DNA from: Desulfobulbaceae bacterium
GTDB lineage: Bacteria; Desulfobacterota; Desulfobulbia; Desulfobulbales; SURF-16
DNA length: 47,063 bases
Direction of reading: 5' to 3'
Assembly (NCBI GenBank): GCA_002868945.1
Contig: PKTX01000041.1
Span: 18,344 to 65,406 of the forward strand
Shown: one piece after another, positions 1 through 47,063 of the stretch
Layout of the letters: every line of letters begins with the position of its first letter
How positions within the stretch are numbered: the stretch's first letter is position 1
Translations under genes and position numbers: made by a program
The notes under the pieces: generated by a model
Database searches by the model: none
Told to the model about the DNA's origin: nothing
Seen by the model: the letters and a program-made list of their open reading frames with translations, nothing else

Positions 1-338
1 CCCGGAGTGTCGCAGGCTCCCTTACCTCTTTCAGGGCGCGCTTATTTTTCTCGCAGTCCTTGATCTCGAACGAAATGACCTATTTCTGGACAGACACTAT
101 CAACTGATGCGTCGTCAAAATTCGGCTTGAGCTAAGGGAGCGGAGCGAGACTCCGAAATGCTCCTGGACCCTATATAAACTGCACCCCAAGGGTACGCGG
201 AGTGTCGCAGGCTCCCTTACCTCCTCCGGGCGCGCATTTTTTCGCCTCATTTTTCCCAGCCTCAGCTACGCTCGCTACGTTTTTCAAGGGATGGTAAGGG
301 AGATGGGGCTCTGCAGCGGGCAATATGCCGGCCGGATG
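1..338. repeat. Gene-free repeat patch: type B end joined to type A element
   Basis: No gene is visible here. Bases 3-103 match the right half of the type B element at 24392-24558: both share the 20 bases ending in CTTGATCTCGAAC and end in GGACAGACAC. From base 104 the sequence switches to the type A element (compare the reverse complement of 17209-17453): CTGATGCGTCGTCAAAATT, GAGACTCCGAAATGCTCC, TGCACCCCAAGGGTAC, then CCTCAGCTACGCTCGCTACG up to about base 290. The join falls inside the type A motif CTATC, so a type B copy seems to have landed in, or recombined with, a type A copy. The patch lies just downstream of the minus-strand stress-protein gene. Confidence 0.7.
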
Positions 339-827
339 CTACTCCACCACCAGGACGGCGCAGTGTTTGGCATGGTGAAGGATTCTGCTGGAGGTGGAGC
401 CGAGGATAAACTCGGCATTATGACTCAGGCCGCGGCGACCCACTGCCACGACGCAGCAGCGCAGTTTGTCCTGCTCCTCAAGGATGGCATCGGCGATGGA
501 GGAGCACTCCTTGACGATGAGCCGGCTGGTGACCTGCCTTTCGGCAAAGCCGCCTTCCATGAGGATCTCCTTATACTCGGCAAGCCTCTTGTCCATGGCG
601 GACTTTTTATCGTCCAACCACTGTCGGCGTTCCGTCTCCGTGGCGAAAAAGTCCTCTGAAGGCTCCGGAATGATGGAGAGGAGGGTGATAAAGACATCTT
701 GGTAATCACCAAAAAAATCGGCCAGGTAGAGGACGGCCCGCCTGGAGTTGTCCGACTCTTCCACTGCCGCCAGCAGATGTCTTTCGTTGTCTCGGCGAGC
801 CAGATCGCTGAACTGTGTTGGGCTCAT
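339..827 (-). CDS. Universal stress protein (UspA family)
   Basis: A 162-residue single-domain protein of the UspA nucleotide-binding fold. The C-terminal part carries the family signature for ATP-binding members: a G-x2-G stretch (VGRRGLSHNAEF) followed by LGSTSSRILHHAKHCAVLVVE-like residues, with the GS(T/S)S phosphate-binding loop and the closing hydrophobic strand. The N-terminus has a short extension before the first strand (HLLAAVEESDNSRRAV), where the usual aspartate of the first strand is replaced by E-E-S. The start codon overlaps the stop codon of the upstream kinase-like gene by four bases (ATGA), so the two are translationally coupled and probably act together. USPs are cytoplasmic and respond to stress or energy state; the specific role here is unknown. 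Family assignment is firm, function is not. Confidence 0.88.
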   Translation of the reverse strand: MSPTQFSDLARRDNERHLLAAVEESDNSRRAVLYLADFFGDYQDVFITLLSIIPEPSEDFFATETERRQWLDDKKSAMDKRLAEYKEILMEGGFAERQVTSRLIVKECSSIADAILEEQDKLRCCVVAVGRRGLSHNAEFILGSTSSRILHHAKHCAVLVVE

Positions 828-1822
828 TGGCTTCTCCCTGTCTGTCTGGCCACGTCGCTTTGGGCAACGGCCAGGTCGTCTAGCATCTGATGGGTTGTCT
901 CGTAAAAAATGGTGGCCCCCTGCGAAAAGTGGAGGAGGATGCGGTTTAAGGATTCCGGTATGTATGGAAAGATCTTGGCCAGGTTGGCCACCCGGTTTTT
1001 GTAGGAGATGTTGAGGTCTTCACCCCAGAGTGTGTCAAAGAGGGCGCGCTGATGTTTGTGCAGGTCCGCCACCAGGATATCGCCGCGGCCCACCAGAAAG
1101 GTGAGGATGTTGCCCAGACCGTGCAGGTCGAAGCCGAACATGGACTCGCCGTGCATGTAGTTGTAGTCAAAGTCTATCCAGCGGTAGAGGCGGCGCTTGC
1201 GGTCCCAGATAATGTGGTCGCGGCGGATGTCGCCATGCTTTTCGCCATGATCATGCAGGAAGCTGATGGCCTTGACCAGCTCGATAAAGTCATGCAGCAG
1301 GGCCGGGAAGTGGTTGTGGAAATAGTCGTGATGGTCCTGGCCCTGGTCGGTGATGATGTTGTCTATGCTGCGGCCATAAATAAAATCAAGGATGCGGATA
1401 TTATTGCCCGCCCTGTCCAGGCACCAGGTGCCGTGCATGAAGCGTTCATGGTCTGCCACCAGATCAAGAATGCGCGCCTCCTTTTTGGGGCTGCGAAAGC
1501 AGGTGATGGCAATATCGCCGATTTTGGTTTCAAACTTCTCGTGAAAGACGAGTTTGAGGATCTTGGTGGCGCCGCTGGTCAGATCAATGGCTCGCCGTAC
1601 CCAGTATTTGGGCTGGTCGTCGATCCCGAAGCGTCCTTCCTTTTCGTAGCGTTTCACCCAGTAAGGGATGTTGTTCAGCACCACCACATCGTTATAGTCG
1701 ACCCGGAAGAAGTCGCTGGTATCGGTGATGACCTTAAACTTTTTGGGTACCCGGTCGGCGTCGGCATGGGCGCTGATCAGGTCGATGATCTCATCTCTGG
1801 ATATGGTGTTGGTATCGGTCAC
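824..1822 (-). CDS. Protein kinase-like phosphotransferase
   Basis: A 332-residue protein with an atypical protein-kinase-like fold. Residues 196-204 read HGDIRRDHI, matching the catalytic loop H-G-D-x-R-x-(D/N)-H-I of bacterial small-molecule and lipopolysaccharide-type kinases, with Asp198 the likely base. Residues 217-219 (DFD) stand for the metal-binding DFG. A lysine around 88-90 and Glu115 may form the ATP-binding pair. The glycine-rich loop is not clear. The C-terminal third (after about 240) is helical with no recognised motif. It is the first gene of a two-gene minus-strand unit with the universal stress protein, overlapping it by four bases. The substrate cannot be read from sequence; it could be a protein, an aminoglycoside-like small molecule or a lipid sugar. 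There is no signal peptide, so it should be cytoplasmic. Confidence 0.75.
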   Translation of the reverse strand: MTDTNTISRDEIIDLISAHADADRVPKKFKVITDTSDFFRVDYNDVVVLNNIPYWVKRYEKEGRFGIDDQPKYWVRRAIDLTSGATKILKLVFHEKFETKIGDIAITCFRSPKKEARILDLVADHERFMHGTWCLDRAGNNIRILDFIYGRSIDNIITDQGQDHHDYFHNHFPALLHDFIELVKAISFLHDHGEKHGDIRRDHIIWDRKRRLYRWIDFDYNYMHGESMFGFDLHGLGNILTFLVGRGDILVADLHKHQRALFDTLWGEDLNISYKNRVANLAKIFPYIPESLNRILLHFSQGATIFYETTHQMLDDLAVAQSDVARQTGRSQ

Positions 1823-1956
1823 GGCTGCCTCCCTCTAGCCATGGTAGCATTATGGGGGCCTGCTTATGAACCGATTTTTATAACAAGGCGCGCTGCTGGG
1901 CGCTTTTTTTAAGAAAGTGGGGCGGGGAAGGTTGGCCGCACGGGATCGACCAGGAG

Positions 1957-1974
1957 GCCGTCAAAAAAGACGGC
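1957..1974 (-). terminator. Hairpin downstream of dapL
   Basis: A perfect six-pair stem, GCCGTC and GACGGC, encloses six A/T bases, about 25 bases past the dapL stop on the minus strand. There is no U-run after it in the dapL direction, so it may act as an mRNA 3' stabiliser rather than a standard intrinsic terminator. Confidence 0.35.
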
Positions 1975-1998
1975 GCCAGTTCTTTTTTGCAAGGATTG

Positions 1999-3225
1999 TC
2001 AGCTGATGGCGGCGCTGATCCGCTGCATGGCGCTGACCACGTTGTCGTAGGAGTTGAAGGCGGACAGGCGGATGTAGCCCTGACCGCACTTGCCGAAACC
2101 GGCGCCCGGCGTGCAGACCACCCCTGCCTTGTCAAGCAGCAGATCAAAGAACTGCCAGGAGTCGCGGCCCTGGCCGTCAATCCAGATATAGGGCGAGTTG
2201 TCGCCGCCCACCGAAGTGAAGCCGAGTTTGCCGATTTCCGCCTTGATGTGGGCGGCGTTGCGCAGGTAGTAGTCGGTAAGTTCCCTGACCTGGGCCTTGC
2301 CCTCCGGGCTGTAGACGGCCTCGGCCGCCTTCTGGATGGGGTAGGAGACGCCGTTGAACTTGGTACAGTGACGCCGGTTCCAGAGGGGATGGAGGGCCTG
2401 CCTGTTACCCTTGCTGTCATAGGCGGTACACTCCTTGGGCACCACGGTGTAGGCGCAGCGGGTACCGGTAAAGCCGGCGTTTTTGGAGAAACTGCGAAAC
2501 TCTATGGCCACCTCTTTGGCGCCGTCCATCTCGTAGATCGATTTGGGCAGGGACTCGTCACGGATAAAGGACTCATAGGCCGCGTCAAAGAGGATCAGGG
2601 CCTTGTGCTCACGGGCATAGTCGACCCAGCTCTGCAACTGCTCCCTGGTGGCGGTGCTGCCGGTGGGATTGTTGGGGAAGCAGAGATAGATCAGATCAAC
2701 CGGCTCGCTGGGCAGGCTCGGTACAAAGTTGTTTTCCCGCACCGAGTCGAGATAGGTGATGCCCTGGTAACGGCCGTCGCTGAAGGTGCCGGTGCGGCCG
2801 GCCATGACGTTGGTATCAAGGTAGACCGGATAGACCGGGTCCGGAATGGCGACCCGGACCTCGGTGGTAAAGAGTTCCTGGATGTTGCCGGTGTCGCACT
2901 TGGCACCGTCGCTGACAAAGATCTCGTCGGCGCCAATATCGGCGCCGCGCGCCTGGAAATCATTGGCGGCAATGGCCTCGCGCAGGAAGGCATAGCCCTG
3001 TTCGGGGCCGTAGCCATGAAAGGAGGACTCGTCGGCCAGCTCGTCCACGGCGGCATGCAGGGCCTTGACGCAGGCAGCGGGCAGGGCACGGGTGACGTCG
3101 CCGATGCCCAGTCGGATGATCTCCTTGTCCGGATTCTTTTCCTGGAAGGTGGCCACCCTCTTGGCAATGTCTGAGAAGAGATAGGAAGCCTGCAGTTTCA
3201 GGTAATGTTCGTTAATGGTAATCAT
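1999..3225 (-). CDS. dapL: LL-diaminopimelate aminotransferase
   Basis: A PLP-dependent class I/II aminotransferase of 408 residues, the usual length for DapL. It converts tetrahydrodipicolinate straight to LL-2,6-diaminopimelate with glutamate as amino donor, bypassing the succinylase route of lysine and peptidoglycan precursor synthesis. The PLP lysine is Lys248 in [14 protein letters not shown]. The DapL hallmarks [16 protein letters not shown] (about 70-85), [15 protein letters not shown] (105-119), [18 protein letters not shown] (129-146) and CFPNNPTG (182-189) are all present, so this is DapL rather than a general aspartate aminotransferase. It stands alone on the minus strand with its own promoter at 3279-3307 and a GAGG ribosome site five bases before ATG. 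DapL is common in anaerobic Desulfobacterota, Chlamydiae and plants. Confidence 0.95.
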
Positions 3226-3278
3226 GGAAGCCTCAACCGGTGATTTTTTTTGGGGGGGTATTCTTCGAGCATTCAGCC

Positions 3279-3307
3279 TCTATATAATAATGATACTTTT
3301 CTGTCAA
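3279..3307 (-). promoter_or_regulatory. Sigma-70 type promoter for dapL
   Basis: On the minus strand a perfect -35 box TTGACA (3302-3307) is followed after 17 bases by TATAGA (3279-3284). Transcription would start near 3272, giving a leader of about 47 bases before the dapL ATG. Confidence 0.65.
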
Positions 3308-3460
3308 TTGGCGATGCCGCCTGCGCCGCCTCCGGGGCGAGAGTGCGCGGCCGGGCTGCTCGTGCTTGCGACGCCTCTTTGTATCTCAGCAGGGAGTGCT
3401 TGCCTGTGCTGGGCCCGACCGTTATACTCGGGACAGATTGCCTGCGGCCCCTTGCCGCTT

Positions 3461-3586
3461 AGCAGCCCGTTGAAAAACTACTATGCTCGCAGGGCTCTCT
3501 TTGTTCGCTATCTGCTGATGCGTCGTCAAAATTCGCCTCATTTTTTCTCGTCTCAGCTGCGCTCGCTACGTTTTTCAAGGGGCTGA
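3461..3586. repeat. Type A palindromic repeat, short form
   Basis: About 125 bases bounded by inverted ends: CAGCCCGTTGAAAAAC at the left and GTTTTTCAAGGGGCTG at the right, one mismatch. It contains CTGATGCGTCGTCAAAATTC and the tail CTCAGCTGCGCTCGCTACG seen in the longer copies (1-290 and the reverse complement of 17209-17453), but lacks their middle of roughly 120 bases. It lies between the divergent dapL and radical SAM genes; the rest of 3226-3613 holds only the dapL promoter and no gene. Confidence 0.8.
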
Positions 3587-3613
3587 TAGACCCTTGCTCT
3601 TCCTGGAAATTAT

Positions 3614-5023
3614 ATGACAAAAGCAAATATCTTTCTCATTGCGCCGGCCATGGATTGCGCTGCGCGGAACAAGGCCTTTGGCATCAAGCTGCCCCTCCTG
3701 GGCTATCCGGCCATCAGCCTGCCCATGATCGCCGCCCTTACCCCGGAGGAGTATCATGTCCGGCTGGTGGATTGTGCCCATGAAGCGGTGCCCTATGACG
3801 AGCCCTGTGATCTGGCCCTGGTTGTCGGCCAGACCCATCACATGCCTGCCGCCTATGAGATCTGCGCCAGGTTGCGGGCCCGGGGCACAAAGGTGGTGCT
3901 GGGCGGTATGCATGTCACGGCCCTGCCCCAAGAGGGGCTGGCCCATGCCGATGCCGTGATCCTGCGGGAGGGCGAGTCGGTCTGGTCGACCATTCTGGCG
4001 GATTTCAGCAACAATTCCCTGCAGAGAACCTATGAGGGCAGCGGTGTCGACTTGGCCCGACTGCCCCCCATCCGCCGCGATCTCTTCACCGACAAATTTT
4101 ACCACCCCGGCCAGATCATTGAGACCACCCGGGGGTGTCCGGTGGGCTGTCAGTTCTGTGCCGTAAAGGATTTCTTCGGCTCAAAATTCCGGCTGCGACC
4201 GCCCGAGGCCATCCGCGACGAGCTCATGGATATCTTCGGACCCAGACCGCCCCAGGCCAAATGGAAGAATTGGCTGGCCCGCCACTGGCATGCCGATATC
4301 CCCTATTTTATTGAACGGCGCCTGCTCTATGTGATGGACTCCAACTTCATCGCCGAACCCGCCCATGCCCGGGCCGTGCTGGAGGTCTTCAAGGAGTGCG
4401 ATATCAGGTGGTACGGCCATGCCAGCTTCAACCTCATGCGGGATGAGGCCATGCTTGATCTGATGGCGGAATCGGGCTGCATGAGCGTTAATATCGGTTT
4501 CGAGTCCATTAACCAGAAAAACATCGACAAGATGGGCAAGTTCTCCAACAAGACCGAACGCTACAGCCAGTGCATCAAGGCCCTGCATGATCGCGGTATC
4601 GGTGTCATGGGAACCTTTATTGTCGGGTTTGACGACGATACCCCGGCCGTCTTTGACGAGCTTGCCGACTTTATCCTGGAAAATCGGCTGGAGACGGCCT
4701 TTACCCTCATTCTCACACCCCTGCCCGGCACAGCGGTCTTTGCAGAGATGGATGCCGATAAACGTATCTTCAGCAAAAAATGGCGCGACTATGACCACGG
4801 CACCGTCACCTTTGTCCCCAAAAACATGACGCCCCGCCAACTGCATCAGGGCATGCGTCACGTCTGGAAACGGGTCTACTCCTGGCAGTGCATCAGACAG
4901 CGGATTCTCGCCAAACCCCGCATTCGCCCCTTTTTCTTCTTGCCGGTCAACATGGGTTTTCGGAAATGCACCAGCATCCTGAGCGCCGAAAAGGTGTGGC
5001 CCACGCCAAGCGAGGAGCGCTAA
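3614..5023 (+). CDS. B12-binding-type radical SAM protein
   Basis: A 469-residue protein. The N-terminal 130 residues form a cobalamin-binding-like Rossmann domain (LPLLGYPAISLPMIAAL, then VVLGGMHVTALPQEGLAHAD), but the classical D-x-H-x2-G cobalamin ligand motif is not evident. The radical SAM core starts around 165; its [4Fe-4S] cysteines are Cys175, Cys179 and Cys182 in TTRGCPVGCQFC. Later motifs (VMDSNFIAE, NIGFESIN, GTFIVGFDDD) fit the core barrel. This architecture is shared by BchE-, HpnJ- and HpnP-like enzymes acting on lipids, tetrapyrroles or hopanoids. The substrate is unknown here. The gene follows a type A repeat with its ATG about 30 bases on, and is followed by a 334-base gap, so it appears monocistronic. 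Confidence 0.85.
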   Translation: MTKANIFLIAPAMDCAARNKAFGIKLPLLGYPAISLPMIAALTPEEYHVRLVDCAHEAVPYDEPCDLALVVGQTHHMPAAYEICARLRARGTKVVLGGMHVTALPQEGLAHADAVILREGESVWSTILADFSNNSLQRTYEGSGVDLARLPPIRRDLFTDKFYHPGQIIETTRGCPVGCQFCAVKDFFGSKFRLRPPEAIRDELMDIFGPRPPQAKWKNWLARHWHADIPYFIERRLLYVMDSNFIAEPAHARAVLEVFKECDIRWYGHASFNLMRDEAMLDLMAESGCMSVNIGFESINQKNIDKMGKFSNKTERYSQCIKALHDRGIGVMGTFIVGFDDDTPAVFDELADFILENRLETAFTLILTPLPGTAVFAEMDADKRIFSKKWRDYDHGTVTFVPKNMTPRQLHQGMRHVWKRVYSWQCIRQRILAKPRIRPFFFLPVNMGFRKCTSILSAEKVWPTPSEER

Positions 5024-5357
5024 GCACCGGGGCCCTGGGCCGCATCCCGGCCGCCCTGGAAAAAGAGTGCACCCCCCCCTGGAATATTCTGTTATCTCCT
5101 GCTATAGTTTTTTGTTTTGTTGACGGCTGTCCGTCCCTGTGCCGAACAGATGCTGCCACGCCCATATGGCCACCTTGAACACCTGCTGTTTCCTCAATTC
5201 TGAGTTCTCGGTGAACTATACGTCTGAAACGGTTTTTGACTCGTTTAATAACGAAATTTCCTCTTTCCGGACAGACACTGCCTCAACCCGGAAAGTTGAA
5301 ATCAAATTATTCTGGATATCCATATATTCATGATGAGAAGGATACAGGTGAACCTTG
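5024..5357. repeat. Gene-free gap with decayed type C element
   Basis: No gene is seen. From 5167, GGCCACCTTGAACACCTGC resembles the left end of the type C element (GGCCATCTTGAATA...TTGC), and TTATTCTGGATATCC at 5308-5322 resembles its right end (TTATTCAAGATACC), so 5167-5322 looks like a decayed copy. It also contains GTTTCCTCAATTCTGAG and GGAAAGTTGAA, both shared with the type D element at 31130-31292, and GGACAGACAC (5268-5277), the type B end. The patch is AT-rich compared with the flanking genes. Confidence 0.55.
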
Positions 5358-6947
5358 ATGATCACACTTCTTGACTACGGGGCCGGCAATGTGCGCAGTG
5401 TGCGCAACGCCATTGCCAAGCTCGGTTTTGAAATCCACGACGCCACCTGCCCGGCCGATATTGCCAGGGCCGACAAACTGGTCTTTCCCGGAGTGGGCAG
5501 CTTCGGTCATGCCATGGAGCGCCTGCACGCCCTGGGCTATATTGAGCCGTTGGTGGCTCATATCCGGGCCAATAAGCCCTTTCTTGGTATCTGTCTGGGA
5601 CTGCAAACCCTTTTTGAGGGCAGTGAGGAGTCCCTGGGGGTAGCCGGTCTCGGAGTCATTCCCGGCCAGATCAAGCTCTTTCGGGAGGATGAGCTCTCGG
5701 TGCCGCAGATCGGCTGGAACGGTATCCGTCTCCACAAGGAGGAATCGCCACTTTTCCGGGGCTTTGCTGATGAAAAACTCTACTTTGTCCACTCCTATCA
5801 TGCGCCGCTCCAGGAGGCCAACAGGGAGTGGGTGCTGGCCAGCACCGATTATGGAGGGCCTTTTATTTCGGCCGTGCAAAAGGGCAATATTGCCGCCTTT
5901 CAGTTTCATCCGGAGAAAAGCGGAGCTGTTGGCCTGAGCCTGTTTAAGAATTTTCTTGAAAACGACAACCTGGAGGCAGGCGGGCCGCGCCGCCTCGATA
6001 CGCAGGCGCCGACGAAGATCGCCAGGCGTATCATTGCCTGTCTGGACGTACGCACCAATGATGCCGGTGACCTGGTGGTGACCAAGGGTGATCAGTATGA
6101 CGTGCGCCAGGAGGGCGAGGTGCGCAATCTCGGCCTGCCCGTGGAACTGGCCCGCCGCTATTACGAGGAGGGGGCGGATGAAATCACCTTCCTCAATATT
6201 ACCGGTTTCCGAGATTTTCCCATGGAGGATCAACCCATGCTGGAGGTGCTGCGTCGCACCTCGGAAAACGTCTTTGTGCCCCTGACCATTGGCGGCGGTA
6301 TCCGCGAGTTCACCGATTCGGCCGGCACCTCCTACTCGGCCCTTGATGTGGCGGCTGAATATTTCCGCTCCGGCGCCGACAAGATCTCCATCGGCTCGGA
6401 CGCCGTCTATGCGGTGGAGGAGTATCTCAAGAGCGGCGGCAAAACGGGCAATAGCTCCATTGAGCAGATATCGGAAGTCTATGGGGCCCAGGCCGTGGTT
6501 ATCTCGGTGGATCCGCGCCGTGTTTACGTGGCTGATCCGGCCGACACCCCCCATGCCGTTATCAAAACAGTGACGCCCGGCCCCAACGGTGAGCACTATT
6601 GTTGGTATCAGTGTACGGTGAAGGGCGGTCGCGAGGGCCGCGATCTTGATGTGGTGCAGCTGGTCCGGACCTGTCAGGAACTGGGGGCCGGTGAACTGTT
6701 GTTGAACTGTATTGATAAGGACGGCACCAACTCCGGCTTTGACCTGGAGCTCATCAATATGGTCAAGGCAGTGGTGACCATTCCGGTTATTGCCTCAAGC
6801 GGTGCCGGTTGCCCTGAGCATTTTTCCGAGGTCTTTGCCAAGACCAGGGCTGAGGCGGCCCTGGCCGCCGGCATCTTCCATCGCCATGAGGTGGAGATCA
6901 GCGCGGTCAAGGAGCATTTGCGCCAACAGCATATTGAACCGCGTTAG
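5358..6947 (+). CDS. hisHF: Bifunctional imidazole glycerol phosphate synthase HisH-HisF fusion
   Basis: One 529-residue polypeptide carries both halves of the fifth step of histidine synthesis. Residues 1-205 are the class I glutamine amidotransferase (HisH): nucleophile Cys79 in PFLGICLGLQTLF, with His184 and Glu186 in FQFHPEKSG. Residues 220-529 are the cyclase barrel (HisF): Asp230 in RRIIACLDVR and Asp453 in LLNCIDKDGTNSG are the catalytic acids. The cyclase has extra segments (GDLVVTKGDQYDVR near 238-250; REFTDSAGTSYSALD near 316-330; HYCWYQCTVKGGREGRDLD near 413-431) absent from ordinary bacterial HisF and characteristic, as I recall, of fungal HIS7 and plant HISN4. ATG at 5358 is preferred to the adjacent TTG because AGGTG lies seven bases upstream. 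No other his gene is adjacent; a PHP phosphoesterase lies far downstream at 39667. Confidence 0.95.
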   Translation: MITLLDYGAGNVRSVRNAIAKLGFEIHDATCPADIARADKLVFPGVGSFGHAMERLHALGYIEPLVAHIRANKPFLGICLGLQTLFEGSEESLGVAGLGVIPGQIKLFREDELSVPQIGWNGIRLHKEESPLFRGFADEKLYFVHSYHAPLQEANREWVLASTDYGGPFISAVQKGNIAAFQFHPEKSGAVGLSLFKNFLENDNLEAGGPRRLDTQAPTKIARRIIACLDVRTNDAGDLVVTKGDQYDVRQEGEVRNLGLPVELARRYYEEGADEITFLNITGFRDFPMEDQPMLEVLRRTSENVFVPLTIGGGIREFTDSAGTSYSALDVAAEYFRSGADKISIGSDAVYAVEEYLKSGGKTGNSSIEQISEVYGAQAVVISVDPRRVYVADPADTPHAVIKTVTPGPNGEHYCWYQCTVKGGREGRDLDVVQLVRTCQELGAGELLLNCIDKDGTNSGFDLELINMVKAVVTIPVIASSGAGCPEHFSEVFAKTRAEAALAAGIFHRHEVEISAVKEHLRQQHIEPR

Positions 6948-6976
6948 GTGCTGTCCGGCGCAAGGGTGAAAGAGGT

Positions 6977-9667
6977 ATGAAGAGGCTCCTGCTGTGCATA
7001 TCCCTGCTTGTCCTGCTGCCGCTCTTGCCGGTTGCCCGGGCCGGGGCGGCAGATGGTGATGGCCCTGAACCTCTCTGCCCACCGGCCGACAAATACCGCC
7101 TGCAGCGCACCTTTTATATGACCAGCCTCAAGGAGGTGGTGCGCGCCCCCGCCAACCGGGCCGAGGTCAGGGCCTCTTTTGAGGCGCTTGCCTCGCCGGT
7201 AAAGGGGCGGCGTCAGGCAGCCGTTGTCGGCCTGGCCCTGGCCGGCAACCTGGAGCTCTTTGATCGTCTGCTGCAAGAGGCGGATGTCGACGGCCTGGCC
7301 CTCTATGCCGAGCACTATCTCAATGCCGACGGCACTCTCTGTGTTGATTCCCGTATCGAAGAAGCCCTGGTCGACCAGCTGGCGGCTGACCGTTTCAGGC
7401 CGGCCGTGCTCGCCTTTTTCAAGAAAAATCTCTACAGCAGCCGGGCTTTCTTTGCCGCCCTGGCACAACGCTTTCATGACCGGCAGAATCTTGAAGAGGC
7501 GGGGCCGCTGGTCCGGGCCCTCTGCGCCACCCGCCTCGGCGGCCTGGAGGAGGAGCTTCTGGCCATTGCCGGGGCTGCCATGCCCCATGACAGCCCGGCC
7601 CGCAAGCGCTTGATGCCGGCGGTGCACCGGAGTCTTATTACCTATTTCGGGACGCAGCGTCTGCCGGTCTTCTCCTACTTCCGGGAGCTGCTGGCTGTGG
7701 AGCCGCGTCACGAGCAGGTCGTCTATTTTCAGCAGAGTTATGCCCGCAACCGTTTCGCCATCTATGAGGCCTTGGCGCGTCAGGGCTCTGCCGACAGCTT
7801 CGCCCTCTTTGTCGAGCAGCTCCAGGAGCTGGGACAGCAGGCCTGGGGGCCCTTTTTCAGTAACGAGCTGACCCACCTCCTTGACAATCTCAAGGCCCAC
7901 CCTCTCTTTGCCGACAAAGGACCGGCGCTGGTTCCTTTGCTGGCCCGCATCCTGGCCACCCCCTCCCTGCCCCATCAACCCGGCTACCAGGCGCCCTGGG
8001 AACAGGCCGGTGCCGCCGCTCTCTATGATGAAAAGGTCCGGCTGGCCGTCTACGATCTGCTGGCCGCCATTGATAAGCAGAGCGGTGCCGACCTGCTGGT
8101 GGACGAGCTCGGCGGCCTGGTGGAGCGGCCCGAGGATGAGTGGCGTCACGGGCTGATCCGGGGTGTGCTTGCCGCTCTGGCCGACCATTCATCGCTAAGC
8201 GAGGCTGTCGTGACGCGGCTGGTGGAGCTGGACCGTGCCTCTCCTGGCCAGCTGCCCGTTCTCGGGCTGGCTGAGGTGATGGTCGGCCATCCCGCGCCGG
8301 TTGGTTTTCGTTTTCTGCTGGATCGTTTTGGCGCTGCCCTGCGGCAGGGCGGCGCCCTGGGCGAAGCAGCGGCGGACAGCATGTCTCTTGCCGCCCGGCT
8401 CTTTGAGGTTCTGCGTGCTTTCCCGGCGCCGCGCTACCTTGTGCGGCTGCGGCAGGGGCTGGCTGATCTCTATGTGGAAGGTGTCTTGCCGCCGGAGGGG
8501 CATGAACGGCTGGTTTCCGAGATTTGTCGGCAACTGGGTGAGGAGCCCGGCACCTGCCGGGAGCAGATCAGGGTCGCTGCCGAGGCCCGGGAGAGACACC
8601 GGCAGCAGGAATTGACGGCGGCTCAGCAGCGTTGGCGCCGTGAGATGGCCGAGGAGTATGGCCGCCGCAGTTCGGCGGCTGGTATTGCCGGCAATATCGC
8701 CGCCCTGGCCAAGCAGGATGAGGCGTCCGGCCGCGCCTTTTATTGGCTGGTGCGGGTTGGTGAGCCGGTCTTGCCACAGGTGCATGCCGCCCTGCTCGAT
8801 GTTGACCAGGAAAGGGGAGTCAAGGCCCGGCTCCTGCAGGTGCTGGCCGAAATCGGCGCGGTTGCCTCGGCTGAGATTATTGTGGAAGCGGTCCAGCAGG
8901 CAGGGGCGGATCAAGCCCTTGTGGCCAAGGCCTTGTTGGCCTTGGCCAAGATCCCCGCCACCGTGGCCGGCCGTGATTTTGTCGAGGCGTGTCTTGCTTC
9001 AGAGACCGGTGATCTCCTGGAAAAGATGGCGGCCCTGGCCTATTTTGCCGACCACCAGGACCGCCGCGGCCTGGCCTGGAGCAGAAAATTCGCCGCGTCG
9101 GCCGCTGATCCCCGCTTGCGGGCTGCCGCCCTCTACCTGGGGGCGAGACTGGCCGACAGTCAGGTCAGGGAGCAGATTGTCGCCATGCTGAAGAGCCACC
9201 GGCAACCGGCCATCCAGGATGTTTTGTGGTTGGCCCTGGCCGAGCTTGCCGGGCCCGAGGATTTTGCGGCCCTTGTCGAACGTTTGGCGTCGCGGCGCAC
9301 CCAGGTTCTGCGCCAGGCCGAGCAGTATGTCCGTTTCCGGCACAGCAGTGGTCCTCTCAAGGTGGAGCTTGCCGAGAAACTGCTGAGGGCCGATACACCC
9401 TTTTATTCGGAGAGAGCCACCCTCTTTCTGCTGGAGGAGGGGCATTCGGACGTGCTGACCGGCTATCTGCAGCGCTATGGGCAGTATGAAATGGCCCTTG
9501 AAATGGTGCTTTACCGCTCGGCCGTGGCCCAGAGGATCTACGTTGAGGCGCGGCGGCTCGGCTATCGTATCGAGGAGGATGAAACAGGCCGGGTCCGTTT
9601 TGGCCCGGCTTCGCACAGGGGAGAATCTACCCGCAGATGGAGAGGAGGATATGAAGAGCTATCATAA
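6977..9667 (+). CDS. Large exported HEAT-like repeat protein
   Basis: An 896-residue protein. Residues 1-24 form a clear signal peptide ([19 protein letters not shown], then ARAGAA with a likely AxA cleavage), so the mature protein is probably periplasmic. The rest is almost all alpha-helix, rich in Ala, Leu, Glu and Arg, with repeated helix pairs such as [20 protein letters not shown] and [19 protein letters not shown] that look like HEAT or armadillo-type repeats, clearest between about 590 and 780. No catalytic motif is visible. Residues about 540-570 ([19 protein letters not shown]) are a charged helix, perhaps coiled coil. It starts 29 bases after hisHF and its last 17 bases overlap yjbQ, so it lies in the same transcription unit, although nothing links its role to histidine. 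Scaffolding in the periplasm is a guess. Confidence 0.7.
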
Positions 9668-10067
9668 GGAACTTTGGTTTGAGATCCCCAGCCGCAGAGG
9701 CTTTGTCAATATCACCCCGGAGGTGGAGGCGGCCCTGGCGGAAAGCGGCATACAGGAGGGCTTGTTGCTTTGCAACGCCATGCATATCACGGCATCGGTC
9801 TTTATCAATGATGACGAGGCGGGGCTGCATCATGATTATGAGGTGTGGCTGGAGAAGCTGGCCCCCCATGCCCCCACCAGCCGCTATCGCCATAACGGTT
9901 ACGAAGATAATGCCGATGCCCATTTGAAACGGCAGGTCATGGGCCGCGAGGTGGTGGTGGCGGTTACAAACGGCAAACTTCACTTCGGAACCTGGGAACA
10001 GATATTCTATGGCGAGTTTGACGGACGACGCAGGAAGAGGGTGTTGGTGAAGATTATCGGCGACTAG
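9651..10067 (+). CDS. YjbQ family protein (UPF0047)
   Basis: A 138-residue single-domain protein of the YjbQ/UPF0047 family, a compact trimeric beta-rich fold. Typical motifs are present: [38 protein letters not shown] (20-residue core with conserved His), [18 protein letters not shown] and the closing [20 protein letters not shown]. coli YjbQ has weak thiamin-phosphate-synthase activity that can rescue thiE mutants, but the natural reaction is unsettled. I chose ATG at 9651 because GAGGAGG precedes it at the right distance and the protein aligns from there; longer frames upstream lie inside the HEAT-like gene. It overlaps that gene by 17 bases and is followed by a strong bidirectional terminator. 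Confidence 0.9.
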
Positions 10068-10093
10068 CTGTGGCATGACCAGTGGTCGGTCGC

Positions 10094-10149
10094 GAAACGG
10101 GCATAAAAAAACGCCGACCGGATGGTCGACGTTTTTTTATGCCCGTTTC
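10094..10149. terminator. Bidirectional intrinsic terminator
   Basis: A 56-base almost perfect palindrome: GAAACGGGCATAAAAAAACG pairs with its reverse complement at 10130-10149, and the inner CGACC/GGTCG closes a GGAT loop. There is one mismatched pair. The A-run and T-run on the two arms provide a U-tract in both directions, which suits the convergent yjbQ and tusA-like genes on either side. Confidence 0.85.
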
Positions 10150-10169
10150 TTTGCCTTGGGAGCGAAGAA

Positions 10170-10412
10170 TCAGCCCTTTTGGATGAAGAACCTGAAGTAA
10201 CCGTTTTCCTCTTTGTCGCCGAGAAATGCATGACCGGAACGGTCACACCAGTTGGGCAGATCGTTTTTAGAGCCGGGATCAGTACCCAAAACCTCTAGAA
10301 TCTGGCCTGAACTGAGAGAGTTGATGGCCTTCTTTGTTTTGAGTAGCGGCATAGGACAGCTTAAACCTTTTGTGTCCAGGACCTGATCGGCGGTGATAGT
10401 CTCTACATCCAT
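10170..10412 (-). CDS. TusA/SirA-like sulfurtransferase family protein
   Basis: An 80-residue protein of the TusA family. Cys19 sits in the defining Cys-Pro-x-Pro motif (DTKGLSCPMPLLKTKKAI), the site of the persulfide in TusA. The C-terminal part (TDPGSKNDLPNWCDRSGH) has the second cysteine and tryptophan typical of the redox-type TusA-like proteins widespread in sulfate reducers and other sulfur-metabolising anaerobes. The likely role is carrying sulfane sulfur for tRNA thiolation, cofactor synthesis or dissimilatory sulfur metabolism; which of these cannot be told. ATG at 10412 is preferred over TTG at 10418 because GGAGG lies six bases upstream of the ATG and only one base before the TTG. 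The gene stands alone between the palindromic terminator and a 331-base gap. Confidence 0.87.
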   Translation of the reverse strand: MDVETITADQVLDTKGLSCPMPLLKTKKAINSLSSGQILEVLGTDPGSKNDLPNWCDRSGHAFLGDKEENGYFRFFIQKG

Positions 10413-10743
10413 TCGCAACCTCCCATGTGTGTGAATTGGGTTTTAAAAATCAGTAACACTGATCATCCGGTAGATTGCACTATGCAAAATAGTGACCACC
10501 TTCCGAGGAGGCCCCCCTAATTTCCTTAGGTGCCGCGTCATTGTGCCGCACTTGTTCCTGCGGCGCAGGCGGACGTGCGTAGCATCAGTCTTGCTAACTC
10601 ACCAGAATTACGACTGATCAGAGAAGAAATCCCGTGGGGTGCGGCTGCTGAAAAAATAGATGCCCAGCAAAGGGACAGGGCGTCATGGCCGACCTGGTCG
10701 GTCGGGAAATGGGGCGGAGCCGGTCAGGATCTGGAGGGGTTGA
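10413..10743. other. Gap between two minus-strand genes with small dyads
   Basis: About 330 bases with no gene I can support. Upstream of the tusA-like gene are two short dyads: CACTAT-GCAAA-ATAGTG at 10478-10494 (perfect six-base arms) and CAGT-AAC-ACTG at 10451-10461. Either could be an operator for that gene; there is no independent support. The remainder looks like unstructured spacer. Confidence 0.35.
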
Positions 10744-12444
10744 TCAGTTTCTGGATTCCGGGGGGATCAGGGAGGACTTATCCTCTGCCACCAGCACGAC
10801 CCGACGTTGCCCCATGGGGCGGCCTTTGCCTGCGGCCATAAAACAGATGAGCCGCGGTTCCTTGCCCGGATAGGAAAAAAGGATGTTGACCGCCGCTGCT
10901 CCGAAGGAGCCGAACTCCACCTGCTTGAAGAAATGGTTGCGATCCGAATGGCTGTAGTAGGGGGGAAGGTTCTGGGGCATATCTTGGTAGAGTTCCGCCT
11001 TGTTTTTCTTGAGGTCCTGGAACGGCAGGTGGCTTGGCAGGGTCCGGCGTCCGGCATAAAGCCAGCAGAGCTGCAGGATCTCCAGAAAGGTATCTCTGTC
11101 GGCCCGTTGCCGGGCCAGCCGGGCCAGGAGGGTGCTCATCAGTTCCTGGGTTGCGGCCTGTCGGAAAAAGCCTTTTTTGTGGCAGGCGGCAGTCAACTCC
11201 ATGAAGAAAAGAAAGGCGTTTTCGCCTCGTTGTCGCAGGTAGCGAAACAGGGGTTTGAAGAAGTGGGTGTTGTAAAATTTTTCCACACACTCGCCAAACC
11301 AGTAGAAATGTTTGAGCCGCGCATGGCTGAACCAGTTATTCTGCAGGAGCTCGTAGGGCGGTTGACTGGCGGCCAGCAGGGCAAAATCGTTTTGGCGGCG
11401 AGCCAGTGGGGTGTCAGGCAGGACCTTGAGCAGGCCCATCTGCATATAGTGGCAGCCGGTGGCAAAGAGGTCATTAAAGGTCTGCTGGTACGACTCCTCC
11501 GTCTCAAAGGGCAGACCCAGGATAAGATCCACATGGAGATGGACGGTGTCCAGGGCCGCCAGCCGGCGGATGGTGGCCAGGGCCCGGTTAACCTCCATCT
11601 TACGGTTGACCGCGGCCAGGGTGGGCGCATGGCTTGATTGCAGGCCGATCTCAAACTGAAATTTGCCGGCCGGTGCCTCTGCCAGCAGGGTGAACATCTC
11701 CTCGGTGAAGAGATCCGGCGCTATCTCAAAGTGGAAGGAGGTTTCGCACTCCAGCCCCAGGAGATGGCGCCACAATTCAACGGTGCGCGCCGGCAGGGCG
11801 TTGAAGGTTCGGTCGATAAAGCGGACAATGGTCGGTTTGTGGGCCAGGATGAGGTCGAGTTCCTCTTTTACCTGGTCGAGTTCCAGGTGGCGGACACCGG
11901 TTGCCTGGGCTGACAGGCAGTAGGAACAGGAAAAGGGGCAACCCCGCGACGATTCATAGTAGATATGGCGATTGGCCAGGTGGCGGCTGAAATCCTCCTT
12001 GTCATAGGGCGATGAAAAGAGGGGGCGCTCCCGGCATTGATAGCTCTTCTGGAGGCTTTTTCTGCTGAGGTCGTCAAAAAAAGAGTGGGGCAGGCCCTCG
12101 GCCTCACCGGTGACCAGGGTCAGATTGTCGAGATCAAGCCTTGTCGCCAGGGCGGCGGCCTCCGGTCCGCCGATGATCAGGGGGGTATGGGGCTGCAGAC
12201 GGCTGAGGTCGGTGAGCAGGCGGCCGAGCAAGGCGCTGTTCCAGATATAGACGGAAAAGCAGGAGCAGTCGGCCTCCTGGTCTGTTATGCGGGCCAAGGT
12301 CTCGAAATAGTTGTCATTAATGGTGAACTGCTGAATGCTGATCTCGGCCCGGACTATCTTTGCGGCAAGGATCCGGCGTAGATAAAAAAGGCTGAGGGTG
12401 GAGTGGGTATAACGGCCGTTACAGCCGATGAGTTGTATATGCAT
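10744..12444 (-). CDS. B12-binding radical SAM protein (DUF4080-type)
   Basis: A 566-residue protein. Residues 1-150 are a cobalamin-binding-like domain (LIGCNGRYTHSTLSLFYLR at the start, then LIIGGPEAAALA near 89-100), and the radical SAM cysteines are Cys169, Cys173 and Cys176 in ESSRGCPFSCSYC. The core continues with FIDRTFNALPARTVELW, FQFEIGLQSS and HLHVDLILGLPFET. The C-terminal 200 residues (ENAFLFFMELTAACHKKGFF, then LSHLPFQ-like and FLEILQLCWLYAG) match my memory of the DUF4080 domain that accompanies this subfamily in anaerobes. The reaction is unknown; related enzymes methylate or rearrange unactivated carbons. It is transcribed alone, divergently from the mla cluster. The N-terminal Y-x-H (Tyr12, His14) is a conserved feature of these proteins. 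Confidence 0.85.
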   Translation of the reverse strand: MHIQLIGCNGRYTHSTLSLFYLRRILAAKIVRAEISIQQFTINDNYFETLARITDQEADCSCFSVYIWNSALLGRLLTDLSRLQPHTPLIIGGPEAAALATRLDLDNLTLVTGEAEGLPHSFFDDLSRKSLQKSYQCRERPLFSSPYDKEDFSRHLANRHIYYESSRGCPFSCSYCLSAQATGVRHLELDQVKEELDLILAHKPTIVRFIDRTFNALPARTVELWRHLLGLECETSFHFEIAPDLFTEEMFTLLAEAPAGKFQFEIGLQSSHAPTLAAVNRKMEVNRALATIRRLAALDTVHLHVDLILGLPFETEESYQQTFNDLFATGCHYMQMGLLKVLPDTPLARRQNDFALLAASQPPYELLQNNWFSHARLKHFYWFGECVEKFYNTHFFKPLFRYLRQRGENAFLFFMELTAACHKKGFFRQAATQELMSTLLARLARQRADRDTFLEILQLCWLYAGRRTLPSHLPFQDLKKNKAELYQDMPQNLPPYYSHSDRNHFFKQVEFGSFGAAAVNILFSYPGKEPRLICFMAAGKGRPMGQRRVVLVAEDKSSLIPPESRN

Positions 12445-12546
12445 GACAAAAGGTTCTGGCTAAGGAAAAGGATCTGTTGCCGATAACCTTTACCACATCA
12501 TGGCCGGCTGGACGATCATTGTTTGCATGGGATGTCGGTGAAAGGC

Positions 12547-12576
12547 TTGACAATTTTCTTTGCCAGTGAGTACTAT
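12547..12576 (+). promoter_or_regulatory. Candidate sigma-70 promoter for the mla cluster
   Basis: TTGACA at 12547-12552, an 18-base spacer, then TACTAT at 12571-12576, about 130 bases before the mlaE start. The -35 is perfect; the -10 matches four of six positions. It lies in the 261-base gap between divergent genes. Confidence 0.5.
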
Positions 12577-12705
12577 ATCAGGCTGCTGAATTGACGCCTC
12601 TTGTTCTAACTATTTGTAATTGTTGGATAAAGATAGTTTTGACTTATTAACTTGGCCTCCCGTGCACGTCACGGGCAAGGGCGGTTCCCCCATGTCCATA
12701 CGAGT

Positions 12706-13497
12706 ATGATTGTTCGAGCCATTGAGCGGTTGGGAGCAACCACCTCCTATCATGTCAGTGACCTTGGCCGCATGGCAGCCTTTCTGGGCTACACCATAAT
12801 CGGATGCCTTAGGACGCCTTTTCGCTTTGGCGAGCTTGTCCGTCAGATTCGTCTGATCGGGGTGAATTCCACCCCCCTTATCCTCTTTATCGGCCTTTTT
12901 ACCGGTATGGTTCTGGGGCTCCAGGGCTATTACACCCTGCGCAAGGTCGGCATGGAGGGGACCCTCGGCATGCTGGTCTCGCTGAGCCTTATTCGCGAGC
13001 TGGGGCCGGTGCTCACCGCCCTCATGGTCACCGGTCGAGCCGGTTCCGCCATGTGTGCCGAACTGGGCATCATGCGTAACTCGGAGCAGTTTGACGCCCT
13101 GGAATGCATGGCCATTGATCCTTTTCGCTACCTGATCAGCCCAAAATTCCTGGCCACCATCATTGCCATGCCCATTCTGACCATCTTCTTCGATCTGGTC
13201 GGTATCTTCGGCGGCTATCTCTCCGGTGTCGTGTTGCTCGGCGTCAATCCCGGCGCCTATATGGATGGTATTGTTGTCAAGGTCCTCAATGAGGATATCA
13301 ACCTCGGCCTTTACAAGTCATTCTCCTTTGCCCTTTTGGTGGTTTGGATCTGTACGGGCAGGGGCTACTTTGTCCAGCAGATTAAGGGCGCCGGTTTCGG
13401 CGCCGAAGGGGTGAGCCGGGTCACCACCCAGGCCGTGGTCTATACCTCGATCGCCGTGCTGCTGTGGAATTATCTTATTACCGCGGTATTCATATGA
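12706..13497 (+). CDS. mlaE: Phospholipid ABC transporter permease MlaE
   Basis: A 263-residue inner-membrane permease of the MlaE/YrbE family, with about five to six hydrophobic segments. Family motifs are clear: LFIGLFTGMVLGLQGYYTL (about 63-81), GTLGMLVSLSLIRELGPVLTALMVTGRAGSA split over two stretches (about 90-120), then IRN-like EQFDALECMAIDPFRYLISPKF. With MlaF and MlaD it moves phospholipids between the inner membrane and the periplasmic carrier MlaC to keep the outer membrane asymmetric. An open frame extends back to TTG at 12652, but the extra 18 residues (Arg- and His-rich) are not typical; ATG at 12706 gives a protein of normal length, although its ribosome site is weak. The end overlaps mlaF by four bases. 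Confidence 0.93.
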   Translation: MIVRAIERLGATTSYHVSDLGRMAAFLGYTIIGCLRTPFRFGELVRQIRLIGVNSTPLILFIGLFTGMVLGLQGYYTLRKVGMEGTLGMLVSLSLIRELGPVLTALMVTGRAGSAMCAELGIMRNSEQFDALECMAIDPFRYLISPKFLATIIAMPILTIFFDLVGIFGGYLSGVVLLGVNPGAYMDGIVVKVLNEDINLGLYKSFSFALLVVWICTGRGYFVQQIKGAGFGAEGVSRVTTQAVVYTSIAVLLWNYLITAVFI

Positions 13498-14258
13498 CAG
13501 CCGTGATTCGTTTCATAGATGTGGTGAAGAAATTCGGCCACCAGACCATCCTTGACCATGTCAATGTTGAGTTTCTCAAGGGCAAGACCACGGTTATTGC
13601 CGGCGGCAGCGGTCAGGGCAAGAGTGTATCGCTTAAGCTTATTTTGAGACTCATGGAGCCGGACAGTGGCAAGATTCTGGTGGACGGCGTTGATATAAGC
13701 CGTCTGAGCCGCAAGGACCTTGATGAGGTGCGGGCCAAGTTCGGCGTTTTGTTTCAGGGCTCGGCCCTGCTCGACTCCATGACTGTCTGGGAGAATATTG
13801 CCCTGCCCCTGCGGGAGCGCACCAGGGCGAAAAAAGATGAATTGATCAGCCGGGTGGACAAGGCCCTGGCTCAGTTTGGTTTAAGCGGCCATGGTGACAA
13901 GTTCCCGGCCCAGCTCTCCGGTGGTATGAAGAAGAGGGTGGGGTTGGCCCGGGCCACCATTCTCAATCCGGATATTGTTCTCTTTGATGAGCCGACCACC
14001 GGCCTGGATCCGCAGATTGCCATGGATATCTATCGTCTTTTTTTTAAAACCCAGCAGGAGTTCGGTTATACCTCCATCATCGTCAGCCACGATATCCCCA
14101 AGGTGTTCAATCTGGCCGACCAGGTGGTGATCCTCAACGATGGTAAGATGACGCTTTTTGAACGGCCCGAGAATATTCAGCACTCCACTGATCCGCTTAT
14201 TATGAAATTTGTCGAGCAGACCATGGGTGATGTGTACACCAGCTCCGAGGAGCTCTAG
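13494..14258 (+). CDS. mlaF: Phospholipid ABC transporter ATPase MlaF
   Basis: A 254-residue cytoplasmic ABC ATPase. Walker A is GGSGQGKS at residues 37-44 (Lys43), the signature is QLSGGMKKRVGLARA, and Walker B is DIVLFDEPTTGLDP, followed by the switch histidine in IIVSHDIPK. These match the MlaF subfamily, which has GGMKKR in the signature. The start at 13494 overlaps the mlaE stop in ATGA; a longer reading from 13464 would run through the end of mlaE and is not needed. It powers the MlaFED complex. A 395-base gap holding an inverted-repeat element separates it from mlaD, which is unusual for this normally tight operon. No mlaB (STAS subunit) gene is present in the cluster. Confidence 0.94.
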   Translation: MTAVIRFIDVVKKFGHQTILDHVNVEFLKGKTTVIAGGSGQGKSVSLKLILRLMEPDSGKILVDGVDISRLSRKDLDEVRAKFGVLFQGSALLDSMTVWENIALPLRERTRAKKDELISRVDKALAQFGLSGHGDKFPAQLSGGMKKRVGLARATILNPDIVLFDEPTTGLDPQIAMDIYRLFFKTQQEFGYTSIIVSHDIPKVFNLADQVVILNDGKMTLFERPENIQHSTDPLIMKFVEQTMGDVYTSSEEL

Positions 14259-14406
14259 GATCCTGTCGGTGTAAAAGGGGGCAAACTCTGCTCAGGCAAG
14301 GGGGAATCAGACCAAGGCCCGGGCTGTTCTGCCACAATCAGGCAAGGCAGGGCCTGGCGTGTCTGGTTGATTGCGGTACCATGGACTTCTTACGAGTCCA
14401 CCATTA

Positions 14407-14594
14407 GGCCATCTTGAATACTTGCTATTTCGGAGTCTCGCAGGCTCGCTTACCTGCCCGATTTTTTCGGCGCTACGAAAAAAAATCATCGCATATGCTC
14501 TCGATATGCTGCGATTTTTATTTTCTATGCTTCTCAAACTCGAACAGGTAAGCGAGCCTGCGAGACTCCGAAATATCTAATTATTCAAGATACC
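14407..14594. repeat. Type C palindromic element inside the mla cluster
   Basis: A 188-base inverted repeat. Left end GGCCATCTTGAATACTTGC; right end, read in reverse, GGTATCTTGAATAATTAGA. The arms also include a perfect 25-base pair at 14431-14455 and 14546-14570, beginning CGGAGTCTCGCAGGCTCGC. The whole could fold into a very long hairpin in RNA. It fills most of the 395-base mlaF-mlaD gap (14259-14653), which contains no gene. Copies occur at 31020-31120, 40472-40769 (interrupted) and, decayed, 5167-5322. Confidence 0.85.
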
Positions 14595-14653
14595 TTTAAT
14601 AAATAACGTTTAACCGGAGCCGTGGTCGGTGCCGGACAAGCAGGTGTTTGGTC

Positions 14654-15100
14654 ATGAGAAAATCGCGCTTTGATTTTATTGTTGGTCTTTTTATGCTCAT
14701 CGGTTTTGCAGCCTTTGCCTATATGACCACTCAGTTCGGTGAGTTCTCTCCCCTGGAATCTCGGCGATATTATGCGGTTTCCGCCCTTTTTAACAATGTG
14801 GCCGGTCTCAAGGTCGGCGCCAATGTCTCCATGGCCGGTGTGGTTATCGGCAAGGTGGCGGACATTGAGCTGTCCAAGGAGGATATGGCCCATGTCACCA
14901 TTTTTCTGGAGCGGGATGTCAAGGTTGCCGAGGATGCCATTGCCTCGATAAAGACCCAGGGGATTATCGGTGACAAGTTTATCAAGATCAATCAGGGCGG
15001 TTCCCCTGATTATCTCCAGGATGGCGATATTCTTTTTGAGACGGAGTCTGCCGTGGATCTGGAAGACCTGGTCAGTCAGTTTGTCTTCGGCAAGGTGTAG
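14654..15100 (+). CDS. mlaD: MCE-domain lipid-binding protein MlaD
   Basis: A 148-residue protein with one N-terminal membrane helix (about residues 7-25, FIVGLFMLIGFAAFAYM) followed by a single MCE domain. The MCE signature is seen in VSALFNNVAGLKVGANVSMAGVVIGKV split over two stretches (about 45-72) and in IKTQGIIGDKFIKI near 106-120. In the Mla system MlaD forms a hexameric ring on the MlaFE core and passes lipids to or from MlaC. The length is close to the family norm of 150-180. ATG at 14654 is preferred over TTG at 14648, which adds only two residues. It starts about 60 bases after the type C repeat, so it needs either read-through of that hairpin or its own promoter. Five bases separate it from mlaA. 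Confidence 0.93.
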   Translation: MRKSRFDFIVGLFMLIGFAAFAYMTTQFGEFSPLESRRYYAVSALFNNVAGLKVGANVSMAGVVIGKVADIELSKEDMAHVTIFLERDVKVAEDAIASIKTQGIIGDKFIKINQGGSPDYLQDGDILFETESAVDLEDLVSQFVFGKV

Positions 15101-15105
15101 CGCTC

Positions 15106-16110
15106 ATGAGTCCTTCTTTATTCCTGAAAATAGCCCTGCTTACCCTTGTCTTGTTCGGCGGCCCCATGGCCGGGGCCGGCCAGGCCGCCGCCGATGATCT
15201 TGAGGCCCTGCTTGATGATGATTTCGACAGCACGGAGCAGATGATCTATGACCCCCTGGAGCCGGTAAACAGGGCTTTTTTTGTCTTTAACGACCGCCTC
15301 TATTTCTGGCTCTTGAAGCCGGTGGGCAAGGTTTACAGCGCCGTGCTGGCCGATGAGGCGGTGCGCGGCTGTATCAGCGCCGCCTTCCACAATATGGCGG
15401 CGCCGGTGCGGGTGGTGAACACCCTGCTGCAGGGTAAGTTCAGGCAGTCCGGCACCGAGGTGGCCCGCTTTGCCATCAATACGGTGCTGGGGGCCGGTGG
15501 TCTCGGGGATCCGGCCGCAGCCGAGTTTGGCCTGAAGAAGGCGGATGAGGATCTGGGCCAGACCTTGGGTTTTTACGGCGTTGGCGAAGGCTTCTATATC
15601 TGCTGGCCCCTGTTGGGGCCCTCTTCGGCGCGTGATAGTGTGGGCGGGGCTGGAGATTATTTTCTCAACCCCCGGACCTATCTGCTGGCTGGCGATTTCC
15701 GTACCAGCGCCGGGCTCAGCGCCCTGAAGACGGAGAATGCCGTCTCCCTGAACGGCCATGAGTATGAAAACCTTGTCAGACAGGCCTTTGATCCCTATAT
15801 TGCCATGCGGAACGTCTATTATCAGCATCGGCGCAGCCTGATTGCCGCTGCAAAGGGGGCGACGGATCAATATGGTGCCGGCGACAGCCATGATCAGCTT
15901 GTCCGCCGCTCATGCCTCGATTATAATGACGTCGTGTCCTTTGATAACCTGATACGGGCACGGAGATATCAGAAATGTTTGGAGCAAAAGGGGGGACGTG
16001 TCTCTGTGAGCCGGCAGCGCCGGCAAGCTCGGCTGATCTATCGGGTCCTGCTTGACCACAACGCTGCTGATCTGCCGCATTTTGCACAGGTGACTAATTT
16101 TGAAGAATAA
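15106..16110 (+). CDS. mlaA: Outer-membrane lipid-asymmetry protein MlaA (VacJ family)
   Basis: A 334-residue VacJ/MlaA protein. The family core begins at YDPLEPVNRAFFVFNDRLYF (about 46-65) and continues with VRVVNTLLQGKF, FAINTVLGAGGLGDPA, DLGQTLGFYGVGEGFY and GPSSARDSVG, all classical. MlaA removes phospholipids from the outer leaflet of the outer membrane and hands them to MlaC. E. coli MlaA is a lipoprotein; here the N-terminus (hydrophobic LFLKIALLTLVLFGGPMAGA, then GQAAADD) has no cysteine, so it looks like a signal peptidase I substrate. The C-terminal 60 residues (Arg- and Lys-rich, with RRSCLDYNDVVSFDNL) extend beyond the usual core. It is five bases after mlaD and overlaps mlaC by 11 bases. 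Confidence 0.93.
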   Translation: MSPSLFLKIALLTLVLFGGPMAGAGQAAADDLEALLDDDFDSTEQMIYDPLEPVNRAFFVFNDRLYFWLLKPVGKVYSAVLADEAVRGCISAAFHNMAAPVRVVNTLLQGKFRQSGTEVARFAINTVLGAGGLGDPAAAEFGLKKADEDLGQTLGFYGVGEGFYICWPLLGPSSARDSVGGAGDYFLNPRTYLLAGDFRTSAGLSALKTENAVSLNGHEYENLVRQAFDPYIAMRNVYYQHRRSLIAAAKGATDQYGAGDSHDQLVRRSCLDYNDVVSFDNLIRARRYQKCLEQKGGRVSVSRQRRQARLIYRVLLDHNAADLPHFAQVTNFEE

Positions 16111-16753
16111 AATAAACAAAAAAAGAGGGGCGCAACGGCTTGCCCTGTTGATGAGCCTTCTGCTCCTGCAGGGGACATGGGCCTGGGCCGGTGATCCCCA
16201 GAGCGCTATGCAGGAGACGGTTGACAGGGTCATGGACATCCTTACGGATCCGGCCCTGGCTGGTGATGAATTTTGGCAGGAGCGGCGTGATCGGGTGGCC
16301 AAGGCGGTTGCCGAGCGTTTTGATTTTGCCGAGATGGCCAGACTCTCTTTGGCCAAGGCCTGGAACGAGAGAAATGAGGCAGAGAGGGAGAGGTTTGTCT
16401 CCCTTTTTAAGGAGCTTCTTAAGAATACCTATGTCGAGCGTTTAAAGACTTACTCGGACGGCAGCTATGAGGTGATCTTCGACAAGGTGCTGGTGCGGGG
16501 CAAAAAGGCTCTGGTCAGCTCCATGGTTATGCAACAGGGCCGTGAGATTGCCGCCTCCTATAAGATGTATCAGAGGGGCAATGAGTGGTTTGTCTACGAC
16601 GTGGTTATTGAGGGTGTCAGTCTGGTCAGCAACTATCGCAGCCAGTTTGCCGGTGTTATTCAGCAGGAGGGCTATGAGGCCCTGGTGCGAAGGCTTGAGG
16701 AGAAGGTCTCTGAAACAGTGGAAGCTCAACCTGACGCCCCGGGGTTGAGTTGA
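16100..16753 (+). CDS. mlaC: Periplasmic phospholipid carrier MlaC
   Basis: A 217-residue member of the MlaC/Ttg2D (Tol_Tol_Ttg2) family. The signal peptide spans about residues 1-31 (basic KNKINKKRGAQR, then LALLMSLLLLQGTWAWAG). The mature part has the expected helical start (VDRVMDILTDP), the motif RFDFAEMARLSLAKAWNE, and the strand region VIFDKVLVRGKKALVSSMV followed by YDVVIEGVSLVSNYRSQF, all hallmarks. It shuttles phospholipid between MlaA and MlaFED. The start is a TTG at 16100, with AGGTG about eight bases upstream; the next methionine (residue 18) would lose the basic part of the signal peptide. The first bases overlap mlaA by 11, implying coupling. Confidence 0.92.
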   Translation: MKNKINKKRGAQRLALLMSLLLLQGTWAWAGDPQSAMQETVDRVMDILTDPALAGDEFWQERRDRVAKAVAERFDFAEMARLSLAKAWNERNEAERERFVSLFKELLKNTYVERLKTYSDGSYEVIFDKVLVRGKKALVSSMVMQQGREIAASYKMYQRGNEWFVYDVVIEGVSLVSNYRSQFAGVIQQEGYEALVRRLEEKVSETVEAQPDAPGLS

Positions 16754-16754
16754 T

Positions 16755-17210
16755 ATGGGGTGTAATCTTGTCAGTGATGCGGCTCTTTCCCGCAGCTTCC
16801 CCTATCTGCTGCCCGAGGAGTGCAAAGTCCTCTGTTCCTTTCTGGAGTATAAAAAATGCACCAAGGATGAGGTCTTTATCCAGCAGGGTGATCCTGGTGA
16901 TTTCATGGCCTTTCTGTTGACAGGTAAGCTGGCCGTGAAAAAGGAGACCCGTTTCCCCGGCAAGTTTGTGCTCGTTGCCATCCTGGAGGGCGGCTCCCTG
17001 GTGGGCGAGGTCTCGGTGGTTGAGGAAAACCCGCGTACCGCGACCGTGGTGGCCATGGAAGAGAGCGAGCTGCTCATCCTGTCCCATGAAAGGGCCAAAA
17101 AGCTTACTGCCGACAATCCGCAGCTGGCCATTAAGCTGCTTAAAAAAATTATCCGGGTGCTGGGGGCCCGCCTGCAAAGTTCCAGCACCAGGTTGGCCCA
17201 GCTCCTCTAG
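16755..17210 (+). CDS. Stand-alone cyclic-nucleotide-binding domain protein
   Basis: A 151-residue protein with one cNMP-binding (Crp/PKA-R type) beta-barrel: the glycine-turn motifs EVFIQQGDPGDFMAFLLTGKLAV (in two parts, about 36-57), LEGGSLVGEVSVVEENPRTATV (about 76-97) for the phosphate-binding cassette, and a C-terminal helix (LAIKLLKKIIRVLGARL). There is no DNA-binding helix-turn-helix, so it is not a Crp-type regulator. In the cassette the usual FGE is LVGE and the Arg of PRTAT is kept, so ligand binding is possible. It begins one base after the mlaC stop, so it belongs to the mla transcript and may link lipid transport to a nucleotide signal. Its TAG stop overlaps the first bases of a type A repeat, so the natural C-terminus may have been trimmed. 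Confidence 0.82.
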   Translation: MGCNLVSDAALSRSFPYLLPEECKVLCSFLEYKKCTKDEVFIQQGDPGDFMAFLLTGKLAVKKETRFPGKFVLVAILEGGSLVGEVSVVEENPRTATVVAMEESELLILSHERAKKLTADNPQLAIKLLKKIIRVLGARLQSSSTRLAQLL

Positions 17211-17453
17211 CAGCCCGTTGCAACAGGGAGCGAGGGAAACTGAGGCTAGGAAAAATGAGGCGAAAAAATGCACGCCCGCAGGAGGTAAGGGAACCTGCGA
17301 CACTCCGAGTACCCTTGGGGTGCAGTTTCCATGGGGTTTAGGAGCATTTCGGAGTCTCGCTCCGCTCGCTTCCTGAGTCCAATTTTGACGACGCATCAGC
17401 CGATAGCGAACCAAGAGAGACCTGCGAGCATAGTAGTTTTTCAACGGGCTGCT
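17209..17453. repeat. Type A palindromic repeat, long form
   Basis: A 245-base element with perfect 11-base inverted ends, AGCAGCCCGTT and AACGGGCTGCT. Read in reverse it matches the short copy at 3461-3586 and the truncated copy at 104-290, and includes both a forward and an inverted version of the CGGAGT(C/G)TCGC module (around 17280-17306 and 17345-17373). Its first two bases form part of the TAG stop codon of the preceding gene. Confidence 0.85.
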
Positions 17454-17490
17454 CGGGGCGCGGAGTGTTGCCCTTTGGGCAGGCGCTCAT

Positions 17491-17522
17491 AAAAAGGCTT
17501 GACATGTGCAAGCCTTTTTTTT
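17491..17522 (+). terminator. Intrinsic terminator after the mla cluster
   Basis: An 11-pair stem (AAAAAGGCTTG with CAAGCCTTTTT) closes a seven-base loop and is followed by more T. It ends the mla/cNMP transcript and would shield rpmF from it. The remaining bases to 17705 hold no gene; in particular there is no yceD (DUF177) gene in the place where it often precedes rpmF. Confidence 0.8.
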
Positions 17523-17705
17523 AGTTTGTTGCGCTTTCCATGTGAAGTTGAGGCCAGGATCCGCCATGATGCGGCTGTTGGTCGAGCCGGACGCTACAGG
17601 CGGCTGCCTGGCCGTACAAAGGCACCTATAGAAGACCGTCGCACGAGAAACATCGGGCTGCCGCCCTTTAAATACAAGATATTATTCCGTAACGGAGAGT
17701 TGACA

Positions 17706-17894
17706 ATGGCTTTACCTAAAAGAAGAAAATCCCACTCAAAAACCCGGATGGGCCGTTCCCATCATGCCATTACCGCGCCCCAGGTCGGCGTATGCAGTGA
17801 ATGCGGCGAGCCCAAGATGCCGCATCGACTCTGCGGTAGCTGCGGCACCTATAAGGGTCGTGAAGTTATCAAGCTTGATGAAGACTTTGATTAG
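17706..17894 (+). CDS. rpmF: Large ribosomal subunit protein bL32
   Basis: A 62-residue L32 protein. The conserved start MALPKRRKSHSKTRMGRSHH and the zinc ribbon with two CxxC pairs (CSECGEPKMPHRLCGSCG, all four cysteines kept) identify it without doubt and mark it as the zinc-binding C+ form. ATG at 17706 is preceded by GGAGAG at a good distance; a longer open frame back to 17499 reads through the terminator and is not real. As in many bacteria it heads the plsX-fabH fatty acid cluster, linking ribosome and membrane synthesis, though a 350-base gap separates it from plsX here. Confidence 0.96.
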   Translation: MALPKRRKSHSKTRMGRSHHAITAPQVGVCSECGEPKMPHRLCGSCGTYKGREVIKLDEDFD

Positions 17895-18244
17895 TCAGTA
17901 GCTGCGCCCCGTACGCATATGCCGTCCCCCCGCTGGATTTACTCCTCTGCCGGGGGGGCTGCCTCATTCCTCCTTCCGGGCCAAGAAAATTGGTGTAACC
18001 ACCTGTTTTGACTTGTGCTCCCCTCTGTTTAGGGGTATTTTCTCCCTGCGTTAGAACTGTTTCATAATTATCTGCTTCTTCAGGCCCTTTTTTTTACTAT
18101 TGTTTGCCTCTGACGCTATTGAGAGGCGAAACATATAGGCCGCTTGCAAGATCGGGCAGGCAGTATTTGCCTCATTTGTGCTCTGGTGTACGGCTTCCTG
18201 TGGGCTTTATCTTAATAAAAGTCTTCTCATGTTGGTGAGTTTAC
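17895..18244. other. rpmF-plsX gap with GC hairpins
   Basis: About 350 bases with no gene. A stem of CCCCCCG (17926-17932) with CGGGGGG (17951-17957) follows rpmF by about 30 bases but lacks a T-run. A second small stem, CCCCT/AGGGG near 18021-18036, follows TTGACTTG. The plsX ribosome site GGTGAG is at 18234-18239. I do not recognise a riboswitch. Confidence 0.4.
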
Positions 18245-19273
18245 GTGCATATCGCTCTTGATGTCATGGGTAGTGACCGGGGCGCTGACGAGCTTGTCGC
18301 CGGCGCACTTCTGGCACTTGGCGCAAGTTCCATTAAGATCACCCTGGTGGGGGATGAAGAGGCGATTTCCGCAGCCCTGGGTAAACGCAACTTTGGTCCG
18401 GCCATTGCCGTGCTGCCCACCAGCCAGGTGGTGAGTATGGCCGACAGTCCCATTGACGCCATCCGCAGGAAGAAGGATTCCTCCATGGTGCGGGCCTTTG
18501 AACTGCTCAAGAACAAAGAGGTTGATGCAGTTGTCAGCGCCGGCAACTCCGGGGCGGTGATGGCCTCTGCCATCAAGTTTCTCGGTCGTCTCAAGGATAT
18601 CAGCCGGCCGGCCATTGCCTCGGTGTTTCCCACCCTGAAGGGCCCGCTGATCATGGCCGATGTCGGTGCCAATGTTGATTGCCGGCCCAAGCATCTCTAT
18701 CAGTTCGGCGTTATGGCCTCCTCCTTTTCCAAGATCATGTTCGGCATTAGCGAGCCCCGAGTCGGCCTGCTCAGTATTGGCGAGGAGGGCGGCAAGGGCA
18801 ATGCCCTGGTCAAAAAAACCCATGAACTTCTTTCCGCCAGCAATCTAAATTTTATCGGCAATGTCGAGGGACGCGACACCTTTCATGGTGATGTTGATGT
18901 CATTGTCTGTGACGGCTTTGTCGGCAACGTCTGTCTCAAGTTGAGCGAAGGACTGGCGGAATCGGTTCTCATCATGCTCAGGGAAGAGATTTCCAAGACT
19001 TTTCGGGCTAAGATGGGCTACATGCTGGCCCAAAAGGCCTTTGGTAATTTCAAAAAAAGAGTCGACTATGCCGAGTATGGCGGCGCGCCGCTGCTTGGAC
19101 TGAACGGCACCGCCATTATCTGCCACGGCCGCTCCAATGCCAAGGCCATTCAAAATGCCATTCTGGTGGCGGATGAACTGGCCGCCAACCGGGTCAACGA
19201 TCATATCCTGGCCAACCTGGCCCTGGATGAAGCGGGACTGGCCGCTGCTGCCGATGATGAGGCGGATAAATGA
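18245..19273 (+). CDS. plsX: Phosphate acyltransferase PlsX
   Basis: A 342-residue PlsX that makes acyl-phosphate from acyl-ACP for the PlsY step of phospholipid synthesis. Motifs: HIALDVMGSDRGADELVAGA at the start, VVSAGNSGAVMASAIKFLGR split near 96-115, FPTLKGPLIMADVGANVDC near 126-144, GEEGGKGN near 179-186, and VCDGFVGNVCLKLSEGLAE near 222-240. The start is GTG at 18245, with GGTGAG six bases upstream; the protein begins at the normal family position. The stop overlaps fabH by four bases. PlsX proteins usually begin IALDAMGGDH; here it is VMGSDRG, a mild variation. Confidence 0.95.
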   Translation: MHIALDVMGSDRGADELVAGALLALGASSIKITLVGDEEAISAALGKRNFGPAIAVLPTSQVVSMADSPIDAIRRKKDSSMVRAFELLKNKEVDAVVSAGNSGAVMASAIKFLGRLKDISRPAIASVFPTLKGPLIMADVGANVDCRPKHLYQFGVMASSFSKIMFGISEPRVGLLSIGEEGGKGNALVKKTHELLSASNLNFIGNVEGRDTFHGDVDVIVCDGFVGNVCLKLSEGLAESVLIMLREEISKTFRAKMGYMLAQKAFGNFKKRVDYAEYGGAPLLGLNGTAIICHGRSNAKAIQNAILVADELAANRVNDHILANLALDEAGLAAAADDEADK

Positions 19274-20253
19274 GTCTGCGGGCCACCATACTGGCCACCG
19301 GCTCACATGTGCCGGCCAGGGTGCTTACCAATGCTGATCTGGAAAAGATGGTGGACACCTCTGATGAGTGGATTACCAGCCGCACCGGCATCAAGACCCG
19401 CCACATCGCCGGCCCCGGCGAATATACCTCAATACTGGCTGCGCATGCCGCCCAAAAGGCCCTGGCTGCCGCGGGGCTGGGTGCTGCTGATATTGATGTC
19501 CTCGTTGTCGCCACCATCAGTGCCGAGATGACCATGCCGTCCTGTGCCTGCCTGGTTCAAAAGGAGATCGGCGCGGTGAACGCCTTTGCCTTTGATGTCA
19601 ATGCCGCCTGTTCCGGTTTTCTCTATGCCCTCAGTGTTGCGGAAAAGCAGATTCTCGCCGATCCCTCTCTCAAGATCCTGGTTATCGGTGCGGAAACCCT
19701 CTCCAGCCGGGTGGACTGGCAGGATCGCAACACCTGCGTGTTGTTCGGCGATGCGGCCGGTGCCGTGATCCTGGGCAGCAGCCACCGCGGTGACGGTCTG
19801 CTGGCTGAAAAGCTTTTTTCCGACGGCTCACTCTACAACCTCCTCTATATTGACGCGGCCCAGAGCCTCAATGCGGATCTTCGCAACGAAGATTTTCAGG
19901 GCTCCAGTATCAAGATGGCGGGGCGCGATGTTTTCAAATATGCGGTCAAGGCCATGGAAAGTGCCGTGCAGGTGGTGCTTGACAAGGCCGGTGTGGCTGT
20001 TTCCGAGGTAAGCCTGGTGGTTCCCCATCAGGCAAATATCAGAATTATCAATAAGTTAGGTCAAAAGCTCGGCCTTGATCCTGAAAAAATCTACATTAAT
20101 GTCTCCAGATATGGTAATACATCCGCGGCTACCATCCCGTTGGCCCTTGATGAGGCCAATCGTGCCGGCCGTCTGCAATCGGGCGACCTGGTTATGCTGT
20201 GCGCCTTCGGCGGTGGATTTACCTGGGGGGCAACTCTTATTAAGTGGCAATGA
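19270..20253 (+). CDS. fabH: Beta-ketoacyl-ACP synthase III
   Basis: A 327-residue KAS III that condenses acetyl-CoA (or a branched starter) with malonyl-ACP to begin fatty acid synthesis. The catalytic triad is complete: Cys114 in DVNAACSGFLYAL, His253 in VVPHQANIRI and Asn283 in RYGNTSAATIP. The N-terminal DEWITSRTGIKTRHI (32-46) is the family hallmark. It is coupled to plsX through an ATGA overlap and is followed 51 bases later by an acyl-CoA dehydrogenase rather than by fabD, which I would expect next in related genomes. Starter preference cannot be judged from sequence alone. Confidence 0.96.
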   Translation: MSLRATILATGSHVPARVLTNADLEKMVDTSDEWITSRTGIKTRHIAGPGEYTSILAAHAAQKALAAAGLGAADIDVLVVATISAEMTMPSCACLVQKEIGAVNAFAFDVNAACSGFLYALSVAEKQILADPSLKILVIGAETLSSRVDWQDRNTCVLFGDAAGAVILGSSHRGDGLLAEKLFSDGSLYNLLYIDAAQSLNADLRNEDFQGSSIKMAGRDVFKYAVKAMESAVQVVLDKAGVAVSEVSLVVPHQANIRIINKLGQKLGLDPEKIYINVSRYGNTSAATIPLALDEANRAGRLQSGDLVMLCAFGGGFTWGATLIKWQ

Positions 20254-20304
20254 ATCTCTTGCTCAAGGGATTTTTTTTATAAACAACGAAAAAAGGTGTG
20301 CAGA

Positions 20305-21453
20305 GTGGATCATTTCCTGACCGATGATCAGCAGATGATTGTTGACCTGGCAAGACAGATCACTGACGAAATAGTTATCCCCAATAGAGCCCGCTACGAC
20401 GAAACAGAGGAGTATCCCCTGGACATTGTCGAAACCCTGGCCAAATCGGATTTCTTTGCCCTTTTTGTGCCTGAGGAGTATGGCGGACTGGGCGGTGGCT
20501 GTTATGACCTGGTGCTGGCTCTGGAGCAGATCGGTCGTGGCTGTGTGGGTATTGCCACGGCCTATGCTGCCAGTGCACTGGGGGCCTATCCCATTATCGT
20601 CGGCGGCAGTCCTGAATTGAAATCAAAATATCTGCCTGACATTGCCACGGGCAAGAAAAGGGCGGCCTTTGCCCTGACCGAATCCAACGCCGGCAGTGAC
20701 GCCGGTGGTATCCAGACCACCGCTGTTCTTGATGGCGATGAGTGGGTGTTGAACGGCACCAAGCAGTGGATTACCAACGGCGGCCAGGCCCATCTCTATA
20801 CGGTGATTGCCATTACCGATCCGGCCAAGGGGGCGCGGGGCGCCTCCATGTTCGTGGTTGAGGCCGATGATCCCGGTTTCTCCACCGGTCCCAAGGAAAA
20901 GAAGATGGGCATCCGTTGTTCCGCCACCACGGAACTGATTTTCAAGAATTGCCGTATCCCCAAGGACCGCATGATTGGGCGCCGTGGTACCGGCTTTATC
21001 ACGGTAATGAAGACCCTGGACAAGTCACGGCCCGGTATTGCCAGTCTCGGTGTCGGTCTGGCCCAGGCCGCTCTGGATGAATCCGTCACCTACGCCAAGG
21101 GCCGTTACCAGTTCGGCAAGCCGATCATTTCCTTTCAGGCGGTGCAGCACATGCTGGCGGATATGGCCATTGAAACCGAGGCATCCCGCGCCCTGGTTTA
21201 TGCCGCGGCCCGACATATCGACGCCCACCCCAAGGATATGTCCAAGGCCTCGGCCATGTGCAAGGTCAAGGCCACGGATGTGGCCATGAAGGTAACCACC
21301 GATGCTGTTCAGGTTCTGGCCGGCTATGGCTACATGCGCGAGTATCCGGTGGAGAAGATGATGCGTGACGCCAAGATTCTCCAAATTTATGAAGGCACCA
21401 ACCAGATCCAGCGTAATGTCGTTGGTCAGGAACTCAACAAGGAATATAACTGA
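20305..21453 (+). CDS. Acyl-CoA dehydrogenase, short-chain type
   Basis: A 382-residue FAD-dependent acyl-CoA dehydrogenase. Family motifs: FALTESNAGSDAGGIQT (the A-L-T-E flavin/substrate loop), W-I-T-N-G in GTKQWITNGGQAH, RYQFGKPIISFQAVQHMLADM split near 270-290, and Glu363 in YEGTNQIQRNVVG, the catalytic base position of butyryl-CoA dehydrogenases. GTG at 20305 is chosen because AAAGG lies eight bases before it; an upstream GTG at 20296 lies within that site. It is followed by etfB and a ferredoxin-fused etfA, its likely electron partners, so the enzyme may run either as a dehydrogenase or, by bifurcation, as an NADH/ferredoxin-linked enoyl-CoA reductase. Its place inside a fatty acid synthesis cluster is unusual. 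Confidence 0.92.
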   Translation: MDHFLTDDQQMIVDLARQITDEIVIPNRARYDETEEYPLDIVETLAKSDFFALFVPEEYGGLGGGCYDLVLALEQIGRGCVGIATAYAASALGAYPIIVGGSPELKSKYLPDIATGKKRAAFALTESNAGSDAGGIQTTAVLDGDEWVLNGTKQWITNGGQAHLYTVIAITDPAKGARGASMFVVEADDPGFSTGPKEKKMGIRCSATTELIFKNCRIPKDRMIGRRGTGFITVMKTLDKSRPGIASLGVGLAQAALDESVTYAKGRYQFGKPIISFQAVQHMLADMAIETEASRALVYAAARHIDAHPKDMSKASAMCKVKATDVAMKVTTDAVQVLAGYGYMREYPVEKMMRDAKILQIYEGTNQIQRNVVGQELNKEYN

Positions 21454-21529
21454 TATCGTCCTGCTGGGTGGTTGCCGATGTCTGCGTGGTTGCCCCTTTT
21501 AAATACGAATTTTTTTATCCCGGAAAATT

Positions 21530-22318
21530 ATGAGAATTGTTGTCTGCATAAAACAAGTACCGGATGCCAAGGATGTCCGTCTTGATCCCGAGACCAATAC
21601 CCTTTCACGTGAAGGCGTCAAGTCGGTGATTAACCCCTATGATCGCCATGCCATGGAAGAGGCGGTTCGCCTCAAGGAGCAGTACGGCGGCACGGTGACC
21701 GCCATTTCCATGGGGCCGCCCCAGGCCAAGGCGATACTCGCTGAAGCCATCTCCTGCGGAGTGGATGAGGCGCTGCTCGTTTCTGACCGCGCCTTTGCCG
21801 GTGCCGATACCCTGGCCACCACCTATACCCTGGCCCAGGCCATCAAGAAAACCGGCGCCGTTGATCTGGTACTCTGCGGCAAACAGGCCACGGATGGCGA
21901 TACCGCCCAGGTCGGCCCCGGTTTGGCAGCCCGTCTCGACATCCCTTATGTCACCTGTGTCAAGAAGATCAATGGTCTTGAGGATCAGGTACTCCGGGTG
22001 GAGCGCATGATGGATGACGGCCATGACGAGCTTGAGATCGATATGCCGGCCCTGCTCACCGTGGTCAAGGAAATCAATGTGCCGCGTTTTCCTTCCATCC
22101 GGGGGCTGCGCAAGGCCAAGGAGATCGAGATTCCCAGTTACACGGCCGCTGATATTGATGCTGATCCGGATCAGTTGGGTCTCGGCGGTTCTCCCACCTG
22201 GGTGGTGAAGGTCTTTCCCCCTGTGCCCAAGGGTGAGCGCACCATGCTTGAGGGAAGCCTTGATGAGGTTGCCGAGAAACTGACGGAAATTTTATCTGAC
22301 AGCGCCTACGGCGCATAA
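21530..22318 (+). CDS. etfB: Electron transfer flavoprotein beta subunit
   Basis: A 262-residue EtfB. Motifs: IVVCIKQVPDAKDVRLDPET at the start, VINPYDRHAMEEAVRLKE (about 34-51), AISMGPPQAKAILAEAISCG (about 58-77), LVLCGKQATDGDTAQVGPGL (about 111-130, nucleotide binding), and RFPSIRGLRKAKEIEI. The D-G-D-T-A-Q-V-G-P loop and the SMGP segment match the group of Etfs whose beta subunit binds a second FAD and NAD(H), as in bifurcating Etf-butyryl-CoA dehydrogenase complexes, but I judge this from memory of the motifs. It lies 76 bases after the dehydrogenase and 131 bases before etfA; the second gap contains a possible decayed repeat (TATGGTCAGACAC). Confidence 0.93.
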   Translation: MRIVVCIKQVPDAKDVRLDPETNTLSREGVKSVINPYDRHAMEEAVRLKEQYGGTVTAISMGPPQAKAILAEAISCGVDEALLVSDRAFAGADTLATTYTLAQAIKKTGAVDLVLCGKQATDGDTAQVGPGLAARLDIPYVTCVKKINGLEDQVLRVERMMDDGHDELEIDMPALLTVVKEINVPRFPSIRGLRKAKEIEIPSYTAADIDADPDQLGLGGSPTWVVKVFPPVPKGERTMLEGSLDEVAEKLTEILSDSAYGA

Positions 22319-22449
22319 TCCAGTCTCTGTTTGGACATGCTCCGGGACTCGATCTCGACGATCTGCGGCGGCACCCGGTCTTTTCGTCATTTCGTGGATC
22401 GCTTAAAAACTCCCGATATGGTCAGACACACCCCAAGGGTTTTTGTACT

Positions 22450-23631
22450 ATGTTGATTATTGATAGTGAAGCGTGTATTGGCTGCGGCCTCTGTGAGGAT
22501 AATTGTCCCTTTGACGCCATTCATGTGGAGAATGGCAAGGCCGTGGTCAATGATTCCTGTACCTTGTGCGGCACCTGCGTTGATCATTGCGAGGTGGAGG
22601 CCCTTTCCATTGAGCGTGATGAGGAGAGTATTGATCTCTCCGACTGGTCTGATATCTGGGTCTATGCCGAATATCGCCATGGCAAGATTGCCCAGGTAAC
22701 CAACGAGCTCCTTGGCGTGGGGAGGGAACTTGCCGCCCAGCGCGGTGTGAAGCTGGCGGCGGTGCTGCTCTGTGACAAGGCCGGGGATGCCCCGGGCCAG
22801 CTCATTGCCGCCGGTGCTGATATTGTCTACACCGTGGAGGATCCGGCCCTGGCGGATTTTACCGATGACGCCTATGGCAATGCCCTGGAAGATCTGGCCA
22901 GAAAACATAAGCCGGAGGTGATCCTGGCCGGTGCCACGGCCATTGGCCGTTCCTTTATCCCGCGGGTAGCCACCACCCTGGGCACCGGGCTCACGGCCGA
23001 CTGTACCAGTCTGACCATCGGCGAGGATGGTCATCTCCATCAGACCAGACCCGCCTTTGGCGGCAACATCATGGCCACCATCATGTGTCCCAAGCATCGG
23101 CCCCAGATGGCCACGGTGCGTCCCATGGTCATGAAGGCCAATACCCCTGATCCGGACCGCCGGGGTGAGGTGATTGCCGAGACCATTGCGCCGCAACGTT
23201 TGCAGTCCAGGACCAGGGTGGTACGGAGCGTCCTGGCCGAGGGTGAGCAGCTTAACCTGGGCGAGGCCGATGTGGTGGTCTCGGGCGGGCGTGGCCTTGA
23301 TACTCCCGAGGGCTTCAAGCTCGTCGAGGAGCTTGCCTCGCTGCTTGACGGCGCCGTGGGCGCCAGCCGCGCCGCTGTTGACAGCGGTTGGATCGGCTAC
23401 CCCCATCAGGTGGGCCAGACCGGTAAGACGGTGGCCTCAAAACTCTATGTCGCCTGTGGTATCTCCGGCGCCATCCAGCATGTTATCGGCATGAAGTCAT
23501 CGGAGACCATTGTCGCCATTAATCGAGACGCCAAGGCGCCCATCTTTGATGTGGCTGATTACGGTGTGGTGGGTGATCTGTTTGAGATCCTGCCGCGGGT
23601 CATTGCAAAACTCAAAGAGCGTCGGTCCTGA
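22450..23631 (+). CDS. etfA: Electron transfer flavoprotein alpha subunit fused to a 2[4Fe-4S] ferredoxin
   Basis: A 393-residue EtfA with an N-terminal bacterial ferredoxin domain. Eight cysteines in two groups, Cys9, 12, 15, 19 and Cys37, 40, 43, 47, can hold two [4Fe-4S] clusters; the second group ends C-E instead of the usual C-P. After about residue 65 the Etf alpha domain begins ([20 protein letters not shown]), and the FAD-binding C-terminal domain is complete: [33 protein letters not shown] (20 residues) and [22 protein letters not shown]. This is the layout of CarE-type Etf from Acetobacterium caffeyl-CoA reductase, which bifurcates electrons between ferredoxin and an enoyl-CoA. It sits 13 bases before fabG. 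Function with the upstream dehydrogenase is inferred. Confidence 0.93.
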
Positions 23632-23644
23632 TAAGGAGTCAGAT

Positions 23645-24391
23645 ATGGATTTAACAGGAAAGGTCGCCGTGGTAACCGGCGGCAGCCGTGGCATCGGCAA
23701 GGCAGTTTCTTTGCGCTTAGGTGGATTGGGGGCCACGGTGGTTATCAACTACGTCAGTCGGCCTGATGCCGCCCAAGAGACTGCCGACCAGGTCGTCAAG
23801 GCAGGCGGCAAGGCGGCCGTCTACCAGTTTAACGTTGCCGACAGTGCAGCCGTGGAGCATGCCTTTAAAAAGATTCTCGAAGATTACGGCCATATCGATA
23901 TACTGGTCAATAATGCCGGTATTACCCGCGACGGTCTCTTCATGAAGATGAAGGAGGAGGATTGGGATCTGGTGCTTGATACCAACCTCAAAGGGGCCTT
24001 TAACTGTATCAAGGCGGTCAATCGCCCCATGATGAAGCAGCGGGCAGGTTCCATTATCAATATAACCTCGGTCATCGGTTTTGCCGGCAATGCCGGCCAG
24101 GCCAATTATGCCGCGGCCAAGGCCGGCCTTGTCGGACTTACCCGTTCTCTGGCCAAGGAGCTCGCCTCGCGTAACATCAGGGTGAATGGTGTGGCGCCCG
24201 GCTATATTGATACCGATATGACCAGGGATCTGGCTGATTCGGTAAAAGAGATAATTTTAAACGAGATTCCCATGAAATCCATGGGCTCGGCGGATGACGT
24301 AGCCGCGGCTGTCGCCTTTCTGGCCTCAGACGAGGCGCGCTATATCACCGGCCAGTTTATTCATGTGAATGGTGGGATGTTCATGGGCTAA
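23645..24391 (+). CDS. fabG: 3-oxoacyl-ACP reductase
   Basis: A 248-residue short-chain dehydrogenase that reduces beta-ketoacyl-ACP with NADPH. The Rossmann glycine motif is TGGSRGIG (11-18), the structural NNAG is at 89-92, and the catalytic set is Asn114, Ser142, Tyr155 and Lys159 (in NYAAAKAGL). The segment RNIRVNGVAPGYIDTDMT and the C-terminal YITGQFIHVNGGMFMG are typical FabG. ATG at 23645 has AAGGAG seven bases upstream; a longer frame from 23510 overlaps etfA and is not used. Its TAA stop directly abuts the left end of a type B repeat, which separates it from acpP. Confidence 0.95.
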   Translation: MDLTGKVAVVTGGSRGIGKAVSLRLGGLGATVVINYVSRPDAAQETADQVVKAGGKAAVYQFNVADSAAVEHAFKKILEDYGHIDILVNNAGITRDGLFMKMKEEDWDLVLDTNLKGAFNCIKAVNRPMMKQRAGSIINITSVIGFAGNAGQANYAAAKAGLVGLTRSLAKELASRNIRVNGVAPGYIDTDMTRDLADSVKEIILNEIPMKSMGSADDVAAAVAFLASDEARYITGQFIHVNGGMFMG

Positions 24392-24558
24392 TGTCAGTCC
24401 CTAAATGGTCTTTTTTTGTTCGATCTCTGTGTCTTACTCAAAAAATAATGCTCGAAGGTAAGCGAAACGAAGTGGAGACTCCGATATTGCTATATTCCTC
24501 CGCTTATTTTTTTCGCACTCCTTGATCTCGAACAAAAATCCTCATTTATGGACAGACA
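24392..24558. repeat. Type B palindromic repeat between fabG and acpP
   Basis: About 167 bases with imperfect inverted ends. Left: TGTCAGTCCCTAAATGGTC then a T-run and GTTCGATC. Right, read in reverse: TGTCTGTCCATAAATGAGG then a T-run and GTTCGAGATC. The interior has AGGTAAGCGA and GGAGACTCCG, a degenerate copy of the module shared by types A and C. It begins on the base after the fabG stop codon. Confidence 0.8.
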
Positions 24559-24582
24559 CCTTGGAAAAAACAAATCTGGTTA

Positions 24583-24611
24583 TTGTCTGATCTGAAAATT
24601 TAAAGTAACAT
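24583..24611 (+). promoter_or_regulatory. Candidate promoter for acpP
   Basis: TTGTCT (24583-24588), a 17-base spacer, then TAACAT (24606-24611). Transcription would start about 43 bases before the acpP ATG. A private promoter makes sense because the type B repeat separates acpP from fabG and ACP is needed in large amounts. Confidence 0.5.
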
Positions 24612-24660
24612 CGGCTCTTTCCAGTCGACCTATAAGACATCTATCTAAGGAGAACTTATT

Positions 24661-24888
24661 ATGTCTGTTGAAGAGAAACTTATTGATATTATTGCAGAAC
24701 AGCTGAGCGTGGACAAGGACAAGGTTGTGCCTTCCGCTTCTTTTGTCGATGATCTCGGTGCTGATTCCCTGGATCTGGTTGAGCTGATCATGGCCATGGA
24801 AGAGGCCTTTGACACCGAAATCCCGGATGAGGTTGCTGAAAAGATAACCACTGTTCAGGCTGCTATTGAACATATCCAGAAGTTATAG
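24661..24888 (+). CDS. acpP: Acyl carrier protein
   Basis: A 75-residue ACP, acidic, with the phosphopantetheine serine at Ser36 in [19 protein letters not shown] (19 residues). The three main helices and the usual length are intact. It carries growing acyl chains for FabH, FabG and FabF encoded around it. AAGGAG lies about eight bases before ATG. A stem-loop with a short T-run between acpP and fabF (24941-24982) probably lowers downstream transcription so that ACP is made in excess. Confidence 0.97.
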
Positions 24889-24940
24889 AGGGTCCCGGCT
24901 TCTGTCGGATTTATCTATTAATGCCGGTGGAATGACTGTT

Positions 24941-24982
24941 ACGCCTTATCCATGCCATTACGATGGCACGGTAAGGCGTTTT
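24941..24982 (+). terminator. Stem-loop between acpP and fabF
   Basis: ACGCCTTA pairs with TAAGGCGT and TGCCAT with ATGGCA around a TACG loop, with a small bulge between; TTTT follows. It looks like a partial terminator or attenuator that lets fabF be read at a lower level than acpP. Confidence 0.65.
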
Positions 24983-25049
24983 CTGCCGTTTTAGCAGGGG
25001 AAAATCCGCAGTAAGAGAGTTGACTATTGCCTTTTAGAAGAGGGATATT

Positions 25050-26291
25050 ATGGCGCGTAGAGTTGTGGTCACCGGTGTCGGCCTGGTTACTCCGGTTGGA
25101 ACGGGAGTGGCGAAAACATGGGAAGGGTTGTGCGCCGGAAAGTCGGGTGTCGGTCCCATTAGCCGTTTTGATGCCAGCGATTTTGCCGTGCAGATTGCGG
25201 CCGAGGTAAAGGACTTTAATGTCGAGGATTATATGGAGGCCAAGGAGGCCAAGCACCTTGACCTCTTTGTCCAGTATGCCCTGGCTGCGGCACAGATGGC
25301 CCTGGATGACTCCGGCTTTACGGTCACGGAAGAAAACGCCAGTCGGGTGGGTACCATCGTCGGCTGTGGTCTGGGCGGCCTGCCCACCATTGAAAAATAT
25401 CATAAGATCTACTTGGAACGGGGCCCCAAGCGCATAACCCCCTTCTTCATTCCCATGGTTATCCCCAATATGGGGGCGGGTCAGATTTCCATCTTTCACA
25501 AGACCAAGGGACCCAACATGTCCACCACCACGGCATGTGCCGCAGGTACCCATGCCGTGGGCGAGGCGTATCGTTCCATTGCCGCCGGCTATTGCGATGT
25601 CGCCTTTACCGGCGGCAGCGAATCGGTGATCTGCCCCCTGGCCGTGGGCGGTTTCAACTCCATGAAGGCCCTCTCCAAACGCAATGACGAGCCGGAACGC
25701 GCCTCCCGGCCCTTTGACCGGGACCGGAACGGTTTTATCATTGCCGAGGGTGGCGGCATCCTCATCCTGGAAGAGCTGGAGCATGCCCGGGCTCGAGGCG
25801 CCAAGATATACGCCGAGATGGCTGGTTACGGCCTTTCCGGTGATGGCTATCATATTGCCGCGCCGCCCGAGAATGGCAACGGTGCGGTGCGCTGTATGGA
25901 GATGGCCCTGCATGATGCGGGCATGAACCCTGCCGATATCGATTATATCAATGCCCACGGTACCTCTACTCCCTTGAATGATGTGGTGGAGACCCGGGCC
26001 ATTAAGACGGTGTTCGGTGACCATGCCCGCCACCTTGCCATCAGCTCCACCAAGTCGATGACCGGCCATATGCTGGGTGGTGCCGGTGGTATTGAGGCGG
26101 TTTTCACGGCCCTGAGCCTCCACCATCAGGTGGCGCCGCCCACCGCCAATCTGGAGAATCCGGATCCGGAGTGCGACCTTGATTATATTCCGGGCAGTGC
26201 CCGCCAAATGAAGATTCGGGCCGCCCTGTCCAACTCCTTTGGCTTCGGCGGCACCAATGCCGTCATTATCATGAAACGTTTCGAGGGTTGA
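25050..26291 (+). CDS. fabF: Beta-ketoacyl-ACP synthase II
   Basis: A 413-residue KAS II that elongates acyl-ACP with malonyl-ACP. The catalytic residues are Cys163 in TTTACAAGTHA, His303 in NAHGTSTPLND and His340 in STKSMTGHMLG, with Lys335 also present. Length and start (MARRVVVTGVGLVTPVG) match the family. It follows acpP after 161 bases containing a stem-loop, and is followed five bases later by rpiB, so it links the lipid genes to the following central-metabolism genes in one long unit. Confidence 0.96.
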   Translation: MARRVVVTGVGLVTPVGTGVAKTWEGLCAGKSGVGPISRFDASDFAVQIAAEVKDFNVEDYMEAKEAKHLDLFVQYALAAAQMALDDSGFTVTEENASRVGTIVGCGLGGLPTIEKYHKIYLERGPKRITPFFIPMVIPNMGAGQISIFHKTKGPNMSTTTACAAGTHAVGEAYRSIAAGYCDVAFTGGSESVICPLAVGGFNSMKALSKRNDEPERASRPFDRDRNGFIIAEGGGILILEELEHARARGAKIYAEMAGYGLSGDGYHIAAPPENGNGAVRCMEMALHDAGMNPADIDYINAHGTSTPLNDVVETRAIKTVFGDHARHLAISSTKSMTGHMLGGAGGIEAVFTALSLHHQVAPPTANLENPDPECDLDYIPGSARQMKIRAALSNSFGFGGTNAVIIMKRFEG

Positions 26292-26295
26292 TGCT

Positions 26296-26721
26296 GTGAA
26301 AATTGCAATAGGATGTGACCACGGCGGTGTTGCCCTCAAAGAGGAAGTTGTCGCACTGCTGAAGGAGATGGGCCATCAGGTGGAAAATCTCGGCACCGAT
26401 TCGCCGCTCTCCGTCAATTACCCGGAATTTGCCGAGGCGGTTTGTGCCAAGATCACCGATGGCGGCTGTGAGCGCGGCATCTTGATCTGCGGCACGGGCA
26501 TCGGCATGTCCATGGCCGCCAACCGCCACCGTGAGATCCGCGCCGCCCTCTGTCATGAGCTCTACACGGCGCGCATGAGTCGTGAACATAATGATGCCAA
26601 TGTTCTTTGTCTCGGGGCCCGGGTCATCGGTCCGGGGCTGGCTTTGGAGGTGGTGAAGACCTGGCTGGAGACCGAATTCGGCGGTGGCCGGCATTTGACC
26701 AGAATAGAGATGTTTTCTTAA
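26296..26721 (+). CDS. rpiB: Ribose-5-phosphate isomerase B
   Basis: A 141-residue RpiB/LacAB-family isomerase that interconverts ribose-5-phosphate and ribulose-5-phosphate. Motifs: IAIGCDHGGVALKE at the start, the active-site cysteine in ILICGTGIGMSMAANRHREI (20 residues), and REHNDANVLCLGARVIG near 95-111. Start is GTG at 26296, four bases after the fabF stop. Ribulose-5-phosphate is the second substrate of riboflavin synthesis (the RibB half of RibBA), encoded five kilobases downstream, so its presence near rib genes may be meaningful. The C-terminus (HLTRIEMFS) is typical. Confidence 0.95.
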   Translation: MKIAIGCDHGGVALKEEVVALLKEMGHQVENLGTDSPLSVNYPEFAEAVCAKITDGGCERGILICGTGIGMSMAANRHREIRAALCHELYTARMSREHNDANVLCLGARVIGPGLALEVVKTWLETEFGGGRHLTRIEMFS

Positions 26722-26818
26722 AAAACTAATAAAGAGAACAGCAACGAAAAGAAGTGCGGAGACGAATCCCGCATTTTGACTTTTTGCCGCCTCATTACCT
26801 ACTATGCATTGATTCCCC

Positions 26819-28067
<1,249 letters not shown>

Positions 28068-28078
<11 letters not shown>

Positions 28079-28535
28079 GACGGCAGAGCAAAAGCGGCCC
28101 TCCTGGCATGAATACTTTCTCTCCATCACCGAGCATGTAGCGCAGCGCTCCACCTGCACGCGCCGCAAGGTGGGGGCCATTATTGTTCGGGACAAAAGGA
28201 TTATCGCCACCGGCTATAATGGCGTGCCGGCCGGTATCCGTCACTGTGATATGGTGGGTTGCCTGCGTGACGAGCTGCAGGTTCCCTCCGGCGAGCGCCA
28301 TGAGCTGTGCCGGGGACTCCATGCCGAACAGAACGCCATTGTCCAGGCCTCCACCCTTGGCGTCTCCATTGAAGGAGCGAGCCTCTACTGCACCAATATG
28401 CCCTGTTCCATCTGCAGTAAGATGCTCATTAATGCCAAAATTAGAACCATTTATTACGTGCATGGCTATCCTGATCCCCTGGCCGACGAGATGCTGGCCG
28501 AGGCCGGCATCAAGGTGGTAAAACTTGCTTCATGA
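28068..28535 (+). CDS. dCMP deaminase family protein
   Basis: A 155-residue zinc-dependent deaminase of the dCMP deaminase/ComEB group. The zinc site is His85-x-Glu87 in GLHAEQNAI and Cys113/Cys116 in MPCSICSKM, with the proton-shuttling glutamate kept. [14 protein letters not shown] and [15 protein letters not shown] are the usual N-terminal motifs. It should turn dCMP into dUMP for thymidylate synthesis. It overlaps glyA by 11 bases (ATG at 28068), so the two are coupled, and nrdR follows, grouping deoxynucleotide supply genes. No membrane or DNA-uptake feature is seen, so the competence name comEB would mislead. Confidence 0.92.
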
Positions 28536-28554
28536 CCCGGCCGACATGTAGGAA

Positions 28555-28604
28555 ATGAAAGTGTCGGGCCCCTGGCGCCAGACCTTTTTTTTGGTCACTT
28601 TCAT
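28555..28604. other. Inverted repeat upstream of nrdR
   Basis: Perfect nine-base arms, ATGAAAGTG (28555-28563) and CACTTTCAT (28596-28604), with an inner GACC/GGTC stem around eight T. It sits between the deaminase and nrdR. It does not match the NrdR box pattern I know (ACACWATATW-like). It may be a processing hairpin or a terminator. Confidence 0.45.
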
Positions 28605-28642
28605 ATAAAAAATCTGGAAGCGAGAGCAGCGAGGAATAACCC

Positions 28643-29116
28643 ATGAAATGCCCATACTGCGGTCACCTGGAAAACAAGGTGGTGGATTCACGTCTCAATA
28701 AGGAATATACCATCACCAGACGGCGCCGGAAGTGTGAGGCGTGTGAGCGGCGCTTTACCACCTATGAACGGCTTGAGGTCACCATGCCCATGCTGATCAA
28801 AAAGGATGGTCGCCGCGAAACGTGGGAACGGAACAAGGTGGTGGATGGTCTGAAAAAGGCGTGCGAGAAGCGACCGGTCTCCATGAGCGAGATTGAAGAG
28901 TTTGTTGACGGCCTGGAGCGGGATCTGCAGGACATGGGGGAGAGGGAGATTCCGGTGAAGCTGGTGGGGGCCCGGATCATGGATGGTCTGCGCAACCTCG
29001 ACGAGGTGGCCTACGTACGCTTTGCCTCTGTCTATCGCCAGTTCAAGGATCTCAATGAGTTTATGGACGAGCTCAAGGGCTTGCTCGGGGCCCAGGAAGA
29101 TGAAATCCCCAACTGA
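28643..29116 (+). CDS. nrdR: Transcriptional repressor NrdR
   Basis: A 157-residue repressor of ribonucleotide reductase genes. The zinc ribbon cysteines are Cys3, Cys6, Cys31 and Cys34 (MKCPYCGH and [14 protein letters not shown]), with [16 protein letters not shown] between them. The ATP-cone domain follows ([20 protein letters not shown], 20 residues, then [26 protein letters not shown] in two parts). It senses the ATP/dATP balance. ATG is preceded by GAGG about twelve bases upstream. The last 17 bases overlap ribD. Its place between pyrimidine and riboflavin genes is as in many Proteobacteria. Confidence 0.97.
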
Positions 29117-30206
29117 GCAGGACCTGCCCTATATGCGGCAGGCCCTGAGATTGGCCAAAAGGGCCCTGGGCCGCACCTCCCCCAATCCTCTGGTCGGTGC
29201 CGTGGTGGTCAAAAACGGCACGATTGTCGGCCAGGGCTATCACAAGAAGGCGGGCACCCCGCATGCCGAGATCCATGCCCTGCGCAGTGCAGGCAAGCGG
29301 GCTGCGGGCGCCACCATCTATGTTACCCTGGAACCGTGCAATCACACCGGCAAGACGCCGCCCTGCACCGAGGCCATTCTCCGGGCCGGTATCAGCCGGG
29401 TGGTGGTGGGCATGGTGGATCCCAACCCCCTGGTGGCGGGCAGCGGTTGCCGCTATCTGGAGAGTCGGGGGGTGGAGGTGGCCGGCGAACTGCTCGCTGA
29501 GGAGTGCCGGGCCATTAATCGTCCCTTTATCAAGCATATCACCACCGGTCTGCCCTGGGTGATCATGAAGGCCGGTTGCAGCTTGGATGGCCGTATTGCC
29601 GCGCCTGACGGCCGCTGTGCCTGGATAACCGGGGAAGAGTCCCGTCGGGAGGTGCATCGCTTGCGCGATCGGGTGGATGCCATTCTGGTGGGGGTAGAGA
29701 CGGCCATCAATGACAATCCCTCGCTTACCACCAGATTGCCCGGCCGGAAGGGCCGGGATCCGCTACGGCTTGTCCTTGATTCATCGCTGCGGCTGCCCCC
29801 CCAATCGAACATGCTGCATCAGGATTCGGCTGCGACCACCTGGATTTTTTGCAGCGAGCGGGCGGCAGGCGCCAGGCGTACGGCCCTGGAAGAGGCGGGG
29901 GCACGGGTTCTTTCCGTACCGGAAAAAGAGGGCAGGCTCAATATCCATGAGGTGCTTGTCCGACTGGGCAAAGAGGGGATTAACAGCCTGCTGGTCGAGG
30001 GCGGCAGTGGTGTGCATACCTCCTTTCTGCGGGAAGGGCTGGTGGATCAGGTCAGCCTCTTTATGGCGCCGCTTTTTCTGGGCAGCCGCTCCATCCCACT
30101 GGTGGGTGATCTGGCCGTATCCGATGTCGGTGAGGGCCGCCGCTTCCAGATGAGTCGGTGCAAACGTTTTGGCAGTGACGTTCTGGTAGAGGGATTTTTC
30201 AGTTGA
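29100..30206 (+). CDS. ribD: Bifunctional riboflavin deaminase/reductase RibD
   Basis: A 368-residue enzyme for two consecutive steps of riboflavin synthesis. The N-terminal deaminase has its zinc site at His55-x-Glu57 (TPHAEIHAL) and Cys80/Cys89 ([17 protein letters not shown]). The C-terminal reductase starts near 150 ([15 protein letters not shown]) with the NADPH-binding region [18 protein letters not shown] and the late motif [17 protein letters not shown] at 29100 has AGGAAG immediately before it and overlaps nrdR by 17 bases; longer frames upstream belong to the nrdR region. Length is as usual. Confidence 0.95.
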
Positions 30207-30296
30207 TAGCCAGGTTTCTCTCTGGCCCGGTAGAGACTGGTGCTGGGCAGAGAGGGGTTCAGGCAGGGGCACAAAAGAGCCCCGGGCAGGGAAAAA

Positions 30297-30956
30297 ATGT
30301 TTACAGGTATCATCCAAGGCAAGGGGCGCCTTCTTGAAAAAAGGCCCAGTGGCGGCGGCATGCTCTTTATGATAGAGGCGGATTTTGATTTGCTTGAGCC
30401 GCAGGAGGGGGAGTCGATCGCCTGCAATGGTGTCTGTCTCACCGCCAAGGAAATTCAGGGGCGCCGCTTTACCGTGGATGTGTCGCCCGAGAGCCTGACC
30501 CGGACAAATTTAGGAGAAAAGGCTGCCGGCTCTTTACTAAACCTGGAACGTGCCTTACGGTTAAGCGATCGCCTGGGCGGCCACCTGGTCAGCGGCCATG
30601 TGGATGGCGTGGCCCGGGTTCTGTCCCGTCGGCCCGAGGGAGACTTTGTCCGCTTTGTCTTCACCATTCCGGCCGGATGTGGTCGCTATATTATTGAAAA
30701 GGGATCCATTACCATTGACGGCATCAGCCTGACGGTAAACGGTTGCGACGCCTCCTCCTTTACTGTCGCCATTATCCCCCACACCCTGGAAGTGACCAGC
30801 CTGGGGAGCCTGCAGCCCGGCACCGAGGTGAATATCGAGGTGGATCTCATCGGCAAGTATGTTGAAAAACTACTCTCTGTTCAGGAGAAGGAGGGTAGTG
30901 ATACCAGTGGCGGTATTAATCCGGCCTTTCTGGCGGAAAACGGTTTTTTGAAATAA
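30297..30956 (+). CDS. ribE: Riboflavin synthase alpha chain
   Basis: A 219-residue riboflavin synthase with the characteristic two tandem lumazine-binding barrels: MFTGIIQGKGRLLEKRP at the start of the first, and the second beginning near LGGHLVSGHVDGVARVLSR (about 99-117). CNGVCLTAKEI and INGISLTV-like DGISLTVNGCDASSFTVAI show the repeated core. It dismutates two lumazines to riboflavin. ATG at 30297 gives the canonical N-terminus; earlier in-frame sequence is spacer. The 90 bases before it hold no FMN riboswitch. The 387-base gap after it is filled by two repeats. Confidence 0.95.
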   Translation: MFTGIIQGKGRLLEKRPSGGGMLFMIEADFDLLEPQEGESIACNGVCLTAKEIQGRRFTVDVSPESLTRTNLGEKAAGSLLNLERALRLSDRLGGHLVSGHVDGVARVLSRRPEGDFVRFVFTIPAGCGRYIIEKGSITIDGISLTVNGCDASSFTVAIIPHTLEVTSLGSLQPGTEVNIEVDLIGKYVEKLLSVQEKEGSDTSGGINPAFLAENGFLK

Positions 30957-31019
30957 TAGTGTAGCTTTTCAGCACTGCAGCAGCCAGATGGCGTGTTGCT
31001 TGAAAGAGTTACCCAATAA

Positions 31020-31120
31020 GGCCATCTTGAATAATTGCTATTTCGGAGTCTCGCAGGCTCGCTTACCTGCTCGATGTTTTCGTTGCGACGAAAATAAAAT
31101 ATCTCATTATTCAAGATACC
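31020..31120. repeat. Type C palindromic element, short form
   Basis: A 101-base copy: left end GGCCATCTTGAATAATTGC, right end TTATTCAAGATACC. The CGGAGTCTCGCAGGCTCGC module is present once (31044-31068), so the right-hand module seen at 14546-14570 is missing here. It lies 63 bases after ribE. Confidence 0.82.
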
Positions 31121-31129
31121 CATAAGAAC

Positions 31130-31292
31130 TCAACTTTCCGACTTGTTGTATCTGGTTGATATTGTGTGTATTAATAGTGGCGTGGTAAGGTTTTTTTAAC
31201 ATGCCGGAATCCAGATATCAGAACGACAGATTTTTACGCTTTTCGTCTGTTTCCTGAGTTCTGAATTCTTGTTGAACCACTCGGAAAGTTGA
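31130..31292. repeat. Type D palindromic element before ribBA
   Basis: A 163-base stretch with inverted ends: TCAACTTTCCGACTTGTT at the left; TCAACTTTCCGAGTGGTT when the right end is read in reverse (two differences in 18). The inside is AT-rich and has no gene. Fragments (GTTTCCT, TTCTGA, GGAAAGTTGAA) recur in 5187-5300. With the type C copy it fills the 30957-31343 gap. Confidence 0.7.
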
Positions 31293-31343
31293 ATAAATAA
31301 GTACATCGCCTGTGCGGTGTCCGCAAATAGATAGGATGTTGTA

Positions 31344-32564
31344 ATGGCTGTAAGTTCCATAGAAGAGGCAATTGAGGATATCAGGGACGGCAAGATGGTG
31401 ATCCTGGTGGATGATGAGGACCGGGAAAACGAGGGTGATCTCTTTATGGCCGCCCAGATGGCCACTCCGGAAGCCATTAACTTTATGGCCACCCACGGCC
31501 GTGGGCTCATCTGCGTCACCCTGACGTCGGAGCAGCTGGAAAAGTTGAAGATCCCCATGATGGTGCGGGACAACACCTGTCCCTTTGAGACCGCCTTCAC
31601 GGTGTCGGTTGAGGCAAGAACAGGCGTTACTACGGGTATTTCAGCCGCAGATCGGGCCAGGACAATCCAGGTGGCGGCCAGTCCGGATGCCAAGCCCTCC
31701 GATCTGGTCAGTCCCGGCCATGTCTTTCCCCTGCGGGCCCGGCGCGGCGGCGTTCTGGTGCGCACCGGTCAGACCGAGGGCTCTGTTGATCTCTGTCGTC
31801 TGGCCGGCCTTACGCCGGCCGGGGTGATTTGCGAGATCATGAAGGATGACGGCACCATGGCCCGCATGCCGGATCTGGAGGTCTTTGCCCGGGAGCATGA
31901 CCTGAAGATCGTCACCATCGCCGATCTCATCGCCTACCGGATGCAAAAGGATACCCTGGTTCATCGTGATGCCGAGACCAAGATGCCCACCCGCTTTGGA
32001 GGTGAGTTCAAGGCCATTGTCTACGGCAATGATGTAGACGACTTTGAGCATGTCGCCCTTGTCAAGGGTGAGATTTCCGAGGATGAACCGGTGCTGGTGC
32101 GTGTCCATTCCGAGTGTCTCACCGGTGATGTCTTCGGCTCCATGCGCTGTGATTGCGGCAGCCAGCTTCATGCCGCCATGCAGATGGTCAACAAGGAGGG
32201 CCGGGGCGTTATTCTCTATATGCGGCAGGAGGGTCGTGGTATCGGCCTGGCCAATAAACTCAAGGCCTATGCCCTGCAGGATCAGGGCATGGACACTGTT
32301 GAGGCCAATCTGCAGCTCGGCTTCAAGCCCGACCTGCGTGATTACGGCATCGGCGCCCAGATACTCCGCGATCTCGGGGTGCGTAAGATGAAATTGATGA
32401 CCAATAATCCCAAAAAGATCGTGGGCCTGGAGGGCTATGGTATTGAGGTGGTTGACCGGGTTCCCATTGAGTCGGCGCCAGTACCGGAGAACTTGGGTTA
32501 TCTGCAGTGTAAACGCGATAAAATGGGGCACCTGTTGGAGATCAATGAGCCGCTTAACGATTGA
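31344..32564 (+). CDS. ribBA: Bifunctional DHBP synthase/GTP cyclohydrolase II
   Basis: A 406-residue RibBA. Residues 1-200 are 3,4-dihydroxy-2-butanone-4-phosphate synthase: the acidic active-site loop [11 protein letters not shown] (23-33) and [11 protein letters not shown] are intact, with [10 protein letters not shown] near 123-132. Residues 205-406 are GTP cyclohydrolase II with zinc ligands Cys258, Cys269 and Cys271 ([20 protein letters not shown], 20 residues), then [20 protein letters not shown] and the late [15 protein letters not shown]. Both halves thus look active. It supplies both precursors of riboflavin. A type D repeat ends about 50 bases upstream; ribH follows after 77 bases. 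Confidence 0.96.
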
Positions 32565-32641
32565 GGGCTGACAGGAGTCGCGGCCCAGAGGCTCCACCTG
32601 CTGCTTCAGCATGACATTAAATCCTGCCTTGGAGAGAAAGA

Positions 32642-33106
32642 ATGGCAAAGATAGTTGAAGGAAATTTACGCGCCGACGGCAAGAAGTTTGGCATTATCGT
32701 CGCCCGTTTTAACAGCTTTATCGGTGAGCGCCTCGTGGAAGGCGCCATTGACAGTCTGGTGCGCTCCGGCGCCGCAGATGAAGACATTGAGGTGCTGCGG
32801 GTGCCGGGCGCCTTTGAAATCCCCCTGGTGGCCCAGAGGATGGCCAAATCGGGGCGCTACGATGCGGTCATTTGTCTTGGCGCGGTTATCCGCGGCGCCA
32901 CGCCCCATTTTGACTTTGTCGCCAACGAGGCGGCCAAGGGTATTGCCGTGGCCATGATGGAGGCGGACCTGCCCATTATCTTCGGTATCCTTACCACCGA
33001 CACCATTGAGCAGGCCATTGAACGGGCCGGGACCAAGGCCGGCAATAAGGGCGCTGACTGTGCCATGACCGCCATCGAGATGGTTAATCTCCTTGATCAG
33101 TTATAA
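32642..33106 (+). CDS. ribH: 6,7-dimethyl-8-ribityllumazine synthase
   Basis: A 154-residue lumazine synthase that joins the RibD and RibBA products. Motifs: [20 protein letters not shown] (20 residues near 16-35), [14 protein letters not shown] (about 56-69), [20 protein letters not shown] (20 residues near 79-98, with the active-site His) and [20 protein letters not shown] near the end. The length and icosahedral-type sequence are standard. GGAGAG lies about six bases before the ATG. It is the last rib gene of the cluster. Confidence 0.96.
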
Positions 33107-33130
33107 AAAACTGTACTGAAAGGAAGAGCA

Positions 33131-33176
33131 GAGAAGGGCGCGTTGATCGGTTGATCAACGTGTCCTTTCTGCTTTT
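33131..33176 (+). terminator. Stem-loop between ribH and nusB
   Basis: CGTTGATC and GATCAACG form a perfect eight-pair stem around GGTT, extended by GAGAAGGGCG against TGTCCTTTCT with G-U pairs, then GCTTTT. It is likely a terminator or partial terminator, letting some transcripts continue into nusB. Confidence 0.7.
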
Positions 33177-33194
33177 CCCACCCTGTGAAAAAAA

Positions 33195-33608
33195 ATGAAT
33201 GGACTACGCCGGAAGGCCCGAGAGTTGGCCCTGCAATGCCTCTACCAGGTGGATCAAAGTGGCAACCCCGAGGCGGGCATTGACCTTATTCGCCAGAATT
33301 TTCAGGCTGCCAAAAAGGCGGTTGAATATGGCGAGACACTGGTGACCGGTGTCAAGGCCCATCGCAGCGAACTTGACATCCTCATAGAAAAACATGCCGA
33401 CAACTGGAAGGTGGGCCGCATGGCGGTGATAGACCGCAATATCCTGCGTATTGCCCTCTATGAGATGCTCTATGCCCCTGACGTACCTGATGCGGTGGCC
33501 GTCAATGAGGCCCTGGAGATCGCCAAACGTTTCAGCAGTGATGAATCGCCCGCCTTTATCAACGGTATTCTGGACGCCTATTGCAAGGCCCCCTCAGATG
33601 CAGGATAA
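33195..33608 (+). CDS. nusB: Transcription antitermination factor NusB
   Basis: A 137-residue all-helical RNA-binding protein that joins NusE (S10) and boxA RNA in rRNA antitermination. The hallmarks are RKARELALQCLYQVDQSGNP at the N-terminus (20 residues), WKVGRMAVIDRNILRIALYE (20 residues) and VAVNEALEIAKRFSSDESPAFINGIL, the last in two blocks. It commonly follows ribH, as here. It starts 88 bases after ribH behind a stem-loop. The next gap (33609-33915) has a terminator and no gene. Confidence 0.95.
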   Translation: MNGLRRKARELALQCLYQVDQSGNPEAGIDLIRQNFQAAKKAVEYGETLVTGVKAHRSELDILIEKHADNWKVGRMAVIDRNILRIALYEMLYAPDVPDAVAVNEALEIAKRFSSDESPAFINGILDAYCKAPSDAG

Positions 33609-33915
33609 TGCTGTCAACGTTTTCTGAACGGTAACCTTCCGTGACGGCGTCGCCCAAAAAAGCCGACTGCCTTGTTGCAGCGGCGTAGTCAGGTACAGCT
33701 CATTCCCTGAAATGGGCGTGCCTTGCCTGCGCAGCTTTGCTGCTGGCTTTTTTTGCTTCGTGATCACCGGAGTCGACTTTTTACGAATCCATCTTCCTTG
33801 GCTGCATCGGCCGTCGTCCGAGAGCCCCTGTGGCCGGGATAAAGTAACGGTGCCCTGCTTTTCGGGGATGTTCCCGCAGGTGGCCACCTCAACCAATTGT
33901 GCAAGAGGGGGATGA
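33609..33915. other. nusB-ftsK gap with terminator and short repeat trace
   Basis: About 300 bases without a gene. The terminator at 33731-33754 lies in the middle. Near 33774-33793 is GACTTTTTACGAATCCA, very like GACTTCTTACGAGTCCA at 14384-14400 just before the type C element; this short dyad may be another repeat fragment. Confidence 0.45.
33731..33754 (+). terminator. Intrinsic terminator after nusB
   Basis: GCAGC-TTT-GCTGC stem-loop followed by TGGC and seven T. It closes the rib-nusB unit about 120 bases after nusB. Confidence 0.7.
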
Positions 33916-36081
33916 ATGGCACGTCGCGACATAAGTGAAAATGTTGACAGTGAGCTGCGGCCCCACTTCGGCCTGGAGGTTATGGCGGTCCTGGGGCTGG
34001 TGCTGGCCCTCTTCTTTCTCCTCTCACTGGTGAGCTTTTCCGTGCCCGGCAGTGCCGCTGAACTTGAAAACTGGGGCGGTGCGGTGGGTCACCTGCTGGC
34101 CACCGCCCTCATGAGTTTTCTGGGCTTTTCCGCCTTCTGGATTCCCTTTCTCCTTATCCTGCTCTCCCTGGCCCTCTTTGTGCCGGACGCCATTGTCAAC
34201 CGTCTGCCTTATATCTGCCTGGGCTGTACCGGCCTGATGGTGGCCAGTGCCGCCATGCTGGCCGCCATTGGTGTGCAGGAGATCTCTCTGCTCGACCGTA
34301 TCTATCCCCTGGGCGGGTACCTGGGCAACAAGGTGTACAGCATGGCGGCCACCTATTTCGGCGGCCCGGGTGCGGTGCTCTTTTCCTTTGCCCTCTTTTT
34401 TCTTTCCTTCATGCTTCTTCTGCGTTTTTCCCCCTATCTGGTGGGACGCTGGATTTTGTCGCGCGGCATGGGCCTCTGGCGCCTCTGGCAGGCCCGCCGT
34501 ATTGACCGGAATAATGCGGCGCCGGCAGGCGGTGTGGTGCCGCACAAGAGCCGTGCCAAGGGGAACCGGAAACAGGTCGCCGATGCCGAGGAGCCCCGTG
34601 TCCTGCCCGCCTTGAAAGAGCCGGTCCGCCTTGCCGCTGACGGCGAGGAGAAGGAGTTTGAACCTGTGCCCGTGGAGGCCGGCGTCTACCGGTTGCCTGC
34701 CCTCAACCTCCTGGATAAACCGCAAATCGATGATGTGGTTCTCGACAAGGAGCACTACCTCTCCGTCAGTATGCTGCTTGAGTCCAAACTCGATGAGTTC
34801 GGCGTGCGCGGTAAGGTGATCGGCATTTCCCCCGGGCCGGTGGTGACCACCTATGAGTTTGAACCGGCGGCCGGCGTCAAGATCAACAAGGTGGTCTCCC
34901 TGGCCGATGATCTGGCCCTGGTGCTCAAGGCGGAGAGTGTCCGGGTGGTGGGCTCCATTCCCGGCAAGGCCGCCCTTGGTATCGAAATTCCCAATCCCAT
35001 CCGGCAGATTGTCTACATCCGTGACATCATGGCCACCTCCAAATTTCAACAGGGCCGTTCCAAGCTTACCCTGGGGCTGGGCATGGATGTCATCGGCAAC
35101 CCGGTCACCGCGGATCTGGCCAAGATGCCCCATCTCCTTATTGCCGGAGCCACGGGCGCCGGCAAGAGTGTGGCCATCAACACCATTATCTGCTCCATCC
35201 TCATGCGGGCCACACCTGAAGAGGTACGGCTGCTGATGATCGATCCCAAGCGCATTGAACTCTCCACCTATGAGGGCATTCCCCATCTCCTCCACCCGGT
35301 GGTGGTTGACCCGAAGATGGCCAGCCGGGCCCTGCAATGGGCGGTGAAGGAGATGGAGCGCCGCTATTCACTCATGGAGGAGGAGCGTGTCAAGAGCTTT
35401 GCCTCCTATAACAACAGTGCCGAGGAGAAGCTGCCTCTTATTGTCATTATTATCGATGAGCTGGCCGATCTGATGATGGTCTCCTCCAAGGAGGTGGAGG
35501 GCTCGGTGGCGCGTCTGGCCCAGATGGCCAGGGCGGCGGGTATGCACCTTATCCTCGCCACGCAGCGGCCCTCGGTGGATGTGCTCACCGGTCTGATCAA
35601 GGCCAACTTCCCCACCCGCATGTCCTTTAAGGTCTCCTCCAAGATTGATTCACGCACCATTCTTGACTCCTCCGGCGCGGAACACCTGCTCGGTGCCGGT
35701 GATATGCTCTTTTTGCCGCCCGGCACAGCCCGCCTCCAGCGTATCCATGGCGCCTATATCACCGAACAGGAGACGGAACGTATTGTCGAGTTTTTAAAGA
35801 GCCAGGGCACGGCCACCTACGACGAGGAGATTATCAAATCCGTGGAGGATGAGCCTGAGTTGGCCGGTCTGGATGGCCAGGAGTATGACGAGAAGTATGA
35901 TGAGGCTGTGGCCATTGTCTGTGAAACCGGCCAGGCCTCCATTTCCGGGGTGCAGCGCCGTTTGCGTATCGGCTATAACCGGGCGGCCCGTATCATCGAG
36001 ACCATGGAGCGCGAGGGCCTTGTCGGACCGGCCGACGGCGCCAAACCGCGCGAGGTCCTGGCCCGCCGCGACTACTCCTGA
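33916..36081 (+). CDS. ftsK: DNA translocase FtsK
   Basis: A 721-residue FtsK/SpoIIIE motor that pumps the chromosome through the division septum. The N-terminal third has four or so membrane helices between about residues 20 and 180. A short basic linker follows (PHKSRAKGNRKQ). The motor has Walker A GATGAGKSV at about 411-419, Walker B IVIIIDELADLM, and LATQRPSVDVLTGLIKANFP (20 residues). The C-terminal 70 residues are the winged-helix gamma domain (AVAIVCETGQASISGVQRRL, then RIGYNRAARIIETMEREGLV), which reads polar KOPS sites and activates XerCD. Length is short compared with E. coli FtsK because the linker is small, normal for this group. Confidence 0.95.
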   Translation: MARRDISENVDSELRPHFGLEVMAVLGLVLALFFLLSLVSFSVPGSAAELENWGGAVGHLLATALMSFLGFSAFWIPFLLILLSLALFVPDAIVNRLPYICLGCTGLMVASAAMLAAIGVQEISLLDRIYPLGGYLGNKVYSMAATYFGGPGAVLFSFALFFLSFMLLLRFSPYLVGRWILSRGMGLWRLWQARRIDRNNAAPAGGVVPHKSRAKGNRKQVADAEEPRVLPALKEPVRLAADGEEKEFEPVPVEAGVYRLPALNLLDKPQIDDVVLDKEHYLSVSMLLESKLDEFGVRGKVIGISPGPVVTTYEFEPAAGVKINKVVSLADDLALVLKAESVRVVGSIPGKAALGIEIPNPIRQIVYIRDIMATSKFQQGRSKLTLGLGMDVIGNPVTADLAKMPHLLIAGATGAGKSVAINTIICSILMRATPEEVRLLMIDPKRIELSTYEGIPHLLHPVVVDPKMASRALQWAVKEMERRYSLMEEERVKSFASYNNSAEEKLPLIVIIIDELADLMMVSSKEVEGSVARLAQMARAAGMHLILATQRPSVDVLTGLIKANFPTRMSFKVSSKIDSRTILDSSGAEHLLGAGDMLFLPPGTARLQRIHGAYITEQETERIVEFLKSQGTATYDEEIIKSVEDEPELAGLDGQEYDEKYDEAVAIVCETGQASISGVQRRLRIGYNRAARIIETMEREGLVGPADGAKPREVLARRDYS

Positions 36082-36147
36082 AACAACCTTGCGTTTTTTC
36101 CTTGCCCAAAACAACAAAGAGAAATACAGTAATATTTTTTTAAAAAA

Positions 36148-36156
36148 GGTGATACG
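36148..36156 (+). promoter_or_regulatory. Shared motif before nikR
   Basis: GGTGATACG, preceded by a T-run and A-run, occurs here just before nikR and again at 36829-36837 before nikM (T-run, AAACC, then the same nine bases). It could be a NikR half-site, since the E. coli operator ends TCATAC, but the inverted partner is not clear (GTAATA 15 bases upstream is only a partial match). Confidence 0.3.
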
Positions 36157-36159
36157 GTT

Positions 36160-36570
36160 ATGCTGAAACGATTTTCCATCTCCCTGGAAGAGGATCTTCT
36201 CGAGGATTTTGACGCCTTTATTCGCCAAAAGAGGTATGAAAATCGTTCCGAGGCCATCCGTGACCTGATCAGAAGCTCTTTTATCCGGGATGAATGGCAG
36301 ACGGATAAGGATGTCATGGGGGTCATAACCCTGGTTTATGACCATCATCAGCCCAAGCTCCAGAAAAAGGTGACGGAACTGCAGCATGATTACCATCAGC
36401 AGATCGTCTCCACCACCCATGTCCACATGGATCATGATAACTGTCTTGAGGTTATCATCGTTCGCGGTCAGGCCGGCGTGGTCAAGGAGCTCACCGATAG
36501 CCTCAAGTCTCTGCGTGGGGTGCGGGACGCCAAGCTGGCCATGAGTTCCACCGGCAAGCATCTCCACTAG
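36160..36570 (+). CDS. nikR: Nickel-responsive regulator NikR
   Basis: A 136-residue ribbon-helix-helix repressor with a C-terminal ACT-like nickel domain. The N-terminal RFSISLEEDLLEDFDAFI and RSEAIRDLIRSSFI form the DNA-binding part. The nickel ligands are His76, His87, His89 and Cys95, at the very positions known from E. coli NikR (STTHVHMDHDNCLEVI). It should repress nickel uptake when nickel is plentiful; the nikMLQO transporter lies directly downstream. The start region carries GGTGATACG at 36148-36156, also found before nikM. ATG follows AAAGGTG by about eight bases. Confidence 0.94.
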   Translation: MLKRFSISLEEDLLEDFDAFIRQKRYENRSEAIRDLIRSSFIRDEWQTDKDVMGVITLVYDHHQPKLQKKVTELQHDYHQQIVSTTHVHMDHDNCLEVIIVRGQAGVVKELTDSLKSLRGVRDAKLAMSSTGKHLH

Positions 36571-36874
36571 CCCATCTGACTCAGCCGGTTCGTGGCGACA
36601 AGCCGGTCGTGCCGTGGCCGCCATCGCGGCCCGCCTGAAAACCACGGCGGATTTTTTGCCTCATTTTCCCTGCCTCAGCTATACTCGCCATTTTTTAGTG
36701 GACCGATCGTTGGGAAAATGTCACCTGTGCGCCGGAAGCCGCAAATGTGGCCCTGGAGCCTGCCTGGCCCCGCGTTGTTTTATGCCAAGTGAAGTCGGCT
36801 GTCTGCGCCGGTTTTTTTTAAACCATCTGGTGATACGAATTTTCTTCAGGTGTTATTCTGTGTGAGGGTGTGAT
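36571..36874. other. nikR-nikM gap with type A fragment
   Basis: No gene is seen in 304 bases. Bases 36648-36698 (GATTTTTTGCCTCATTTTCC, then CCTCAGCTATACTCGC) match the right part of the type A repeat, evidently a decayed fragment. GGTGATACG at 36829-36837 precedes nikM. Confidence 0.55.
36829..36837 (+). promoter_or_regulatory. Shared motif before nikM
   Basis: Second copy of GGTGATACG, 38 bases before the nikM ATG; see the copy before nikR. A candidate for common control of the regulator and the transporter by NikR, unproven. Confidence 0.3.
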
Positions 36875-37495
36875 ATGCATCTTGCCGAGGGAATCCTCTC
36901 CGGGCCTGTTCTTCTAGGTGGTGCCGTGCTTGCTGCCGTGGGCACGGGTATTGGTTTACGAAAGATTGATCAGGAGCGGCTTATGACCACGGCCCTGCTG
37001 TCCGCCGCCTTTTTCGTGGCATCGCTGGTTCATGTGCCTGTTGGACCGGGTAGCGTCCATCTATTGCTTAACGGCTTGATGGCCCTGTTGCTGGGCTGGG
37101 GCTGTGTGCCCGCCATTCTGGTGGCTCTGGTGCTGCAGGCAGTTTTTTTTCAGTTCGGCGGTTTTACCGTGTTGGGCGTTAATGTGGTGATTATTGCCGG
37201 TGCCGGTCTGTTGGGCTCCTGTATGTTCCGAAGCCGGCTGGCTGACGCCAAGGGCAGGGCGGTGGCCGCCTTTATGGCCGGTTTTTTGTCCGTGGCACTC
37301 GCCGCCCTGTTCATGGCCGTGGCCCTGGTGACGACAAATCAGAATTTTCTGGTTACCGCCCGGGTGGTCTTTGTCGCTCATCTGCCGGTTATGGTCGTGG
37401 AAGGGGCGATAACCATGTTTGTTGTTGGTTTTCTTGCCAAGGTTCAGCCGGAGATTCTCGGCCTTGATGGATCACTTATAAAAAAAGAGGAGTAG
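36875..37495 (+). CDS. nikM: Nickel/cobalt ECF transporter substrate-binding membrane protein NikM
   Basis: A 206-residue CbiM/NikM membrane protein with about six hydrophobic segments. The N-terminus MHLAEGILS holds the metal-binding amino group and His2 that define the family; HVPVGPGSVHLLLNGLMALL (20 residues) contains two further conserved histidines. It binds the metal on the outside and delivers it through the energy-coupling module NikQ-NikO. Nickel rather than cobalt is preferred because nikR lies upstream and a NikL-type protein follows. It is the first gene of nikMLQO; nikL starts seven bases after its stop. Confidence 0.92.
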   Translation: MHLAEGILSGPVLLGGAVLAAVGTGIGLRKIDQERLMTTALLSAAFFVASLVHVPVGPGSVHLLLNGLMALLLGWGCVPAILVALVLQAVFFQFGGFTVLGVNVVIIAGAGLLGSCMFRSRLADAKGRAVAAFMAGFLSVALAALFMAVALVTTNQNFLVTARVVFVAHLPVMVVEGAITMFVVGFLAKVQPEILGLDGSLIKKEE

Positions 37496-37502
37496 AAAAA
37501 AG

Positions 37503-38093
37503 ATGCGGAATGATGTTGCCACTATTTTGTTGCTGACAGTGGTTGTCTGGCTGTTGGCTCATGCGCAGCCGGTCCAGGCCCATAAGGTTCACATCTTTGC
37601 CTATGCCGATGGTGAGCAGATCAGGACAGAGAGCCGCTTCAGCGGTGATCGACCGGCCCGCAACTGTGAGGTGACGGTTCAGGCCCCGGCGGACCAGGAG
37701 ATCATGGTTGCCGGCAGCACGGATGCGCAGGGCCTTTTTGCCTTTGCCAAGCCGAAGCAGGGCGGTGATCTTGATATCATTGTAAGTTGTGGTGACGGGC
37801 ATCGCGGTTCCTGGCGTCTTGAGGCGGCTGATTATCTTGACGATCGGCCGGAGGCGCATGAGCATCTTCACCAGGAGAGCCGGCAGCCGGCATCGCCGTC
37901 TGCCGCCATTGATGAGGCGAGATTGCGGGGCATTGTCGCTGACGAGGTGGAAAAGAAGCTAGCCCCCCTGCGGCGTGATCTCGCCAGACTGGCTGAGAGA
38001 AAAACTACCCCTCAGGATATCGTCGGCGGCATAGGCTATTTTCTCGGACTGGCCGGGCTGGCCGCCTATTTCCGCTACAGGAAAGGTCGTTAA
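37503..38093 (+). CDS. nikL: NikL-like accessory protein of the nickel transporter
   Basis: A 196-residue protein with an N-terminal signal peptide (about 1-26, ILLLTVVVWLLAHAQPVQA) and a C-terminal membrane helix (about 170-190, GGIGYFLGLAGLAAYF). The mature N-terminus AHKVHIFAYADGEQI matches NikL/CbiL-type accessory subunits, with a carboxypeptidase-regulatory-like beta domain (FSGDRPARNCEVTV, GLFAFAKP, DLDIIVSCGDGHRGSW). A middle His/Glu stretch (PEAHEHLHQES) may bind metal. Such proteins replace NikN in many nickel systems. It sits between nikM and nikQ, 92 bases before the latter. The name follows family and position and is moderately sure. Confidence 0.85.
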   Translation: MRNDVATILLLTVVVWLLAHAQPVQAHKVHIFAYADGEQIRTESRFSGDRPARNCEVTVQAPADQEIMVAGSTDAQGLFAFAKPKQGGDLDIIVSCGDGHRGSWRLEAADYLDDRPEAHEHLHQESRQPASPSAAIDEARLRGIVADEVEKKLAPLRRDLARLAERKTTPQDIVGGIGYFLGLAGLAAYFRYRKGR

Positions 38094-38185
38094 TATTTGT
38101 CCGGAAGCAGCAGCCCTGTCGGTGGACCTTGCCGTGCTGCTTGGCACGAGCCTGTTGCCGATAAGATATTTGTGAAGAGGAGCGC

Positions 38186-38953
38186 ATGGATTTCGAGAAT
38201 TTCAGTGCAGGCACCTCCATCATGCATGCGGCGGATGTCCGCCTCAAGTTGATCGGGGCCCTTTTTTTCAGTGTGGTGGTGGCCCTTTGTCACTCCCTGT
38301 CCGGCGCCGGGCTGGCCCTGCTTATTGGCCTGGTTCTGCTGGCCGGCGCCCGCCTTGCCCCTCTGCAGGTGGCCAGACGGCTGCTGCTGGTCAATCTCTT
38401 TTTGCTCTTTTTCTGGGGCACCCTGCCTTTCAGCGCCGCCGGACCCGCCTTTGATTTCGGTTTGCTGCATATCAGCCAGGCGGGTGTGCGCCTGGCCACC
38501 CTGGTAACCTTGAAGACCAATGCCATTATTATGGTCTTTCTGGCCCTGGTGGCCACCTCCTCCATGGTGGCCATCGGCCACGGCCTGGCGGCGCTGCGTC
38601 TGCCCAACAGGTTGTGTGTGCTGCTGCTCTTCACCTACCGTTATATTTTTGTCCTGCAGCAGGAGTATCAGCGTCTGAGGCGTGCCGCCCTGTTACGCGG
38701 TTTTGTGCCGGCAACCAGCCTGCATACCTATCGCACCTATGGCAATCTGCTCGGCATGACCCTGGTGAAGAGTTGGCAAAGGGGGATTCGCGTCCAGCAG
38801 GCCATGCAGCTTCGCGGTTTTCAGGGCCGATTTTATCTCCTCACTCCACCTGCCGTGCGCGGCCGTGACTGGCTGCTTTTTGTCCTGCTCTTAACGGCTG
38901 CCTCTGCCGTGGCTGTGACGGAATTGACGAGCCGGGCGGGAGGATGCCCATGA
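38186..38953 (+). CDS. nikQ: ECF transporter transmembrane (T) component NikQ
   Basis: A 255-residue CbiQ/NikQ-family protein with about five membrane segments. The coupling helices carry the two A-R-G-like motifs of T components, here ALLRGFVPATSL and MQLRGFQGRF, both with R-G, and FTYRYIFVLQQEYQRLRRAA (20 residues) precedes them. It couples NikM to the ATPase NikO. The last ten bases overlap nikO. GAGGAG lies about six bases before ATG. Confidence 0.92.
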   Translation: MDFENFSAGTSIMHAADVRLKLIGALFFSVVVALCHSLSGAGLALLIGLVLLAGARLAPLQVARRLLLVNLFLLFFWGTLPFSAAGPAFDFGLLHISQAGVRLATLVTLKTNAIIMVFLALVATSSMVAIGHGLAALRLPNRLCVLLLFTYRYIFVLQQEYQRLRRAALLRGFVPATSLHTYRTYGNLLGMTLVKSWQRGIRVQQAMQLRGFQGRFYLLTPPAVRGRDWLLFVLLLTAASAVAVTELTSRAGGCP

Positions 38954-39666
38954 CCAGTGTCAAGCTTGCCGATATTTCCTATGGACCGCCGGGGGGCTCT
39001 CTGCTCTTCAACAATTTATCCTTGGAGATCGGCACGGAACGTGTCGGGCTCATCGGCCCCAACGGTAGCGGCAAGACCACCCTCTTTTATATTATCATGG
39101 GGCTTCTGCGGCCGGATAAGGGTGCGGTCCTTCTTAACGGCCGGCAGGTGGATGATGGCCGGGCCTGGCGGCAGCTCCGGCGTCAGGTAGGTTTTCTCTT
39201 TCAGGACGCCGATGATCAGCTTTTTTCACCTACGGTCTTGGAGGACGTCGGCTTTGGTCCCTTGAATATAGGCTACAGCGAGTCGGAGGCCCGGCAGCGG
39301 GCCGAGGCCACCCTGGAGAGTCTGGGGCTCGCCGGTTTTGAAGATCGCATCACCCATCAGCTCTCCGGCGGCGAGAAAAAACTGGTCGCCTTGGCCACCA
39401 TCCTTGTCATGGCGCCTGATATCCTGCTTTTGGATGAGCCCACCAATAATCTTGACCCCACCACCAGAAAACGACTGGTTGCCATACTTGAAAAACTCAA
39501 CCTGCCCATGGTAATTATATCTCATGATTTTGATTTCCTGGCCAAGACCACAGATGTTATTTACTCCCTGGAGCAGGGTCACCTGCATAGATCCGAGTCC
39601 AGCCATCTCCATTCACATCCGCATGCCCACCCCTACGGCGAGCATCCCCATGATCATGGTGGCTGA
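38944..39666 (+). CDS. nikO: ECF transporter ATPase NikO with His-rich tail
   Basis: A 240-residue ABC ATPase. Walker A is GPNGSGKTTL (about 37-46), the signature is HQLSGGEKKLVALATIL, and Walker B is DILLLDEPTNNLDP, followed by VIISHDFDFLAKT. The last 28 residues contain ten histidines (SSHLHSHPHAHPYGEHPHDH, 20 residues), probably a cytoplasmic metal store or sensor; such tails occur on nickel and cobalt transporter ATPases. It energises NikMQ. The ATG at 38944 overlaps nikQ by ten bases; a second ATG at 38950 is also possible. The PHP gene starts on the very next base after its stop. Confidence 0.93.
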   Translation: MPMTSVKLADISYGPPGGSLLFNNLSLEIGTERVGLIGPNGSGKTTLFYIIMGLLRPDKGAVLLNGRQVDDGRAWRQLRRQVGFLFQDADDQLFSPTVLEDVGFGPLNIGYSESEARQRAEATLESLGLAGFEDRITHQLSGGEKKLVALATILVMAPDILLLDEPTNNLDPTTRKRLVAILEKLNLPMVIISHDFDFLAKTTDVIYSLEQGHLHRSESSHLHSHPHAHPYGEHPHDHGG

Positions 39667-40470
39667 ATGATCCCCTTTGCCGACAAAGAGATCGACTGCA
39701 CCTCCGACGGCCATGTTCATACCAGTCTCTGCCATCATGCCACCGGCGCCATGGAGGAGTATGTCAGGAGCGCCCTTGATCGGGGCCTGCGGGAGATTAT
39801 CTTTCTGGAGCATTTTGAGGCAGGTATCAACTATCAGGAAGCCACCTGGCTCACGGCGGCGGAGTTTCAACTCTACCACAAAGAGTGTCAGCGGTTGGCT
39901 CGGAAATATGACGGTCGTATCAGGGTAGGGGCCGGGGTGGAGGTGGGCCTTAACCTCCGCTTTCTCTCGGAGATCAAGGACTTTCTGGCGCGTTATGAGT
40001 GGGCACGAGTGGGACTCTCCTGCCATTTTTTCGAGCACCAGGGCCTGCATATCAATATGCTGAGTCGCAAACCGGAGAATATTCGGCGCCTGGCGGCCGT
40101 TGGCCACGATAAGGTGCTCACCCGCTATTTCAACGATCTGTTTGTCGGTTTAGGGGAGCTGGAGGTGGATGTCGTCTGCCATCTTGATGCGGCGTTGCGC
40201 TACTGCCATGACGTGGGCTATGCCACCGAGCACCTGTACCTTATCGATGAGATTCTTTTTCGCATGGCCCAGAAAAAGGTGGCCCTGGAGATTAATACCT
40301 CGGGCTTTGCCGTGCGCGGCGAGCCCTTTCCCGATGCCGCCATTGTTGATAAGACGCGGCGCTACGGTCTTAAATTCGTGCTGGGTTCGGACGCGCACCG
40401 GCCCGGCGATGTGGGCCGCTGCTTCGATCGTCTCAAGAGCTGGCCCCGACTCGGTCTTGCCGACAGGTAG
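39667..40470 (+). CDS. PHP-domain phosphoesterase, histidinol-phosphatase type
   Basis: A 267-residue PHP protein. The metal-binding motif D-x-H-x-H is DGHVHTSLCHHATGAMEEYV (20 residues, about 14-33), a form typical of the HisJ/HisK histidinol-phosphatases; LREIIFLEHFEAG, VGAGVEVGLN, VVCHLDAALRY and LEINTSGF supply further metal ligands, and VLGSDAHRPGDVG is the last motif. The probable reaction is hydrolysis of histidinol phosphate, which would pair with the hisHF gene at 5358, but other phosphoesters are possible. It begins directly after the nikO stop (no spacing), so it is co-transcribed with the nickel genes, an odd pairing. A nested repeat follows its stop codon. Confidence 0.82.
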   Translation: MIPFADKEIDCTSDGHVHTSLCHHATGAMEEYVRSALDRGLREIIFLEHFEAGINYQEATWLTAAEFQLYHKECQRLARKYDGRIRVGAGVEVGLNLRFLSEIKDFLARYEWARVGLSCHFFEHQGLHINMLSRKPENIRRLAAVGHDKVLTRYFNDLFVGLGELEVDVVCHLDAALRYCHDVGYATEHLYLIDEILFRMAQKKVALEINTSGFAVRGEPFPDAAIVDKTRRYGLKFVLGSDAHRPGDVGRCFDRLKSWPRLGLADR

Positions 40471-40471
40471 T

Positions 40472-40769
40472 GGCCATCTTGAATACGTGCCATTTTGCCT
40501 GATTTCTTCGTCGCTAGGAGCCTGTCGGACTTAGAGAATCGTAGCGAAAATTCGAAAAATCAAGGCCAGATTTACATGGATTTGAGGCGAATAGCAGAGC
40601 TATTTAACGAAAAGCCATGGGAATATGGGCCGATTTTTCGAATTTGCAGTAGATTTATGTCTAAGCCCGACAGGCTCCTAGAAAAATAAAATGCTCATAT
40701 CTGCTCGATATGCCGGCCTTTTTGTTTTCTGTGCTTCTCCAGCGAAAATATCTCAGTATGGAAGGTGCC
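40472..40769. repeat. Type C element interrupted by a MITE
   Basis: GGCCATCTTGAATACGTGC begins two bases after the PHP stop codon. The element runs to about 40515, is broken by the type E MITE, and resumes at about 40681 with AAAATGCTCATATCTGCTCG, ending in a diverged right end near 40769 (AAAATATCTCAGTAT...GGTGCC). Without the insertion it would be about 134 bases, between the two sizes seen elsewhere. The gap 40471-40848 contains no gene. Confidence 0.78.
40515..40680. mobile_element. Type E MITE, 162 bases, TA target duplication
   Basis: Ends are inverted: GGAGCCTGTCGGACTTA at the left (from 40517) and TAAGCCCGACAGGCTCC at the right (to 40678), one mismatch in 17. TA lies on both sides (40515-40516 and 40679-40680); the uninterrupted type C copy at 14407 has a single TA at the matching place (GGCGCTACGAAAAA). 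The inverted arms continue inward with ATTCGAAAAATC and GATTTTTCGAAT. Size, ends and TA duplication suit a non-autonomous relative of IS630/Tc1-mariner elements. It encodes no transposase. Confidence 0.85.
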
Positions 40770-40848
40770 CAGACAAAGGCGGCACCCGCAGTCCTTTCAG
40801 GCCCCTGTCAAGGAGGCCGCTTTCCGGGCAATCAGACCCGGTAGCCAG

Positions 40849-41241
40849 CTACTGGAGAGTGATGAGCAGGGGAATCTGGTGCAGGTTCTTGGAGGTGGAG
40901 CGGGTGGACCCCAGGCGCCAGTCGCCCGTCTCACAGGTGTCGCCGAGAATAGCGTTTATTTCCTTGACCAGGCCGTTGATGTTGATGACCGGATGACGTG
41001 AAAAGACCTCCGGTAGACCGTAGGTTAGGTTGCAGGCCAGGCAGCAGCCGGGCCGTTCGTGTAGGTTGAGCTCAAAATGAAGTGTTTTGGCGGTCTCGTC
41101 AAAACCGGCAAATTTCAACTCGATATCATAGGATCCCTCACTGGCATCGCCGAAAAGGGCTTCAAAAAAGGCGTCTGTCCGCTCAGGTGGAAATATCTTT
41201 TTACATACGTCGTCGCTAAAAAGTTTCTGCATGTCTGCCAT
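40849..41241 (-). CDS. Conserved small protein, function unknown
   Basis: A 130-residue soluble protein: helical start (QKLFSDDVCKKIFPPERTDAF), then GDASEGSYDIELKFAGFDE, LHFELNLHERPGCCLACNLT (20 residues) and GLPEVFSRHPVININGLVKEI. Three cysteines cluster in PGCCLACNL and could bind metal. I recall close relatives in sulfate-reducing Desulfobacterota that carry the misleading database label 'pancreas/duodenum homeobox protein 1'; there is no homeodomain here. ATG at 41241 has GGAG seven bases upstream. It is a lone minus-strand gene between a nested repeat and the helicase gene. The function is not known. Confidence 0.75.
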   Translation of the reverse strand: MADMQKLFSDDVCKKIFPPERTDAFFEALFGDASEGSYDIELKFAGFDETAKTLHFELNLHERPGCCLACNLTYGLPEVFSRHPVININGLVKEINAILGDTCETGDWRLGSTRSTSKNLHQIPLLITLQ

Positions 41242-41448
41242 TCCTCTACTCCGTCCATGGTGTGAGCTTTTCAGGTGGAAGGGTTCTGTTTTGCCGGGTG
41301 GAAAAGGGGCCGGGAAGCGGCTCCTGCATATGATTTATAAAATTACCCGGCCCGGCCCATGGGGTCAACAGAAATCAGGCAGGAAGGCCCTGGTGACACC
41401 ATCTTATATGCCCTTCAAAAAAAAAGAGGCCTATGGTATGGTGTCGCC

Positions 41449-43629
41449 ATGCGTCAACCTTCCCTTTTTGCAGAGGAGACCACTCCTCAAGCGGCCCCGA
41501 TCCCGGCAAGCATGGCCGGCCTCAACCCTGCTCAGCTCGAAGCTGTGACCACCACCCAAGGGCCGGTGTTGGTTATTGCCGGCGCAGGCAGCGGTAAGAC
41601 CCGTACACTGGTGCACCGCATGGCCTACCTGGTGGAGCAGGGTGTGGCCCCGGAGTCCATCTTGTTGCTGACCTTCACCCGGAAGGCAGCCCAGGAGATG
41701 CTGGGCCGGGCGGCCCGGCTTCTTGATAACTCCTGTCAGGCAGTCATGGGCGGCACCTTTCATGGCGTTGCCAATATTCTCCTGCGCCGTTACGGTCGCC
41801 ATATCGGTTATCCCGCCAACTTTACCATCCTGGATCGGGGTGATTCCGAAGGCATAATCAACCTGCTCAAGTCATCCCTGGGGCTCAGCGGCGCCGGCCG
41901 ACGTTTCCCCTCCAAGCGGCTGATCATCAATATGATCAGTGGGGCGGTCAATAAGAATATTGATTTTGAGGAGTACCTGCAGGAACGCTATTTCCATCTC
42001 CTTGAATTCCAGGCTGATCTGCTCACCATTCGCAGCCACTACCAGAATTTTAAAGTCGATCACGGTCTGATGGACTATGACGACCTGCTCGTCCATTTCC
42101 GCGACCTGCTGCGTGATCATCCCGAGGTGTGCAGCGAGATCTCGCAACGCTTTCATTATGTGATGGTCGATGAGTACCAGGACACTAATCACATTCAGGC
42201 CGAGATCGTTGCTCTGATCAGCAGCAGCCATCAAAACATCATGGTGGTGGGCGATGATGCCCAGTCCATCTATAGCTTTCGTGGAGCCGACTTCAAGAAT
42301 ATCATGGAGTTCCCGGAGCTCTTTCCCGGCACCAGGGTGATTCGGCTGGAGGAGAACTATCGTTCCGTGCAGCCCATTCTGGAGGCCACCAACGCCATTA
42401 TCGCCCAGGCCGTGGAAAAGTATGCCAAGACCCTTTTTTCCAATATCCCCGGTTCGGAAAAGCCTTTTTTGTTCCGGGCCCGGGATGAGCAGGAGCAGGC
42501 CCGGTATCTTGTCGACAAGATAGAGGGATTTCAGCGGGAAGGGGTGGCCCTGGCCGAGATGGCGGTGCTCTTCCGTTCCGGGTTCCACTCTTATAAGCTG
42601 GAGCTGGAGCTGGCCAATCGCCATATTCCCTTTGAAAAACGGGGAGGCATGAAGCTCACCGAATCGGCCCATATCAAGGATGTCCTCGCCTATCTGCGCA
42701 TTATCTGCAACCCGGCGGATAACCTCTCCTGGAATCGCATTTTGTTGCAGATTGACAAGGTTGGCCCGAAAACGGCCCACAAGGTGCTCGATGCCATTCG
42801 TCAGGCGGCCACGCCGCTGGCGGCCCTGGAGAATTATGGGGCGGGCAAGGCGTGGCAGCAGGGGTTGCGCCGCCTGGTGGAGGCCCTGCACGACCTGGAA
42901 CGTCTGGAGCGTCCCGGTGCCCAGCTTGAGCGGATTCTGGAATATTATCGGCCCATTTTTGAGCGCCTCTATCATGACGACTACCCGAGCCGCAGTCGTG
43001 ACCTGGATCAGCTCGGCGAGCTGATGACCGGCTATGACACCCTGCAGGACTTTATTGATGATACGGCCCTGGATCCGCCCGAGGAGTCGCGCCGCCACCA
43101 GGATGATGATCGCTTGATTCTCTCCACAGTCCACTCGGCCAAGGGCTTGGAGTGGAAAAACGTCTTTGTCATCAATCTGGTGGAGGGTAAATTCCCCTCC
43201 GGCCAGGCCCAGCTCCCCGAAGAACGCGAAGAGGAGCGCCGTCTCCTCTATGTGGCCGCCACCAGGGCCAGAGAACACCTCTTTCTCATCGCCCCCCGTC
43301 TGACGGCCGGGCCGGATCGCCTGCCGCAAGCCGCCATGGTCAGTGAGTTTATCTCCACCCTGCCCGCCGGTCTGCTGGCCGGAACTACCCCGCAGATGTC
43401 GACGGCATCGGCTGTCGCGGCCGGTCAGGCTGTGTCGTCGGCCCCGGGCAGAGACGCGGCCGAGGTACCTGCCATCAATGACTTTAGCGCCGGTCGGCCC
43501 GTACGCCATAACTTCTTTGGCGAGGGCAAGGTGATCAAGGTAAACCCGCCGAAAATGGTTGAGATCTATTTCCCGCGCCATGGCCTGAAGAAACTACATC
43601 TTGATTATGCCAAGCTGGAGATTATATAA
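41449..43629 (+). CDS. UvrD/PcrA-family DNA helicase
   Basis: A 726-residue superfamily 1A helicase. Motifs in order: Q motif GLNPAQLEAV (24-33), Walker A AGAGSGKT (44-51), TFTRKAAQEMLGRA (Ia), VMVDEYQDTN (Walker B, about 236-245), GDDAQSIYSFRGAD (III), LEENYRS (IV), LSTVHSAKGLEWKNVFVINL (20 residues, V) and RRLLYVAATRAREHLFL (VI). The last 50 residues (VRHNFFGEGKVIKVNPPKMV, then EIYFPRHGLKKL) form the Tudor-like domain that lets PcrA/UvrD bind RNA polymerase. It should unwind DNA 3' to 5' in repair and clear forks. ATG at 41449 fits family N-termini; an open frame to 41359 adds 30 unlikely residues. Confidence 0.93.
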   Translation: MRQPSLFAEETTPQAAPIPASMAGLNPAQLEAVTTTQGPVLVIAGAGSGKTRTLVHRMAYLVEQGVAPESILLLTFTRKAAQEMLGRAARLLDNSCQAVMGGTFHGVANILLRRYGRHIGYPANFTILDRGDSEGIINLLKSSLGLSGAGRRFPSKRLIINMISGAVNKNIDFEEYLQERYFHLLEFQADLLTIRSHYQNFKVDHGLMDYDDLLVHFRDLLRDHPEVCSEISQRFHYVMVDEYQDTNHIQAEIVALISSSHQNIMVVGDDAQSIYSFRGADFKNIMEFPELFPGTRVIRLEENYRSVQPILEATNAIIAQAVEKYAKTLFSNIPGSEKPFLFRARDEQEQARYLVDKIEGFQREGVALAEMAVLFRSGFHSYKLELELANRHIPFEKRGGMKLTESAHIKDVLAYLRIICNPADNLSWNRILLQIDKVGPKTAHKVLDAIRQAATPLAALENYGAGKAWQQGLRRLVEALHDLERLERPGAQLERILEYYRPIFERLYHDDYPSRSRDLDQLGELMTGYDTLQDFIDDTALDPPEESRRHQDDDRLILSTVHSAKGLEWKNVFVINLVEGKFPSGQAQLPEEREEERRLLYVAATRAREHLFLIAPRLTAGPDRLPQAAMVSEFISTLPAGLLAGTTPQMSTASAVAAGQAVSSAPGRDAAEVPAINDFSAGRPVRHNFFGEGKVIKVNPPKMVEIYFPRHGLKKLHLDYAKLEII

Positions 43630-43674
43630 GGTGGCCTGTTATCTTCTTTTGAGCCCTGTTGCGGAGCCAATATC

Positions 43675-43845
43675 ATGAACAAAGAGCAGAAGCATGTCCT
43701 GATAATCCTGGCCGTGGTTGTGCTGGTGGTTCTTCTCTACGTCCTCAGCGGTCTTTACCTGCAGCTAGAGCCCCGCAGGCCCGGGGGGGCAAACACACCG
43801 GGGACCCGCATGGAGAAGATCCGCGAAGGTTTTACAACAAAATGA
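43675..43845 (+). CDS. Small single-pass membrane protein (56 residues)
   Basis: ATG at 43675 to TGA at 43843-43845 encodes 56 residues: a short basic start (MNKEQKH), a strong membrane helix at about 8-28 (VLIILAVVVLVVLLYVLSGL, 20 residues) and a basic Pro/Gly-rich tail (EPRRPGGANTPGTRMEKIRE, 20 residues). GGAG lies about nine bases before the ATG. The frame differs from the longer but featureless open frame over the same stretch; hydrophobicity and ribosome site favour this one. It lies 45 bases after the helicase and 131 bases before folC, in the same direction. No family is recognised and the role is unknown. Confidence 0.65.
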   Translation: MNKEQKHVLIILAVVVLVVLLYVLSGLYLQLEPRRPGGANTPGTRMEKIREGFTTK

Positions 43846-43976
43846 CTTCCTCCTGTCAATTCCTTGTTGGCGCCGTTTCTCTATCCCTTCAGTAGGTCCT
43901 GTTGTTGCCTCAAAAAATCTACCCTTTAATATTTGATATGTTATCGCCATCCGTCGCCAGGAGAGAGCCAGCCGTG

Positions 43977-45251
43977 ATGAATTACCAGCAGGCCTGGGCC
44001 TATCTCGATAATCTGCAATTTTTCAAGATCAAGCTGGGGCTTGATTCCATGAACGATTTTCTCGGTCGCGTCGGTAATCCCCAGGAGCGCTTGCGGTGTA
44101 TTCATATCGCCGGCACAAACGGCAAGGGCTCGGTGGCCATGAATCTGCTCACCCTGCTCACAGGGGCTGGTTATAAGGTTGGCCTTTACACCTCGCCCCA
44201 TTTAAGCTCGGTGCGGGAGCGTTTTCGGATCAATAACAGCTATATCTCCGAGGATGATTTTGCCGCTGGTGCCTCCAGGATAGCCGGCGTGCTTGGCGAC
44301 AGGCAGATCACCTATTTTGAGTTCACCACTGCCATGGCACTACTCTGGTTTGCCGAGCAGCAGGTGGACCTGGCCATCCTGGAGGTGGGCATGGGTGGTC
44401 GGCTTGATGCCACCAACGTCGTCAGGCCGGAGGTGGCGGTGATCACCAATGTCTCCATGGACCACGAGGCCTATCTGGGCACGACCCTGGCCCAGGTTGC
44501 CTCTGAAAAGGCCGGGATCATAAAGGCAGGCGTGCCGGTGGTCAGCGGCGTGGCCGATGACGCGAGTCGCCAGGTTGTCGAGCAGCGTTGCGCCGAATAT
44601 GGGGTGGAACTGCGCCTCCTTGGGCGTGATTTTTATCATGAGGGTGCCGTGGACGGCAGTTGGACCTATCATGGAACGGAGCAGACCATCAGCGCTCTCA
44701 GGTGCGGTATGCGCGGTGCCTATCAGCGGGACAACTCCTCCCTGGCCCTGGCGGTCTGTGAGTATTTGTCGGCCAAGGGCTGGCCTCTCAGCCATGAGGT
44801 GATCCGCAGCCGGCTCAAGCAGGTTTCCTGGCCCGGCCGCCTGGAACATTTCACGCATCAGGGCCATCATTTTCTGTTGGATGGCGCCCATAATCCGGCC
44901 GGCATGCAGAGTCTCTGTGCCGGCCTGGCCAAGGAGTTCAGCTACCGTCGTCTGGTCTGTGTCTGGGCAGCCATGGCGGATAAGGACATTGCCACCAGCC
45001 TGGCCACCATCTCGCCTTACTGCGACGTCCTGATCTTTACCCGGCCGGAATCGGAGCGTTCCGCCACAGCGGCCCAGTTACGGGACGGTCTCGGCCCATT
45101 CAGCGGCACGGTCTGTGAAGAACCAGGCGTCGAGCAGGCCCTGACCAGGGCGCGGGCCCTGGCAACGGACGATGATCTGATTCTGGTGGCCGGCTCCCTC
45201 TATCTGGTGGGAGCGGCGCGCTGTTATCTGTTGGGGGAGCTGGTCGGATGA
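43977..45251 (+). CDS. folC: Folylpolyglutamate synthase/dihydrofolate synthase
   Basis: A 424-residue Mur-ligase-like enzyme that adds glutamate to folates and may also make dihydrofolate. P-loop GTNGKGS is at about 46-52 in HIAGTNGKGSVAMNLLTLL (19 residues); TSPHLSSVRERFRIN follows; LEVGMGGRLDATNVV and ITNVSMDHEAYLGTTL are the next hallmarks; LLDGAHNPAGM marks the C-terminal domain. ATG at 43977 is preferred because the family begins at the helix NYQQAWAYLDNLQ; AGGAG lies about 13 bases upstream, a little far, and GTG at 43974 is possible. Its TGA overlaps the start of the HNH gene. Confidence 0.95.
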   Translation: MNYQQAWAYLDNLQFFKIKLGLDSMNDFLGRVGNPQERLRCIHIAGTNGKGSVAMNLLTLLTGAGYKVGLYTSPHLSSVRERFRINNSYISEDDFAAGASRIAGVLGDRQITYFEFTTAMALLWFAEQQVDLAILEVGMGGRLDATNVVRPEVAVITNVSMDHEAYLGTTLAQVASEKAGIIKAGVPVVSGVADDASRQVVEQRCAEYGVELRLLGRDFYHEGAVDGSWTYHGTEQTISALRCGMRGAYQRDNSSLALAVCEYLSAKGWPLSHEVIRSRLKQVSWPGRLEHFTHQGHHFLLDGAHNPAGMQSLCAGLAKEFSYRRLVCVWAAMADKDIATSLATISPYCDVLIFTRPESERSATAAQLRDGLGPFSGTVCEEPGVEQALTRARALATDDDLILVAGSLYLVGAARCYLLGELVG

Positions 45252-45559
45252 AGGATGATTTTTATTTTGACGGTGTTGATGAGAGGGTGATTCGTCAGGA
45301 GCGCGACAAGGCTCGCACGCTGCGCAAGAGCGGCTGGTGGCAGAAGAAGATTGCTGCCGGAATCTGTTATTTCTGTGGGCGCCACTTCCGGCCCGGAGAG
45401 CTGACCATGGACCACCTTGTGCCGCTGGCCCGAGGCGGCACAAGCAGCAAGGGCAATCTGGTGGCGTGTTGCAAGGAGTGCAACTCCAAGAAAAAGAGCC
45501 TGCTGCCCTACGAATGGGACGAGTATATGAAAACCATCCATGCGGGCAGCAGCAAATAG
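45248..45559 (+). CDS. HNH endonuclease domain protein
   Basis: A 103-residue HNH nuclease-fold protein. Structural zinc cysteines Cys40 and Cys43 (CYFCGRHF) and Cys75/Cys78 (ACCKECNSKKK) flank the active site, with Asp55-His56 in LTMDHLVPLARGG and Asn70 in SKGNLVAC. This short free-standing form occurs in many bacterial chromosomes next to housekeeping genes and is not tied to an intron, phage or toxin here. The ATG overlaps the folC stop (ATGA), so the two are coupled. Target and role are unknown; DNA repair or RNA/DNA processing is possible. No immunity gene is visible. Confidence 0.87.
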   Translation: MKDDFYFDGVDERVIRQERDKARTLRKSGWWQKKIAAGICYFCGRHFRPGELTMDHLVPLARGGTSSKGNLVACCKECNSKKKSLLPYEWDEYMKTIHAGSSK

Positions 45560-45569
45560 CGCACGGCCT

Positions 45570-46706
45570 TTAGCAGGCGCAGTTGCGCATCTCCAACTCC
45601 TGGGCCTCCATTTCACCCGATTCTCCCAGACAGATGCCGATCTCTCGGGCTGTTTTAACGCGGTTACCGCTGACCGGCACCTTTTTTCTACCCTTAATGG
45701 CCTCAGCCAGCGGCACGGATGTCATGGTGTCTCCGGTCAGGGCCACCATGTGGTCAAACTTCTTTTCCTCGGCCAGGCGAACGGCCATGGCTCCGAAACG
45801 CAGGGCCAGCAGCCTGTCAAAGGTGGTTGGTGAGCCACCTCGCTGCAAATGACCCAGGACCAGGGAACGGGTATCCTTGCCGGTTCGGCGGCTGATCTCG
45901 TTGGCGACCCATTCGCCGATGCCGCCCAGCAGTTTCTCGGAACGGCCAATCTCGCCTTCTCCCTTGTGGATGATCTCCTGGTCCTTGGCGCGGGCCCCTT
46001 CGGCCACCACGACAATGGCGTAATCCTTGTCGTGCAGTTCATTGTCGTCGAGCTTCTTGCATACCTCGTCCATGTCAAAGGGAATCTCGGGGATCAGGAT
46101 AATGTCGGCACCGCCGGAAATGCCTGAATTTATGGCGATCCAGCCGGAATCACGTCCCATGACTTCAACCACCATGACCCGGTCATGGGATTTGGCGGTG
46201 GAGTGCAGTTTGTCAAGGGCCTCGGTGGCGGTGGACACGGCCGTATCAAAACCAAAGGTGAGCTGGGTGGCCTCCAGGTCATTGTCAATGGTTTTGGGGA
46301 CGCCGATCACCGGCATGCCTTTTTCTTCGGCAAAACGGTGGGCTATCTCCAGGCTGCCGTCACCGCCCACGGCAATATGGCAGATAAACCCCATGCGCTT
46401 GAAGTTTTTCATGACCCGGTCCGAGACATCATGGATCTCTATCTTGCCGGCCAGATTTTCGATGGGCATGGCAAAGGGATTGCCCTTGTTGGTGGAACCG
46501 ATAATGGTGCCGCCGGTGGAGGTGATGTCGGCAACCATCTCCGGGGTAAGGCGCACCAGTTCATCCAGGTCCAGCAGACCGAGGTAGCCACTGCGGCTGC
46601 CGTAAACCTCCCAGCCTCGGGCATAGGAGGCCCGGACCACGGAGTAGATAACGGCATTGAGGCCTGGGGCATCGCCGCCGCCTGTTGAAATGACTATTTT
46701 CTTCAT
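45570..46706 (-). CDS. pfkA: 6-phosphofructokinase, group with mixed phosphoryl-donor signature
   Basis: A 378-residue PFK. It begins VISTGGGDAPGLNAVIYSVV (20 residues) rather than the usual GGDCPG. The phosphoryl-donor determinants are Gly117 in AVGGDGSLEIA (as in ATP enzymes; PPi enzymes have Asp) and Lys138 in VPKTIDNDLEATQLTFGFDT (20 residues; PPi and some ATP enzymes have Lys, E. coli ATP-PFK has Gly). Asp141 is the catalytic base. MVVEVMGRDSGWIA and LGHLQRGGSPTTFDRLLA follow as expected. Overall it resembles the ATP-dependent clade III PFKs. It is convergent with the HNH gene (10 bases between stops) and has its own promoter. Confidence 0.93.
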   Translation of the reverse strand: MKKIVISTGGGDAPGLNAVIYSVVRASYARGWEVYGSRSGYLGLLDLDELVRLTPEMVADITSTGGTIIGSTNKGNPFAMPIENLAGKIEIHDVSDRVMKNFKRMGFICHIAVGGDGSLEIAHRFAEEKGMPVIGVPKTIDNDLEATQLTFGFDTAVSTATEALDKLHSTAKSHDRVMVVEVMGRDSGWIAINSGISGGADIILIPEIPFDMDEVCKKLDDNELHDKDYAIVVVAEGARAKDQEIIHKGEGEIGRSEKLLGGIGEWVANEISRRTGKDTRSLVLGHLQRGGSPTTFDRLLALRFGAMAVRLAEEKKFDHMVALTGDTMTSVPLAEAIKGRKKVPVSGNRVKTAREIGICLGESGEMEAQELEMRNCAC

Positions 46707-47063
46707 ATACGTCTCCTGAGATGGAAAAATAGAGGTTGCATGATGAGGCGCAGCTGCGGCATGAGGGGGGAGTCGTTCCCGTCAATGGGGTGCCTTGGGG
46801 AAACAGGCCGCTGGTGCCGGTCCTTGTTCGCCATGGGTGAACAAAACACCTTGATACCGGAATTGCATGCGACAGCATCGGAGTTTTTTATGGCAGCGGT
46901 GCTGAATAGTATCTTATTAGAGTATAAAGAAAGGCGGTTTGCCAGACAAATTCTAATTTTAGCAGCCCGGTTTTTTGTTGCTGACATTTGCTTGACTTTA
47001 TTTAAGTTTTCTCTTAAATTTGATGAATTTGCCAAAAGGGGGGTTGCTTCTGCCTGACAATGT
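46707..47063. other. pfkA upstream region at the window edge
   Basis: About 357 bases with no gene I trust. The first 170 bases form the pfkA leader. From about 46900 it becomes AT-rich and holds the pfkA promoter. Open frames on both strands here have no recognisable start, composition or family. Confidence 0.5.
46921..46949 (-). promoter_or_regulatory. Sigma-70 type promoter for pfkA
   Basis: On the minus strand TTGTCT (46944-46949), a 17-base spacer and TATACT (46921-46926). Transcription would start near 46914, giving a leader of about 205 bases before the pfkA ATG, long enough to hold regulation. Confidence 0.6.

Follow-up and report, generated by a model that had tools for sequence, protein, structure and literature searches.

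The short module that recurs in the palindromic repeats of the window (the whole stretch of 47,063 nucleotides that was analysed) is very probably an independent, dispersed insertion element, and the best overall explanation, which we consider likely, is a very small mobile element with a putative hairpin that would be moved by a single-strand HUH/Y1 enzyme. The strength of these claims differs, being strong for insertion, moderate for the structure and weak for the enzyme. The nearest kind of repeat is the one called small dispersed repeats (SDR) in cyanobacteria, to which the cassette, a very small mobile element of the sulfur-cycling Desulfobulbales, may be likened by analogy. It would have been inserted many times, predominantly into intergenic repeats such as MITEs, and the MITEs would then have spread it further. 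The original prediction had proposed modular or recombined elements; in outline the elements are indeed modular, while the module itself would be an inserted element nested in the MITEs.

The cassette, its hosts and its distribution

The window belongs to contig C57 of a genome of 3.71 Mb in 83 contigs (hereafter the own genome). What the repeats have in common is a discrete cassette of the form CGGAGT-(5 or 11-15 nt)-CTTACC, which on the purine strand shows fixed ends (GGTAAG...ACTCCG) and a variable interior. In a spacing survey covering 1.55 Mb (259 loci of the own and other genomes, many of them picked for carrying the cassette), CGGAGT and CTTACC were separated by 5 (21 places), 11 (43), 12 (185), 13 (31) or 15 bases (25), with few others, and the reversed control gave at most two places per length; the unit is therefore 17, 23, 24, 25 or 27 bp long. 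A longer element with the same ends and a large interior was rejected, interiors of 16-60 being found only as single or nested cases, with the exception of a related pair of spacings, 22 (six places) and 28 (eight places), which corresponds to an unrelated GGAGTTTATNCCCTG repeat.

The repetition of the module, as originally predicted, proved to be real: the window holds 13 matches at up to three mismatches against 5.65 expected from shuffling, and the 14-base start CGGAGTSTCGCAGG, with at most one mismatch, gave 220 matches in the own genome vs. a single match in the reversed control. Of the strict form, CGGAGTCTCG-N2-8-CTCGCTTACC, the own genome has 148 copies. No full cassette was found at up to three edits in ten shuffled windows, and chance matching was rejected on the reversed-control, spacing and shuffled-window counts. 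Rfam gave no match in the window.

Nine full cassettes, 24-27 bp long, are distributed in the window across three MITE families. The sequence CGGAGTCTCGCAGG is exact at 14431, 14557 (minus strand) and 31044, and the one-mismatch form CGGAGTGTCGCAGG occurs at 3, 198 and 17294 (minus strand). The unit length of 25 given previously is to be corrected to 24 bp, the copies at 3, 198 and 17284 are a GTG/CTCCC variant that lacks the exact start given for the module, and the list of copies, although confirmed by the nine full cassettes, had overlooked the one at 131-155.

The host elements are MITE-like, i.e., palindromic with terminal inverted repeats, and their ends define the families F1 (GGCCATCTTGAATAATTGC...), F2 (AGCAGCCCGTTGAAAAAC...) and F3 (GTGTCTGTCCAGAAATAGG...), in agreement with the expectation that the module is common to elements with different outer ends. 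The F1 element at 14407-14594 (GGCCATCTTGAATA...TATTCAAGATACC; 100% self match and many own-genome copies) lies between an ABC ATPase gene and downstream genes of the Mla operon and carries two cassettes, each lying 24 bp inward from one end of the element and both of the 24-bp CAGG form (left site, 14431-14454, plus strand; right site, 14547-14570, minus strand). A short F1 element at 31020-31121, between a lumazine-binding (riboflavin synthase-type) gene and a DHBP synthase/GTP cyclohydrolase II gene, has a cassette of the same form at the left site only (31044-31067, plus strand; empty counterpart L067 232-291, 93%). The left site, filled in these two copies, is empty in the F1 left end at 40472-40516 (plus strand), where ...GCCATTT is directly followed by TGCCTGATTTCTTCG, with the junction at about 40494/40495. 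A palindromic element at 40517-40680, with ends AGGAGCCTGTCGG...CCGACAGGCTCCT, is nested inside this last copy.

In F2, a short element at 3461-3588 is devoid of both the inner segment and the cassettes, and a long element at 17209-17456 holds the inner segment and two cassettes, one of the GTG/CTCCC form (17284-17307, minus strand) and one of the CTCCG form with one base lost (17350-17373, plus strand). Two more F2 cassettes are a 25-bp CTCCG form with a GCTAAG end (131-155, minus strand) and a 24-bp GTG/CTCCC form (198-221, plus strand; empty counterpart L018 1517-1596, 91%). Another 24-bp GTG/CTCCC copy (3-26, plus strand) sits in what is left of an F3 element ending at about 98; within window positions 1-295 this F3 end adjoins the inner part of F2, so that F3 seems to have been inserted into F2. 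The ninth cassette, the 27-bp form CGGAGTCTCCACTTCGTTTCGCTTACC (24457-24483, minus strand; empty counterpart L054, 87%), lies in an F3-type host at 24392-24559, whose right end GTGTCTGTCCATAAATG is on the minus strand and whose left end was set by eye. In the own genome the three families also share a longer stretch around GCACCCCAAGGGYAC and TCYTKCRGGGCGCGC (e.g., window positions 182-235 and 17270-17330), which constitutes a second, larger module and occurs both with and without the GTG cassette. At the loci L129, L140 and L109 the cassette sits in elements that are of the CCGGCTTTCGCCGGAATGACG type or akin to it.

Within the order as a whole, 118 of 257 genomes, belonging to 40 of 69 genera, had the strict form, with up to 150 copies per genome (G058); the reversed control had none among the matches listed. 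The carriers named among the matches listed include Desulfobulbaceae, Desulforhopalus, Desulfocapsa, Desulfogranum, Desulfosediminicola flagellatus and a Desulfurivibrionaceae MAG, which makes Desulfobulbales the most likely identity of the order; the genomes with the cassette comprise a complete one of Desulfosediminicola. A phylum-wide draw of 395 genomes gave six matching genomes, four of them within the order, and the two outside it (among 379 genomes by our count) include G324, with 29 copies. This single cassette-rich genome outside the order has an F3-like host MITE in two of three loci (L267, L273, L277), which suggests transfer, and its copies are unevenly divided between the strands (22 vs. 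7). Viral contigs gave two matches, one in a chance-looking context. Among the papers listed by literature searches on the cassette core strings and on Desulfobulbaceae repeats, none concerned the cassette.

Borders, empty sites and mode of insertion

The borders were analysed on 148 strict copies with 60-bp flanks, sampled from the own and other genomes and hence a different set from the 148 own-genome copies. Mapping gathered copies, as had been proposed, revealed sharp borders in 53 unrelated context clusters, with conservation falling to background 1-2 bases beyond the cassette. Per cluster, the bases just outside were T before the cassette in 39/53 and T after it in 50/53, then G in 36/53, and the only flank positions exceeding 0.15 bit were -1 T (0.94), +1 T (1.63) and +2 G (0.68). 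The copies are rarely found in long reading frames, as stop-free frames of at least 600 bp hold 15 of 101 own-genome copies and 13 of 116 from other genomes vs. 1190 of 1484 random positions.

When the cassette was excised, the flanks joined and a precise cassette-free counterpart sought, such a counterpart was obtained for 161 of 243 distinct copies, vs. 2-17 of 243 for ten control cuts shifted by 12-70 bases. At the level of contexts, 25 of the 53 clusters had a precise cassette-free counterpart, and a looser search gave 149/206, some of these being tandem units that matched one another. With sharp borders, 53 contexts and these counterparts, neither chance nor the simple decay of one element, either of which was to have overturned the original prediction, was borne out.

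Five host sites, whose occupancy was read independently of the cassette sequence, were all-or-none, 74 copies being empty and 94 filled, in a reading that inserts longer than about 140 bp would escape. Empty and filled copies numbered 31/23 at the F1 left site, 9/30 at the F1 right site, 18/4 at the F3 right site, 7/10 at the F3 left site and 9/27 at an inner site, counts that do not represent genome frequencies since many of the loci had been fetched for the cassette or for F1. The inserts at these sites measured 24-26 bp, except one of 15 bp and one head-to-tail dimer of 48 bp. The junctions show no target duplication, TATTT-TGC in the empty state corresponding to TATTT-cassette-TGC in the filled one, and a few empty/filled pairs differ at the junction-adjacent base (L125 vs. 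L177; L088 vs. L120). The target is T^T(G) with fixed orientation, which on the purine strand places the cassette between C-A and A (CA^A). Orientation was unbiased with respect to GC skew (66/120 and 80/157).

Head-to-tail arrays of two to three units occur in G058, G062, G044, G038 and G045 and at the loci L144, L143 and L178. Those at L178 (3253-3360) and L144 have mixed or repeated interiors, and at L144 the later units start with GGGAG instead of CGGAG. No polymorphism consisting of the cassette alone was found at a unique orthologous locus; in the one locus that was followed (L092/G059), the whole intergenic stretch was replaced, not the cassette alone. The pair L102 and L133 (71% over 456 bp) was rejected as an orthologous polymorphism and is likely a repeat, not an orthologue.

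Putative interior structure and possible routes of movement

On the purine strand the cassette is laid out as GGTAAG-CGAG-Y-CGAG-ACTCCG, where the two CGAG blocks are able to pair as C-G, G.A, A.G and G-C, closing on Y. GNA loops, CUUG loops and tandem sheared G.A pairs are stable motifs. Covariation was evaluated on unique interiors with ends within one mismatch, apparent chance matches being kept, and compared with 2000 shuffles of the partners; the rows are related sequences rather than independent events, and the counts that follow therefore overstate the number of the latter. In the 24-bp class the outer pair was complementary in 50/55 interiors vs. a shuffled mean of 33.4 (reached by 0/2000), with C-G and G-C both common and the GTG form representing a double change at this pair; the inner closing pair reached 50/55 (mean 46.8; 20/2000) and the loop-closing pair 45/55 (mean 36.7; 1/2000). 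The 27-bp class gave 18/20 for the outer (0/2000) and 16/20 for the inner pair (27/2000), mostly as G-C or A-T. In the 25- and 23-bp classes a single pair responded, i.e., the inner one at 25 bp (24/32; 5/2000), with no excess at the outer (21/32), and the outer one at 23 bp (13/17; 7/2000), with no excess at the inner (8/17). Positions between the pairs were mostly G.A and A.G and, by copy number, the 23-bp interiors mostly have a GNA loop and the 17-bp ones are mostly CGNAG. Energy folding of the purine strand found no stable hairpin in most variants, z-scores being mostly around zero or positive; the best value, -1.4, concerned one DNA variant only and involved pairs other than those of the proposed hairpin. 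Judged from sequence covariation, the interior appears, with moderate strength, to vary in the manner of a small hairpin formed by the two CGAG blocks (CGAG...CGAG) and containing tandem G.A.

A short hairpin containing tandem G.A pairs would be the expected fold of the purine strand, and a single-strand HUH/Y1 enzyme resembling a REP transposase may recognise the 5' GTAAG tag together with this hairpin and join it after CA. Such a transfer could yield the absence of target duplication, the fixed orientation at a target of 2-3 bases, the tag beside a hairpin-like core and the arrays. PMC8266576 describes a REP transposase that cuts at CT and CA beside its REP and another that cuts at CT, with involvement of a GTAG tag; on its purine strand the cassette has GTAAG as the tag and CA^A as the target. 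Y1 genes were found in 227 of 257 genomes, with eight in the own genome, and the cassette was carried by 111/227 genomes with Y1 vs. 7/30 without (Fisher p 0.01), an association that is weak and confounded by completeness and genome size. Three genomes with at least ten copies had no Y1 match, Y1-rich genomes can be free of the cassette, and at the eight Y1 loci of the own genome no cassette was present within up to about 1.5 kb on each side, apart from one chance-like fuzzy match. Y1 as the necessary enzyme was not upheld, in view of the genomes with at least ten copies and no Y1 and of the cassette-free Y1 loci of the own genome, and movement of the cassette by the HUH/Y1 route is put forward only tentatively. 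A search for a recurrent neighbour gene among 707 open frames at 130 loci gave one widespread cluster (14 loci), by eye a signalling protein, and a reverse transcriptase-like frame at three; neither resembled a mobiliser. More speculatively, the cassette may represent a self-contained class of its own among single-stranded transposons, pared down to the hairpin by which it is recognised and in its shortest form only 17 bp long. Such an element would insert after CA, be recognised via a core of tandem sheared G.A pairs with a GNA-type loop closing it, and have spread through a whole order of bacteria, for the most part as a parasite of MITEs, with the help of an enzyme so far not known to move DNA this short.

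Movement via an RNA copy, in which a short structured RNA would be copied or reverse-spliced into DNA, is unlikely; this route has reportedly been proposed for the cyanobacterial small dispersed repeats. The interior covariation fits RNA as well as single-stranded DNA, and two of the window hosts lie between genes of apparent operons. The reverse transcriptase domain RVT_1, however, did not track the cassette (65/132 vs. 53/125 genomes, p 0.32) and was absent from 12 of the 31 genomes with at least ten copies, including G012 (113 copies) and G005 (96% complete, 31 copies), and with no such association we lean to a DNA route.

That recombination, gene conversion or template switching between repeats spread the cassette inside MITEs, with no insertion of its own, is improbable. 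By eye many contexts resemble intergenic repeats, CAGG and CTTCG/CTCCG interiors alternate at the F1 sites, and the larger segments common to F1, F2 and F3 indicate that exchange between families happens; nevertheless, unrelated contexts share only the cassette and 1-2 target bases, which leaves no homology for exchange, and the empty junctions are exact. The notion of a common site for protein binding or RNA processing, which selection would maintain in several MITE families, would agree with the conservation of the ends across the order, but it is highly improbable and no longer favoured, since it gives no account of all-or-none presence at the same site of the same MITE, of head-to-tail dimers and arrays, or of insertion into unrelated sequences, and only 118 of the 257 genomes carry the cassette. 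Finally, filled and empty copies of each MITE do coexist, but their derivation from one ancestral element that bore the cassette is scarcely credible, as one unit of 23-27 bp would have to be deleted exactly in each of 25 unrelated context clusters.

Relation to known small repeats and significance

The SDR of Nostoc and its relatives, the subject of the work of Elhai and colleagues in Genome Research (2008), are reportedly dispersed sequences of 21-27 nt, often inside minitransposons, with a predicted structure backed by compensatory changes, and are said to be confined to one lineage and to have been judged mobile. Likened to this description, not to SDR sequences, the cassette agrees in size and habit: it measures 17-27 bp with 148 strict own-genome copies, against about 21-27 nt and many dispersed copies, and it is found inserted in other elements with empty counterparts (161/243 vs. 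2-17). The argument for a structure runs along similar lines, with covariation above that of shuffles in the 24- and 27-bp classes but no stable fold by energy. The cassette differs in occurring in Desulfobulbales instead of cyanobacteria and in having, in addition, a form of 17 bp, arrays of head-to-tail units, a variable interior between fixed ends and the T^T(G) target. PMC3116915 mentions cyanobacterial SDR and references Elhai et al. 2008.

Similarly to REP/REPIN sequences mobilised with RAYT (TnpAREP), the cassette is short, intergenic, present in up to more than 100 copies and suggestive of a single-strand logic, with a tag beside a hairpin-like core (GTAAG vs. the GTAG of REP); a CA cut is recorded for one TnpAREP (PMC8266576). 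Unlike REP, its end is GGTAAG and not the GTAG/CGTC tag given in PMC3733652, its copies do not flank a cognate RAYT (0/8 own Y1 loci) and it lacks a stable imperfect palindrome, folding about as well as shuffles in most variants around a core mismatched by tandem G.A. Unlike MITEs, it has no terminal inverted repeat (CGGAGT/CTTACC), makes no target duplication and is far shorter.

The cassette would be among the smallest mobile elements seen in bacteria. Its hundreds of copies and many filled/empty pairs, together with discrete length classes and sharp ends, offer a dense body of natural data on elements close to the smallest size that mobile DNA can have. Mosaic repeats can arise through the nested insertion of a smaller element, and how repeats of 20-odd bp move becomes directly testable in cultured Desulfobulbales.
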